From the NCBI GenBank assembly GCA_921293015.1, contig OV121096.1, forward strand, positions 7,134,285 to 7,198,284: 64,000 bases of DNA, in the 5' to 3' direction. Position numbers and translations under genes: made by a program. Positions 1 through 64,000 of this stretch are shown here, piece by piece (position 1 is the first letter of the stretch; the number at the start of each line of letters is the position of its first letter). This DNA is from Phorcus lineatus. Lineage: Eukaryota; Mollusca; Gastropoda; Trochida; Trochidae. The notes below the pieces were generated by a model. It was not told the origin of the DNA, did no database searches, and saw nothing but the letters and a program-made list of their open reading frames with translations.

Positions 1-530
1 ATAGCGTGCAGTAACGCGAGAACTTCCGTCACGGGTGAATGATTTCAGTCAATGGACGCCGTAAACATGGCTATATTATTATCTGCTGGCGATGTCGGTC
101 AAGATTCTTGTAAATGCTCGTTCATCCGTGATACATCTACGTTTAATGAGTAAGCCCGGATGTTAACAGGGTTTTGTTAGGCTATATATCCAAGTACGAC
201 CGACCGACCGACCACATATCCTTTTGAGTCACGTGTTAAACGATCCGACCAAGTTGTGGTCATTTTAACCAAATCACAAATACCCAAATTATTGAGTGAT
301 GCAATCAACATCGCGTTTCATTGATTTAATATTATACTATTGATCTAAATCCACACAATTTTAAAAAGTTTTACATAAGCTGTTTACATAATATCGCCAA
401 ATTGGGGTTTTCATTGGTCCATGTCAAATCTATGTGTCACATTCCCGAAATAGCCACATACGTGATAAGTGACAGCTGATAGGCTGCTGTGGGAAAACAG
501 CTTTCATGGAATTTGGTCAATAATGAAATG

Positions 531-579
531 AAGTTCGACGAAAAAAGAATTCGTAAAAAAAATTTATTTCGTCGAACTT
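531..579. repeat. 13-bp-arm hairpin
   Basis: AAGTTCGACGAAA at 531-543 and TTTCGTCGAACTT at 567-579 form exact arms around an A/T-rich loop. Confidence 0.6.
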
Positions 580-872
580 AAAAAAAACCCATAGAGGTGA
601 AATAGATATTCTGCATGGTCATACTCAATCTCATTGAAATAACATCATATTTTTCCACTACACATGAAATTCTTCAAAGGCATTTAGAAGCTGGTTGTCT
701 CGTATGACATTACACATATATTTTGATCTTAATCTACTGAGATTAGGTAATACTCGTTTAAAGCGAGACGATGAGTTTTGTTGAAAACGGTCGAATAACT
801 CGTTTTATACCATGATAACCATGATAACCAGGATTGTAACGTACGTACATGATAACACTTTGAAATCATATC

Positions 873-988
873 CAGTCTGAACGGTCCGTTGCGGAGAGGA
901 TAACCTAGACAGATAGAGTTCGAATCTCGATAGAGTCAATATTTTGAAACTTTTATTCCTCGGAACACGGTCGATTTTAATCAGACTG
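873..988. mobile_element. 116-bp TIR element with perfect 10-bp target duplication
   Basis: Begins CAGTCTG and ends CAGACTG, flanked by AAATCATATC at 863-872 and 989-998. Contains GAGTTCGAATCTC, which looks like a tRNA B box, and ends in a CTTTTATTCCTCGGAACACG segment shared with the element at 8031-8476. A 9-10 bp duplication is typical of Mutator-like elements. Confidence 0.75.
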
Positions 989-1784
989 AAATCATATCAA
1001 AATTCTTATCTACGCATGTAACATTCAATTCAATAAGAGGACACCATAAAACACGGCATGTTATTGATAAAGTCAACTCCTAGGCCCTTTCATTTTTTAA
1101 ATGCTTCTGTTATGTGCCGTCCTCTGTCCCACCCGTAGACTGAATTTGCAAAATTTAATGTTGGGATCTGAAATTGAAATTACAACTTCACTGTTTTGTG
1201 TAGATTATGTGAAGATATCCGTTCTCAAAAGATTGACAGACGATAACCTATGATTCCACAGATCTCCTTCTGACATTTTAATTAACTGACGAGATGCTAA
1301 GGCAACATACGTATTCATTCATAACCTTGGAATATCGATTCGTACACTCGTATCTTACAGGCCGAAATAGCCGAAATTCTTCTTTTCGTTTTGGAGTGTA
1401 CAATAGATGCAGAAAGGTTAACGTCAATTCAGCGATAACGAAACTAAAATAAAGTCTGTTTATCATTTCATGAATCACACCAACCGTTTTTTTTTATAGT
1501 CTTTTGTTTCAAGTGTGGTACCAAATGTAAATCAAATGACAAACTAATGACCAAGTTGAACATTAATGTATTTCCATCAATGTATCTATTAACTTAATTG
1601 TTCTAACCTTTTTGTTTTAGAAAAAGTATTTATATAGGCTGATGTAGCCTTTTTCCGTTGCTTAATGTTTTTCTGTATTGAACAATCTGTTTCATCTTTA
1701 TTGTAAATAAAATACTGTTTAAATCATATACCATAATGGCAAATTATGTGTTTATGTCAATATAACTACTACTAGTGAAGTTAG

Positions 1785-2150
1785 GTGATGTAGGTTTTAA
1801 CGTCGCTTTCAAGAGTACATCATAAATATCACGACTGCTAGTATTATTGCAGGAAAAAAGCCCGCAACACTTTTGTGGCTATGCATTGCGGTGAAATTTG
1901 CGGTGAACTAGCGAACCATGGATGGTACTGCGCTGAAATTCAGTGTAGCTTTGCATCCAAAACTTACTGCCTGTGGAACAGTTCTTTTCTGCAGACAAAC
2001 ATACCAAGCCCCTGGCGGGATTCGAATCACGGACCTCCAGATCCGGAGCCGAACGATAACCACTGCCCTTCGAATCCGACTATCAGGACTCATTCCAAAC
2101 CTTTCCACGTTTGCACGTTACCCTGTCACAGCTGTAACGCGTCAAGAACA
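1785..2150 (-). mobile_element. tRNA-derived SINE, copy 1
   Basis: On the minus strand a tRNA-like head (A-box-like GGGCAGTGGTTATCG, B box GTGATTCGAATCCC) at about 2090-2010 is followed by a body shared with the copy near 46.9 kb. The overlapping open frames on both strands are shadows. Confidence 0.7.
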
Positions 2151-3584
2151 AAACATATGTGCTCACAGTTGGAATTCTAATTAGATCTGGACAATAATGA
2201 TATGGTGTCTGTCAGCTGCTATATTTGATTTAACTTACACAGGGTATGAAATAGTAGTCTGTGAGTATAGTTTGTTTGCAATTTATATATATCGAGGACT
2301 AAAATAGACACTTATTCTTCCATTATTGGATTTAAACACACAAATATTGTTCTAACATTTTTGTTCTAACCTTTGTTGTCAGCCTTTTAGCAATCACGAT
2401 CAAACTTAAAGGCCCTGATATTATTATGATAGTAACAAAATTGGAATGTTTTAATAAGAATTCTTATGATCATAAAATTTTATCATCACTGATGTAAAAA
2501 ATATTTGTAGTTTATGACGTCTAGAAACATTCATGTTAATGGAGTAAAATCGACAGTACTACATTAACAGTATGACCTAATATTACAAAAACGTGTTTAT
2601 CTAAATTTATTCAAATGGTAGAAATTTAATTATTCAGATGGTAGAAAAGAAAGTCTATTAGGAATATGTTTCTGCATTTCTCCTTTCTCTGAGGAATGTC
2701 ACAATAATTTGTATATAATTATTCAAAATCTTTTTTCATCTGAGCTAATTACAAAAACGGATATTTTTGTAAAGTGAGTCTGAGTAATATGAAATCGTTT
2801 GACTTGATTTATTGAGTGTGACACATAAAATCAAATATTAAGACACATTCAAGCTACTTGATATAACCACAGATGGTAATAGTATGATGTAAAGCCGATA
2901 CATAAACTTTTGTGTTAAGAAAATGTGTATGACATCAAACATCATTTTATACCGTTCAGCTTTCGATTGGAAAAATATGTTGAAACGTTCATAAAATATT
3001 CCAAACAAGCCTCCCTTGATCTCAAGGGGGGTAACTCTAAAGTTTGATCAAAGTGAAAAAAGTAAACTTCCTGCAGGAGTTATTATGATTTAGACTGAAC
3101 GATATGCGGCCCTGTGAACGAGCACCTGTTCTTTTCCAACCACTAGATCGGAGAGAATATTAGTCTCACCAAACCGCATGTCAACCTACTGCTGAAGAGA
3201 TGGTAAAAATTGTCTAGAAACTTTTTTTCTTGTAAAATAAACACAAATGAAGGGAATGTTTGAACAGCGCTTAACCTAGCCACGACAGGCCATGTAATCA
3301 GCATGGATCTAAGTTCGTTTGAAGATTTCGCTGTGAAACATAGATCAACTTCATGTCTTTAGGCAAGGCAAAATTCAGCCTTTCTGTCAGATTAAGACGT
3401 CGTTTATAATAAATCACTGTCTTGAATTCAGTTGAGGACATCCTGTTCAAATTAGGCCTACTCAATTTCTAACTTTCAGAAAGAAGCTGATTTGAAGACC
3501 AAATGCAAATTTCTGAAATTGGTAAGTTTTATTGTGTAGGCAATTTGAGAATTTGGCAGTATTTTCAATTGTTTAGCTCAATTA

Positions 3585-4055
3585 CAGACCTGTGCCAAAA
3601 GTATTCCCCACCTGGCGTAATTTCCATAGACTTCCATATTAATTAATTTTGGCAATGATAGCTTTCATTGATTTAATTTTCATCGTATCTTATAATTTTA
3701 TTCACATTTTGCTTAAATTTGAGGAATCATCTTGGTTACAACCTCATAATTTCAGTTTTAATTTCCATCATCATGGTCATATATCTAGGGAATAACAACA
3801 ATTGCATCAACATGTATATATACCAGATTGTCAAAACTTTAATATAATTGGTCTCTATGGGGAAACATTTATCATTCATCGGTAAATCTAAATAGCAATA
3901 GTTAAATGTAAGTCCAAACATTTAATTTGAATTATACATGTACATCCAGCTGACATAAGTTTATTTCAACCTGCAAAATTTAACAAAGATCCAACTAGAA
4001 TTATCAAAGTCTATGGAAATAACGCCAGGTGACAAATACTTTTGGGACAGGTCTG
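3585..4055. mobile_element. Tc1/mariner-type MITE, 471 bp
   Basis: Imperfect 48-bp terminal inverted repeats begin CAGACCTGTGCCAAAAGTAT and end ACTTTTGGGACAGGTCTG, flanked by TA at 3583-3584 and 4056-4057. GTGCCAAAAGTATT is characteristic of Tc1-like ends. No coding capacity. Confidence 0.85.
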
Positions 4056-5536
4056 TAGGTCAATGTGTCATTTAATATTTTCCTTTTATATAAAGAAATA
4101 CAACTCCGCAGGAAGAATTTTGAAGATGTTTGTACATGTAAAGGATTCAATTCAGACGTGCTGAGGTGTCCTTTTATCTGATGATAGATCTTACGTATCA
4201 AACTGCATTATAAAGTGCATAACATGTGCATATAATGTGTTTAAAGTTTCTTATCCTTGTTATTGCTTATATACTGGAGAACTGTAATAGATATACAGTG
4301 AGAAGGAAAGACACTTTTGACTATGGGCCATTTTAAGGGCTTTAGTCATTTTCAGAATTTTAAATAGGTCATTTCCATTTGTATCAATAGTAAAATTTTT
4401 AATCCGAATGGGCCATTTTTTCAACCAATGCGCAAAATGGCCCATGGCCTCTACCTTTCCCAATCCCAGACATATACAACTAATTTCCCTTTGGAATAAT
4501 AAAGCCATTATCTTATCTTATTCATGAATGCCAAGTGTTATGGGTACTTCAATAGTCAATTATTGTTTTGGTGTGCGTATACTGAGCCCATAGGGTTGGA
4601 TGTAGAATTTATTTGGGGGGAGAGGTTGGGGGTAGTTGTTGCAAGAGGGTGCTGCTCTCTATGCGGGGCTCCAGATAACATCCGTATCTGCGTTAAATAC
4701 CCACGGGTAATTCAGACATAAGCGTTAAAAAGGAAATCAATGAGTGATGCGTACACGCACAACTTTCCCAGAATACGAGTAAGATTTTTTTTAACAGGGG
4801 CGATTATGACTTGTAAACATAATGTTTCAGTTCTACATGTCTGATCTTTACATCTCGAATAGTAGCCAACTTGATGCCAACCTGTATGAAAACAAAGATT
4901 ACCGAGTTTATATTTGATCAAAGAGAAATCTCTCTAATTTACAGATTAAACGTGTGGAAAATATGATCAACGACTAACATCGAAAAAGATTCTAACCTGG
5001 AATGAGGATCTGAAAACAATAAACCTTGAAATACTCCTAGTTTTTTTTTCATGTGGTAATTTTACTCCTCAATTTATATTTTGAGGAGTAAAATACCCCT
5101 GAGTCCAAATTATTATCCGGAGCTATGGGTGTCACAAGTACAAATTGAAATGATTACTTTTTATCAAAGATTGAAAATGTGTACACAGGAAAACTGAGCT
5201 TAATGACTAGAGAGAGAAGGTATTAAGAGATCTACAATACAAAAACGACTCAACATTTTACAATACTTGGAACTCTCATAGGTTAAGGGGTGTACTCCTC
5301 ACGCTTTTGGCATAGCATGACGTCTGGCGTCAGTTCATCCGTCCGCCTGTCAACTTTTCACATTTTTTACTTGTCAAGATCCATTGGCTCTAGAGAACTA
5401 AAATCTTTTTTTACAGGTATCTAAGAAAATGGGGATTATTATTGGTAGATTTTTTTCTTGGTTGAGTTCCTATTGTTATTGTTTGTTGCAGAGTTAAGCC
5501 TCATCACCTACTGGGCCTGAAAGTAGTTCCGTCTCC

Positions 5537-5997
5537 ATGAGAGCCAAGATGATTTTCAAGTTTGGAGTAACGGTAGTCATTGCAGTTGCAGTGGTTATCG
5601 TGTACGTGAGACATACAGATCCTGATGATCAACTCGGGAAACAGTCTGATGCAGAAAAAGACCATTTAAGACAAACTCAAGGGGAGATAATCTCTGATCA
5701 GGATGCTGCTGGTGAAGATATAAAGAAAATGCAACTTGATATTCCGTCTAAGTCACAGACAAAATCAAAATCTAAAATCAAACAGAAAAATGTTGAACGA
5801 AATATTGCCAAACCAAAAATTCTTGAAAATAAAAATGTTAACGGTCAAAAAGCAAAAGAAAATATTGACCTTAAAAAGGGGAAAGCTGAAAAAATGGAGA
5901 TCAATCAAGAAAAATCTGTAAAGGCTGGACAAAAGATTCTAGAAAATATTGATAAAAATGGCAATGATAAAGACGTATTCAAGGCTGTTTTTTCAAG
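5537..5997 (+). CDS. GXYLT: GXYLT exon 1: cytosolic tip, signal anchor, stem
   Basis: Starts [10 protein letters not shown] and runs into a hydrophobic anchor. About 125 residues of low-complexity Lys/Glu/Asn/Gln sequence follow. The donor is AAG|GTTGGT at 5998; it gives phase 2 and joins exon 2 as Ser. The frame stays open to 6052, but the family match resumes only in exon 2. A pyrimidine-rich acceptor ends at 5491, suggesting a spliced 5'UTR exon further upstream that I could not place. Confidence 0.8.
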
Positions 5998-8900
5998 GTT
6001 GGTTGACTTCTTGAAATGTGTAGTTTTACAAAAAGCACATGTGCACATATGATGAATTGACAAGGCCTAGGTTGTACCTTATGTCCTCATCTTTACTTTT
6101 TGTGGAAGGCATGTTAATATTTGATCCAAACTACCTAAAATAACATTAACACAAGGAGGTTTCATTCAATTCCAAAGATGTTCTAAATTCATCATTACTT
6201 TGAGTTTTCAATAAGAACTTTACCAACTCATTCATGATTTTTTCAAGAATGAAAAAGTTGATGGAATCTGATATGATAGTGTAAAATGATTAATTTGTTT
6301 TTGAAAAAGCTCACAGACTACTACGCTTGAAAATATATTTTTGTTAGTCTGTATTGCGGTGAAAATCTCAGAAATTTGCAAGCCCTGAGAAAAAGTTACA
6401 AAACAACATTGAATCCAAGGGGGCATTGAGGGGTTCTGAAGTACACAACCGCAACCCCTCTTTGAATTTTGCTTTTAAAAAATGCCCTTAAAATTTAACC
6501 CCCTCTCTCAAAAAGGTAATCCCCCCATCCCCCTTTCAAAATTTCGAGGTCTGCAAATGATTGCAAAATTTGAAATTAATCCAAGTACTCCTCTAACATT
6601 GCCAATAAGCCAAACTGGGATTACCTTCTCACTTAAAGAAGCTGACCTTCTGGCTACGATCTGCCATGTTGTTTTGAGGGAAAATTACATGAACAAAGGC
6701 ACTGTACATTTACTAATTTTACAACATTATTAAAATAAACTATATGGATGGATGGGATATCCACACATTTACAAATGATTTATGATAAGCCTGATCATCA
6801 ATGCCTTGAAATGCCGTAGCAAGGCTTTTCATGCTCGTAGCGACGATGAATGGCTTCATTTCTCATTCTTGTTTTATTTTACTAAGTGTGCGCTCTCATT
6901 TATGTAGTTGTAAAATCTAAATCAACCAAAATGTTACCCTCTGTAACATGTTTCAACTGGGTTATGTTATAATCATGTTCTAATAACATACTTATGTAAA
7001 TGGAAATATCCCCTTGAATTTCGTTTTCACAAAAAATACCCAAAAAAACTGTCCTTTTGATGATCTATGTTTGGCATAGTTTCATCAGGGTTTAAAATTG
7101 AAATTTGTTTGGTACTTTCAGTTCCAGCAACCCACCAGAGGATTCCATCCATCTATCTTTGGTTGCTTGTGGAGACAGGATGGAAGAAAGTCTCGTTCTT
7201 TTCAAGTCTGCAGTATTGTTCACCAAAAAACATCTTGTATTTCACATCTTTGCTGATAGTGAACTCCAGAAACCCTTTAAAGCCAAGGTATATTGACCTC
7301 ATCAATGCCTAGATCATCTTTGAATTTTGATCCCCTTCCTATGTAATATCAAATTCTCCACAAGTGACAACAAGTGACAACCTACCAATTTTCTGGCCAA
7401 TAATGTTTTCAATAGTTTACTTAACTTAATACTGAGGGTTATTTCCTTTGATGGAATGAAGAAAAAGGGATAACATATCATGCATTTTAGTGTCGATTAA
7501 TTGTTATTTAATTTTGAAGTTAATTTAGATTAGTCAGCAAATGGCATGTGTGTCTCACAAAATAATAAGTTAAATCAATGAGAACATCTTATGATATTAG
7601 TGCTAATATATTTTTGCAGATTGATTTTTGGCCGGAGAAGTTTTTATCCCGAGTCGACTACTTCATATACAACATCACATTCCCTAAGGAAAACACGGAC
7701 CAATGGAGCAAACTGTTTAAGCCCTGTGCCTCTCAGCGTCTCTTCATTCCGGTGAGATATTGAGATTGTTAAATGAGTAAGTGTGTCACATGACCTTTAA
7801 GAAACAAAAATTTTCTTGAAAGTCAAATGACACACTTGTGAGTGTATAATTTCTTCCTTACCCATTTTAGAGTATCTTTTATAGCATAAAAATGGCCGCC
7901 AGATGACTTTTTCTATTGCAACGGCTTGAGTCAGCGACTTCACAGACAAATGGTTCATGAAATACAGGATCTGCTGAAACAATTGTAGCCAAGAAGAAGG
8001 TATATGTGCATATATGTCACCTTTATATTCCAGTCTGATTAAAATTGACCGTGTTCCGAGGAATAAAAGTTTTTAATTATTGACTGGAACAGGATTTGAA
8101 CGTACTCCCACAAGGGTTGTCCTCTCAACGACGAAATGAAAGCACCGCCTTGCTCGTATGTTCTTTCACCAGTTTAGTGCAGACAAAACCTAGTCATAAG
8201 CGAATCAATCATATCAGCGCGTTTAAAATAACGATAGCATCAATCAAGGTTAACAAATGGTAAACAGTAGAAACTTGCTCTTAGATACAGATACCGATGG
8301 CTTTGCCGCAGTCATTGTGAATGGCTAGTTGATATAGCGTCAGAACTTGCGAGAAAGACGAGTGCTTTCAGACCCACGTGGAGAGGACAGCCCCTGATAG
8401 AGTATGTTTGAGTCCCGCTAGAGTAAATATTTATAAACTTTTATTCCTTGGAAGAGGGTCGATTTTAATCAGACTGGGTTATATCCCACCATATAGGAAA
8501 AAAGAGAATTATTTTCCATTGTATATGTACGTAATAAAAAACATGTTGTACGACCCAAATAAAAGTTTAGTTATTTTGCCACATACCAAACCCCCATTGA
8601 TGTTGTTTGTACCCTTGAATCTTCTATGTAGTAGGTTTGATTTTATCATGTTTTTGTAGGGATATTCTTCATCCAAACGCAACAAGCTGCATTTGCAGTA
8701 TGGGTTTGTAATAAATTTCGGTTACAAAACGGTGATTCAAGCCGTTTAAGCCATTGTAACCCAGAATTCCGGGTCCTAGAATCTCAGAGGCTGTCAAGTG
8801 GCAGATTATTGATCTTCTCAGAGCGGGTCTTTCTCTCAAGAAAATTGCAAGAAGAACTGGACGTCATTACTCTACCATTAGTCGATAAACCAAAAATATG

Positions 8901-11900
8901 GACAAACCAATGACGCAAAGAATCTCACACCCTCAGGCAGACCACCTACCACCTCCATGAGAGAGGATAGATCATTGCTAAGGCTTATGTGAAGGTATCC
9001 TTTCGCTTCCAGTACAACCTAAAAACGCTGATGGCTTCCACACCGTCTGTTAAGTCACCAAACTGCCAAATCGACCCAAGACCACTGGATTAAAGTTCAG
9101 AAAAGTAATCAAGCGACCGAAATTCAATAACAACCACAGGCAGTTGAGTTTGGCATGGTGTAGAGAAAGACTTGGGTGGAATTTAAGATCATGGAAGAAG
9201 GTTCACTGGTCAGAAAGCAGGTTCCTTCTGCACTCTTTTGATGGCAGGATCAGGGTTTTGAGGCATCCAGGAACAACCTATGCACAATGATACATCATGC
9301 TCAGAGTAACGGGGTATCTGTGATGGTATGGAGGTGCTTCTCGTTTGACTGCAAACAACTACCTCCTTGAACAAGACACCCGATACATCCCCCATCACCC
9401 ATAAACCTGCTGGATACCAATGAACACTTCACATTAACCTTTTGAACCATATTTTTGCTTAATGTTCATTGTTTACATTTATGGTGTTTTCTAAATATTT
9501 TGTTTATGTTGTCATGTTATTTTAATGTTGTAAATACTCATGTATTTATACCTCAAAACCCATCTCCAAGTCCAACCTCGATACCGCAATTCTTAACCTG
9601 TAACCAACTTTAGCCACATCCATTTTTATGCCACATCTGTAAATCAATGTATACTTACCGTTTCTTTATTTTATTATATATTAACTTTCATAACTTTTAA
9701 AATTCACACAACAGCAAATCTGTAATCTGTAATCTATTCTCAATTGAACACTGTATCATTTGTCTGATGAAGGGGGGCTAACACTCCCCGAAAGGTAACA
9801 TGAGTTTTTTCCTTGAAGAACCTTCGTCTTGTTGTGTTTGTGTTTTGCCGGTCTCTGACCCCCTGTTAGTTATTTTTATTATCAAAAATGTTACAATATA
9901 ATTGGCAGGTGTTTCTAATGACAATCACTTCAGGTTCTGCTGACCAATGTAGATTCCTTGATCTACGTAGACACCGATATCCTATTCCTCCGTCCACTAG
10001 ACGACCTATGGTCATTCTTTGACCAGTTCAATTCCAGCCAGGTGGGGGCACTAGCCCCGGAGCATGAGGACTCGTCTGCAGGCTGGTACAACAGATTCGC
10101 CAGACATCCGTACTATGGAAAACTTGGTAAGTGATCTACATTCAGAACAAGCATTTTTCATAGTTAAAGTGTCTCAACCCCCCCTTAAGACATGCTTCTT
10201 GCCAGTCTCAATCATTGAATGGTGTGAGCCTTGATGCATTTCATTAACTTTTCTGTGCTTGCCCTTCAGCTCACTGCAACTGAACTTGACAAATTAGAAA
10301 TCCTTTTGAGATTGCTACCAATTGTTGATGAAACTTTATGTTTTAAGATTTTTTATTTTCCTTAAATGAAAGGCAAATTAACGTATGTCCTGAATTATGT
10401 CAAGTCTCACCTTTATCTCCCAAATTCCAAAATTGTGCTATTTTTATGATGTCAGTGATAATTGAAAAAAGGCCATATAATAATAAATGTTAGGAAGTCT
10501 AAATTCTGCATACGTTTCACATGTAAATTAGTTAAAGTTCTAATTAATAATACAAATCCATTTTTACATTTGTGCCTGCTGTAAATAAGTTTCCAAAATC
10601 ACATTTGAGTCATTGACAAGCGACACTGTCCGGTTTTCAATCACAAATTGAGACTTTAACCTGTTTTAATGTATCTATGCTGAAACCATATGCCCTAAGA
10701 TGCTAATTTTTGGAAACAACCACCACTTCTTGATGAAATAACACTATTTTTTAAATTTGGCATTTTTGACTCCAACAACATACTCTGTGGCCCTTTAAAC
10801 CATTAATTTTGTCAAAAATGCAACAAGGCTTTATAAGCAGGTCATGGAGAGTTATCATATATCACCCATTTTGAGTTAAAGATGTCCACTGATGTATTTG
10901 CAGTATATCATTCATAATAAGCCTTGTATGATCCATCTTCAAATCCAGACCCACAACAGGCCCAAGCAAAATTGTGTTTCAGAGAGTCATCTAAAAAAAC
11001 CAACAGACAACAGCCTTCAGAGTTGTTGTCCTTTGATTCTTGGGATTTAGGATGTGTATATAAATGGACTGTTGTATTTGTCTGTAACTAAAAAATAGCA
11101 AAACTAAAGAGAACTTTTTCAAAAGTTCCTTTTCCATTTGTTTGAACCTGATCTGCTTGATTTGGAACAAATAAGCTATGACACCAGATGCCATGACTTC
11201 ATAGAAGACATTTATTAAACAAGTTTTGTGATATCCTTTGACTCAATTCTGCAGGAAATTAAAAATAATCTCATTTGAAGTGACATAAAGCTTGAGACCG
11301 GACATTGCAGGTGTCAACTCAGGTGTGTTCCTGATGAATCTGACCCGGCTGAGGTCATCGCCATGGATGTCCTCCATGTTGGAATACTACAAGGAGTACA
11401 AGCTGAAGATAGCCTGGGGGGACCAGGACCTCATCAACATCTACTTCCACTTCTACCCAGGTGATCACTTCTACTTGAAATAGCCCTTAATTTCAACAAT
11501 TCATTATAATTCCAAATTTAACCAGGGGTCACTTGATTTAGCTCTAAATGTCATATACTTTAACTTCTAACCATGTGATCCCTTTCTCATTGTAAGAACA
11601 TCTTCTACAGATCCTTTTCTGCTTGTTATTGCTCTAAAGATCAATATTTACTACAGTTTCTACGCAAGTGTACACCTCTACTTCAAATATTCCTGTAGCA
11701 TTTGTTATATGTATGTTCTTAAATACCAATTGTGCTGATAGTCATTCAAAACAACTTGCATATCCATTCCAACATGCAAAAATTAAGACAATTAACATTG
11801 TGTGGTGCTTGTGCAGGCTTCAGGTTCTGAACGAAGTCAATAGATCATCCATTAATGAAGTTTCAACTTAAAATCTGCCCAATTGAATCTCCAGGCTCTT

Positions 11901-13684
11901 GACCCCTTTTAGGCCATTGACCAGAAGTAAGACAGGCTTGTTGTATCCTTCGTAGATATTTTCAGCTCCATCTGCAGAATCCTTCAACTCCTGAAAATTT
12001 TCCATATTTGGAACAATTTTGTCATTTTGCCAGGTTTACAGTAAACATTATCATGGGATAATGCTTTGTCCACAGAGCAGCTGTATGTCTATGGCTGTGA
12101 ATGGAACTACCGGCCGGACCACTGCATGTATATGAGTGTGTGTAAACAAGCGGAGGTGGACGGGATATCAGTGCTACATGGGAGCCGACGTGTGATGCAT
12201 AACGATAAACAACCAACTTTTAGAGCTCTTTACCAAGCTTTTAGAGACGTAAGTATTTATTCAAGAGGAATATCAAAGCTGTATCTATGACATGTCAGTT
12301 CGAGGTTTCATTGTGATCAAGAGATTAGGTATTCCTGCAAGCTTAATCCTTAAATCAAGACCCTTTAACGAGATGTAGGTGTATTGTGCATAATGACCAA
12401 GCATTGGACACCATAATTTGACAAAATTTTGGACGCTTTTGATCAAGAGTTGACCCATTATAAGAGTAATTTCATGTATTTTAAAATATTCCTTTTCAAA
12501 ATATGTCATTATTTCTTTATTTGGATAAACATTTTAATATCGCTAATATCTTTAAACAAACATTTTAAAGGGGAGGAACAATTAATAGATACATGAAAGA
12601 AATCTTCAAAATAATTGTTTTAATGTAAGTGTTGATTTTCATTTTATGAAGGAAGCGCTAAAATATCATTATTAAATCATATGAAAGGAGAAGGTACTAT
12701 GTTATCAAACTTTTTGGAATATGGGCATTCTACAAGTGAATTTGAAATATAGAGATTAGATTTATTAATTTTCTCTTGACTTTCATTTGAATATTGGTCT
12801 AAGAGGATGTTCAGTGAGGCACATTCTTTCAACCCTTTCTCCCGGAAACCAGAAACTTAGTCAAATAATAAAAATCCTAATGAGCTACAGAGCTCATATC
12901 TCTTTTTAAAAGAAATTATTTCAATACATCTCATAAAAATCTTAAGAATTGAAGAATTGACATATATTTAATTCCTTTTATTCAATATTTTATTGATCAG
13001 AGATATTCGTAAAAATGGCACAAAGCAAAGACGAATTATGCACATGCGCAATAAACCACTTCCTTATTTGGAACATGCGCAGTAGTTATTAATAGGTGAT
13101 GGACATGCGCGTCTGATGACAGCAGGTATAGAAAATTAACGAGAAATTACAAACTGCCGACTTGAAATATGTTTATCTAATGATAATTTGATTATTAACG
13201 AAATTTTAAAAGAAATGAAAAATTTAATTATGTTTCAACATATATTAAACCAAGACATTGGAAAGGAATATAAACATAAATACAAATGTATGATAACAAT
13301 GTTACAGTTAAATACTTTATGTCTGTCATTATAAACAAGATTTTACTCAGTCACAATCAAAAACTTCATTTTCAGCATCGCCTTGGCGATGATGTTCAAT
13401 ACAGACTGTTGGTACAGATTGAAAGAAACTTGAAAGAAACAGAGAATACGCGGTGTGGAAAATATAGACATATGTTTATCAAACAAATCGAAACATTCTG
13501 CACGAAGAAACGTGCCGCTGAGGAAAAGGCAAGGATGGAAAATTTACCAAACGTTGCCAAAGAAAAGGATGAAAATCTTATCAAGAAGAAAGAAAATGTA
13601 CAAAATAAGAAGTCTGAAGAAAATATTTTATCGACAGATGATATTACCAAAAAGGAAAATGTTGTGAAGAAATCTAAGAGATAA
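5537..13684 (+). CDS. GXYLT: Glucoside xylosyltransferase (GXYLT1/2 family, GT8), seven exons, complete
   Basis: Coding exons: 5537-5997, 7122-7287, 7620-7751, 9934-10126, 11311-11460, 12076-12248, 13376-13684 (1584 nt, 527 residues plus stop). Every junction is GT-AG and the phases (2,0,0,1,1,0) agree. Family members are Golgi type II enzymes that transfer xylose from UDP-xylose to O-linked glucose on Notch-type EGF repeats. Seen here: a signal-anchor helix at about residues 8-26; a long Lys/Glu/Asn-rich stem to about 150; then the GT8 domain with [17 protein letters not shown], the DXD metal/UDP-sugar motif in [11 protein letters not shown] (D266-D268), [47 protein letters not shown] and VLHG (L401-G403). 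The C-terminus ends in a lysine-rich tail. Sequons occur in YNITFP and MNLTRL. GXYLT1 and GXYLT2 cannot be separated here. The start is the first Met before the anchor, just after a possible 5'UTR acceptor at 5490-5491. Identity is very likely; the exact end of exon 1 is slightly less certain. Confidence 0.93.
7122..7287 (+). CDS. GXYLT: GXYLT exon 2: start of the GT8 fold
   Basis: Acceptor TTTCAG ends at 7121; donor AAG|GTATAT at 7288. Encodes [13 protein letters not shown], the first strand of the nucleotide-sugar domain, and [11 protein letters not shown], both typical of GXYLT proteins. Confidence 0.9.
7620..7751 (+). CDS. GXYLT: GXYLT exon 3
   Basis: 44 codons between acceptor TTTTTGCAG (ends 7619) and donor CCG|GTGAGA (7752), phase 0 on both sides. 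Carries YNITFPKEN and the family block [11 protein letters not shown]. Confidence 0.92.
8031..8476. mobile_element. 446-bp palindromic element, relative of 873-988
   Basis: Two copies of the 873-988 type unit face each other. Left end CAGTCTGATTAAAATTGACC, right end (reverse complement) CAGTCTGATTAAAATCGACC, then related ATAAAAG segments and tRNA-B-box-like GTTTGAGTCCC or GATTTGAAC. Flanks CTTTATATTC/GGTTATATCC match at 7 of 10 positions, possibly an aged duplication. In GXYLT intron 3. Confidence 0.7.
8778..9420 (+). pseudogene. Degraded Tc1-like transposase
   Basis: 8778-8889 reads [18 protein letters not shown] then [15 protein letters not shown], the paired-type helix-turn-helix of Tc1 transposases, and stops. 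Later, out of frame, come [28 protein letters not shown] and RHPGTTYAQ of the DDE domain. The catalytic Asp normally in WSDESRF is missing, and several stops and shifts interrupt the copy. Located in GXYLT intron 3. Confidence 0.8.
9764..9793 (+). other. Hammerhead-ribozyme-like core in a retroelement-tail-like region
   Basis: CTGATGA, a GGGG...CCCC stem-loop and GAAA occur in the order of a hammerhead core, just downstream of the Tc1 remnant. The base after CTGATGA (A) does not pair well, and stems I and III are not convincing, so this may be a decayed copy or a coincidence. Confidence 0.25.
9934..10126 (+). CDS. GXYLT: GXYLT exon 4: DXD catalytic motif
   Basis: Acceptor CACTTCAG ends at 9933; donor TTG|GTAAGT at 10127 (phase 1). 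Encodes [19 protein letters not shown], in which DTD is the metal and UDP-sugar site, then APEHED and [13 protein letters not shown]. Confidence 0.95.
10430..10805 (+). repeat. Dispersed ~400-bp repeat, copy A
   Basis: Shares ordered blocks with 15100-15480 and, inverted, 61125-61500: GCGACACTGTCCGGTTTT, ATCACAAATT-GA-CTTTAA, GAAACAACCA and TTTGACTCCAA. Lies in GXYLT intron 4. No coding. Confidence 0.65.
11311..11460 (+). CDS. GXYLT: GXYLT exon 5
   Basis: Acceptor ATTGCAG ends at 11310; donor CAG|GTGATC at 11461 (phase 1). Encodes [15 protein letters not shown] and [13 protein letters not shown]. The Asp/Gln/Asp of the WGDQD loop is a GT8 hallmark. Confidence 0.95.
12076..12248 (+). CDS. GXYLT: GXYLT exon 6
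   Basis: Acceptor TCCACAG ends at 12075; donor GAC|GTAAGT at 12249 (phase 0). Encodes [10 protein letters not shown] and [20 protein letters not shown], the C-terminal part of the catalytic domain including the conserved LHG metal-ligand motif. Confidence 0.95.
13376..13684 (+). CDS. GXYLT: GXYLT exon 7 and stop codon
   Basis: Acceptor CATTTTCAG ends at 13375. The conserved helix [14 protein letters not shown] and [13 protein letters not shown] are followed by a divergent lysine-rich tail of about 60 residues, ending in TAA at 13682-13684. Confidence 0.9.
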   Translation, partial: HRLGDDVQYRLLVQIERNLKETENTRCGKYRHMFIKQIETFCTKKRAAEEKARMENLPNVAKEKDENLIKKKENVQNKKSEENILSTDDITKKENVVKKSKR

Positions 13685-13858
13685 CATATATATTTTTCCA
13701 GATCTATGCATTATTTATTTTACTTACTGCCGTTGTCAAACCATGTTTGTATTAGTGTTGTGCATTTCATGTTTTTTTGTCCACTGTGTCAAAATTATTA
13801 TACAATTATTAAAACAGTGCCTGCCCGCCTGCAAGTCAATATTTACCAGTTTAACTCG

Positions 13859-13864
13859 AATAAA
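13859..13864 (+). terminator. Candidate polyadenylation signal for the GXYLT gene
   Basis: A canonical AATAAA lies 175 nt after the GXYLT stop codon. The window is AT-rich, so chance occurrence is possible; the position is reasonable for a short 3'UTR. Confidence 0.4.
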
Positions 13865-16677
13865 TGACCTGATAGAGTTTGAACCATTCAGACATTCACA
13901 AGTCATTAAGTACAAGACACGATTGTATATGATATCGTCATTTTATCCAAATTGTAGTGTCTTCTTTATTCAAAAAACAAATTTTCACAAACACCTTATT
14001 TTTGGGGAATAAGATAATTTCATAACTCAACTACGATTATCTTGATAGGACCATAAGCCAGGATAAGTATAATGTGAGATTAAGTATCGTGAGTCTCGAG
14101 ACTACAATTATCATCATTACTTAACAAACCTGTTTTTTTTCAAAGCAAATTTAAACACAGGTCACACATCTTTGCTGTCCGCTTTCATTTGCAATTCCTT
14201 TTCTTACTATGACAAATACAGAAAAGCAATCATGACAAACGATCATCTTATTTTTGGTGAATATTCTTCATGGAAAACTTATGAATGTTATTTTCCATTA
14301 TATATGGAGAAATGATTGCTGTAATTTTCTGCAATCCCTATAATGGTTGCTTACATCTGCTAGAATCAATTTTAAGATATTAACAGTAACTTACAAGTGC
14401 CTAAACCAGCTGTCCCCATCGTACGTGGATGGCCTCATCAAAGAATATAGACACACCTGAAATCTACGTTCACAAGATCAACAACTTCTAACTGTGCCTA
14501 AAATGAAGCTGAAATTTTGTGGAAATAGAACTATTACCATTATGCTGTCTTGTGACAATCTCTCCCAATCCTAATTAAACAATATCCAAATCATGACTCC
14601 ATCAAATCCAAACTTAAACCGCACTTTTTTTAATGTTGCTATTTCTAGTGCTAGAGCAATATATATTTTTATGGAATCAGCACTATATAGATCATCATTA
14701 TCATACCATGTTTGTCTCATCTGGTATATTTGAAAAATTTAAATGTTATCAATTGTGGTTAGGCCACTGGTGATGTTATGAATACAGTTTCCACCTCGCT
14801 CGATAAGATAAACATGATATTTGTCAAAAAACGTCATATATCGATCCTCTATAAATATATATACACCAGTATGGAAAAGTGCCATGTGAAATTATTACAT
14901 ATATATATATTAGTACTCACCTGTTGACTAAATCACAGGTAAATAATTTTATTTTACTGTCAGAGCTTTTATTCAGTGCTTAAAATGAAACCGAGTATGT
15001 TTTATAGATTTTGTAAGTCCCATTAATAATAGCCAAAATAACATATTATCTTGTTCAGTTCAAATCGACTTTCTAAAGTTGCATCTTTATGTCTTAAATG
15101 CTAGAATTTATATTTTCTTGTTTTCAATTGTAATTGAAAAACGGCCGTATAAGTGTTAAGAAGTCAAAATTCTGCGTCCGATGTACATGTATGTTAGTTA
15201 AATGAACTGTCAAGCACTATCAAGCTATTTTTTCTCCATGTGTTTGCTTTGAATAATTTTCCAAATTACTTATCCGTAAAAAGCGCCACTGTCCGGTTTT
15301 CGATCACAAATTTCGACTTTACCTGTTTATTGTCACTATACTGAACTGATAAGTATTAAGACGCTAGTTTTTAGAAACAACCAACAACCAACAACCAATA
15401 CTTCTAAATAAAATAACACCATTTATGAAGTTTTACATATTTGACTCCAAGAAATTCTTCTGTGCTGCTTTAGATAGTTAAATTTGTACATCTATTGCAA
15501 TGCTTTTAGAGAGAATTTTTTTTAATTTTCTAATTCTAGATTTAAGCTTATGCTAAAAAGAGTGTAAATTATCTAATTGCTATATCTTTATGGTCATAAC
15601 CATATATGTATTAGTTCAGTATTTTGGCCTCTTTAACTTTAAGAAGATAATGTAAGTATGTTTTACTTATGTTTCTTTTACATGTATCACCAAACAACGT
15701 CATTTTTATGAAAGGGACTAATAGTATTGTTAAAAATTGTTTACCTCTCTCTATAAAATTATCTTTACTGGTTACTTCATTTAAAAAACATGCATATTTC
15801 ACATGAGAAAATCTTTATATTATGAAGTCAAATGGTTTGTCATGATTTTTTGGAACATGAAAAGGTTTCCTCTATCTATGTAGATTTCTTGTCTGTTGTT
15901 AGAATATTTCTTGGTAAATAAAATGACTTAGTTAACTTATTTTGTGACTTGTGATAGGAAATACTTAAATAATCAAATTACTACTTAATCAACAATTTTC
16001 ATCTGTTTCATGATTGGAAGAATCAGTCACTTCCTGTTTAAAGAAGTCAATCTTTGATAAATTTTGTTTAGGGTTCAAGACTTTGTAATCTTGGTTTTAT
16101 GTGTAAATATTTTACTATATTGTTTTTGAAGTTTTCATTATAAACATCTTAGGAAATCTATTTGATAGAGTTGAATTTATGAGTACCGGTACCTATCCCA
16201 CATGATACAATCATATAAACAATGGCCAGAAATGATAAGATCTTAGGCACATGTTTTTCTTGTTCTATGTTAAAATTCTTGTTAACTTCATGATTATACA
16301 TGTTATAACCATTTCATTAAACTTGATAGCATGTAACATTATTTACATTTCAAATTCACATTTGAGAATTTCTATTTGATTTAGTTTGAAGTCAACTTCA
16401 CTTGAGACTAAGTTGTGAAGATTAATATTCATACAAGATTCATATCTAACAAACTCATGTTCAATCTTTCAGTTGTGTATCACGTGGTATGTTAACCTTC
16501 CTCCTTTTTTTTGGATGCAGATTGTCTGATGTAAAAAATGTAATATTATCTCCACGCAAGGTTACTTAAGTTGTTCCTTTAAGTGTAATCTCAGTTACAA
16601 TTGGGACATAAATTTATTTTCTTAAGCTCATTAAACACTGTCATGTTTGTGAAAAGGCTATCTGCATTAGTACAACC
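13865..16677. other. Intergenic, AT-rich, no gene recognised
   Basis: Only copy B of the dispersed repeat and short AT microsatellite (about 14897-14911) stand out. Open frames are short and unconvincing on both strands. Confidence 0.6.
15100..15480 (+). repeat. Dispersed ~400-bp repeat, copy B
   Basis: GCGCCACTGTCCGGTTTTCG, ATCACAAATTTCGACTTTA, GAAACAACCA and TTTGACTCCAAGAA follow in the same order as in copy A. Confidence 0.65.
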
Positions 16678-18233
16678 ATTCTCTCCCAACAGAGGTAGAT
16701 CCATCATAAATTCCTCTACAACCTCTGTCTTAATACAAAGGTTTCTTGGGCATGAAATGTAGAAACCTGATTGGATGCAAAAAGAGTTAGCTGTGCAATC
16801 AGTGACTCCGTATCAAGAGTTATTTTTCAATACGCCCAAGTTACTTCCGCAAGCTTTTCAAAAGCTAAACTTTATTCGAATATGCACCTTGCACTGTGAG
16901 TCTTCTTTACAGAACACATACACCTCATTTAGCGACTGCATCATTTCATAGGCCTGTGTGAAACCAAACATGTTATTTATGCATTCGGCGTTTTCATTGG
17001 CTGAAATATTTCCAGGTAGTTAAAGTTGCAATATTGTCCCGCTAAGGGAAACTGCCGGAAGACAGAGAAACCTTTGTATTAAGACAAAGGTTGTATTTAA
17101 GAAATAAAGTTCGCTCTACCCCAATGTGTTTTGTAATAAAGTATAGTTTTGCCCTGAACTATTATAGTTAAAGCACGAGGACGTTATAATAGTTCAGGGC
17201 AAAACTATACTTTATTACAAAACACATTGGGGTAGAGCGAACTTTATTTCTTTTCTAAGATGCTTAAATGATCTTTACAGGGACCACTCTGATTATCTTA
17301 ATTTCGAAATAAAATATAGTGTTTACATCGCTCACATTAATAATCCATGAACAGGGCTAACTGTTGGCTATTCCAAGTATAGAACCCAACCCCTTGTTTA
17401 AAACGACATTTAGTCGGTTAAAGCTCTGATTTTTTCAGTTTTGCACACTAACTTTTTCATTTATTCAATTTTGAATTATATTTTCTGCTTATTTTTTCTT
17501 TAAAAACTTAAACAAACAAATTAACACCTCTTGGTTTTTAAAAAACCTTTACTTTTACAAACTCTTGTCGCGCGATTATGCAGTGCTGGTCACATTGCCC
17601 ATATAAGGCTTATGACGTGGTCAACATTCCACAAAGAATTATGGGTAATGTTTGTTTTGGAAGCGTGATGGCGGACTCAATCCTGCCATCTATTTTTTTG
17701 CTGCTGTCATAAACGTTGAAGGTGATGCTTTTATCTCTTATATAAGCAGACTGTTCAGGCTGTACACCCAGAATTATATAATCATTAGGTTGACCGTGTC
17801 ACATTGAACCTGGTAGAGACGGTTGACGTGAACCAACGTCACAGTCCCACGGGGCGCCGTGACCCGACGCGAAACAACGCGGTCACTCGACAGTCGACAA
17901 GCATTTGCTTTCCATTCTTATTTCCGGTAGATAGAACTAAATGAGGCTCGAAACTAGTCAACATTAAAAGAAACATTATCGGCAAAAGCGCCAATACGAT
18001 AGACATTGATAGGGACAAGCCATGTTGATCGAAAGAACCGAGATGAAAGGTTACCATTGACGCGTGATCACGAGGGGGCAGCGGGGAAGAGCGGATATAA
18101 CGTCATTCAATTGTTACGTCATGAAAAAACTATACCTTTATTGTCTGATAAAGTACTTTTTTTTCGATTGTTCTAACCGCTAGGCATCTTAGAAAGGAAT
18201 TTATGACGTAGCTACCTCTGTTGGGAGAGAATG
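16678..18233. repeat. 1.55-kb nested inverted-repeat structure
   Basis: Outer arms 16678-16714 and 18197-18233 share CATTCTCTCCCAACAGAGGT and TCATAAATTCCT in opposite orientation. Inside, CTGTCTTAATACAAAGGTTTC (16726-16746) is inverted at about 17066-17087, followed by the perfect palindrome at 17101-17250. Probably a non-autonomous TIR element with internal foldbacks. No gene recognised. Confidence 0.65.
17101..17250. repeat. Perfect 66-bp-arm palindrome
   Basis: 17101-17166 and 17185-17250 are exact reverse complements (starting GAAATAAAGTTCGCTCTACC), separated by an 18-bp spacer containing AAAGCACGAGGACG. It would extrude a long hairpin or cruciform. Confidence 0.92.
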
Positions 18234-18689
18234 CTGTAAAACCGCATCTGTTTATTTGAGACATATCCCCAGTGAAGACCTAGTGGTCAAAAGGGTAAGC
18301 TATTAGTACAATCAGTGATGTGTACCTGTCTGAGGGAAATGGCTTTGAATCCCAAAAGAGCCTAGTCCTGTACACCAAGTATTTGTACTATCGCAGATAG
18401 TGTAATCGGTAATATTACAATTTTATTATTTGACAAGTTCTCATATTTTCATCTCATTAATTGAATTCCTTTTGATGGAGAGGTCGCTGTTGATAATGAG
18501 TTGTGTAGACCTATTCTTATATACAGTATTGGCCTCAGAAATAGAGGATAAAGTCAGGTCGGGTTATTTCGTGTACATTGTGATCAATTTTAGAAACGTG
18601 AATAAACTAAGTAAGAAACTAGAGTTCTTGTTTGTTTATTCGTAACCTTCAGAGGAAATCTTCATCCTGCTAAATCCGCGTATATGGCA

Positions 18690-19118
18690 CGTGGTCCTGT
18701 GGGTAGCTCAGTTGACCGCTATCAGTGAAGTTCAGCAGTATCTGGCGTGGCTTGCCGGATGGGTGGGTTACCCGATGATTGCTGTATTAACTGAGAGTTT
18801 CAGGGTTATTCCCTGCCCCACACTGAGACACGTGTTGAGAAACTTGTGGTGTCTCCTTAGACAAGGGACTTTATTCAAAATGTGCTTCTGTTCACCCAGC
18901 AGTACTAATGAGAGTTTCAGGGTTATTCCCTGCCCGGCACTGAGACACGTGTTGAGAAACTTGTGGCGTCTCCTTATTCAAAATGTGCTTCTGTTCACCC
19001 AGCAGTACTAATTGGGTACCTGGTGCAGCTTGGGTTAGACCATGGTAATAATGATTGTAAAGCGCCTGTGAACAGCCCAGCTGAAACTCAGCGCTATAAA
19101 AATTTATTATTGTTATAT
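18690..19118 (+). mobile_element. tRNA-headed SINE with internal tandem duplication
   Basis: The head GTGGGTAGCTCAGTTGACCG is tRNA A-box-like. The tail GTAAAGCGCCT...GCGCTATAAAAATTTATTATT is typical of SINE/LINE 3' ends in marine invertebrates. The body is duplicated: 18793-18909 and 18910-19012, the second lacking 14 bp (GACAAGGGACTTTA). The open frames through it are not genes. Confidence 0.75.
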
Positions 19119-19483
19119 GAATCTGCTCAGCTCCTTCCTAATACCCTGATCTTTTTCAGGCCAGATCTTCTATGTTATCAACTTGTGTTTTAAGAAAGGC
19201 ACTTATGTGAACCCTTTTCCCTTGATATATAAAAACTGCATTTTTCCAGTTCATAACATCAAATAACTTTGAGGAAGTTGCCAGAAGTGAAGTTTTTCCA
19301 AATAAGAATACGTATTTTAAACAATAATCAGTTGTAAAGCCAATATGAAGAAATGCATCATTGCGTATATATATATAATCATATCGACTACAATATATAC
19401 AAAATTGATTTTAGAAAATCTGGAAACCAAAATCACTGACAGGATTCTGCTGTTATTCATTCAACAGCAATATTTGTATTTAT

Positions 19484-21875
19484 TCTATTTGCGATAGCTG
19501 CAGCACCAACTTTATATGACGTATTTAGTAAGGAGATTGGGCGCCAGTTTTTCAAAAATTTCTTAGGTTTGTTAGGTCTAGGAATGCATGTTATTAATTT
19601 TTTTATTAAAATTATTTTGCCAAGCATAATAAATGAAGATCAAAAGGGTTTCGTCAAAGGGAGATATATTGGAGAGGTAACGAGGCTTATATATGATTTA
19701 ATGGAACACACCGAAACATGCCAGATACCAGGCTTATTACTTCTAATTGATTTCGAAAAGGCATTCGATTCAGTTGACAGAAAATACCTCATCAATGTTT
19801 TGAAGTTTTTCAATTTCGGACCGAGTATTTCACATTGGATAGAAACATTTTATAATGATATTGAATCGAGAGTCCTGGTTAACGGTTTCGCATCTAACCC
19901 CTCTAAAATAAGCCGAGGATGCCGCCAGGGGGACCCGATAGCGCCGTATATTTTCCTACTTTGTGTAGAAATTTTGGGTATCATGATAAGAAATAACAAA
20001 AACATAAAGGGAATTAAAATAGAAAATATAGAATATCTTCTCTCACAGTTCGCAGATGATACAACTCTCACATTAGATGGATCAGAAAAAAGCCTTTATT
20101 CAGCTTTAAATACCTTGGAACTATTTGCCCGTTTTTCAGGATTGAAAGTCAATGTAGATAAAACAAAACTTATGTGGATAGGTTCCAAAAAGAGATCTCG
20201 ATATAAGATATGTAAAGAATGGAATTTCGATTGGTCAAAAACAAATTTCACTCTTCTAGGAATAGAGTTCGATATCGATCTCGATAAAATGATCGAAATA
20301 AATTACGAAGAAAAGCTTTCTCATATCTACAGACAAATGAACATCTGGTCAGCACGTACATTAACCCCCTATGGCAGAAATACGATACTTATATCACTCC
20401 TACTACCAAAGGTTAACCACCTATTCTCATCTTTGCCTAATCCCAAAAAAGGCGTCATTGAAAAACTCCAAAAAAAGTGTTTTAATTTCATATGGAAAAA
20501 CAAACCAGATAAGATTAAAAGAGATGTAATGATGTTAAACCCAGAACATGGGGGAATAAAATCTCCAAATATTTGGAAAATCATATCATCACAAAAATTA
20601 AAATGGATTAAAAGAATAAGCGATAAAGACCTAAAATGGACATATTTATTTTACAATCAACTTGAAGAGAAGACCCCTTTTCTACTTTCGGATGGTATCT
20701 TCATAAAAAATAAAATAATTCCTCATTTAACAAATTCTTTTTGGAAAGACATTCTTTCAGAATGGTCAAACTTTTTATCCATGAATAAAAGGAAAATTGT
20801 AAATGAAGAAGATATACAAAATCAATCATTATGGAACAACGACAATATTATTATGATTGATAAACATCCGTTTTTGTATTATGAATGGTATAAGAAAGGT
20901 GTTATTTTTGTAAATGATTTGATCCATGACGAGGGAAGACTGTTAACTTATGAAGAATTTTCCAAATCTTTTTGTATCAAGACTAACTTTTTGACTTACG
21001 AATCGGTGAAAAGAGCCATTATGACATATGCCCGTTCACTGAACATAAAGAAATATAAGAAAAAGCTACAAAATCCTGTATATCCGTATAATGTATCCAA
21101 AATTGATACCATAATTGGGAGTAAAAAATTATATGCGGCTCTTATTTACTCGAATTTTGTCCGGCTGGCAAGCTTTTCAAAATGGGAAAAAGTTTTACAA
21201 AGTGATTTTGATGAAAAAGATTGGAAAGTTTTCAACATTATTGCTAATAAATGTTTGAAAAGCACAGACTTAAAATGGTTGCAATATAGAATTATTCATA
21301 ATATTCTCCCAACAAGACAATTTCTTTATAAAATAGGATATATATCATCACCACTTTGTGCGTTTTGCAAAAGTGAAATAGAAACCTTAAACCATATGCT
21401 TTGGGAATGTGAAACTATCCTCAGATTATGGAAGGAAATAGAATTATGGTTAAACTCTGTCCAACTGAAATTAGAATTTACTAATAAAATTGTTATACTG
21501 GGAATGAACGGAAAGAACAATAATCCTGTAAATGCAATCATTTTATTAGTCAAAAAGTATATTCATAGATGTAGCATTTATGGTTACAAACCAAAGTTAG
21601 AGCATCTCCAAGATGAAATTGTACGTTATTATGACCTATCTAGATATATTTTTCTGTCAACCGAAACTGAAGCAAAGTTTTTTCAATATTGGTCAAGTTT
21701 ACACTTATTACTTGGAAAGTAATGTTATTTAGATTTCTTGTTTAAAAAATGTCATAGCCAACTGTGGATTTTCTTGTATCTTTATTTATGTGACGATTGT
21801 TTGATTAAACATATTACTTATTTTTGCCTGTAACACAAATATGGAAAATAAAAAAAAAATAAAAAAAATAAAAAA
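19484..21875 (+). mobile_element. 5'-truncated L1/Tx1-type LINE insertion
   Basis: A perfect 15-bp direct repeat (AATATTTGTATTTAT) flanks the unit at 19469-19483 and 21876-21890. An A-rich tail with AAAATAAAA units directly precedes the 3' copy, the signature of target-primed reverse transcription. Only the C-terminal part of ORF2 remains; the endonuclease and early RT blocks are missing. Intact target duplications and an unbroken frame suggest a recent insertion. Confidence 0.92.
19569..21722 (+). CDS. LINE reverse transcriptase, C-terminal fragment of ORF2
   Basis: The frame is open for 717 codons to TAA at 21720-21722. RT motifs in order: INEDQKGFVKGRYIGE, motif A LIDFEKAFDSVD, motif B GCRQGDPIAPYIF, motif C FADDT, and GLKVNVDKTKLMWIGSKK. 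Thumb and connection regions follow. The C-terminal zinc-knuckle-like CAFCKSEIETLNHMLWEC (C-X2-C-X8-H-X4-C) is typical of L1/Tx1-type elements. The first codon shown is TTG and the frame is open upstream; no true start is expected in a truncated copy. Recognisable RT homology begins near FIKIILPSII at about 19600. Confidence 0.93.
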   Translation: MLGLGMHVINFFIKIILPSIINEDQKGFVKGRYIGEVTRLIYDLMEHTETCQIPGLLLLIDFEKAFDSVDRKYLINVLKFFNFGPSISHWIETFYNDIESRVLVNGFASNPSKISRGCRQGDPIAPYIFLLCVEILGIMIRNNKNIKGIKIENIEYLLSQFADDTTLTLDGSEKSLYSALNTLELFARFSGLKVNVDKTKLMWIGSKKRSRYKICKEWNFDWSKTNFTLLGIEFDIDLDKMIEINYEEKLSHIYRQMNIWSARTLTPYGRNTILISLLLPKVNHLFSSLPNPKKGVIEKLQKKCFNFIWKNKPDKIKRDVMMLNPEHGGIKSPNIWKIISSQKLKWIKRISDKDLKWTYLFYNQLEEKTPFLLSDGIFIKNKIIPHLTNSFWKDILSEWSNFLSMNKRKIVNEEDIQNQSLWNNDNIIMIDKHPFLYYEWYKKGVIFVNDLIHDEGRLLTYEEFSKSFCIKTNFLTYESVKRAIMTYARSLNIKKYKKKLQNPVYPYNVSKIDTIIGSKKLYAALIYSNFVRLASFSKWEKVLQSDFDEKDWKVFNIIANKCLKSTDLKWLQYRIIHNILPTRQFLYKIGYISSPLCAFCKSEIETLNHMLWECETILRLWKEIELWLNSVQLKLEFTNKIVILGMNGKNNNPVNAIILLVKKYIHRCSIYGYKPKLEHLQDEIVRYYDLSRYIFLSTETEAKFFQYWSSLHLLLGK

Positions 21876-22229
21876 AATATTTGTATTTATGAGAAGTTGG
21901 TTTATCAGATATACCTATTACCTACCATCTTAAATTAAATATTTATATGTATAACCCATATGTTTAATCATAAGTGGTGACATATTTTCAATACGAGCAC
22001 ATGTGCACATATCACTTACGGCTAGCAACAATTGTTTCAGTGAGAGTTCCCGTATTTCGCTGTCTGTGACGTCAGAAAATCATTGTTTATGACATCAGCA
22101 GGCTGCCGCAAGGGAAGCAGGCCGTTTTCTGAATATTTCAATGCGTGTTAGATTGCATAGAATTGGTAATAAAGATATTATTACACTAGGAAATGATTTT
22201 TTTCAAAACTTGTGCCAATTTGTGTATAT

Positions 22230-22359
22230 CCTCAGGTAATACAAAATTTAACCCTGGTTCGTAAAAGTCATATGACACACTTCCTCAGATTATATATATA
22301 TATATAAACACATACATACACGCACATATATATATATATATACACATATGTATACACAC

Positions 22360-22393
<34 letters not shown>

Positions 22394-22446
22394 GAGGAAG
22401 TCTGTCATGACTTACGAACCAGTGTTAAATTTTGTATTACCTTAGG
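22230..22446. repeat. Foldback with TA/CA microsatellite core
   Basis: Arms 22230-22289 and 22391-22446 are imperfect reverse complements (GTAATACAAAATTTAACCCT; CTTCCTCAGA/TCTGAGGAAG). The loop is alternating TA/CA sequence, and a related microsatellite block follows at 22447-22550. Confidence 0.75.
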
Positions 22447-22508
22447 ATATATATATATATAAACACATACATACACGCACATATATATATATATACACAC
22501 ATATGTAT

Positions 22509-22539
<31 letters not shown>

Positions 22540-22823
22540 CATATATAGATATAAGCAGAACTCATTAACAGCTGAGCAATATTGACCATTACTTAGTCCT
22601 TATATTCCTTGTTATTACTCGCCCGTGTAAGATACCGCAGTGTAATATTTATACGGCGATATTTAACTAGTGTAATACCGCTGCACGTATGACGTCATAA
22701 TATTGTGTGGTTGTGACGTCACAATCTTGGCACCAACGTCTCAATGGCGGCTTAGTCGCGGAAATGCTTCGTTCAGTACACTTTCGGTAATAATGCTTGA
22801 TTACTGAGGTCAAGTAATAAACA

Positions 22824-22965
22824 GAATACTAAACTTCCTTCCATTTAATACTATTTTTATTAAACTCGTTAATGATTTGGTATCAAACTCGCTTTCGCTC
22901 GTTTTATACTTAATCATTAACTCGTTTAATAAAAATAGTATTAAATGGAAGGTCGTTTAGTATCC
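22824..22965. repeat. Foldback hairpin, family tip CTCGCTTTCGCTCG
   Basis: Left arm 22824-22891 and right arm 22898-22965 are near-complementary (ACTATTTTTATTAAACTCG / CGTTTAATAAAAATAGT), with a small loop at CTCGCTTTCGCTCG. A diverged relative lies at about 43245-43375. Confidence 0.8.
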
Positions 22966-25511
22966 TCTATATATCACATAGCTTTTATGAAATATCGAAG
23001 TAAAAAAACTGCATCATTAAGATTAAAATAGGTTGACTATTCCAAACATATCTATTTAAACTTTAATAACAGCACAAACGGCAATAAGCTGCTCAGAAAT
23101 TGTCTATATATACAAAAGCGCTTATCATTCTATCATTGTTATTTTTTAAATTTGCAATATGCAAAATGCCTTTAAGTAAACAAAACATTATGAAGAGCAC
23201 TCGGGTCTTGGATTACAAAAGTTCTGTTTTTAAGTGAATCTCGTCAATCATAGAAACAGCCTGAATTCTCAGTCTGATGAAAGTATCATTCATAATCTTT
23301 GTTCATCTTCATATAAAAAAGACAGCTGTTTAAATACAAGGGCAGGAAAGGGAGGTAATAGGCAATCCAGTCAAGCCTAGGAAGGATCCAAATTATGAGT
23401 CAAGAATCATCGAAACGTTTATCCTGAATTATCAAAAATGAATCTATTTGTGAAAAATAACCCCCAAATCATTTCATTTCTCCTTTTTATTACATATCTA
23501 TACAAAAGATTTTGTATAATACAGTTTGACGTGTAACAAAACATATTTACATTTTAATTTTAAATGTATGTACAGTTAATAAAATAATACCATAAACCAC
23601 AATTTTATGCAATAACAAAATATATATAACAATCTTTGTTAACATATCACCAATGATATAAATGTGGATGCGAGTATGAAATACTGAGATGAATTTACAG
23701 TGTGAAAGTTAAACATGTAATCTGTTATTCTTTGAAAAATCGATGAAATTTCCTGGTAAGATATTTCTGATTAATATGTGATTTATAAACATACAATTGA
23801 GAGAAAAACCTAGACATACATTATCACATCAATTTTATGATAATAATTGATAATTAGGATAAATTTAATATTTTATAATTAACATAAATAATGTATATCA
23901 TTTGTAACATAGGCAATCAAAAATAACAGATTATTAATATTTTGCATACAATTATTTGAAATAACTATGTTACAACTTACTTTGAAAACACTTCAAAGTT
24001 ATCCTATATCAATATAGATAAAATAGGGAAACTACTTAATATTTGATGTTACTGTAGTTTTTCTTTGACTAGAGAAGAGAGAATATGAAGTGATATTTTT
24101 TCAACCATAAACATCAATGAATATTTCATAGATTTCAATTTAAAGCACATGCTTTTGGCCTATATGAATCAGAGACCTTGATAGGAATGTAAGCATTCTT
24201 ATCATTTGGATTTGGTAAGTTAGTTACAATTGATAATATTTTTCAAGATATGTAAAATGTCATCTTATTCCAAATCTGTTAAAGTTAAAAGTAAAATGTA
24301 ACCCATTAAAGCACATTTTAAGCATAAAATAAGCACTAAAATAATCAGATCTTTTGTAAAAACAATAAAATAATTAGACAAAATGACATTGTAAAATATG
24401 ACGTAAATGTATTTCAAATGTCTAAGAATGTATACTCAACACGAAAAGTTAAGGACCATCCTGATTTTACATAATATATTGTATAGTTCATATAATGAAC
24501 CATGATATTTTAATATTGAAAATTGGGGTGGTCCTCAATTTTTTTTGTTGAGTATATCAATGAAACGCTATTCCTACATAAACTGATTTTTATATCATAA
24601 ATTGTCAGTTTGTTACTTTAATAAACCTAAATATATATAATAACATAATAATAAGCTTATAATAATATTAGATTTAGGAAAAAGTTATAAATACTGCTGA
24701 TGAAGCTAAAATGTAACATAAAATAATAAAAGTTGGTTCCATTTACTAATGATATTTTTTCAAGTTTTCAAAAACAATTTCTTTTTAAAAATGTTGTACC
24801 TCACGATGATTACATTCCAATTAATTTGATTTTTGCCAACTCAGAAGTCATAATTTTTAACAATTTTTTTATAAAAACCGGGATTTGAACTCTGAACCGC
24901 AAGATTCCGCCAATCTTTTCTTGTCATGGCACTAATGTATAACTTATAATAGTTGAATATAGAAATAATATATCCTTAACAAACAAACAAACAAACAAAT
25001 ATTTTGGTACACAAATCACATGAGTTTTCAGTAATTAAGATTTAACAACTATCCTATATTCAAAAATTTGAGTCAAATCTGAAAATGAATTAAGTATATT
25101 CTAGAACATCTTTTTAATGATTCACACAACCAACATTTAACTTAAAAACATAAAGAGTTTCAATTTTGAGAGGACTTCATGAAACTCATTTTCTCAACAG
25201 GGGCATGGTGCATTATCCAACCAATCTGTAGATTCTAGTTTTGAACGTGTCAAAAAGATCGTAAGATTCATCCATGAGCCTGAAATAAATAAATCTTAAA
25301 CATTTCTTTGAAATACAATGTACAAGTAGTGTCAAATGCTTCAAAACATAAAATTTAATATTCATTCTATAAACCTATAAAAATTGGCATAATTGAATTT
25401 TGTATACCGGTAATTCAAATTCAAAACATCTGTAAATCATGAATATCATATTTACCAATCATGATTACTATTTCAATGATTCCTTTCATGGGTTATTAAT
25501 TTCAACAATTT
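22966..25511. other. Intergenic, very AT-rich, no gene recognised
   Basis: Holds one small MITE (24431-24556) and an AAAC microsatellite near 24980-25000. No supported coding sequence. Confidence 0.6.
24431..24556. mobile_element. Small TIR MITE, copy 1 (126 bp)
   Basis: TATACTCAACACGAAAAGTT at the left and GGTCCTCAATTTTTTTTGTT-GAGTATA at the right are inverted copies. Non-coding. Confidence 0.65.
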
Positions 25512-25641
25512 TATACTCATCAACAAAAGTTAATGACCAACCCAATGTTCAATACCTAACTATCCTATAGATTACTCTATGAACTATAGAATATCTCAGT
25601 ATTTAAAATCAAGTGATCCTCAACTTATTTTGGTCAGTATA
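25512..25641. mobile_element. Small TIR MITE, copy 2 (130 bp)
   Basis: Same family as 24431-24556: TATACTCATCAACAAAAGTT...GATCCTCAACTTATTTTGGT-CAGTATA. It ends about 90 bp before the large TIR element at 25731. Confidence 0.6.
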
Positions 25642-26115
25642 TATTAATAATTCCATCTCCAGAATACTGTACGTATTTTAGCAAACTTTCTAGTCAACAG
25701 GTGTAATATCGTTAAAGGTAAATGACATATGGGTCAATTTCAAAAAATCTCTAAATTTCGTGTCTTGGCATGTTATAAAAAAAATAAATAATTGTTTGTA
25801 TATTGTTCGGTCAATAAGTATTACGCCATAACAACTCTACCTCATGCAAACACTTATTTCATAAAAATGACATTAAAATATTTTTTATGGAACTTTGAAG
25901 TGTCAAAATCACGAAAAAATCACTGTCCCATAGACAGTATTGACATTTTTCATTATCTTTTAGAATGTGAAATAAACAAATTTTTCCCGTTTATTATGTT
26001 TTATGACAGTCTAATAACATTATCAACGATGTTATATCCACAAATATCTGGGAGGAAAATCAAATTTGCAATTTTTAGCAAATTTTCTCTTCATTTTTGC
26101 CTGTCACAAGGATTT

Positions 26116-27490
26116 GTGTCAGTTCTGTTACCATGAACAATAATTTGAAAAAATGACTGCTCCTTTATTGGTCCAAATAATTCCACTTCCTGTCATGGAC
26201 CTCCTCCTTCCTGTCTTGCAATGAGACGTAAGCATGGCTTTCCAGTGACACATTTCATCAAAAACATCGCATTCAAGTAAGTGGTCCACCATCTTTATGA
26301 TTTTTTTGGTCAGATCTGTTACCAAGGTTTTTAATAACATTAACTGCAAAATCACATATTATTTGGTTTCATATATAGAGCTTATTGAGGTATCAGTCCA
26401 ATGCAGCATGGCTTTGCAAGGGGAAGGGAGCAGTGATTATTTTGAAATTGATAAATGGGAGAATGTCAACTCTGTTACTGTCAGTTCTGTTATCATCTCT
26501 ACCAGTAACAGAATGGACACAATTGGTAACAGTTTTGACATTTTTGACAGTTTATCCTTTATTCTTCTTGAAGTTAAAAGTGTCAGGTATTTTTCATTCA
26601 AAACATTGAAGACATTCTGATTCTTTATCAAATAACATCGTGAAAGATCTTAAATAGTTGATGAACTATCATTGCTCATTGTTTAACTGTAATTTGGTAA
26701 CAGCTTTGACACACTTGGTAACAGATTGGACATTTAGTTACATTTTGTGCCTGTATTTTCCAAATTTATATTCTTTAATGACATTTTGAATTTAAAGGTT
26801 GACCTATTCTTTATACAGACAGTTTTTGTTTTGTGAATATAATAAAATTTCTAATGATGTGCCTTAATACATAGTTTCATTGAAAACTGGTAACAGATTG
26901 GATGTATTTAGTAACAGTCTTGACTTTTTGGGTAATTTCATCACAAAATCTTTTAAAATTCATATTAAAAATAAATTCTGTTGTCTAAATTTGCCTGATT
27001 TTGGGTCGTATAGGTCATTATGAACCGATAAATTTACAAGGAGTAATGGATTATTATTGTGCCTAAATTAAAGGAATTTTGGTAACAGAATGGACATATT
27101 TGGTAACAGTTCTGACATTTTGTTAGCTTTTATCACTTGATATTCAAGAATGGAATTATTTCCAAATGTATTCTGTTTGAAAGTATTAGTTTTTTTAAAT
27201 TTGACATCTGATTTTCTGGTGACAAACATCAAAATAATAACCTGTTATGTTTTATTGATATTTGGTAACAGTTTTGATATTATTGGTAACAGATTTGACC
27301 TTTTTAAGGATTATTGGCCAAAACCTTCTTAATTTGTTATTTTTAAGACATCTTTTGTTTGAAGCTCTGCAAAAAGTCCGTTGTCATTTTATTTCATGCT
27401 AGGAATTTTTTAATTGCAAAATCGTTTTCATTGTGCATAGTTTAATAGAAAACGGGTAACAGATATGACATATTTAGTAACAGTTTTGAC
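26116..27490. repeat. Left array of ~192-bp diverged tandem repeats
   Basis: GTAACAG begins at 26505, 26697, 26890, 27082, 27265 and 27456, spacings of 192, 193, 192, 183 and 191. Each has a second GTAACAG about 20 bp downstream with TGACA-like sequence between. The preceding 30 bases are also related from unit to unit (CATTGTTTAACTGTAATTT, CATAGTTTAATAGAAAACG). Further out, inverted CTGTTAC copies at 26125 and 26316 are 191 bp apart. Open frames here are not convincing genes. Confidence 0.75.
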
Positions 27491-27588
27491 TTTTATGACA
27501 TTTTGTGCCTATATATATGACTTTTACAAATGTGTGATAAAATTTGACATATTTTACGTTGCAGATAAATCCTGGAATCACTTCACAA

Positions 27589-28934
27589 TGGCTTTGAGTG
27601 CCGCAGAGAAGCAACGAAGATATAGAGAAAGGAGAAATATCTTTCACATGCATACCTATCTAGAGGACTAACAATGACAATGTCTGGAAAGAGAAGTGTG
27701 AAAGATCTTCCAATGAATTACGTTCAGTATTCAGAACAGTTTATCCCAGGTCTTCACTTGACCAAAAATACTGTCAAGGACATATTTGAGACCCCACTGA
27801 AACCCCACTGTCTCATCTGAAAAACTTCATGTGATGTGGACAACTACACGACAAGATATGGGCAATCGACACTGGGTTCCAAACCGCTTTGTACCGGTAA
27901 TCCAAATGCATCAACCGGCTACAAATGAGTCTAGTTCTTTTGCACTTGATGGACATACCCCTCCAACTGAAGTGACACCAGCCATATCAACTCCTGATGA
28001 TACTCACCCACCAACTGAAGTGACACCAACCACATCAACTCCTGATGATACTCACCCACCAACTGAAGTGACACCAGCAACATCAACTCCTGATGATACT
28101 CACCCACCGACTGAAGTGACACCAACCACATCAACTCCTGATGATACTCACCCACCAACTGAAGTGACACCAGCCATATCAACTCCTGATGATACTCACC
28201 CACCAACTGAAGTGACACCAGCAACATCAACTCCTGATGATACTCACCCACCGACTGAAGTGACACCAACCACATCAACTCCTGATGATACTCACCCACC
28301 AACTGAAGTGACACCAGCAACATCAACTCCTGATGATACTCACCCACCAACTGAAGTGACACCAGCAACATCAACTCCTGATGATACTCACCCACCGACT
28401 GAAGTGACACCAGCCATATCAACTCCTGATGATACTCACCCACCAACTGAAGTGACACCAGCCACATCAACTCCTGATGATACTCAACCACCAACTGAAG
28501 TGACACCAGCAACATCAACTCCTGATGATACTAACCCACCAACTGAAGTGACACCAGCCACATCAACCACTGATGATACTCACCCACCAACTGAATTGAC
28601 ACCAGAAACCTCAACCACTGATGATATTCACCCACCAACTGAAGTGACACCAGCCACATCAACTTCTGATGATACTCACCCAAATATTGCTCAACCTTCT
28701 TCTTCATGGACAATGGATGATCTGAAAAGATCACTACCTACACCGGAGGAACTAATTGACAAGTATGTTCTTGTCCTGTATGACAATAGAGCATATCCTG
28801 GAAGAGTCATTGACTTTGATGAAGAAAATGACATTTATGTTGACTGTATGTCACATGTGTCCAGGAAGGATAACTGTTTCTTTTGGCCTCATATGAAAGA
28901 CAAATGCTGGTATTCATATGATACCCACTATTAG
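27589..28934 (+). pseudogene. Remnant of a transposon-borne gene: N- and C-terminal modules around a coding minisatellite
   Basis: ATG at 27589 opens MALSAAEKQRRYRERR, an N-terminus I recognise from large uncharacterised, probably transposon-encoded proteins of fish, cnidarians and molluscs. It stops at 27671. A second frame, 27831-28934, encodes 367 residues: a short leader, 15 copies of a 16-residue repeat, then YVLVLYDNRAYPGRVIDF and KDNCFFWPHMKDKCWYSYD, which resemble the C-terminal module of the same proteins. Frame is lost between and after the parts (LIPEPNGSR-like sequence continues out of frame past the stop). The central, presumably catalytic, region is absent. Family assignment is from memory and needs a search. 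Confidence 0.55.
27960..28679 (+). repeat. 48-bp coding minisatellite, 15 copies
   Basis: Fifteen head-to-tail 48-bp units encode PPTEVTPATSTPDDTH with few changes (A/T-T/I at two positions; more divergence in the last four copies). The register is exactly 16 codons, so unit number can change without a frameshift. Confidence 0.95.
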
Positions 28935-29415
28935 CTGTTATTCCTGAACCAAATGGAAGCAGGACATCACGACACAAGGAAGTAGACCAGGTTATTTTGG
29001 ACATTGTAGCCCGTTTTGTGAAAGATTTGTAAAAGCTGAGCTCAGTTTATCAAAAGTGATTCCTAGAGTAGTATTTGTTCAAATGTTACTGTTTCATGAT
29101 ATCCTAGCTCATCAGTTCTGAAAGGCTAACGACAGGAGCTAACATGTTTTATCTGATGAGCTACAAATCATTTTCATAACAATTTATAGCAAGTGTTGCT
29201 TAATTTGTTAAATGTTTCAACGTTTCACGGTATGTGATAATTACTAATTACGGATTTAATCTATTGTTTTGACAGAAACCGAGTGTTTTGAGGAAGGTTT
29301 TTTGGTTTAACGTCTTGAATGAATACTTAGTGTTCAAGGTTTTCACATGTTACTAGTTCCTTGATTGAAGATCTCTCCTTTTCAGACATTTTCTAAACAT
29401 CCATCAATTTCAAAC

Positions 29416-30190
29416 AGATGTAACAGAAATGACTGAAAACAGATGTCAACACTGTTACCGTGATGTTAAAATTGGCTAATGTTTTATTAAGGAGTAAAGT
29501 TAGAAGAACAATTTCGAAGTGATGTTGTTTTGCCACTCAAACAATTATATTACAACGTACAACAACAATGATAATCCATGAAAAATTAACATCTGTCTCG
29601 TAATGTCAATACTGTTACAAGTTCTGTCAGTTCTGTTACCAACAGAGTTTTGAGTTGCCTACAGATATAACTGTAACTTCCCTAAGTTTGGAAAAACATA
29701 CTTAATGGTGAAGTATTCTTACATAAAATAGCCCAAAGGTCTCAATAATCATGTGAGATATTAAATATGTATTATTCAAGTGATTTCAATTAAGATTGTC
29801 TAATCTGTTACCATCATTGTCAAATCTGTTACCATCAATAGTTTGAACTGTTTTCTGTTTAAAACTCTAACAAACAAATAAAAATATTGCAATTTGATTC
29901 TTTTTCTCCTATAATTGTTGAAGTACCATGTTCATTTAAATGCATATAGGTAACTTTTTTATTCTAATGCACTAGGTAACCAGATACAGCAAATAATTTA
30001 CCTCCGGTTATGTGTTTTTGGTGTGTTCAGATGAACTCAAATGTTGAATGACTTTTTGTTAAAGAAAAAAAATTTTTTTGGAACAATGTTCTTATTAATT
30101 ATATATATATCTTTCCATAGGGGTGAAACTTTCCCAAAAATATCTTTATTTAAAAAATTTTTTTTTATTATAATATCGGTAACAGAACTG
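29416..30190. repeat. Right array of the same motif, mostly inverted
   Basis: CTGTTAC pairs occur at 29612/29633 and 29805/29826: 21 bp within a pair and 193 bp between pairs, the same geometry as the left flank but on the other strand. A single CTGTTACC at 29452 and forward GTAACAG copies at 29420 and 30179 flank them. Confidence 0.65.
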
Positions 30191-30402
30191 ACATGATGAC
30201 TTCCAATTATCACTTCAACTGTTAATTAAACATTAATTAAGCTAGATTAAGCTTGCATATTTTGGAATTATAAACCTGACGATGTATCCTTTTGAATGTT
30301 GCAAATAAACTTCAGATTAAACAACTTAGTTTTTGTTGATTTTACCTCCTCGAAATTTAGAGATTTTTTGAAATCGACCCATATAATGAGTACAAATCAA
30401 TG

Positions 30403-30906
30403 CTATGTGTTTCCCTTCGAGTCTATTCCTTCAGGATAATCCCCTACTTTGGTAGATAAATGTTCCAGCTCTTCTCGCAGAGATCGTATAAAAGGTCTCG
30501 GCGAGGACCCGGTTTCAAGACTCGATACAATATCAACCTCATCTTGACCGGCCCACGTTTTTATGGGAGCTTGATGCGGCACGTCACCATTTTCCCGATG
30601 GCCGCTGTGGTTATGTTTGTTTGTAACAGAATGTAGCGGAATTTCCTCGTACCCTTTCATACCAGGGTAAGAGGCGTCCCCATTTGGTAAATTCCCAGAC
30701 ACGCCGCCGATGCCGTTCACTGTTTGATGCTTGGGTGCAGGTTTGAAAGAACTTGTCATATCTTGTGTGTCCATATCCTTGGTTCTGATCACAATAGGCT
30801 TGGCAGGCTCTGTGGTGTAGTAGCTATCGCGCATACTGGTCGGGTACGATTCGTTGAATGTTGTCGTCTGGAGACGTTCCTGTGTCGGAGTCTTGTCCAT
30901 CACAGT
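30403..30906 (-). CDS. KIAA1549: KIAA1549-like last exon and stop codon
   Basis: Acceptor TTTATTCAG borders 30906. 167 codons end in TAG at 30405-30403. Encodes a Thr/Tyr-rich segment (SYYTTEPAKPIVI) and the C-terminal helix FIRSLREELEHLSTKVGDYP, which matches the ALVKAIREEVAKLAKKQ tail of vertebrate KIAA1549. The stop lies 18 nt from the edge of a transposon-like insertion. Confidence 0.92.
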   Translation of the reverse strand, partial: TVMDKTPTQERLQTTTFNESYPTSMRDSYYTTEPAKPIVIRTKDMDTQDMTSSFKPAPKHQTVNGIGGVSGNLPNGDASYPGMKGYEEIPLHSVTNKHNHSGHRENGDVPHQAPIKTWAGQDEVDIVSSLETGSSPRPFIRSLREELEHLSTKVGDYPEGIDSKGNT

Positions 30907-33900
30907 CTGAATAAAGGTTATGAATTATTCAGTTTTCTTAGATAAAACTTAAAAATTGTGGAACTTGTATCTGTGAACATTACTGCTTTGATAGACCTTC
31001 TTTAGTTAAACAAAATATCTTTAAAACTGTTGACTTCACTTACCATTAAAATCGCAAGTAGATAAGCACAGATAAAACTTTTGTATAACAGCAATTTTCT
31101 AGACATTCAAGTCGCTACACTGACCACAACATTTGATTGACGTGGTCCATCACCGAATAGATAAATGAATAGATAAATCTGGTTCATATCCAAATAAAAT
31201 TGCTGATGTTTTCAAAATATTTAAAAACTGACTGGTTAAACTATTTTTTCATCTTGAGAGGTTAACAGAAACAGACAGTATGCAAAAAAGTTTTGAGATG
31301 CTAGGAAAGTGCTTCCATTTAAAGCTTTTACTGGTTTTTCAGTTTAAAGCATCTCTTTGTATATTTATCCTGTGTTTAGGTCGAAGGTCTCTTCTTCGAT
31401 ATATTCACAGTGTATCATTTTAAGAGAAATTAGCAGGGTTTTTTCCCCAGAACCTCTACTAATAGAATATAACTGGATATTTTACTTAGGGGTTTCAAAG
31501 CACCTTTACACAACATTTAAAGAGGCAGTAACATGTTGTTTTTTAAATTTAATTTCTTCAAATATTCCCCAATAAATTCATTTTTATGTGAAATCCATTA
31601 TCTTCAGAGGGTGAAACACCTAACGACTCAACCAGATTATCTGTACTCCTAGAAAATGGTATAATATACCATATATTACAATATATAAAAAAATATGATA
31701 CTGTCCCTTTAAAGAGTAGGACAGACAAACCTGTGTTTGAGGAAGTGAAATTAGTGCAACTTCGTCCGCTGCCCGATACGGACTCCAAGTCTCAAGACCA
31801 CCTTCTTCATGCCCGGAGTAAGCCGGATTGTAGAACATCGGTGTGTGCTTCTTCTCTGTAACATGTATACGTAATATCATGTAGATCACTATCATGTGAT
31901 ATTATAAGTTATAACATTCAGTCGAGGGTGACATAGGGATATATTATTCCCGCGAAAGGTTTTAAGCAACGAGCGGAACGCGAGTTGCATAAAACCTTTC
32001 AAGGGAATAATATATCCCTATGTTACCCGGGACGGAATGTTATAACGAATTTATCATACCGAATGTCTTAATGTATTATTCAAAACTTGCTCTCTATTAG
32101 TAAAAAGATAAACAGAAATGAACAACACCTATGACCTGATCACGTGACTTTGATTGATTGACGTGGAAGCACGCTTTACTCATGTAGCGGGGTATAAGGG
32201 ATTTATCATCCCTCGGCGGCGGTAAATATGGATATTTGTTTAGGGTCACGTGGACCAATCAGAGATCGGCATTCTTACATGAGGTATACTTACATTAGAC
32301 CTGTGTATAAGACAATATATCGCAATTCCAGATTAATATAATTCCTTGGCTACAAACCTGTCATAAAATTATTTGACTGGAAATCACAAAATCAGTCAGA
32401 CTAGTTGAGTATAAAATGTCAGAAATTATATATATTTTTGGTTTGTAATCATTGTAATCCTGAAATAGAATAAACACTTCGTCATCTTATATAGTTATTT
32501 CTTTTACACAAATTATGTTAGTAGCTTTGGAATATATTGTCTCTAATGGCCATAAATAGAAAATCTCACCCAAGTGGCTTCTGATATCATACATATCAAC
32601 ACAAGTTGATAATAGTTACAAATATCCCAGGCTTGCCGAAAATATTATTACTTTTATCAACGAGATGACACGAAGGTATGATTCTATTTATAATCCAAAA
32701 TCATTTTTCATTTTGATACCCTGAAAAATGTTTATTTCTGAACACTGCCTCACAAGACTCTCAGTGCGGTGATGTCATAGCAATGAGACGTCGTCATGTT
32801 TATGATGTCATAGCATTGTGATGTCATTAATTGATGATGTAAAACAATTGTGATGTCCTGAATTTGACTGTACTTGGATGGTAACTCAATGTTTCATGGA
32901 CCCTAACCTTTTAAATATTCTGATATATTGTCTAAATTAGTTTTGTATCGATGCACTCTTATTGTGTAGTAGAGGATCCAAACTTCAATACTGTTTATTA
33001 ATTGATACACCACTAACTTACATACATCTAGTTAATCCAGCCTACATAATCTCTTAACATATTTCAATGGACAGTCAATAACTCTCTGCCAATCATATTA
33101 TTTACAGTCTAATTGTTTAAATATGTTTTGATATAATCATCGTTGCTCTGCTTGAAGATCACAGGCTAATAACAGTCAATTTATTTTGACTTTGAAATTC
33201 AGGTTTTAATATCAAGGGTGATATGGAAATTTATCAAAGTACAATTGACAAATTACCTTCTTCTTGTGGTTTTGATTCTGTGCTTTCTTTCCGATCACTT
33301 TTGTGAGATCTGAAACAATGAGAAAATAATATCATAGGATCTTTCATCCTTTTATGAATTAAGGAAAACAAGATTTTCTAGATAATAACTTCCTTATTGA
33401 GATATCCAAACTCTCAGAGTATATGTTTACTCATTCAGCAGGTGATGAACATGTGATTATATGGGCTGTTCTCAGACCATTGTGCAGAGGAAACCATTAC
33501 GTATCGAGCTTTTAACCCTACAAAGGAAACATTTTAAAACATCTATTTATTTATTGACAGTTGATTTAGAGTGACTGAATGTGAAAGTTCAGACTACGAG
33601 TGTTCTAATAAATTTTAGTTTTTTGAGTTACCCATTTTAGCAGGTATGAGGATTAAGTGGTTCACATCAGAATCAATCATTCTTTTGTTTGAATTCCATC
33701 AGACATTCCCGCCAGGGATTATGTTTACTGGTAATCGATAACTGTGATCAAATGTTACTGGTCATTACGATAGGAACCTATATCAACCAATCAAAATCTT
33801 CCTTCTATTCAGCTTACCTATGGGAGCGATCTGACTCATCACTTCTATGGCTGGTAGGCCTAGAACGTGAATCCTTTTTCTTTGGACTTTCCATTGGCGT

Positions 33901-36900
33901 TACTTTGTTCCTGTTATTAGAAGAGTACAAACTGAAGAGTAGACCAATGGCATTGGAACTAAATGGTTGAGAATTTGCAATTTTTTTAATGACACTTGTA
34001 GATTTGTCAAAGAAATCATGTGATGTGTTTTTCACAAAATTGACTTTAAACTAGAAAATATAAAGATTGTTTTTTTTTATAATAGACATTCTCGGAAAAA
34101 ATTGAATCAATAACCAAGGAAATATTCTCTCAACAACTGATACATATATAAATCATAACTGTAAATTAGTTTCCAAAGTACTTGCTCTTGAGAAAAAATG
34201 TAATAAGCTTATGAGCAAAAAATGCTGAAAATTAGAAACATTTCTGCTCTAAAGTTTATCGTCATGCACTAAAATACAATGTTTTGACAACTAGCCTTCA
34301 TATTAGATTTTGTTAAAGTAAATTTCACAGAAAAAAAATCGATTTCTATGCATATACAAGACATTTTAAAAGAAAATAAATTGAACTGTAAACATCCAAA
34401 GTGTTAATGTTTTTAACAGTGAAACAACTTATTAATATTTATAAACATACATTTCATGCATGTGATATGTAATATACGTGAAACAGAAAATTAAAATTTT
34501 CTAAACAATCCAAAGAATTTCCCTCTAAGAGTGAACTTACAAAGTAAATTCTGTTTTATTTTGATATGACAAAATGGGCATCTCATGCCAGTCATGTGTC
34601 CCTGTGAACATGCAGTCTTAACAAACAGTTTCCTGCTCAATCAGCATATTTTTATCCACAATGCTTCTTCAATACCCTGTTATCTATAAGGCTTGTATTG
34701 CTGACAGTTGGTGACTAATAGAGCTATTCCTATGTAATCTAAGCCAATGAAATTTTGTTATATTATATAAATATATATCTTGAACTCAATGGTCCTGTCA
34801 TCCGGGTAGTGCTTGTTTTCGTTGATGGAAGTCAATTATTGGCTGTTTTATGAGACATTTAGCCTTATAACTGTCAGGGTATTGAAGGAGTTCATTTGAT
34901 ACAAATATCCTGATTTATCAGGATGAACAAACAGTGGTTTGGTGAAATACCACAATAGTCTATTTTACCTCCTTATGCCCATTGAAAAAACAGACCTGCA
35001 GACACAGACATGGAACATTCAGAACTGCTAATTTGCTATCAGTGCCATTATTATTGATCAATGTCATCTACTTTTATCATCACATGCCTTATTGTCTAAC
35101 ATCGTGATCAGATGTCTTCTCATTGTCTAACATCGTGATCACATGCCTTATTTCTAACAGTGTGATCAGATGTCTTATTTTTGTCTCACAATTTAATCAC
35201 ATGCCTTAACATTGTTTAACATTGCAATCATGTCTTCTCTTTGTCTAAAAATGTGATCCATATCCATGTCCATTATTGTGATCATATGTCTTCTCATTGT
35301 CTAACATCGTGATCACATGCCTTATTTCTAACAGTGTGATCAGATGTCTTATTATTGTCTAACAATTTAATCACATGCCTTAACATTGTTTAACATTGCA
35401 ATCATGTCTTCTCATTGTTTAAAAAGGTGATCCATATCAATGTCTAACATAGTGATCATATGTCTTCTCATAATCTAACATAGCGATCATATGTCTTCTC
35501 ATAATCTAACATAGCGATCATATGTCTTCTTATTGTCTAACATTGTGATCACATGCCCTATCATTATCAAACATAGTGATCAGACATATTTCTTATTGTC
35601 TAACATTGTGATCACATGCCCTATCATTATCAGACATAGGGATCATATGTCTCCTCATTATCTAACAATGTGATCACATGCCCTATCATTATCAAACATA
35701 GTGATCAGACATATTTCTCATTGTCTAACATTGTGATCACATGCCCTATCATTATCAAACATAGGGCTCAGACATATTTCTCATTATCTAACATTGTGAT
35801 CACATGCCCTATCATTAACTATCATTGCCATAACAGTACTCAGCATTTTCAATAAATAAATATTCATAAGTTTAATAAAGAGCTATCAAACAAGATATAA
35901 GCTCAAGACATACCCGATGCTTGATCTACTTGATGAAATGAGGGAAAAAGCATCATCAAGGAGACGGTGCATGCGTTGTTTCGCCTCTTCTAAAGACTCT
36001 CCAGTTGTGGAGGAAGCTTCCTGCTCATCCTCCGTGTAAGCCTCATTCTGGAAACATGAACAAAGATTCAATAAAAATGTATATTTTGACATTTGTGACA
36101 TTGGTTGCAGATGTGTTTCATTTCATAACATCAAGAGAACTTGACTCAAATGTGGTATAGAAGTGAAGGTATTTAAAAATTCTCTTATGGCGCTTGAGAT
36201 TTGATTCATATGTGTCAAAAGAAGTTCCATGAAAAGAATTACACTTTGATACTTTTTAATAACGCTTTTAGTGCAGATCAATTTGCCAAATATAAATTTT
36301 TAAATTCTTTGTTATAGATTTGATTTGGTATTTTTTGCAATTGGCTTATGATATTGCTGAAAGAACGATTGTAATATTCTGATCATAGAGAATGGAAATC
36401 TCTCCGATTATTCTGAACAATACTTACACTGTGACCTTCATGATTCTTCTTACGGCGAGTGGATCTGAAACATTTTCTCATATCATCACAAAAACAGCAA
36501 AAAATATCTGCTATTGATTTGAGTAAAGATTACAACTGGAATGAGAGATAAATTCTCTGTCAGTTCTTGACCCCTGAACTATGGTTTTTGGTCCATTTTG
36601 TAGCAACTAAGGGTGCGCGGTATTATCGGTATATCGGTATATTGCAATACAGAAACACCATGATACGTACCGGTACAGTTGTCTGAAAATATCCAATATA
36701 TCAGAGGTTATAGAACTAACAATTTCTGTGTAAATTTCCGAAAAACGTAACAACAAAAACCTTGATTTTACTGAAAATTGTAAACAAAGTATGAACTTGC
36801 AAGGTAAACATAGTACAGACAAGTACGAAACCAGTCGCCTAATTATTTCTTTTTACAAAACAACGTCAAGTTAAGCATTGATTGCTGTTCTAATTGTTGT

Positions 36901-39900
36901 TATTTAGTCAAGAGGTCATAGAAAAACTAAAATGTGAAAAGTAACAATATATTGCAATACGTATTACAATACATTTTTCTGTATCGCAACATATTGCGAT
37001 ATGGAAATAAGGACCGATACCCATCCTTAGTAGCAACCAGTCAAGGACAATATCATTAGTTAACAAGAGACATTTACTGTAAATTTGCATCTCAGAATGG
37101 TTTAATACTTGTTTATTCAGCAGGAAAAGGGTAAAGACAATAAGAGCTGATTGTGGTCACATGTTCCAGGATTTGGTCTTCTACCTCACCGCTGAAGATT
37201 CATTGATCATTGAAATTTTTATCTTTCATACTTAACCGTTTCTTGGTACTGTCATTTTATCTATTAGTATAGCCTTTTTAAGTTATCCTATCCCTCTAAG
37301 GCTATACTAATAGATAAAATGACAGTACCAAGAAACCGTTAAATATGAAAGACAAAAATTTGAAATGCATCACAAAATATAATTTTAAAATAATATTTAT
37401 GCAGATATTTTTACAAAATGGTACTGATACGATGCGGTTTAATTCAAAACACAAACCTTTTCTTTGGTTTATTGACGAAGACGTCAGGTAGATTCTCCTC
37501 CTGATCTGGGGCTCCAAGAACAGCGTCAATCTCCCTCTGGGCTTTCCTGTATCCCCCTTCTCCTCTAGTGGAACCTGCCCCAACAAAACATATCGAAGAA
37601 TGAATATGAGAAGGATTACAAATAACATTACAAGAGAGGGATAATTTGATTGTTACCAAATAGAATTTTTTTAAATTTCTTTTATGTTAACAAATTATGA
37701 AATAGGACTTGACTAAGTGATATAACTAATCAGGCAAAATTCTTTTTCTTAAATTTTCCAACAAGATTTATCTCCTAATGATAAAAGTTCTCCAAAGTTT
37801 TCCACCCTTGGCTTGTTTTTCAATCTGAAATTTTTACTTTAAAATTTCTTGCTAAGATACAAATAAGCCAAGATGACAGAAACAGTTTTCCAAAACAGAC
37901 ATGGTATTTATATATAATAATACTTTTCTTTGTATTTTTCAAAGTTGAAAAGAAACTTATTTACCGCTGTTGTTGAGTTTTTCCTTTTTGCGCTGTTCTC
38001 GTAACCTCTGTTTGTTTTTCAACCTCTCAATTTCTGCTCTCTCCATCAATTCTTCTTCATCCTTAAACACAAATAAAACAATTTCAATTAAATACCTATA
38101 TCAATCAGTTTCCTTTTGTGTTAATACAAGTCTTGACAGCAATTTTCCTTGCTACAGGTTACTATAGAAATTTCTCATATACATACAAGTTACATCCATT
38201 TTATTTGCATTTATGCCGCTAATAGCATAATACATTTGGTTTTTGCTTAATGTTTTGTATCATTCCTTCATAATGACGGAATCATTTTCACTGAAAGACC
38301 ATTTTAATCATAATAAAGAGTTTTACTATCAATAAATTTTGAGCAACAACTCTTTATCAAATAAAGCCACTGGGGGAAAAGATGTTATATACTTGAATTG
38401 TTTGAGTGGCATTTAGACATTGTAGAACAAGAGAGAGCGATGTTTCTGTATGGGTTCTTATACCGTTATAAAGCAAAGATGTACCTGTATATAGAGTGAT
38501 GGATATATATATATATATATATACATAAAAGATACTTTACAAAAACACTACCGTATATGACAGTGTATAAGTCGAGTTTTTTATATACTATATACGAGGT
38601 CTATGTTTGAGACCCAAAAATTCTGAGGTCAAGTGACGATCTGCCGGTAGGAGACAAACAGACGAGATTCAAACCGGAAGCCACAATGTCAACTCATTGT
38701 CAAAATATTGAAATAAAATTACTTTTATAAATATTACATATTTTACTGTTTTTTATTATATTCAATTCCTAAAAATAAATAAATTACTACGATTGGGAAT
38801 CCAGTTTGATCGATTTTAAATTGATCCGTTTGTAAATAATCTTATCGATCGACGCCATTTTGAATTTTTGATGTTCGGCGATGAAAATTACTGTCAAAGT
38901 TGAACATAAGCTAAGACTTATTTCCCTGATCTAACGTTATTTCTATCATAATTTTTATTTATGAAAATTAATTAAATAAAAGACGTACTGTAATATCATT
39001 ATATTTCGCCGATATGCAAGTTCGATGGATATACAGTTCAATGACTGTCAACAAAACGTAACACGGATGTAACAATTACACGAGAACAGATAGGTAATTA
39101 CTATTAGTATCACTGTAATTTTTCTGCACGGTACATGCAGTTTTTCTCACCAATGGCTTTGTCGATATGCGCGAAAATTAAACCCCGCGAATCAGTCGTT
39201 TTCTATGTTAGCGTGAAAATTAACACCCCGCGATTTGTCACATGTTATACTGAAGTTTAGTCACATCGGAAATGTTATCGGGCCGAATTTCATCTTGTAC
39301 CCCTACCTCATCAGTAGACGTATATAGCCTCGCTCCTGTGAAAAAATCAAATACTCTTCTAGCTTTCTTTGAATTTGATGAAGACATTTGGTTTGTTTTT
39401 CACCACGTAAAATACTCGGAATTTCACGACTCAGACTATCAATTTCCGAGAAAAGCAGAGCGAGAGGTTATGACAAAATTATCCAATGAAATGTATCGTT
39501 ACATTCAAATCACATACGGGCATTCTGAATTAACCAATTAAATTTATCCTTTTGTCCTTTTTTTACGGGTATGAGTTCTTGGTAATGTGTTGAAAATTAC
39601 CGATACATCAACTTACCGTAACTAAATCTCTCAACGTGCCACGTGTTTCATGTCGACCTGCCTCCAACACGCGCTATTAGGGGGGTCGACTTATAAACAA
39701 GGTATATGATTTTGACAGCAATTTGGGGGCCTGAGAAAGGGGGTCGACTTATACACAGGGTCGACTTATACACGGTAATATACGGTAGTTTAATTGTAAA
39801 GTGTCGTATATTGAAATGTCACTCTCATTCTCATAGAAAAAATTAATCATCCTTAAATCTTGTCATAAGGAAACTGTTACATGGACACAGATACTCACTT

Positions 39901-42900
39901 CATGAGAAATTGGCTCATCCCGGTGTGGTTTGACAGCTCTTGGTACTGGAAGTGGTTTGGACCTGGGTTCATGGTGATATGGTTCCACCATGTTCTCAAT
40001 TTGAGAACTTGAGTCATCGGCTAGATACAAAATAAAAATTATCAAAATAGAACAAAATACAGAAATAATCAAACACAATAGATTTATTATTTTTTAGAGT
40101 CATAAGAGGATAATATTTTGAACAAACTCGGCCTACTTTGACAAATGAATCTTACTGAAACCATCTAAAGCCACTTGTTCAGTACCCAACTAATCCATTT
40201 ACAAAGTTTCATATACGAAGAGATTCCGCCATATAAGCAACACAATATTTAAGAAATCACTTGATGAATTAACTTCATTCGAAACAGTTGAACTGTTATG
40301 TATGTTTGCTTGAAGGATATAGCTTATGCATAAAAACACCCTGAAAATGGCCATCCTCAATATTATTTTTGCCTATAATATAATGTGCAGTTGCAAACAA
40401 ATAACATCACTCTGAACACTTATTATTTTATCCCTTGTGTCTCTACCACAAATTTGTTGAACTGAGCCATGCAGCAAGAAAAATATTTCAAACTTTGATA
40501 TGGACTGACCATCTTTCTGAGCTTGTTTCTTCTTCCTCGGCTTCCTTTTGGTTGTGTTATCGTCCTCGGAGACGTATACCACCTGATCAGCTGCTCCCGA
40601 CTTGTTGCTAGGCGACAGGTGTCTGAAGTGTGCAAACATTCTTATAAAACTCATGTTACAGTTATTCTCCATATGACATGGACTATGAATTGTTAGTATC
40701 AGGAAGACAATGATATATGGAATTACAACTTCTTTATTACACAATGGCGACGTTTGGTATAGATCCTTATACCGTTGTCAAGCATATGGGAAATGATGGG
40801 TACAGGCATTTATATATGATATACATATAGGTAATTAAGAATAAAACAATACACGGGGTAATATTACAATAAGATTGAAAGGAATAGAAAAACAACTGAG
40901 ACGATGTGTGGGCACCTGTACTGAGTGGTAGGTGGTAAGTTAATTGGCTATTAGGCAGAGGGTAACCTAGCTAGGAGGGTGAAGCCAGGGTGAGTTGATA
41001 TGACTGACGAACTCGCTGGTATTCAATTTTTTAGTTCCCAGATTCAGATGAACACTACTCCCTGTCCAAACTTTCAACAGATAAGCCCTACTACCTCTAG
41101 TTCGGACTTTGAGTAGATCCACATTTTCATCTCTCATTGAAAATAATCAACACATCATCCCCACCCTCCTCAAAGTCCTGACATTATACAGGTCAACCCA
41201 ACCCATGAAATTACAAATGCAATTCTTTTTTAGGATGACCTCACTTGATTGAAATACTTAATAAGTAAAATAACAAAACCAAAATGTTGCAGTAAACATG
41301 TATTTAACACAACATGTTTTCAAACAGGTGCCATCTCACAGCATTTTTCAAAACTGGACACCCAAAAAACAAACAAGGAAATGAAAAGACTTGAACAAAA
41401 AAATATCACAGCATAAAACTACTCACTTCTTTTTTGGTATGCGACCAGCTTCCACAGGTTTTTTTACTTCCGCGTACAGGGGGCTTTCATCATCGGGGTC
41501 AGGGTTCACCTCATAGGACATCTTCTTGGTGGACGACTTGACCAGCCCGACACCATTACTCCGCTGACCCCCTTCCTCTGGCGGATAGTCAGGGGGATTC
41601 TCTGAAGACTCAAACTGGTTCTCCACCTGGTGGAAGACAACTCTTGTTAATTATTGACATGGAAGCAGTTCCCACATATTCCAACAAGGCAAAAATGGTA
41701 AACACAGAGGCTAATCAAGGGGCCTGTGCCGGTCCTGGGTGATAAGCAAAACTCTACCACCCCTCTCTCCCACCCCCAGACAAAATAGGTGAGGGGTGAG
41801 GTCCAAGGATGCACCCCACCCTCTATGTTGTAGCTGTAACTGTCTTTCAATCTTAATTAGCTAGACAATGATCATTTACTATGTCTAATCTTTGGCCAGT
41901 TTCCTTTATTGTCATGCAAGGTATGCCCTTGTTGGCTGGACAGTTTGTGTTGAATTTCCTACTATTTCTAGGTTTTGTGGTAATCCTAATGGGTCTGATA
42001 AGCTAAAATGTCCAAAAATAGTCAGGAAAATAACAACTGGTCTAAGTGCAAATATAACACTTCAAGTAGATACTGAATGGCACCCATCAACCTACCTACC
42101 AGCTCCAGAAATTTAGACTTCAAACAAAAAGAAACAATAAACACAGTCAATGTTTGCTAGAAATATGTACAAAGCTACGAAATGTTAACCATCAATACGT
42201 CTCACAAATCATTTGTAACAGCTTGAAGCACATGTTGGAAAATAATGTTTAAACGGTAAATCTATTTTCATAATTCATATTCACAAAGGCAGTATCATGT
42301 CATTATTTTTCCGTTTTGCTTTCAACAACACACTACATATTTGATGTAAATATGAAGTGGTTTACAACATTCTCCATATTTCATCCTGTTACTTGTTGTA
42401 TTTCTTTTAAAAAAACATGAATTATTGTATTGTCCTCAAAGTTCCAGTTATGAAAAATATGATAATTTCAACAAATTATTATATATCTTTATATTACTTT
42501 GAAACTTCATAATCAAATATCTTTCATATTTCTCTAATAAAAATTAAAATGAAGGTATTACATCTATAGAATAATTCATTATCCAAATGTGTTTTTCTCC
42601 AATTAAAAAACAAGAAAACATTTCATCAGAAGAATTCTCATCACAAAACCTGAGAATCTACAAACAAATGAAATATATCTCCAGTCATCATGTAAATTTC
42701 AAAGATGAATTTATTAATTCTTATTTTAATATCTTCTAGTAAAATCACTACTTACAATTCTTTTAGACTTTGGTTTCCCCATGGTACCACAGATTCCAAA
42801 ACTGTGTTTTCGTCCTATTTGGTTTTACATTGACTGATTGATTGATTAAAGACAAAGCTTATCTTCTCTCTTCAGTTGATATTATCTTACGAAGCTTCTC

Positions 42901-45900
42901 AAACACGCAGGTGTTTAATGAGGACGTACCTGTAACTTAGTTAACCTGCCCAGGTAAGTCAGGTAAATTATTCAAGAACCCGTCCCTTACTTTCTGTAGG
43001 GAATTTTATATTTGGTTCTGCTCGGCAACGTTTCTTAAGTGTAAATAATTCAGTTACAGTATGGGAGCATTATCAAAAGACCAGTTTGATTTGGGGGTTT
43101 TCTTCAATGATATTTGAAAGTATAATCCCTTATTTTTTGCTAAAATCATAAATTCACATGAATCAAAATATACAATTCATTTATTTATTTGATGAGGATT
43201 CATTAGTTGCCTGTTATGTTTTTTTAATCACAAGCTTAGTTGTTACAAGGGGGATACTAAACTACCTTCCAGTTAATACTACTCTTATTAATTGAGATGA
43301 TTACGTATTCAATGAGCGAAAGCAAGTTTGATATCAAATCATTCATAAGTTAAGTAAAATTGTTTTATTCTGCTCATTATATGCCAACATGAATCAAGCA
43401 TAATTGTGCCCAAATAAAATATCTGCAACATGGCTACCTTTTCAATGACTTCGCTTACATTGTGAAGGCACAAATACACTGATACCAGTTTAGGGTGGCA
43501 TTCTGAACATAATCAGGTAAATTTTGTTTTTGAGCCACATAGAATAACATGAAACACAGTCTGTTTCACTTTAATCTAACTCTATATTTGTGATAAGAGT
43601 ATTCAAATTGATAAAATCAATGAAGTTATCTAAGTAACAAATTTTCTATCTATGAAAACTTGAAATTGTTTCCCTTGAATTGTTTCAATAATTTAAAGAA
43701 ATAACAATTTGATTTTAATGATTTGGGGACAATAATAGTGGATTAAAGGGAGGTTTGAGTGAGAAAAAGAAATATAATGGAATGTTTCTGTTTGTGCAAT
43801 TTTTCATTGATGTACGATATATTACAGTCCATTTGGACATGTTTCATTGGATCTCTTCTAATAAGTACTATTGCCATAAATAGAAAAAACATATATATTT
43901 TCATATCTGATTTTCACAATCTGCCTCTTTAAGTCAATAACAACAGCTTAAATAGTAAACATAACACATATATCCAAAATATATTTATGACCTCTGTACA
44001 AAACCACAGCAAAAACTTTGATTCATTGGACGTTTCAATAGCATTCAATAAAAGTCATAAATAATCAAAACCTTTAACATCTATTTATGTAAACATGCAG
44101 GTACCACACAGCTAACTATTTCAAATTCATCACCTTTCTCCCATCTTTTACATCTGTACTAGAACACAGGAGAAACTTCATTGCATCCAGGTGTTACTTC
44201 ATAGCTAATTACAGGTAAGAGGTAAGTAATAAGTAGGTAATAAGCCTTGTTTAGTAAGCGTGCCACAGTCAGGACTTGAACAGGCTTGTCAGTGATCAGT
44301 GTTGACAACTAACTCCCTCACTATAAGGTGAGTCTTGTATAAATAGAACTTCCTCTTTATAAAGCTGGTACTTATTGAATGGGCCTAATGAATAAAGTGT
44401 TGCAAAGGAGAGGTCGTTAGGGGTATTTTATTAGAAAGAAAGTTTTAGGGGAGGTTCCTGTATATATATATTAACATATATGTATTTGATACATCATTAT
44501 AATACAATCTAGTTGAAATGTTGTACTGAGGGTAATATTTTGGTTCCAATAGATTTGACGATCTGACAAAGAATGGAATATATTCATTCAAGGAGCAAAA
44601 TGTTTAGAAGGAAGGCCATTCATTGTTGCTGCATAAATGGAAATCCATGACAAAGATTTTTTTATCATTCTCATGATAAATTATTTCTAAATTTGGGGAT
44701 GTTATATCGATATACATATTTTTTCATAATAAAGCCTTATACAAGTAAATTAAAGTGTTTATCATTGGAAGTAAAGCATAAAAAAGCACACTCAGGAGAC
44801 GTAATTTAACCTTAATCTTTGCTCTGCTGAAGTCCAGCTGACAAACTTAACATAGCTTCAAGAGAACATTTAAGAGACAAACCAAGAGAAGTTACTGACA
44901 GACCTTTTCATATTCAACTCATAAGATGGAAAAATTCATTTATTCATTTAAATCATTCAACAAAAAGCTCAAATAACTTTACAAGTTATCTATAAGTTAA
45001 GCAGGAAATGGTTTCAAGCTTGATGATTAACTCAAACAAAAGATAGAGCAAGAAACATTAACCCTTCATCTGTTTTTCTCTCTAATCTATACTACTACCC
45101 AATACCATTTATACAACTATATACTGATAATGAGGTCAATACCTGTTCTTATTAACACTAGGTGCACAATATTGACCGACATCCAAATGACCCTCTCGAC
45201 AAATAGGATGTATAGAAAAATTATTTTCAATGAATGCATTTGCTTGCATAAAAACCTTATATTCAGCTTGGCAGTAATCTCATGGTATTTTGTTACTCCA
45301 CAGGTAAAACATTGCAGCTGACTAATGTAATAGACTCCTTAAAATCCTGTATTTGAAGGGTTAACATTCTTATTCATACAAAAACCATGGAGCACTTAGA
45401 ATCAATATGTTTGATGAAAAAAAGCTGTTCAAGCAAAAAGCTTTATGCCTTGATAACAGAAGTTAATCAATAACGAGTTAGTGATTAGTTGTTGTAAACA
45501 ATTTGATATGAATAAATTTCATCGCACAGGATCCATAAATGCTTGCTAATCAATCACTTAATTGATTACTGTTTGTACACAGATTGTTAATAAACTCTTT
45601 TACTGCTAATAAGCAATTTCATATTTAAAATATCATCCATTTCACGAACCAAAAATTCATTGGAGGGCTTTATTCATAATTAATTATTAAAAAGGGCAAT
45701 TAATCGCTAATATTCAGGTTTATAAATACAATAAAAAAAGCTCTTAAACCAAGTTCTATTCCAAAAAGTTAGACACTCAGGAATTGCTTCGTCTAATTAA
45801 AATGTGATAAATTCATGTAAGACTAATGATGTTTAAAATTTATTGGGGCAAATCTTGGCAGAAAATTGCTCCTACAGCTTGTAAAGGGTTAAGGTAAAAA

Positions 45901-48900
45901 CCACAATGTTTCCTAAACACACAAGTAGAAGATACGAGCATCAAGCAATGCATATTGCATGAGAATGGACGGCGTGATCATTTGTAGAGATAAAGGAACA
46001 AGTAATCGGACATGAGACGAGATGGGAGAGGAAAGGGGTTGCCAGGTAAACATTAGGTGATTGATTCCATGAGGAGAGAGTTAGGATATTCAATCTTAAG
46101 ACTTGCAAAAAGGTAAGATTTTGAAAAACATTTTTGATGAGGGTGAAAATGTAAATACAATTTGTTTAATTTTTCTTTTTCAGTACATCATGAGATAATG
46201 AAAAAATATCAAAAGAAATGGGTTGTCGTGTAAACATTGATTCAATGACGAGGAAGTCAAAATATTCAATGTTGAGACTTGTGAAGATGGTTGGATTTGT
46301 TGAAAAATATTTTATTGGATGAGGGTGAAAACGTCAATTACATTTTATGTCATTTTTGTTGTGTACATGATGTCAAATTCGTTAAGGAAATGGGTTTCTA
46401 ATAAACATTATGTGATTAATTCAGTGAGGAAAAAGTAAAAATATTCAATTTTGAGATTAGGAAAGGATTTTTTTAAATAATGAAAATGTCAATATCGCTT
46501 AATTTTGATTGGAGTAGATAATGTGAAAATGTTAAACTTTTAAAGGAAATAGGTTGTCAAATAAACATGTGATGATATAAATCAATGATAAGGGAATGAA
46601 GTTATTCAACGTCAAGACTTAGAGATATTTGTTGTACATTTGTTTGAAACTTGGTAAGATGAAGAGTGAAAATGTCAATAAAAATTGTTTCATTTATCCT
46701 TGATTCACGAGTTTGTGATCGATGTTAAAACTTTCAATCACACTTGAAGTGAGGTGACTTCGAGTTTGATGCCGCTTCAAGAGTATTTCACTTATATCAC
46801 GGCTGACAGTCTGCAAGGCTATTGTACCCATGCACTCTGGTGAAACCTGTGAGCATCGGCTGGAACTAGCAAACCATGGGTGGTACTGCACTGATATTCA
46901 GTGTAACATTGCACCCAAACTTCACTACGTGTAGTACAGTTCCTACTGAGACAAAGTTTCCCAGCCCCTGGCGAGATTCGAACCCAGGACCTCTTGATCA
47001 ACAGCAGAATACTTTCCCATCCCTTCAATGATACAACTTGATACAAATTAAGTTTGATGAAGAACCTTTTTAAATTGAGTTTAAGAAGATTGATGTCTTG
47101 AGATGTCCGTTATAATCAGTAAATTAGATCAACTAAATTCGAATATATGTCTCGAAGATATTATGTGAAAATGAAGACTCAAATTAAAGGTTTGTACATC
47201 TTTACAGATAACAGATTTTGAAAATGTTTTCAGTCATGCTGAAAGAGCTAAAACTAGACTTATGTGCTCTCAAATGTGAATGAATTCAAGTTAATGAATA
47301 TATGGGTTAAGACATATTACATACCAAAATTTAAGTGGAAACTAGGACAGCTTAAAGAGATTTTATTCCATATCACTAACTGACAACCTTGTACCTTGAA
47401 AGTGCATATAACATTGAAAATGTTTATATGACTATTACAGCTCTTTAAATAGTACAAATTAGTGAATAAGAAAGTATTTATCTCTGTTATCATAAAAATT
47501 TTGTTTAATAATATGAATTATCAATAACACTTGATTAAGTTTTAAAAAAATGAAAATGTCATTTCATGGGATTTATTTAGATACAAAAAAATGGGTTTTT
47601 TTATTGGAAAACAGAAATTCTGCAGGTGATCATCAACATCTTAACAAATACATGTAACCTTACACCAGAAACAACAAGACATGGTCATCAACATCCCCAC
47701 CAAATTTGTTCTCTCTGTAACTCCCAACATTTCCAAAATATCAATTTAACTGGATAGTTATTGACTGAAGCTCACATAAAATATTCACATTTCCTCACTG
47801 TTCCAAGCAACATTTTCACTCTTCTAAATAAGTCTTTTTTTAAGCATCAGGGCCTCCTTTCACAAAGCCCTATGATGATAGTAAGTCACTAAGGTAACTT
47901 TAGCGCAAGTTAAAAAATGGGAGTTAAGGTTAACCTTAGTAAAGATTGCTTTGTGAAATACAAGAACATAACTCTCCAAACAGAGCTAAAACAACAAAGG
48001 GAACAAATACCATCATTAACTGAAAGCATTTGCCAACCCATGCACCCACCTTTTTGATTAAAATGTCTACACAAAAAGTGAATTTAAGCCTCCTTTGACT
48101 GACTTATCCTGGTCTATTGGATCCCAGCTGTATGTAAGTTTTTTACTTATGATAAATGAATAAAGTTATCTGACTGAATCAGGTTATATGTGTCTTCAAA
48201 TTAACCTATTTACACAAAAAATGTTATGATCTTTACTCATCTTTATCATATAAAAAAATTGCCTACATGTATGTGGGGTCTTTTAGACCCCAGCTTTCAA
48301 AAGGTCACAAATGGAAAAAAAAACCTAACCAATTTCATTATCAATCATCATGATGCATTTCCTATTTATGAATATACTGAATAATTTTTCTTTTTTTTAA
48401 ATTTTAAACTACTGGGTTGTCTTATTCAGGCAAATCATCCAAAATCAACTAAATGTGTCTGGATAAAACTATTATTGATTACAATATAACAATTTGAGTT
48501 AATGAATTGATGTTTATTTTCTATTTTCCATGATCTTTATTTCATTTTTAAGACAAATACCTTAATATTCCAAGAGTTTTCCATAAATTTTACCAATTTT
48601 TAAATTTTCCATGATTTTTCCAGAAAACTCCCAAATTCCTTGTCAGTCTAACTTTTCTCTAAAAGTTCTACAAGGGTTAACCAACTGTCTATTCCATCCC
48701 AATGATGGCCTACACGTACCTGAGCGCCATCCCTCCTGACCTTCATGAGATGGGGTTCCTCAGCGTCTCGGACCCCCTTCCTGACACAGCAGAACTTGCA
48801 GCACAGACACACGATGATCCAGGTGACGAGAAGGAGCGCTAGTGGACCCAGCACCGCCGCAATGATCCACAACTTCCTGTCTTCAACAGGCGGGGTCACT

Positions 48901-51900
48901 GGCACCGGCACATAGGCTGCAGGTAGCAAATTGTAGGATCAGATATATAAAGGATATTAAATGATGTTTGTCAAATACGATGTTTATCTCATCGAGTGGC
49001 GTGGGCACAGCCACGAGTGAAAATATCAACTTTTCACACGCCACGAGATGAGATTAATATCGTATTTGACAAACATCATTTAATATTCTATTTATTATAT
49101 AATTTTAATCTTTAAAAACAGTATTTTATTTTCTCATGCCCAATTGCCTATGTACACAATTGATAAATTTATAAATAAACTCCAAATAACGAAAGCTAGA
49201 AACAGTTGCAAAATACAATATATCTTGTAAAACAAACCTATTTGCAAAAGAAAACACTTTATAAACTCAATTTTGACCATTAATTTCGAACCTTTTTGTA
49301 TCAGGTTGACCATCGGACGAGTGACGATATAGAATATCGCCACTGAGTAGAGTGACGATAAAGATTACCGCCACTGTGGCGTAATAGAGGGTATATTTCA
49401 CTGATAGAATAGGGTATCTCATCCTCAATTATGTAATTAAGTGGTTTAACTATTCATCGATAGTGTTGATGTTTGCATGAGTGCATCGAAACAAAACACA
49501 TTTGTACAATATGTGAGGGTCATTTATACATCGATTTACTTACTTACTTACTTTACTTATTTACTTACTATTAACATAATTTGTTTAAAACAAATAACTA
49601 TATAAGCTGAGAAAGTTTTTATGTTTTTCAGTGATCACTGAGATTAGATAAACAGGAATTATATGATATTTCTGATATTTTATTTGCAGTTTCACATTCT
49701 CTCGGATATTGTGATTTCCATTCATGTAATGTTTTGACAGGTTGGTAGCAAAGAAATAACAATACTTTTTTATGTCCTGTCTATTTATCATTATCTGTAA
49801 ACAATTGGAATATGTATTGTATTGCAACCATGGTAATGTGATGATAATAGTCTCGCAGCTTCCTTGCCAATTCTTCTTCTCGCCTCATTAAACCAGAATT
49901 TGGAAATATTGTCTCAGCACTAATTCCATGACACACAGGTCTAGTCAAATATGAGAGATACGCTAGCAATTTCAGTTGCAGATCCAGAGAAGGGGGGGTG
50001 GGGGCGGGGGGTGTTGGGGCTGTGGTGGTCACGTTAAGGTTTATTATTTTTTTCAAAATACCACAGGGGTTGAGGGTTTGGGGAGGGGTAGGTGGGGTCA
50101 TAATTGTCAACACTGACTGATGTCTAAAAAAAGTTTTTTAAATTTTAAGTTTATCTTAATGTAGAATTCAACTTTTAAGCCCTCTTACGTTCTGCTTTTG
50201 TAGAGACAACGTATCCCAGACCGAGAGCGACCTCTTGATCGTCCAGGAGCCCAAGAGTTTCCACCATCTTGTCTGAAGGTACCAACGCCCCGTCCTTCTC
50301 AGCCAGGTAGGTAATGTCTGTGTTGCTTGAGCCACTCTGTCTCTCAATACTAAGTACCTACAATGTAACATTTTACATTTGAACTTTTTAAACAATCTTA
50401 ATCAACAATTTGCAATGATTTAAATTCAGTATTTGTTTGTTCAATACACTATTCTTATTTGTTCAAACATCTTGCTGCTATGAATGAAATATTGCAGTAC
50501 AATAATTTATAAATCAGCAAGATGCAGTTAAAGAAGAGATTTTATGTGTGGTTCATGGAGTTACCTCCCTTTCACCTCTACTACGACACAACCTAACACT
50601 CTACCTTACTCTAAATTAAAACAACTTGATAAAAATATTTTGTTATTTTTCAAATTCCTTTCTCTGTTTGCTTATCTGAAAAAGTATTGAATGAAATGTT
50701 GATATAATACAAAAACTTGACAGACTTCATGAATATGGAAGGACAGGGCTTCCAAATACTATGTACTATGTTCCATACAACCTCCGTTATTTAATACCTA
50801 GTTAACAAATTCTTGAAAACATAGGTGACTATGAACAGAGCTTGTCTAAATTGTTAACAGCTAACCTTTTTTCCAAAATGTAGTGAACACCATGTTTCTA
50901 TATTGTATAATGATTTCCTAAAATTCATGTCAACAATTAATAAGGGATAAATATCTACCTCTGTCTTTATCGTCCCATCCGGAGAGGTTGCATATCGTTT
51001 CCTACGTTTCAGTGGCTCGTATGTTCCGTTCTTTATAAGAGCTTCTCTAATGAAGGCCTCTTGGTACACCGAGGCCAGTTTATTCTGAATGTTGTTCTTG
51101 AAACTGTCTGTGGTCACATCCTCAGAGCGTCGCACTTTGATGACTGGAGAAATATCATAATTTTTCTGTTGAGATCATTTAGTTTTTCTCATACAATTAC
51201 TGCCAACGCATTATGGTAGATCTTGATGTATGAACTTGAAAAAGGTAGTTTTTAAATCGTCAAAGTTGTCAGTTTTAACATTTAACAAGAAGTAGATTCT
51301 TATTGAGAAATATTGATATTTGTTCGCTATATTTAATGCTTAATAACTTTGCTATGACAAATCCTGGTATACATTAACCAGGAAAGCAAAATCACTTATG
51401 ATTAAGGATGGGTATCGGTCCTCATTTCCATATCGCAATATATTGCGATACAGAAAAGCATATTGCAATACGTATTGCAATATATTGGTACTTTTGTAAT
51501 TTTAGTTTTTCCATGTTCTCTTGACTGAATAACAGCAATTATTACAGTGATCAATTCTCAACTGGACGTCATTTTGCAAAGAGAGATAATTAAGTGACCG
51601 GTTTCGTATTTCAACATGTCTTTGCTATTTCCACTTTGCACGTTCATCTTTGTTTACAACTTTCAGTAAAATCATGTGGTGTTTTTGTAACGTTTTTCTT
51701 CAATTTTACACGAAAAAAGTTAATCCTAAAACTTCTGATATATCGGATATTTTCAGAAGACTGTACCGGTGCGTATCGTGAGGTTTCTGTATTGCAATAT
51801 ACCGATATACCGATAATACCGCGCATCCTTACTTATGATGGTGAATTTAAGATAATGGTCAAAGGAATGTTGAGATTATAGTGCCTTTATTTGTTTTCAA

Positions 51901-54900
51901 GTTAAAAAATATAAATGATTTACGCTAAAAGTGAAGTACTTAATTAAAATCCTGTATTTCTTGAAAGTCTGCAAACAAAAATTCACGCAAAATTCATTGA
52001 CATAGAAAATGTTAACTGACCTGTGACGACCCAGAAGTTTTCATCACCAGTGTTAATTGTTGGTGTCGTGGTAGGGGGTTGTGAAGGTGTCACTGTTGGC
52101 AACATGGACGACGTCATTGATGATGACACCTCAGACGACATTGGCCCTTCTGTTGGCGTTGGTGACAGAGAAGATGCTTCCATGGAACTAGATTCAGACA
52201 ATGGTGTCATGGTTTCTACTATAGAACTCATGGTGTCTACTGTTGATTGATAAACTGATATTTCTGAGGATGATATAGATTCAGACATTGGTGTCATGGT
52301 TTCTACTATGACACTGGCAGTGTTTAATGACTGCGTAACTGATATTTCTGAAGATGCTATAGATACAGGTATGGTAACTGATATTTCTGAGGATACTATA
52401 GATACAGGTAATGGTGTCATGGTTTCTACTATCAAACTGGTGGTGTATTCTGACTGTGTTACTGGTATTTCTGAGGATGCTGTAGATTCGGGTAATGGTG
52501 TCATGGTTTCTACAATGAAACTGGTGGTGTCCACTGCTGATTGTGTCACTGATATTTCTGAGGATGCCATAGATTCAGTTTGGAGTGGAATGCTTGGGAG
52601 ATTGATAGAAGTGATTCCTGAAGATGCAAAGGACTCTGTTGGGAATGACATGGTAGGCACTCCTGTTGTTTTCATGGGTTCACTTGATAGGCTAGGCTGG
52701 ATGATGCTTGTCTCTGAAGAGATGTCCATGCTTGTAGGAAAGCTTGGAACCATCACTGAAGTTTCTGTAGATACCGATTCAGTGATGGCAGAACTTAACA
52801 CCACAGTTGGAATAGATTCACTTGTGGCTAGGCTTGGTACAAAGTTTGATAGGTCACTTGAAATTGAGTCACTTGAGGCAATGCTTGGAACAAAAACTGA
52901 ACCAAAGCTTGGCAAGAATGAGGACAGTTCTGTAGAGTTAAGCTCAAATGATGAAAAAGTGGGTGCCAAAGAAATTCCTGTTGATTGAATTACACTTGAC
53001 AATGTAAAACTAGACAAAATGTCTGAGATTCCTGTAGACAAAGTTCCATTTTCTAAGATTTCTGTTGACAATGTGTCACTTGAAAGTGCAAAGGTTGGTA
53101 CAAAAGTTGAGCTCTCTGTAATTAATAACTCTGTTGATGGAAAGCTAGGCACAAAATCTGTGATATCTGTGGACATAGATTCACTTGAATATGCAAAGCT
53201 AGGCACAACATCTGTAATTTCTGTGGACATTAATCCACTTGAAAACTCGAAGCTTGGAACAAAAGTTGAACTCTCTGACATCAAGGACTCTGATGAAGTG
53301 AAACTAGGCACATAATCTGTTGAGCTCTCTGTAATTAATAACTCTGTTGATGGAAAGCTAGGCACAAAATCTGTGATTTCCGTGGACATAGATTCAGTTG
53401 AAAATGCAAAACTAGGCACGACATCTGAGATTTCTGTTGACATAAATTCACTTGCAGATGCAGAGGTGAGCAAATCAGTTGACATAGATTTAGTTGAAAA
53501 TACAAAACTAGGCACATCAGTGATTTCTGTGGACATGGACATGCTTGCAAATGGAGAGCTGGGCACGATTTCTGTGATTTCTGTTGACAAGGATTCACTT
53601 GAAACTGCTAAACTAGGCAAAACATCTGTAATTTCTGTGGACATTGATGTATTTGAAAATTCGAAGCTTGGAACAAAAGTTGAACTCTCGGTTATAATGG
53701 ACTCTGTTGAAGCTAAATCTGTTATTTCAGTTGACATAGATTGACTTGAAAATGCAAAACTAGGCTCGATATCTGTAATTTCTGTTATAGATGCACTTGA
53801 AAATTCAAAACTTGGAATGTAAGTTGAGCTTTCTGACTTAAAGGACTCTGTTGATTCAAAACTATGCACAAAATCTGTGAAATCAGTTGACAGTGAGTAA
53901 CTTATTGATGTAACACTAGGCACAAAATCTGTAGAAAGGGTTTCCGAAAAATTCAAACTTTCAATGGAAACTGTCACCTCTGATATAGATTCACTTAATG
54001 AAAAACTAGGCACAACAAATGAGACGTCCGATGAAGAGGAGAACTCGTCTGAAGAAGGAAAAATAGGCACAATATCTGAAGCATCTGATGACATGGACCC
54101 AAACACAAAACTAGGCATAAACGTTGAGACATCGAGTGAGGAGACAGTTTCACTTGGTACAAAACTTGGCAGATTGATTTCCGATGAAGATATCACCTCA
54201 GATGATTCAAGAGCTTCAAAGGAGGACAAAAGAGATCCAAGAGCATGATCAGACGATTCAAAGATGGTTCTGGTTTCAGATATCTGGAAAGATGTCATGT
54301 CAGGTAGTGATGACATATCTGTCAAGTAAGATGAGTCTTCTAATGTCATGCTCTCAAAAGATCCAACGGCTGAAGATGTTGATCTCAAGTCTGAAGATGT
54401 TAGATCAAATGATGGCAAAACTTGAACCCCTGAATCAGATTGACTTGGATATATCCAAGATGTCGCATCCGTAAAATCCATAGAACTTATGTCTCCTCTG
54501 CTGGTCTCAGGATAAAAACTTGCGTATGATGTGTGCTCAGTTACTGTGTACGAGGACTCAACTATGCCAAAAGATGGCATTGGGTAGAAACTACTTCCTT
54601 CTGGAGATGTTGTGCTAATAGAAGCAAAGGTCATTGGCTCAGATATGCTGCTTGTCAGCCAATTAAATTCAGGCACCGAAACTGATCTCTCAAACGATAA
54701 ACTGGTTGGACGAGGAATGAAGAATTCTGAGCTTTCTGAATCCAGAGATGGCATCAAGGTCATGGTTTCTGAGATAAAAATATCAGAATAATCTGTTGAT
54801 GATTCAGTTGGAATGTATATATATCCCGAGGATGAATTTGGGTAGATAACAAGAGAACTGCTTAGACTTACAACAACACTGTCGGTTGACATTAATGTTT

Positions 54901-57900
54901 GGGAAAAGGTGTTCAAGCTTGGGAAAGTGATGTCCACAACTGAGGAATTAACCGTAGGAATTGAGCTGCTTCCATAGACTTCAGAACTCATGTCATAGAA
55001 GGCAGAGGATGGTACTGATAGATCCAATGAGGAAGATTGAATTCCACTTTCTGTTTCTGAAGGATAAGTTGGTCCATAAGTTGAGGAGTCAATGGTCACT
55101 GAGAGTGAATCTTTAATTGAGGACAGAGAGTAATCTAATGATGCAGAACCAGATGTTGATCTGAAGCCAGGTAACAAAGCATCAGATACAGAGATACCAA
55201 CTGATGAGTCTAAAAATGATTCTGTCTCTGTTGGCATCAACTCAGGTGTTGAAACTGGTAGCTCTGAGGGTAAAACAATTGCTGTTGATGTTTCAGATTT
55301 GAAGGAATCAGACATTAAATCACTGGATAAGATGGTAACAGCTGTTGATGGGGGATAAAGAACCGTCTCTATTGTTAACCTTCCTGACATTTCAGATGAT
55401 GATTCAGTTGAAAGGAAAGTAGACTCTGAATGAAATTTAAAGCTATCACTGACTGCAGATTCTGATCCATAGATAGGCAAACTTGATCCAGATCTTGATG
55501 AAGTGGATTCCAGAGGGAAAGAAGATGAACTTGACACAATTTCTGTGTATATACTTTCATACATAACTGATGAAACAGACTGATATATGTCCAAGCTCCT
55601 GATAACTTCAGATGACTCCCTGATTTGAAAACTGATAGATTCCTGGACTGATGGTTGGTAGGAGTTTGAATCTAGATCAGGAGTTACTGATGCAGTTCCG
55701 GAATATCCTGTTGAAATTGTTGAGAGTATTTCAGATCCAAATAAATAATCAGATGATCCAAAACTTGAATCAGAGAGCCTTGAAGAAGTACTTCCTGTCA
55801 CGCTCAGTGTGTAGGTGAAGATGGTATCAGTCTCATAGGCCTCAAATGATGCTGATTCTTCCTGGCTTGAAATTACAGATTCTGAATAAGATGGCTGGAA
55901 GAAGTCTGATGGATTCAGGGCAGTAGACTCAGAAGACATAGGGAGGACACTGGTTGATTGTATAAGGAACGATTCCAGAGGAGACTCTGTCAAAGATATT
56001 CCCAGGGATGCCTGGCTTTCAGTTATCCCAGGGACTGATTCCGTTTGGTCAACAGATGCCTGCTCAGGTAGAGTAGAAGATGTAACACTATCCGGCATTA
56101 ATTCTGAAGATGGGAACCAAGTTGAAGAAACTTCATTGCTTATTATTAATTCTGGTCCAACACTTGACAGAGGATCAGAATAGGCAGATGACTCACTGAA
56201 CGCAGTCTGTTCAATACTTGATGTTCCTGAATCCAACGGGATTGTTGAATATGTTTCACTTGATCTTTGAGGGTAAACAATAGATGAAGACATGTCACTT
56301 GCACTATCTGGAATAATAATATCAGTTATTGATGTCGATGAAAGCATATCAGATTGAACAACTTCTGATGTGACCATGGACGCTATCAGGGGTTGAGAAG
56401 GATATGTGTCTATTATTTCACTTGAAAGGTAATCAGAGGCACTTAGAGAAGAATATGCAAACACTGTTTGTCCTGATAAATCCTTTGATTGTGCACTTGA
56501 CTCTATAGAAAATGTTGATTCAGAAACTATAATTTCTTCACTTTGCGAGGTGAGCACTTCAGTGTTTTCTCTTGTGACCTGCACAGAGGTTTGGTCAGTG
56601 AGGACCTCCGAAGATACAAAAGATGATTGTTCTGCAGTTAGCACAACACTAGAACCCTCACTAACCAAGTCAAAATTTTGCATAGAAGATGATGTAAGAT
56701 TGGCTGGAATCTGGGTTTGATATGTTGCTTGTGAAATGGAGGGAGTAGCTGGTTGGAATGCATCAGAAGACACAGAATCATCTCTGGAGGTCCTTAGGAT
56801 GCTTTGGGCAGATGAAAAAGCTTCTTGAGGACCACCAGTTATGGACGTTTCTTGGGTAAATGTATCCAAAATACTTTTACTAAAATATACATCTGAAGAC
56901 GGCTCTAAAGCAAGAGCTGTTGACGTACTTATCAATGCATTGTCATTAGAGTTGATATATGATATGCTCAATGAAACATCAGGTCTGTATTCTTCTGTTG
57001 ACACTGTTGATGATACTGTTATTATATTTTGATCTGATGATGATGCATCTATAATTTCCTGGACACTTGATGATGCATCTATTATTTCTTGGACACTTGA
57101 TGATGCATCTATTTTTTCTTGGACACTTGATGATGCATCTATTATTTCTTGGACACTTGATGATGATGGATCTACTATTTCTTGGATACTGGATGATGCA
57201 TCTATTATTTCTTGGACACTTGATGATGCAACTATAATTTCCGCGACACTTGAAGATGGGGCATCAATCAATTCTTGGACACTTGAAGATGATGCCTCAA
57301 TTAATTCTTGGACACTTGAAGATGATGCCTCAATCAATTCTTGGACACTTGAAGATGATGCCTCAAATAATTCTTGGACACTTGATGATGCATCTAATAT
57401 TTGTTGGAAACTTGATGAAGGAAAAATATCTAGAGAGGCACTTGAGATCTCAAAATGAGCACTTTGCGTAGAGGATTCATCTTTTCTTCTGGAATCACCT
57501 TCAAGAACAAAACTTGTTTGTGAATCAGATGAAATATCATTTGAAGAATGCACAGAATCAAATGATGAAGTATATTGTTCACTAGCACTGCTTGCCTGAA
57601 TCAAATTTGCCTGTTCATCAGTGACAGACGATATGACCACATCTGGCACATAACTGGATGAAGCAACTGCTGTACTGGAAGCATCTTCAGAAGATGACAC
57701 ACCTTCAAGCAATGCCTTGGTAGTCTGTACACTTGCCTCAAAATCTTGAGACTCTGAAGCAAGAATGGATCGGGAAGGTGCTATATCTACAGTAGATTCA
57801 ACAGTTGAAGTAGTATCACTGTGGCCATCTATGCTTGATATGATATTCAGATATGTATTTTCTTGAGCTTGAGTGCTTGAATATTGCGATAGAGTGTCTG

Positions 57901-58101
57901 AAGTTGATCCTTCAACTGATCTAGGACCACTGTTTGTTGTTAAGTCTGATTGTTCAGATGCAACTGTTGAAATGGTGTCCAAGATTAACTTAGATTGAAG
58001 ATTTTGGTTGACTATGGTGGTTGTGGATGATGGTTGAAGATCAAAGATTGTCGTTGTTGTGACATAGTTTCCTCTACTTGATGCTTGTCCAGTTGCTTCA
58101 T
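30403..58101 (-). CDS. KIAA1549: KIAA1549-like (UPF0606) mucin-type transmembrane protein, 15 exons, 5' end not found
   Basis: Exons in transcript order: 58101-52021, 51143-50959, 50357-50189, 48916-48720, 41626-41427, 40622-40510, 40020-39899, 38061-37965, 37574-37457, 36464-36428, 36047-35914, 33910-33818, 33309-33257, 31855-31731, 30906-30403. They join in one frame (about 2741 codons) with GT-AG sites and matching phases throughout. Resemblance to vertebrate KIAA1549 is clear in the membrane region (TKAEPYVPV, LWIIAAVLGPLALLLV), the block KQRMHRLLDDAFSLI and the C-terminal LREELEHLSTKVG. Architecture: Ser/Thr-rich ectodomain, membrane-proximal domain, one TM helix, Cys cluster, charged cytoplasmic tail. 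The first exon begins two bases into a codon, so a signal-peptide exon must lie upstream, probably beyond 64000. The molecular function of this family is poorly defined; type I membrane topology is inferred. Confidence 0.9.
31731..31855 (-). CDS. KIAA1549: KIAA1549-like exon with NPAYSGHEEGG
   Basis: Acceptor ATGTTACAG borders 31855; donor ACAG|GTTTGT below 31731 (phase 0). Encodes KKHTPMFYNPAYSGHEEGG and WSPYRAADEVALISLPQTQ. NPAY is a tyrosine-based NPXY motif that could bind PTB-domain adaptors. Confidence 0.88.
31909..32046. repeat. Foldback hairpin, tip GAGCGGAACGCGAG
   Basis: Arms GTTATAACATTC...GGGATATATTATTCCC and the complementary GGGAATAATATATCCC...GAATGTTATAAC surround an AACGAGCGGAACGCGAGTT tip. 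Intronic in the KIAA1549-like gene. Confidence 0.8.
33257..33309 (-). CDS. KIAA1549: KIAA1549-like 53-nt exon
   Basis: Acceptor TTGTTTCAG borders 33309; donor GAAG|GTAATT below 33257 (phase 1). Encodes RSHKSDRKESTESKPQE, in keeping with the preceding Ser/Arg-rich exon. Confidence 0.82.
33818..33910 (-). CDS. KIAA1549: KIAA1549-like Ser/Arg-rich exon
   Basis: Acceptor CTAATAACAG borders 33910; donor CATAG|GTAAGC below 33818. Encodes NKVTPMESPKKKDSRSRPTS and HRSDESDRSHR. Confidence 0.85.
35060..35825. repeat. Intronic minisatellite, ~30-36 bp units
   Basis: Many diverged copies of TGTCTAACATTGTGATCACA-TGCC / ATATGTCTTCTCATTATCTA alternate, with higher-order duplication of longer blocks. Lies between the KIAA1549-like exons at 35914 and 33910. 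The 61-codon open frame inside is repeat-derived. Confidence 0.85.
35914..36047 (-). CDS. KIAA1549: KIAA1549-like conserved DDAFSLI exon
   Basis: Acceptor ATGTTTCCAG borders 36047; donor CGG|GTATGT below 35914 (phase 2). SLEEAKQRMHRLLDDAFSLI is the clearest match to the family's cytoplasmic signature (QMHMLLEEAFSL in vertebrates). Confidence 0.94.
36428..36464 (-). CDS. KIAA1549: KIAA1549-like 37-nt microexon
   Basis: Acceptor ATGTTTCAG borders 36464; donor AGT|GTAAGT below 36428. Its phase (2 in, 0 out) links the flanking exons exactly. Encodes RSTRRKKNHEGHS, a basic segment. Skipping it would shift the frame. Confidence 0.8.
36608..37029. mobile_element. hAT-type MITE, copy 2 (422 bp), opposite orientation
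   Basis: Reverse-complement relative of the element at 51403-51831. It is flanked by a different perfect 8-bp duplication, GTAGCAAC (36600-36607, 37030-37037), so it inserted independently. Also intronic. Confidence 0.9.
37214..37361. repeat. Foldback hairpin with ~61-bp arms
   Basis: Arms 37214-37274 and 37299-37361 are nearly exact inverted copies (ATCTATTAGTATAGCC / GGCTATACTAATAGAT), separated by about 24 bp. It lies about 95 nt downstream of the donor of the exon at 37457-37574, in its intron. Confidence 0.85.
37457..37574 (-). CDS. KIAA1549: KIAA1549-like exon with YRKAQREIDAVL block
   Basis: Acceptor GTTGGGGCAG borders 37574; donor AAAAG|GTTTGT below 37457 (phase 2). YRKAQREIDAVLGAPDQE resembles the YEKAPKEMEHVLDPDSE block of vertebrate KIAA1549. 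Confidence 0.9.
37965..38061 (-). CDS. KIAA1549: KIAA1549-like coiled-coil exon
   Basis: Acceptor TGTTTAAG borders 38061; donor AGCG|GTAAAT below 37965 (phase 1). Encodes ELMERAEIERLKNKQRLREQ, a charged helix that matches the helical region of vertebrate KIAA1549 in position and composition. Confidence 0.88.
38551..39785. mobile_element. TA-flanked TIR element (pogo/mariner-like), 1.24 kb, non-autonomous
   Basis: Ends CCGTATATGACAGTGTATAA and (as reverse complement) CCGTATATTACCGTGTATAA form TIRs of about 25 bp with 23 matches, flanked by TA on both sides. A second GTCGACTTATA copy lies just inside the right end. The interior has an 89-codon open frame (39272-39541) that is not a recognisable transposase. 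Intronic in the KIAA1549-like gene. Confidence 0.8.
39272..39541 (+). CDS. Unrecognised 89-codon open frame inside the TA-flanked element
   Basis: ATG to TAA. Contains FFEFDEDIWFVFHHVKYSEF and a basic C-terminal half with good residue balance for a protein. I do not recognise it; it could be a chance frame or a captured exon. No neighbouring exon is apparent. Confidence 0.25.
   Translation: MLSGRISSCTPTSSVDVYSLAPVKKSNTLLAFFEFDEDIWFVFHHVKYSEFHDSDYQFPRKAEREVMTKLSNEMYRYIQITYGHSELTN
39899..40020 (-). CDS. KIAA1549: KIAA1549-like cytoplasmic exon 3
   Basis: Acceptor TTGTATCTAG borders 40020; donor GAA|GTGAGT below 39899 (phase 0). Encodes SSSQIENMVEPYHHEPRSK and a proline/basic stretch, PLPVPRAVKPHRDEP, a possible SH3 ligand. 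Confidence 0.88.
40510..40622 (-). CDS. KIAA1549: KIAA1549-like cytoplasmic exon 2 (basic segment)
   Basis: Acceptor CACACTTCAG borders 40622; donor GATG|GTCAGT below 40510 (phase 1). Encodes HLSPSNKSGAADQVVYVSED, then a very basic run, KRKPRKKKQAQK, which could act as a nuclear-localisation-like or lipid-binding patch. Confidence 0.88.
41427..41626 (-). CDS. KIAA1549: KIAA1549-like cytoplasmic exon 1
   Basis: Acceptor CTTCCACCAG borders 41626; donor AA|GTGAGT below 41427 (phase 2). Encodes VENQFESSENPPDYPPEEGG, with a PPDYPP stretch resembling PY motifs, then YEVNPDPDDESPLYAEVKKP. Confidence 0.88.
42756..42782 (-). CDS. KIAA1549: Alternative first coding exon of the KIAA1549-like gene, MGKPKSKRI
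   Basis: On the minus strand ACC-ATG-GGG is a near-ideal Kozak start. Nine codons (MGKPKSKRI) run straight into a strong GTAAGT donor at 42755-42750. An in-frame TAA lies 45 nt before the ATG, and I see no credible acceptor between them, so this is a starting exon and not an internal one. It ends in phase 0, as the exon at 41626 requires. Gly2 and Ser6 followed by Lys/Arg fit an N-myristoylation plus polybasic membrane-targeting signal. The predicted isoform is 540 residues and lacks the mucin region and TM helix. No transcript evidence was available. Confidence 0.55.
46748..47040 (-). mobile_element. tRNA-derived SINE, copy 2
   Basis: Related to 1785-2150 over its length, sharing GCTTCAAGAGTA, AGCAAACCATGG-TGGTACTGC, CAGCCCCTGGCG and the B-box GGTTCGAATC on the minus strand. 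Intronic in the KIAA1549-like gene. Confidence 0.7.
47855..47965. repeat. Short inverted-repeat MITE-like unit
   Basis: GGCCTCCTTTCACAAAGC at the left and GCTTTGTGAAATAC at the right are inverted, around a TAAGTCACTAAGGTAACTTT core. Resembles small MITEs common in invertebrates. Intronic. Confidence 0.4.
48720..48916 (-). CDS. KIAA1549: KIAA1549-like transmembrane exon
   Basis: Acceptor ACCTGCAG borders 48916; donor CAG|GTACGT below 48720. A proline/valine linker leads to the TM helix starting at LWIIAAVLGPLALLL. Next comes the cysteine cluster CLCCKFCCVRKG, likely palmitoylated, and the start of the cytoplasmic tail. Confidence 0.95.
48954..49085. repeat. Foldback hairpin with ~49-bp arms
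   Basis: Arms 48954-49002 and 49036-49085 share ATGATGTTTGTCAAATACGA in inverted form. The loop side carries CGAGTGGCGTG...CCACGAG. It begins 38 bp upstream (transcript sense) of the transmembrane exon at 48916. Confidence 0.85.
50189..50357 (-). CDS. KIAA1549: KIAA1549-like membrane-proximal domain, part 2
   Basis: Acceptor ACATTGTAG borders 50357; donor GAAC|GTAAGA below 50189 (phase 1). Encodes VLSIERQSGSSNTDITYLAE and LGLGYVVSTKAE, which correspond to the conserved strand/helix pattern just outside the KIAA1549 membrane helix. Confidence 0.9.
50959..51143 (-). CDS. KIAA1549: KIAA1549-like membrane-proximal domain, part 1, with RRKR site
   Basis: Acceptor TTTCTCCAG borders 51143; donor GAG|GTAGAT below 50959. 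Encodes SFKNNIQNKLASVYQEAF, an amphipathic helix like those of SEA-type domains, then GTYEPLKRRKRYATSPDG. RRKR fits the furin consensus R-X-K/R-R. Confidence 0.9.
51403..51831. mobile_element. hAT-type MITE, copy 1 (429 bp)
   Basis: Starts TAAGGATGGGTATCGGT, ends CGCGCATCCTTA (short TIRs), and is flanked by a perfect 8-bp duplication CTTATGAT (51395-51402, 51832-51839). Eight-base duplications and TAGGGRTG-like ends are typical of hAT elements. Lies in an intron of the KIAA1549-like gene. Confidence 0.9.
52021..58101 (-). CDS. KIAA1549: KIAA1549-like giant mucin exon (6081 bp)
   Basis: Acceptor CTGCTTTCAG lies just above 58101; donor ACAG|GTCAGT at 52020. It encodes about 2026 residues dominated by Ser, Thr, Glu, Val and Pro with no cysteine that I can see, which fits a heavily O-glycosylated extended ectodomain. 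Internal repeats: SSSVQELIEAS-type units at about 57040-57420 and STEITDVVPSFAFSSES-type units at about 52900-53950. It ends PTINTGDENFWVVT, where the conserved membrane-proximal domain begins. Long plus-strand open frames in this interval are shadows of the repetitive codons. Confidence 0.92.
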
Positions 58102-60204
58102 CTGAAAGCAGATAGAAAATCTAATGAAGAAACAAAGAAATTTTTTTACAAGCTCCTGGGCAGTCAGGTTGTGATTGTTAGATACTAAAATTGTGTAAGT
58201 GGTTTTGCAAGGCCACATTAATTTTGCCTGCATTCCCCCTTTCAACAATATTGGACATGATATGAAACAATTACCATCATATTTGGCAGAAGATTCTTAT
58301 AATCTGATTCACCTTATCTCATGATAAATGTGGAAAAACATTATGATCCTGAATATTAATGACAATAAATGACTATCATGAAGGTGCATGCTTTTTTAGA
58401 TAAACAAACAGATCTTACAAAAACCCAAGCAAATGTTAACGATAGCAAAACAATGTTTATTAATCTAACATGTTGGGTTTACCTATGCAAATCCATACCC
58501 TTATCTTAAAATATTAAAAGGCGCTCACACTAAAATGGCTGCCAGCAGTTTTCACTTGAAACTTTATAATTTCTTCTACGACCATAACCAGTTCGAGTCA
58601 TGAGATGTTTGTCACTCTGAAAATACTTTTTAAAAATGTTCTCCTGCACATCTAAACTTCATCAAAGCAATAATAAAACATACCCAGATGCATTTCATGA
58701 AAACATTGTTTTCTAACATTGCATGTTAATCATACAAACAACAAATCCCTTCAAAATTTGCAATGGATTTGAAATAAACCTCATGAAATTAGATCGCAGA
58801 TTATCAGAAATTCAAGTGCAAGGTTAATATTCAAACTCATATTTAAATCTTGAGATCAAAAGTTTTAGAAATGAGGACAGATTTATAAACTTAATAACGC
58901 ATCGACTTGAATAGCTTAATCCATTTAATAAACAGATGTAATAAGTTTACCCTCTGTTCATGCAAAACACTGGTTTATTGATAAACGACATACACATGAG
59001 CAAGACACAGTTATCCAAAAATATCCAGATTTTCCAGTTCAAAGGGGCAATGCTACCATGTAAACATATTCTTTTATGAATGAAATTCCTCATCCCACAC
59101 TGCAAACAAACTTCAAATTTGTTGCCAATCTTTTGTATAATTATTAAGTTCAACAAAATAATGTTTGTCATGCCTTGAGTTATATCACAAGAGTCTTGCT
59201 CCACTTACAGCAAGGTTCTAACAGTTCACACAATATCAGAAATGGTAGAATTCCTCCCCAAACAAACTTGTCTTAATTCCAGCGATTCTTTAGTGTTCTA
59301 TTTGGACAAATCCGAATCACAGTAAACTGTTACCTGTTATTTGGCATCTGTTAGTCCCAGATAACAGATACCTGAGATTTGTACCTGAGATCTTGTGGCT
59401 TCACAATGGACACCTTTAACAACCTGGGTATTAACTAGTCATTCTAATGCTAACATTAGACACATGTCTAATACAAGTCAATTAATTAAAGAGATTGTAC
59501 ATTAGGGATATTGCTCCTTTGCCAGGGAGGGCAATTGATTTTGTGTTGAATGTTTGAATTTTTTGCATACAGTTACCAATTATGAGTCACAAAAATCCCA
59601 GACTGACTATATAGGCCTATTCTCATTCTCTCTATTCTCCAGTCCCTGTTAAAATTATTGGCTCACTTTTGCAAGGCAAATTTGAATGCACCCCAGGCAA
59701 ATAGTTCATCAGTCATTCCTCTGGTGTTTGCAACCATTTCAGAACTTTACGTGTATTCTAGCCCTCAATATTGAAACTATCCTTCACCAATGTCGTAAGA
59801 CAGGGCTTACCATGTCATTCACAAAAAAAGTGACGTAGACTTCATGAAAATGTAATTAAAATAGCTCATGCATACCTTCTTCAAATACAGAAAGAACATA
59901 AAAAGGCGATAAACTCATTGAAGAATGTGTATGTCTAAAATATCAGCAATGCAATTACTAGATTCTCGGATATTACACATGTGATGCAAACTCAAATAGG
60001 ACATACTTGATTTAATTGGCAGCCGATAAGCAGCGTCACCAAAACTGTAAAACGGGCATGAAAATGAAAATGAAAATATTTGCAAACGGGACATGAAAGA
60101 TTGGTGTAAGTGATTATCATGATGCTTGGCACGAATAATTGGTTCAATATAGTTGCTTTGCCATATATATGAGAACATGACTTTAACAGTCCCATGACAT
60201 CTGC

Positions 60205-60625
60205 AGTCTATTTCTGCCAACAGTCTAACTCTGATTACAACCCTGACAGTCCCAAAATGCCTCCAGCTCCATTCAGCCCACAGTCTATTTCTGCAGTCTT
60301 TACTGATTACAACCCTGACAGTCCCAATATGCCTTATGTTCCATTCTGCTTACTGTCTATTTCTGCCAACAGTCTAATTCTGATTACAACCCTGACAGTC
60401 CCAGTAGGCCTTAAGTTCCATTCTGCCTACTGTCTTTAAATATGCAGTCTTTTTCTGAATAAAACCCTGACAGTCCCAGTAAGCCTTCAGCTCCATTCTG
60501 CCTACTGTCTTTTATGCAGTCTTTTTCTGATTAAAACCCTGACAGTCCCAGTATGCTTCAGTTCCATTCTGGCTACTGTCTATTTCTGCCAACAGTCTAA
60601 TTCTTATTACAATTTTGACAATCCC
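60205..60625. repeat. Minisatellite, ~75-80 bp units, six copies
   Basis: GATTACAACCCTGACAGTCC recurs at roughly 75-80 bp intervals, each followed by CAGTATGCC and TTCCATTCTGCCTACTGTCT. The open frame that crosses it is repeat-derived. Confidence 0.85.
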
Positions 60626-61124
60626 ATTATGCATCTAATGAATGTAATGCAAAATGTTTTGTAAATTTTTGATAGGTATCAATCTAGTTAAATCTAGCTG
60701 TAACACAAATTGATGATGACAATACATCCGGAAGTCTGTTAATACATCTACAGAATTACACATCTATTCCGTGTCGAGCAGGCGCCAACATATGCCAATC
60801 AAAAAAAACCTGGCCCTGCTCTTCAAAACTCGAGTCAATGTGATTGTTTCGCCGTTCTTGAGTGAATTGTGTTGAAAAATGTTATGACAGCATCAATTCT
60901 GTGCATATAATGTTGACGGAATATTTTTGTGCTGTTTATTTTTTCATTTGTGCAAAAGATGTATTGACAGATCAATTCATCTATTTTAACTAGATTAGAT
61001 AGGGATTTTTTAAACAATCAACTGACCACGTATCTTAATCATATTTTGAAATATCCACTAATCGACCTTTACAAATTATTGATTTAATAATGTTGAAGAA
61101 TACTGATCAAAAATTCTAAAACAT

Positions 61125-61500
61125 TAAAGGGCAACAGAGTATGTTGTTGGAGTCAAATACTTCATAAACAAACTTCATAAACAGTTTTATCTTATCAAGG
61201 AGAGTTGGTTTGTTCTGAAAATCAGCATCTAATTAAGTGCTTAAAAGTTCAGTATAGTTTCATATAAACAGGTTAAAGTCATGATTTGTGATCGAAAACC
61301 GGACAATAGCATGCGTCAATGAATTAAACGTAATTTTTTAAACTGATTTACAGAAAAACCAAAGACAAATATTGATTGGTAGGTCAATTAACTAATATGT
61401 ATATTTAAATTGGAAGCAGAATTTCAACTTCCTGGCATTTATATGGCCGTTTTTTAATAAATCTTTGAAAACAAGAAAATATCATAGTTTGGATATTTTA
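61125..61500 (-). repeat. Dispersed ~400-bp repeat, copy C (inverted)
   Basis: Read on the minus strand it carries TTTGACTCCAACAACATACT at one end, TTGTCCGGTTTTCGATCACA in the middle and AACGGCCATATAAATGCCA at the other, colinear with copies A and B. Confidence 0.65.
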
Positions 61501-63613
61501 GCAATAAATATGCAGCTTTAGAGGGGCGATTTATAGTACTTATAGTCTTTGGCTCTTATTCCAGCCACAGAAAAAATCATCAAAAATACTCAGTGTCACT
61601 TTAAACCAATGGCTTCAATCCCTAAAACAGGTGCTCATTTACAACTAAATTTCTGTTCAATTTGAAATCTGGATAGTAGTGGTCAACAACTGCATACTTT
61701 CTCCCACTGACCGGTGGACAGATGTCCACTGTTAAGGCTCTCGTCCAACATGTCTAAGCCAACAAGCAAATCCTTTAATCTGGAATGTGTCTGTGTTTGG
61801 TTTGATCAAGGTCTTCAACTGTCTGGCTGGTCGGTGAATAAAGCACATTTTTTACACTTTTTTCTCTGTGATGAGTTTATCCTTTTTTAAACATAATTCA
61901 CGACAGGTGTGATGTCTGATCTGCCTGTTGTTTTAGCAGGTGTCAAAATCAGGGATTTGATGTTTTCTTCAGCAAATAAAGTCAATGTTTATAATTATTT
62001 CTTCACCAATTTAATCAATTCTTTTGTACCACTTCAGAAAAAAATGTTTTGAGTCAAAAGTGATTTGTCAGGGTGTTCAATGGATTTGCTTAATTTATAT
62101 GAAATATTTATATATGTATTTGAATATCAACATGCTTATATTACATATTTATATGGTAGTAACCGAAAAAAAGAATATCTACCCATACCTTATTGAAATT
62201 TTAAAATATGTAACTAAAACATTAGATATTTTGTCTACATTAAGATTAACATGATCAAACTATTTTTTTATCTGAAATCTAATAATTATTAAGTGATCAA
62301 ATTTAGCGATACAACCAACATTGCGATATATATAGAGGAATACATCCAATATTGCGATATATAGCAATACAAGCAATACATAATTTGACTTTTCATATAA
62401 TACTGTTGAAAAATGTTTAAAAAGATAATTCCTTTTTAATGTTCTTTATTGTGAATGTACTTTAAAAATTCCTAGTAGAGCATGAAATGTACACTAACTT
62501 AATGCTTAACTTCAGATTCTCATGGTCAAGACATGTCCCAAAAAATATTTTATTTCTGTTTAAACTTTCTGCAAAAGTATTTTGGATGATTTATTTAAAG
62601 ATTCTCACTTCTTAGTGTGGCAGGCTTAAGATAAAACCTTACCTCGTAATTCAAATTTTTACAGTCTTAACATGTTTTTGAAAACTCATCTCTTTTTCAT
62701 TTTTTTCTAGAAATTACATGTGAAAGGATACAATTTCTCTAAGCATACCATCGGAATGAGTTCTCTAAGTCTATTGTTCTTTGTCTGTCCGGGAGGTTAA
62801 TATTGGCTTCTTAATGATCTGTGGGGTGTGATGTTATGATCATAATAACATATTATTTAGCAAGTAAATACAGTTGTTAACTTTAAGGCGATCGCACCAA
62901 TGTGATAAATGTGGCCAACGAGAAAAAAACCCCAGGCATTTTCATAAAGTTAAGCTTTTTAATGCATGGTTTTCCTGTTTATGTCTGGGCAGAGACAAAT
63001 ATTTTTCTACATGGTGTATGACATTTAAAAATAAGTCAAAATATGCAAACATAAAAACATTTTATATACATAATAAATGGATTTATTGTTGTTGAAAAAA
63101 AAATTCAGAAAAATTATGTTGGCACAGATTAAATAATGAGTTTTTCAATGGTGTTCTGAAAAGCAGACATTATTGCTGTAGATTTGGTTGATTTCTTACA
63201 ACATTTCATACAAGAAGAGCAATCAAAAAAATTATCACGAGAAACTTCACGCACCTTGCTGATTTCTAAATTGTTGGGATGAGAAAAAATTTTGGAATGC
63301 TGGTTTGCACTGAATTTATATTTTTTAAATCAGAATTAAATCCTTATTGCATGTCTCAACTCTACTCCAAACAAAAGTCCAAATTTGGAATTCTTTTTTT
63401 GAACTTTTTACACTTAAAACAAAGAAATACAGGAACTTGAAATTCTCAAAAATTAAAGACACACAGACACTTTGAAAAAGTAGCAAGGATTAAATGAAAA
63501 GATTTGCTTTGGTTATTATGATAGCATGTGTTTTAATATGTAAATGTCAACATGTAATATTATTTCATGTACAACCACATGGCATGTAATATAAGCAACT
63601 GGGAAGGAAGTTA

Positions 63614-64000
63614 CCTTTGTATCTATAGCCATATGATAACCACAGAATAGTAAAATGAATAGGATACAACCTTTGTATCTATAGTCATACGATAACCAAA
63701 GAATAGTAAAATGAGAGGATACTACCTTTGTATCTATAGTCATACGATAACCAAAGAATAGTAAAATGAATAGGATACTACCTTTGTATCTATAGTCATA
63801 TGATAACCAAAGAATAGTAAAATGAATAGGATGATACCTTTATATCTATAGTCATATGATAACTGAAGAATAGTAAAATGAATAGGATAATACCTTTGTA
63901 TCTATAGTCATATGATAACCAAAGAATAGTAAAATGAAGAGGATAATACCTTTGTATCTATAGCCATATGATAACCAAAGAATAGTAAAATGAATAGGAT
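63614..64000. repeat. 56-bp tandem repeat, ~7 copies, running off the window
   Basis: Unit ACCTTTGTATCTATAGTCAT plus ATGATAACCAAAGAATAGTA plus AAATGAATAGGATACT. Copies are nearly identical, indicating recent expansion; the array continues past the window end. Confidence 0.92.

Follow-up and report, generated by a model that had tools for sequence, protein, structure and literature searches.

A cut-and-paste DNA transposon of Phorcus lineatus with arrays of paired sites whose layout recurs in diverged families of the same genome

The window, a 64,000-nucleotide stretch of Phorcus lineatus DNA, contains at positions 25727..30384 an internally deleted, non-autonomous cut-and-paste DNA transposon, the features of which are listed in Table 1. 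The two 30-bp inverted ends, noted in the preliminary description together with ATAT on either side, match at 29 positions and the sole mismatch is at base 6. A search of the 958-Mb genome recovered four other copies with the same left end (family F1), flanked on both sides by ATAT, ATAT, ATGT and TTAT, respectively. F1 copies are 4,259-10,181 bp long excluding the duplications, with inverted repeats of about 30 bp, and longer copies carry a transposase-like gene, which agrees with the earlier proposal of a transposon with both ends present. Across F1 and four further families (F2 to F5; F4 is locus L052 and F5 is L053), 12 of the 14 insertions with both flanks read have perfect 4-bp duplications (F1, 5/5; F2, 1/1; F3, 1/2; F4, 4/5; F5, 1/1), and the remaining two differ by one base. 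Eight of the perfect duplications are ATAT, and ATGT, TTAT, ACAT and AGAT are each seen once. With its inverted termini, constant-length duplication and several separate insertions, F1 is a family of cut-and-paste TIR transposons. The site arrays are bounded by these termini: no near-matches occur in 1,026 bases outside the left end, and the three one-mismatch sites in 1,016 bases outside the right end include none 21 bp apart. Of the two findings named in the preliminary description as counting against the element, a lack of other copies and arrays running on past the ends, neither is seen.

Table 1. Features of the transposon in the window.
Feature	Position	Strand	Basis
Left target-site duplication ATAT, 4 bp	25727..25730	.	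flank comparison
Left terminal inverted repeat, starts GGGTCAATTTC...	25731..25760	+	29/30 matches to right end
Outer site 1, 395 bp from left tip	26125..26132	-	site scan; at 385-395 in F2, F3, F4, F5, L055
Outer site 2, 586 bp from left tip	26316..26323	-	site scan; at 569-587 in F2, F3, F4, F5, L055
Two reverse sites 15 bp apart (starts 26472, 26487), 742 and 757 from tip, directly ahead of orientation flip	26472..26494	-	
Left array, six GTAACAG pairs, 21 bp within pair (first sites 26504, 26696, 26889, 27081, 27264, 27455)	26504..27483	+	
Transposase gene remnant	27588..29030	+	alignment to L012, ORF list; coordinates by hand from alignment
48-bp repeat, 15.1 copies, encodes 16-aa unit (PPTEVTPATSTPDDTH type)	27959..28682	+	repeat analysis, ORF list
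C-terminal 74-aa domain, predicted beta strands, weakly Tudor-like	28710..28931	+	structure model
Right array: pairs 29612/29633 and 29805/29826, 193 bp apart; inner sites 29419 (+), 29452 (-)	29419..29833	-	
Outer right site, 196 bp from right tip, reversed relative to right array	30178..30185	+	site scan
Right terminal inverted repeat	30351..30380	-	29/30 matches to left end
Right target-site duplication ATAT, 4 bp	30381..30384	.	flank comparison

The transposase gene in the window consists of the first ~17 codons followed, after a 2,492-bp deletion that takes residues ~18-848 and with them the acidic core, by part of the C-terminal region. The full-length copy and transposase that the preliminary description had called for are represented by one F1 copy with an intact 1,441-aa frame. 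In this frame the acidic core is conserved, one region is OTU-like, and the C-terminus has a weak likeness to Tudor domains. In the alignment D461 is present in 13/13 rows and D542 in 12/12, and the third acid is either E575 (11/12) or D584 (12/12). No Pfam transposase or integrase model was matched by protein P0001, encoded at L012:3284-7606 (to E 10), or by 11 family proteins (to E 1); Pfam presumably includes models for Ginger, piggyBac, hAT and other superfamilies. The OTU likeness derives from the motifs ADGDCLP and NHFVP, spotted by eye and which we take to resemble those of OTU cysteine proteases, and from a weak match of one of the 11 proteins to PF02338 (E 0.048). Tudor domains take the first two places, and many lower ones, among the Foldseek hits to the C-terminal domain (best E 0.13, from a low-confidence model with mean pLDDT 57.4), and one of the 11 proteins weakly matches PF21743 (Tudor, E 0.12). 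Matches to Macro domain, cathepsin and Dicer were dismissed (E 0.19 and above), and a literature search on Vertnin, which we took to be transposon-like, yielded nothing useful. The gene remnants, the longer copies and the opposite-orientation sites outside the arrays had been overlooked in the preliminary description.

The left array is built from 70-nt units starting at 26474, 26666, 26859, 27051, 27234 and 27425, with spacings of 192, 193, 192, 183 and 191 bp. These values, the 21-bp distance between the two GTAACAG motifs of a unit, and the right-side pairs, which lie on the opposite strand with a spacing of 193 bp, are all as originally described. The ~192-bp step is repeated five times in the window element and ten times in L012. 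In a full-length copy, 4,130 bp of non-coding sequence contain 32 sites with at most one mismatch from GGTAACAG, compared with a mean of 1.75 and a maximum of 6 in 200 single-base shuffles, and 18 exact sites, compared with 0.05. The pattern GGTAACAG-N10-14-GGTAACAG has 93 occurrences on one strand and 92 on the other, compared with 16 and 14 for a reversed control pattern. Comparison of 11 units from the long F1 array shows agreement with the majority base of 86-88% at the two sites and 57% in the spacer. Chance clustering of the motif is ruled out by the site counts, by the termini bounding the arrays and by the geometry seen across families.

At least 137 protein matches are present in the genome, and in some cases several of them belong to a single element. 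Beyond the F1 copies, nine loci (L046 and L052-L059) were read over about 4 kb of upstream sequence (9 kb around L046); for 30 loci the flank covered 1.5 kb and was largely coding. A template of the ten outer left-end site positions of F1 only, scanned over other loci, scores 10/10 in F3, F4, F5 and L055, 9 in F2, 8 in L054 and 7 in L056; controls score 3-5 (three shuffles per locus) and 4-5 (four stretches of the window). An earlier, stricter scan gave L054 6 and L056 only 4. Families that keep the site positions over about a kilobase have 42-52% core identity to F1. The layout is absent from L057, L058 and L059 (28-32% core identity), whose scores of 4-5 are no better than the controls; L046 (48%), in which another transposon has split the array, scores 5. 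Tip distances at all ten positions agree within 2 bp between F1 and F3 and within 3 bp between F1 and L055, while F4 and F5 are displaced nearly as a block by ~8-12 bp and F2 is 3 to 17 bp shorter. At the right end, pairs lie 546-551/567-571 from the tip in F1-F5, and the outer site is 196-198 from the tip in F1, F2, F3 and F4, with a two-mismatch match only, at 197, in F5. A search for relatives in viral contigs gave 33 pattern matches, none of them confirmed.

The DNA between the sites has diverged more. After the sites were masked in F1-F5, the families to which this comparison applied, nine of the ten pairs gave no BLAST match, with alignment z of 0.3-3.9; faint residual similarity is seen for F1-F5, F3-F5 and F2-F5 (z 3.1-3.9). 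The exception is F1-F2 (z 15), and F2 is close enough to F1 that the two are not independent. Neutral DNA at such divergence is expected to have gained and lost many bases. That much-diverged relatives in the same genome share one layout suggests that the spacing itself is under selection. An alternative is that the array is only an internal satellite, produced by tandem duplication, with its spacing inherited by all families from one ancestral array without selection. Tandem gain and loss does happen, since the left-end-to-core distances of five F4 copies whose left ends are identical (4276, 4083, 3311, 3311 and 3118) differ by exact multiples of 193 bp (whole units), and most unit comparisons inside one F4 copy are 98-99% identical. 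However, over ~800 bp the positions stay within a few bp of each other or move almost together, although nine of the ten pairs have no detectable similarity left between sites. The reversed sites further out, which lie beyond the tandem array, have also stayed in place. We therefore consider a satellite origin alone quite improbable. Unit length is itself fairly uniform, with 14 of 22 at 190-193 bp once steps outside 165-215 bp (13 of 35) are dropped; inner units are looser (183, 190, 180, 181, 191, 192 and 179 bp in F1; 215, 201 and 232 in L056).

The likeliest reading is that the arrays are transposase-binding sites, probably forming a lattice whose spacing is under selection for simultaneous contact of several sites with a higher-order complex. 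The earlier suggestion of a transposase-binding motif arrayed deeper than usual stands up well as a reading of sequence, because the motif varies with family, the geometry is conserved and deletion derivatives keep the lattice. The motif takes the forms GGTAACAG, GGTAACACCA, GTTACAGTAAAGA and GTTACATGAAGGAC in different families within one genome, which argues for an element-encoded reader. The transposase would recognise a ~16-bp site, about GGTAACAGnnnTGACA in F1. Moving inward, it would meet single and reversed outer sites and then 21-bp pairs in every ~192 bp over at least 1 kb at the left end, and at the right end a similar but shorter arrangement in inverted orientation. Through its contacts with several sites, the complex would pair the two ends and cleave at the GGGTC tips. 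The arrays could instead be mainly regulatory, with sites in the promoter region repressing or titrating the transposase, and in the intact-frame copy the left array does end ~0.15 kb from the transposase start codon. Against this, a conserved layout is also found at the right end, and core-less derivatives keep the layouts of both ends: lattices persist in W, C37b, F2 and F3, places with no core match, and the longest frame in F2 is 88 aa. A mainly regulatory role thus appears unlikely.

In the version that we favor, phased nucleosomes with the site pairs in their linkers would be what the transposase reads at its end, because 192 bp is close to the length of a nucleosome with its linker and successive pairs are separated by ~150 bp; the Tudor-like C-terminal domain would perhaps assist. 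Gaps between pairs are 148-151 bp in 17 of 24 cases, a value that depends on the footprint chosen by the analyst. Of 25 periods examined, AA/TT/TA power is highest at 10.0 bp (z 2.7) and 11.0 bp (z 2.6), an ambiguous signal, and the site end of the unit has somewhat more G+C and fewer A/T tracts than the spacer, without a clear nucleosome pattern. This nucleosome-reading step is the least certain part of the scheme and is put forward tentatively. The spacing may alternatively mirror a large transposase assembly on naked DNA, by looping or as a ring-shaped oligomer, without nucleosomes. Hermes (hAT) offers a precedent: like the window family it has short repeated sites at fixed positions inside its ends, and in Hermes these are bound by a transposase multimer. 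The Hermes protein is an octamer with BED domains that require the subterminal repeats to be exactly placed, according to the portion of the source available (PMC10368747). The irregular steps between sites (15, 17, 21, 156, 171 and 351 bp) also resemble a specific complex. However, the Hermes repeats lie within ~300 bp, mostly in the first tens of bp with the innermost mentioned from bp 276; the same portion mentions no ~192-bp period, and the duplications are 8 bp (PMC10368747). Five to ten ~192-bp steps would be hard for one closed complex to span, and we regard assembly on naked DNA as possible, if doubtful.

Sola termini are of the GRG type. Sola2-type target duplications are 4 bp and AT-rich (ATAT, AAAT, ATTT, AWWT) in the excerpt available (PMC3627910), and Sola elements are described, in similarly partial text, as mostly 2-9 kb, some longer, with TIRs of 11-1124 bp (PMC10741241). 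The window family shares the 4-bp AT-rich duplications and a size and TIR within the Sola range, as far as these excerpts describe them. It may also share the acidic-triad (DDD) transposase of Sola2, its third acid being either E575 or D584. The kilobase-long phased lattice, the OTU-like region and the Tudor-like C-terminus, all present in the window family, go without mention in the same excerpts. The element, previously left unassigned, is provisionally placed in part: target duplication, size and termini, compared with published descriptions, point to a Sola2-like transposon. In Sleeping Beauty the inner and outer repeats are ~165 bp apart; unlike the window family it has two sites per end, a TA target and a Tc1/mariner transposase. 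Its IR/DR ends likewise have more than one transposase site each, and all four are needed, according to the part of the source seen (PMC7827188). Ginger1 transposases have a C-terminal protease domain of the OTU or Ulp1 type in the section available (PMC2836005), reminiscent of the OTU-like region here, but their core is Gypsy-integrase-like, whereas the 11 related proteins match no transposase or integrase model.

A literature search of titles and abstract openings, mostly outside subscription journals, gave no description of such arrays among the matches listed, which does not establish absence from print. Transposon ends are usually seen as short, comprising the tips and sites in the adjoining few hundred bp. 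In the families described here, conservation of site position extends for about a kilobase and exceeds that of the intervening DNA. Rather speculatively, this could be a transposon lineage with ends built to be read as chromatin, in which sites at linker positions over about a kilobase are kept by selection while the intervening DNA is replaced, the transposase has a histone-reader-like C-terminal domain and array length changes by whole nucleosome-sized units. The paired sites, ~192-bp pitch and orientation flip form a signature that can be searched for in other genomes, and the family illustrates how tandem arrays with nucleosome-length units can arise from transposons. The lattice families offer a natural setting in which to ask if assembly on nucleosomal DNA has evolved in a transposase.

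The window element has inverted termini that match at 29 of 30 bases, and the architecture of the preliminary description is reproduced: six left units at steps of 192, 193, 192, 183 and 191 bp, right-end copies on the opposite strand 193 bp apart, and 21 bp between the two GTAACAG-type sites of a unit. No array extends beyond the tips, with no near-matches in 1,026 bases of left flank and three scattered one-mismatch site matches in 1,016 bases of right flank. Repeats of ~192 bp number five to ten. Over 4,130 bp of non-coding sequence from a longer copy, sites outnumber those of shuffled DNA ~18-fold (32 versus 1.75 with at most one mismatch; 200 shuffles). Other tandem repeats in the window are listed in the table.

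Further genomic copies share this end: in the 958 Mb genome, where the window occupies C37:7134285-7198284, the 174 bases at the left end have matches in five copies of the family (F1), the window one included, together with three right ends and a diverged relative on C9. The smallest F1 element is 4,259 bp, and the C39 copy has additional DNA inside its left array. Over 2,064 bp spanning identical internal deletions, C37b shows 99.9% identity to the window copy, so the two probably derive from one ancestral deletion derivative. Relative to the C2 56-Mb copy (L012), the window copy lacks L012 3335-5826 (residues ~18-848 of the encoded protein, conserved core included) and about five array units.

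Locations of element copies, families, site offsets (+/-, orientation) and repeats
Feature	Location	Details
F1, window copy	window 25731-30380	ATAT on both sides; cut length 4,658 bp with flanking bases
F1, C37b	C37 17.42 Mb	duplication TTAT; 4,268 bp with flanking bases
F1	C2 54.29 Mb	duplication ATAT; 7,837 bp with flanking bases
F1	C2 56.18 Mb	duplication ATGT; 8,460 bp with flanking bases
F1	C39 27.83 Mb	duplication ATAT; 10,189 bp with flanking bases
F2	L014	diverged C9 relative
F3	L047-L051	
F4	L052, L060, L062-L071	five-copy family
F5	L053, L061	
Further core matches	L046, L054-L059	
F4, identical left ends	C5:46178596, C41:5164064, C32:23394446, C16:14783818, C15:14245293	
C2 56-Mb copy, left offsets	395-, 586-, 742-, 757-, flip, 774+, 795+, 966+, 987+, 1159+, 1180+ onward	
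C2 56-Mb copy, right offsets	196-, then 547+, 568+, 740+, 761+	
L055, left offsets	395-, 587-, 742-, 757-, 772+, 793+, 965+, 987+, 1156+, 1177+	motif TGTTACAG
Coding repeat	window 27959-28682; L012 ORF	48-bp unit
G-rich repeat, F3 copy	L047:1450-2220 (approx.)	
Transposon inside array	L046:138-2318 (approx.)	38-bp inverted ends; 469-aa frame
Imperfect array	window 35079-35827	nested periods 31, 63, 125, 174 bp
Tandem repeat	window 52253-52578	periods 39-123 bp
Tandem repeat	window 53077-53678	periods 54/159 bp
Tandem repeat	window 57038-57418	periods 30/63 bp
Tandem repeat	window 60230-60604	periods 17/72 bp
Tandem repeat	window 63612-64000, to window end	56 bp, 7 copies, 93% matches

In the C2 56-Mb copy a single open frame encodes a 1,441-residue protein (P0001; N-terminus MALSAAEKQRRYRERR); in the C2 54-Mb copy the same frame is broken into two. 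P0001 gives nothing above cut-off against Pfam and no convincing sequence match in the PDB, and none of the Pfam transposase or integrase models matches P0001 or any of the 11 proteins scanned. Its core has at least 137 matches in the genome, some of which are fragments of a single element. Among 14 aligned non-redundant rows, D461 of HxDFxEN is kept in 13/13 rows and D542 of FSDGP in 12/12, and with a third acid around HGKGxPDG (E575, 11/12 rows, or D584, 12/12) these look like an acidic triad; C316, C318, C363 and C366, each kept in 13/13 rows, form a possible zinc finger. An OTU-like region lies C-terminal of the core (Pfam OTU E 0.048 in one of 11 relatives). Modelling of the 74-residue C-terminus encoded by the window element yields a low-confidence beta-strand model (mean pLDDT 57.4), for which the first Foldseek matches are PHF20 Tudor domains (E 0.13), followed by other Tudor domains, biotin ligases and Sm-like proteins. 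The coding repeat that precedes this domain varies in copy number between copies, and the F3 G-rich repeat, of different sequence, sits in a roughly corresponding place.

Sites in the opposite orientation lie distal to the arrays, nearer the tips, and this layout of positions and orientations is seen in F2 (a 3,056 bp element with a longest frame of 88 aa), F3 (17 left-end matches; the sole copy read end to end lacks the core), F4 (motif GGTAACACCA) and F5 (motif GTTACAGTAAAGA). F2 offsets differ by up to 17 bp, those of F4 and F5 are displaced almost en bloc, and the outer site at 197 of the F5 right end is detectable only with two mismatches. A template of ten F1 left offsets was scored by the number carrying one tried 8-letter word, in the correct orientation, within 4 bp and with at most one mismatch. 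Among 12 element loci scanned, F3, L052 (F4), L053 (F5) and L055 score 10/10 (as does F1, by construction), F2 scores 9, L054 8 and L056 7; three shuffles per locus reach at best 3-5 and four control window stretches 4-5. Core identity to P0001 is 49% for L052, 42% for L053, 46% for L055, 42% for L054 and 52% for L056, whereas the distant L057, L058 and L059 (29%, 32% and 28%) score 5, 4 and 4, at control level; the layout is therefore common to the nearer families and not seen in these distant ones. L046 (48%), covered in its inner part, scores 5, and its array is interrupted by another transposon; the 469-aa frame of this insert looks by eye like a Mutator-type transposase. An earlier version of the scan, demanding the first pair, gives L054 6, L046 5 and L056 4. 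Genome-wide, GGTAACAG-N10-14-GGTAACAG has 93 matches on one strand and 92 on the other, against 16 and 14 for a reversed control pattern, and among the matches listed (first 100 places) several pairs recur at 191-194 bp.

With sites and tips masked, global alignment of the first 1,600 bases in five families (40 local shuffles) gives z 0.3 to 3.9 in nine family pairs, F5 remaining weakly similar to F1, F2 and F3 (z 3.1-3.9), and z 15 for F1-F2, the only pair with a masked BLAST match. Across 11 units of an F1 array the majority base is held at 86-88% at the two sites versus 57% in the spacer. Conservation lies in the distances more than in the sequence, which merits more than the label of an unassigned transposon.

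Tips start with GGG in F1, F4 and the left end of F3, and with GAG in F2, F5, L055 and the right end of F3; Sola termini are of the GRG type. Target duplications and size agree with descriptions of Sola and Sola2 (PMC3627910, PMC10741241), and F1 is filed as Sola2-like, short of proven membership. The original assignment stands as to a transposon and gives way in part as to its being unassigned. No such lattice was found among the literature matches listed, which does not establish its absence from print.

The site variant differs by family within one genome, so a reader encoded by each element fits better than a host factor; several transposase subunits would bind the sites jointly to form an end complex. 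Core-less derivatives retain both lattices, which fits a requirement for these in cis for movement; that the arrays regulate the transposase gene is a serious rival. Among first-site steps in six families, 22/35 fall within 165-215 bp (14 at 190-193 bp, six at 166-186 bp and two at 215 bp), the 13 omitted steps coming in many cases from stray or weak sites. The gap between pairs is ~150 bp (17/24 gaps at 148-151 bp, given the site footprint chosen), and pitch and gap would suit a nucleosome on each unit, the site pair lying in the linker; the 351-bp right-end step would accommodate two. Direct sequence signs of nucleosome positioning are weak, and a transposase complex on naked DNA, as in Hermes (PMC10368747), is a serious rival to the nucleosomal arrangement.

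Self-comparison of the array in one F4 copy gives matches at shifts that are exact multiples of 193 bp, most of them 98-99% identical. Five F4 left ends are identical over the 201-203 bases compared, and their distances to the core (3118, 3311, 3311, 4083 and 4276) differ in whole 193-bp units (0, 1, 1, 5 and 6), a sign of recent movement. Since these copies differ by whole units, unit gain and loss is recent, which bears on how the pitch can be maintained.
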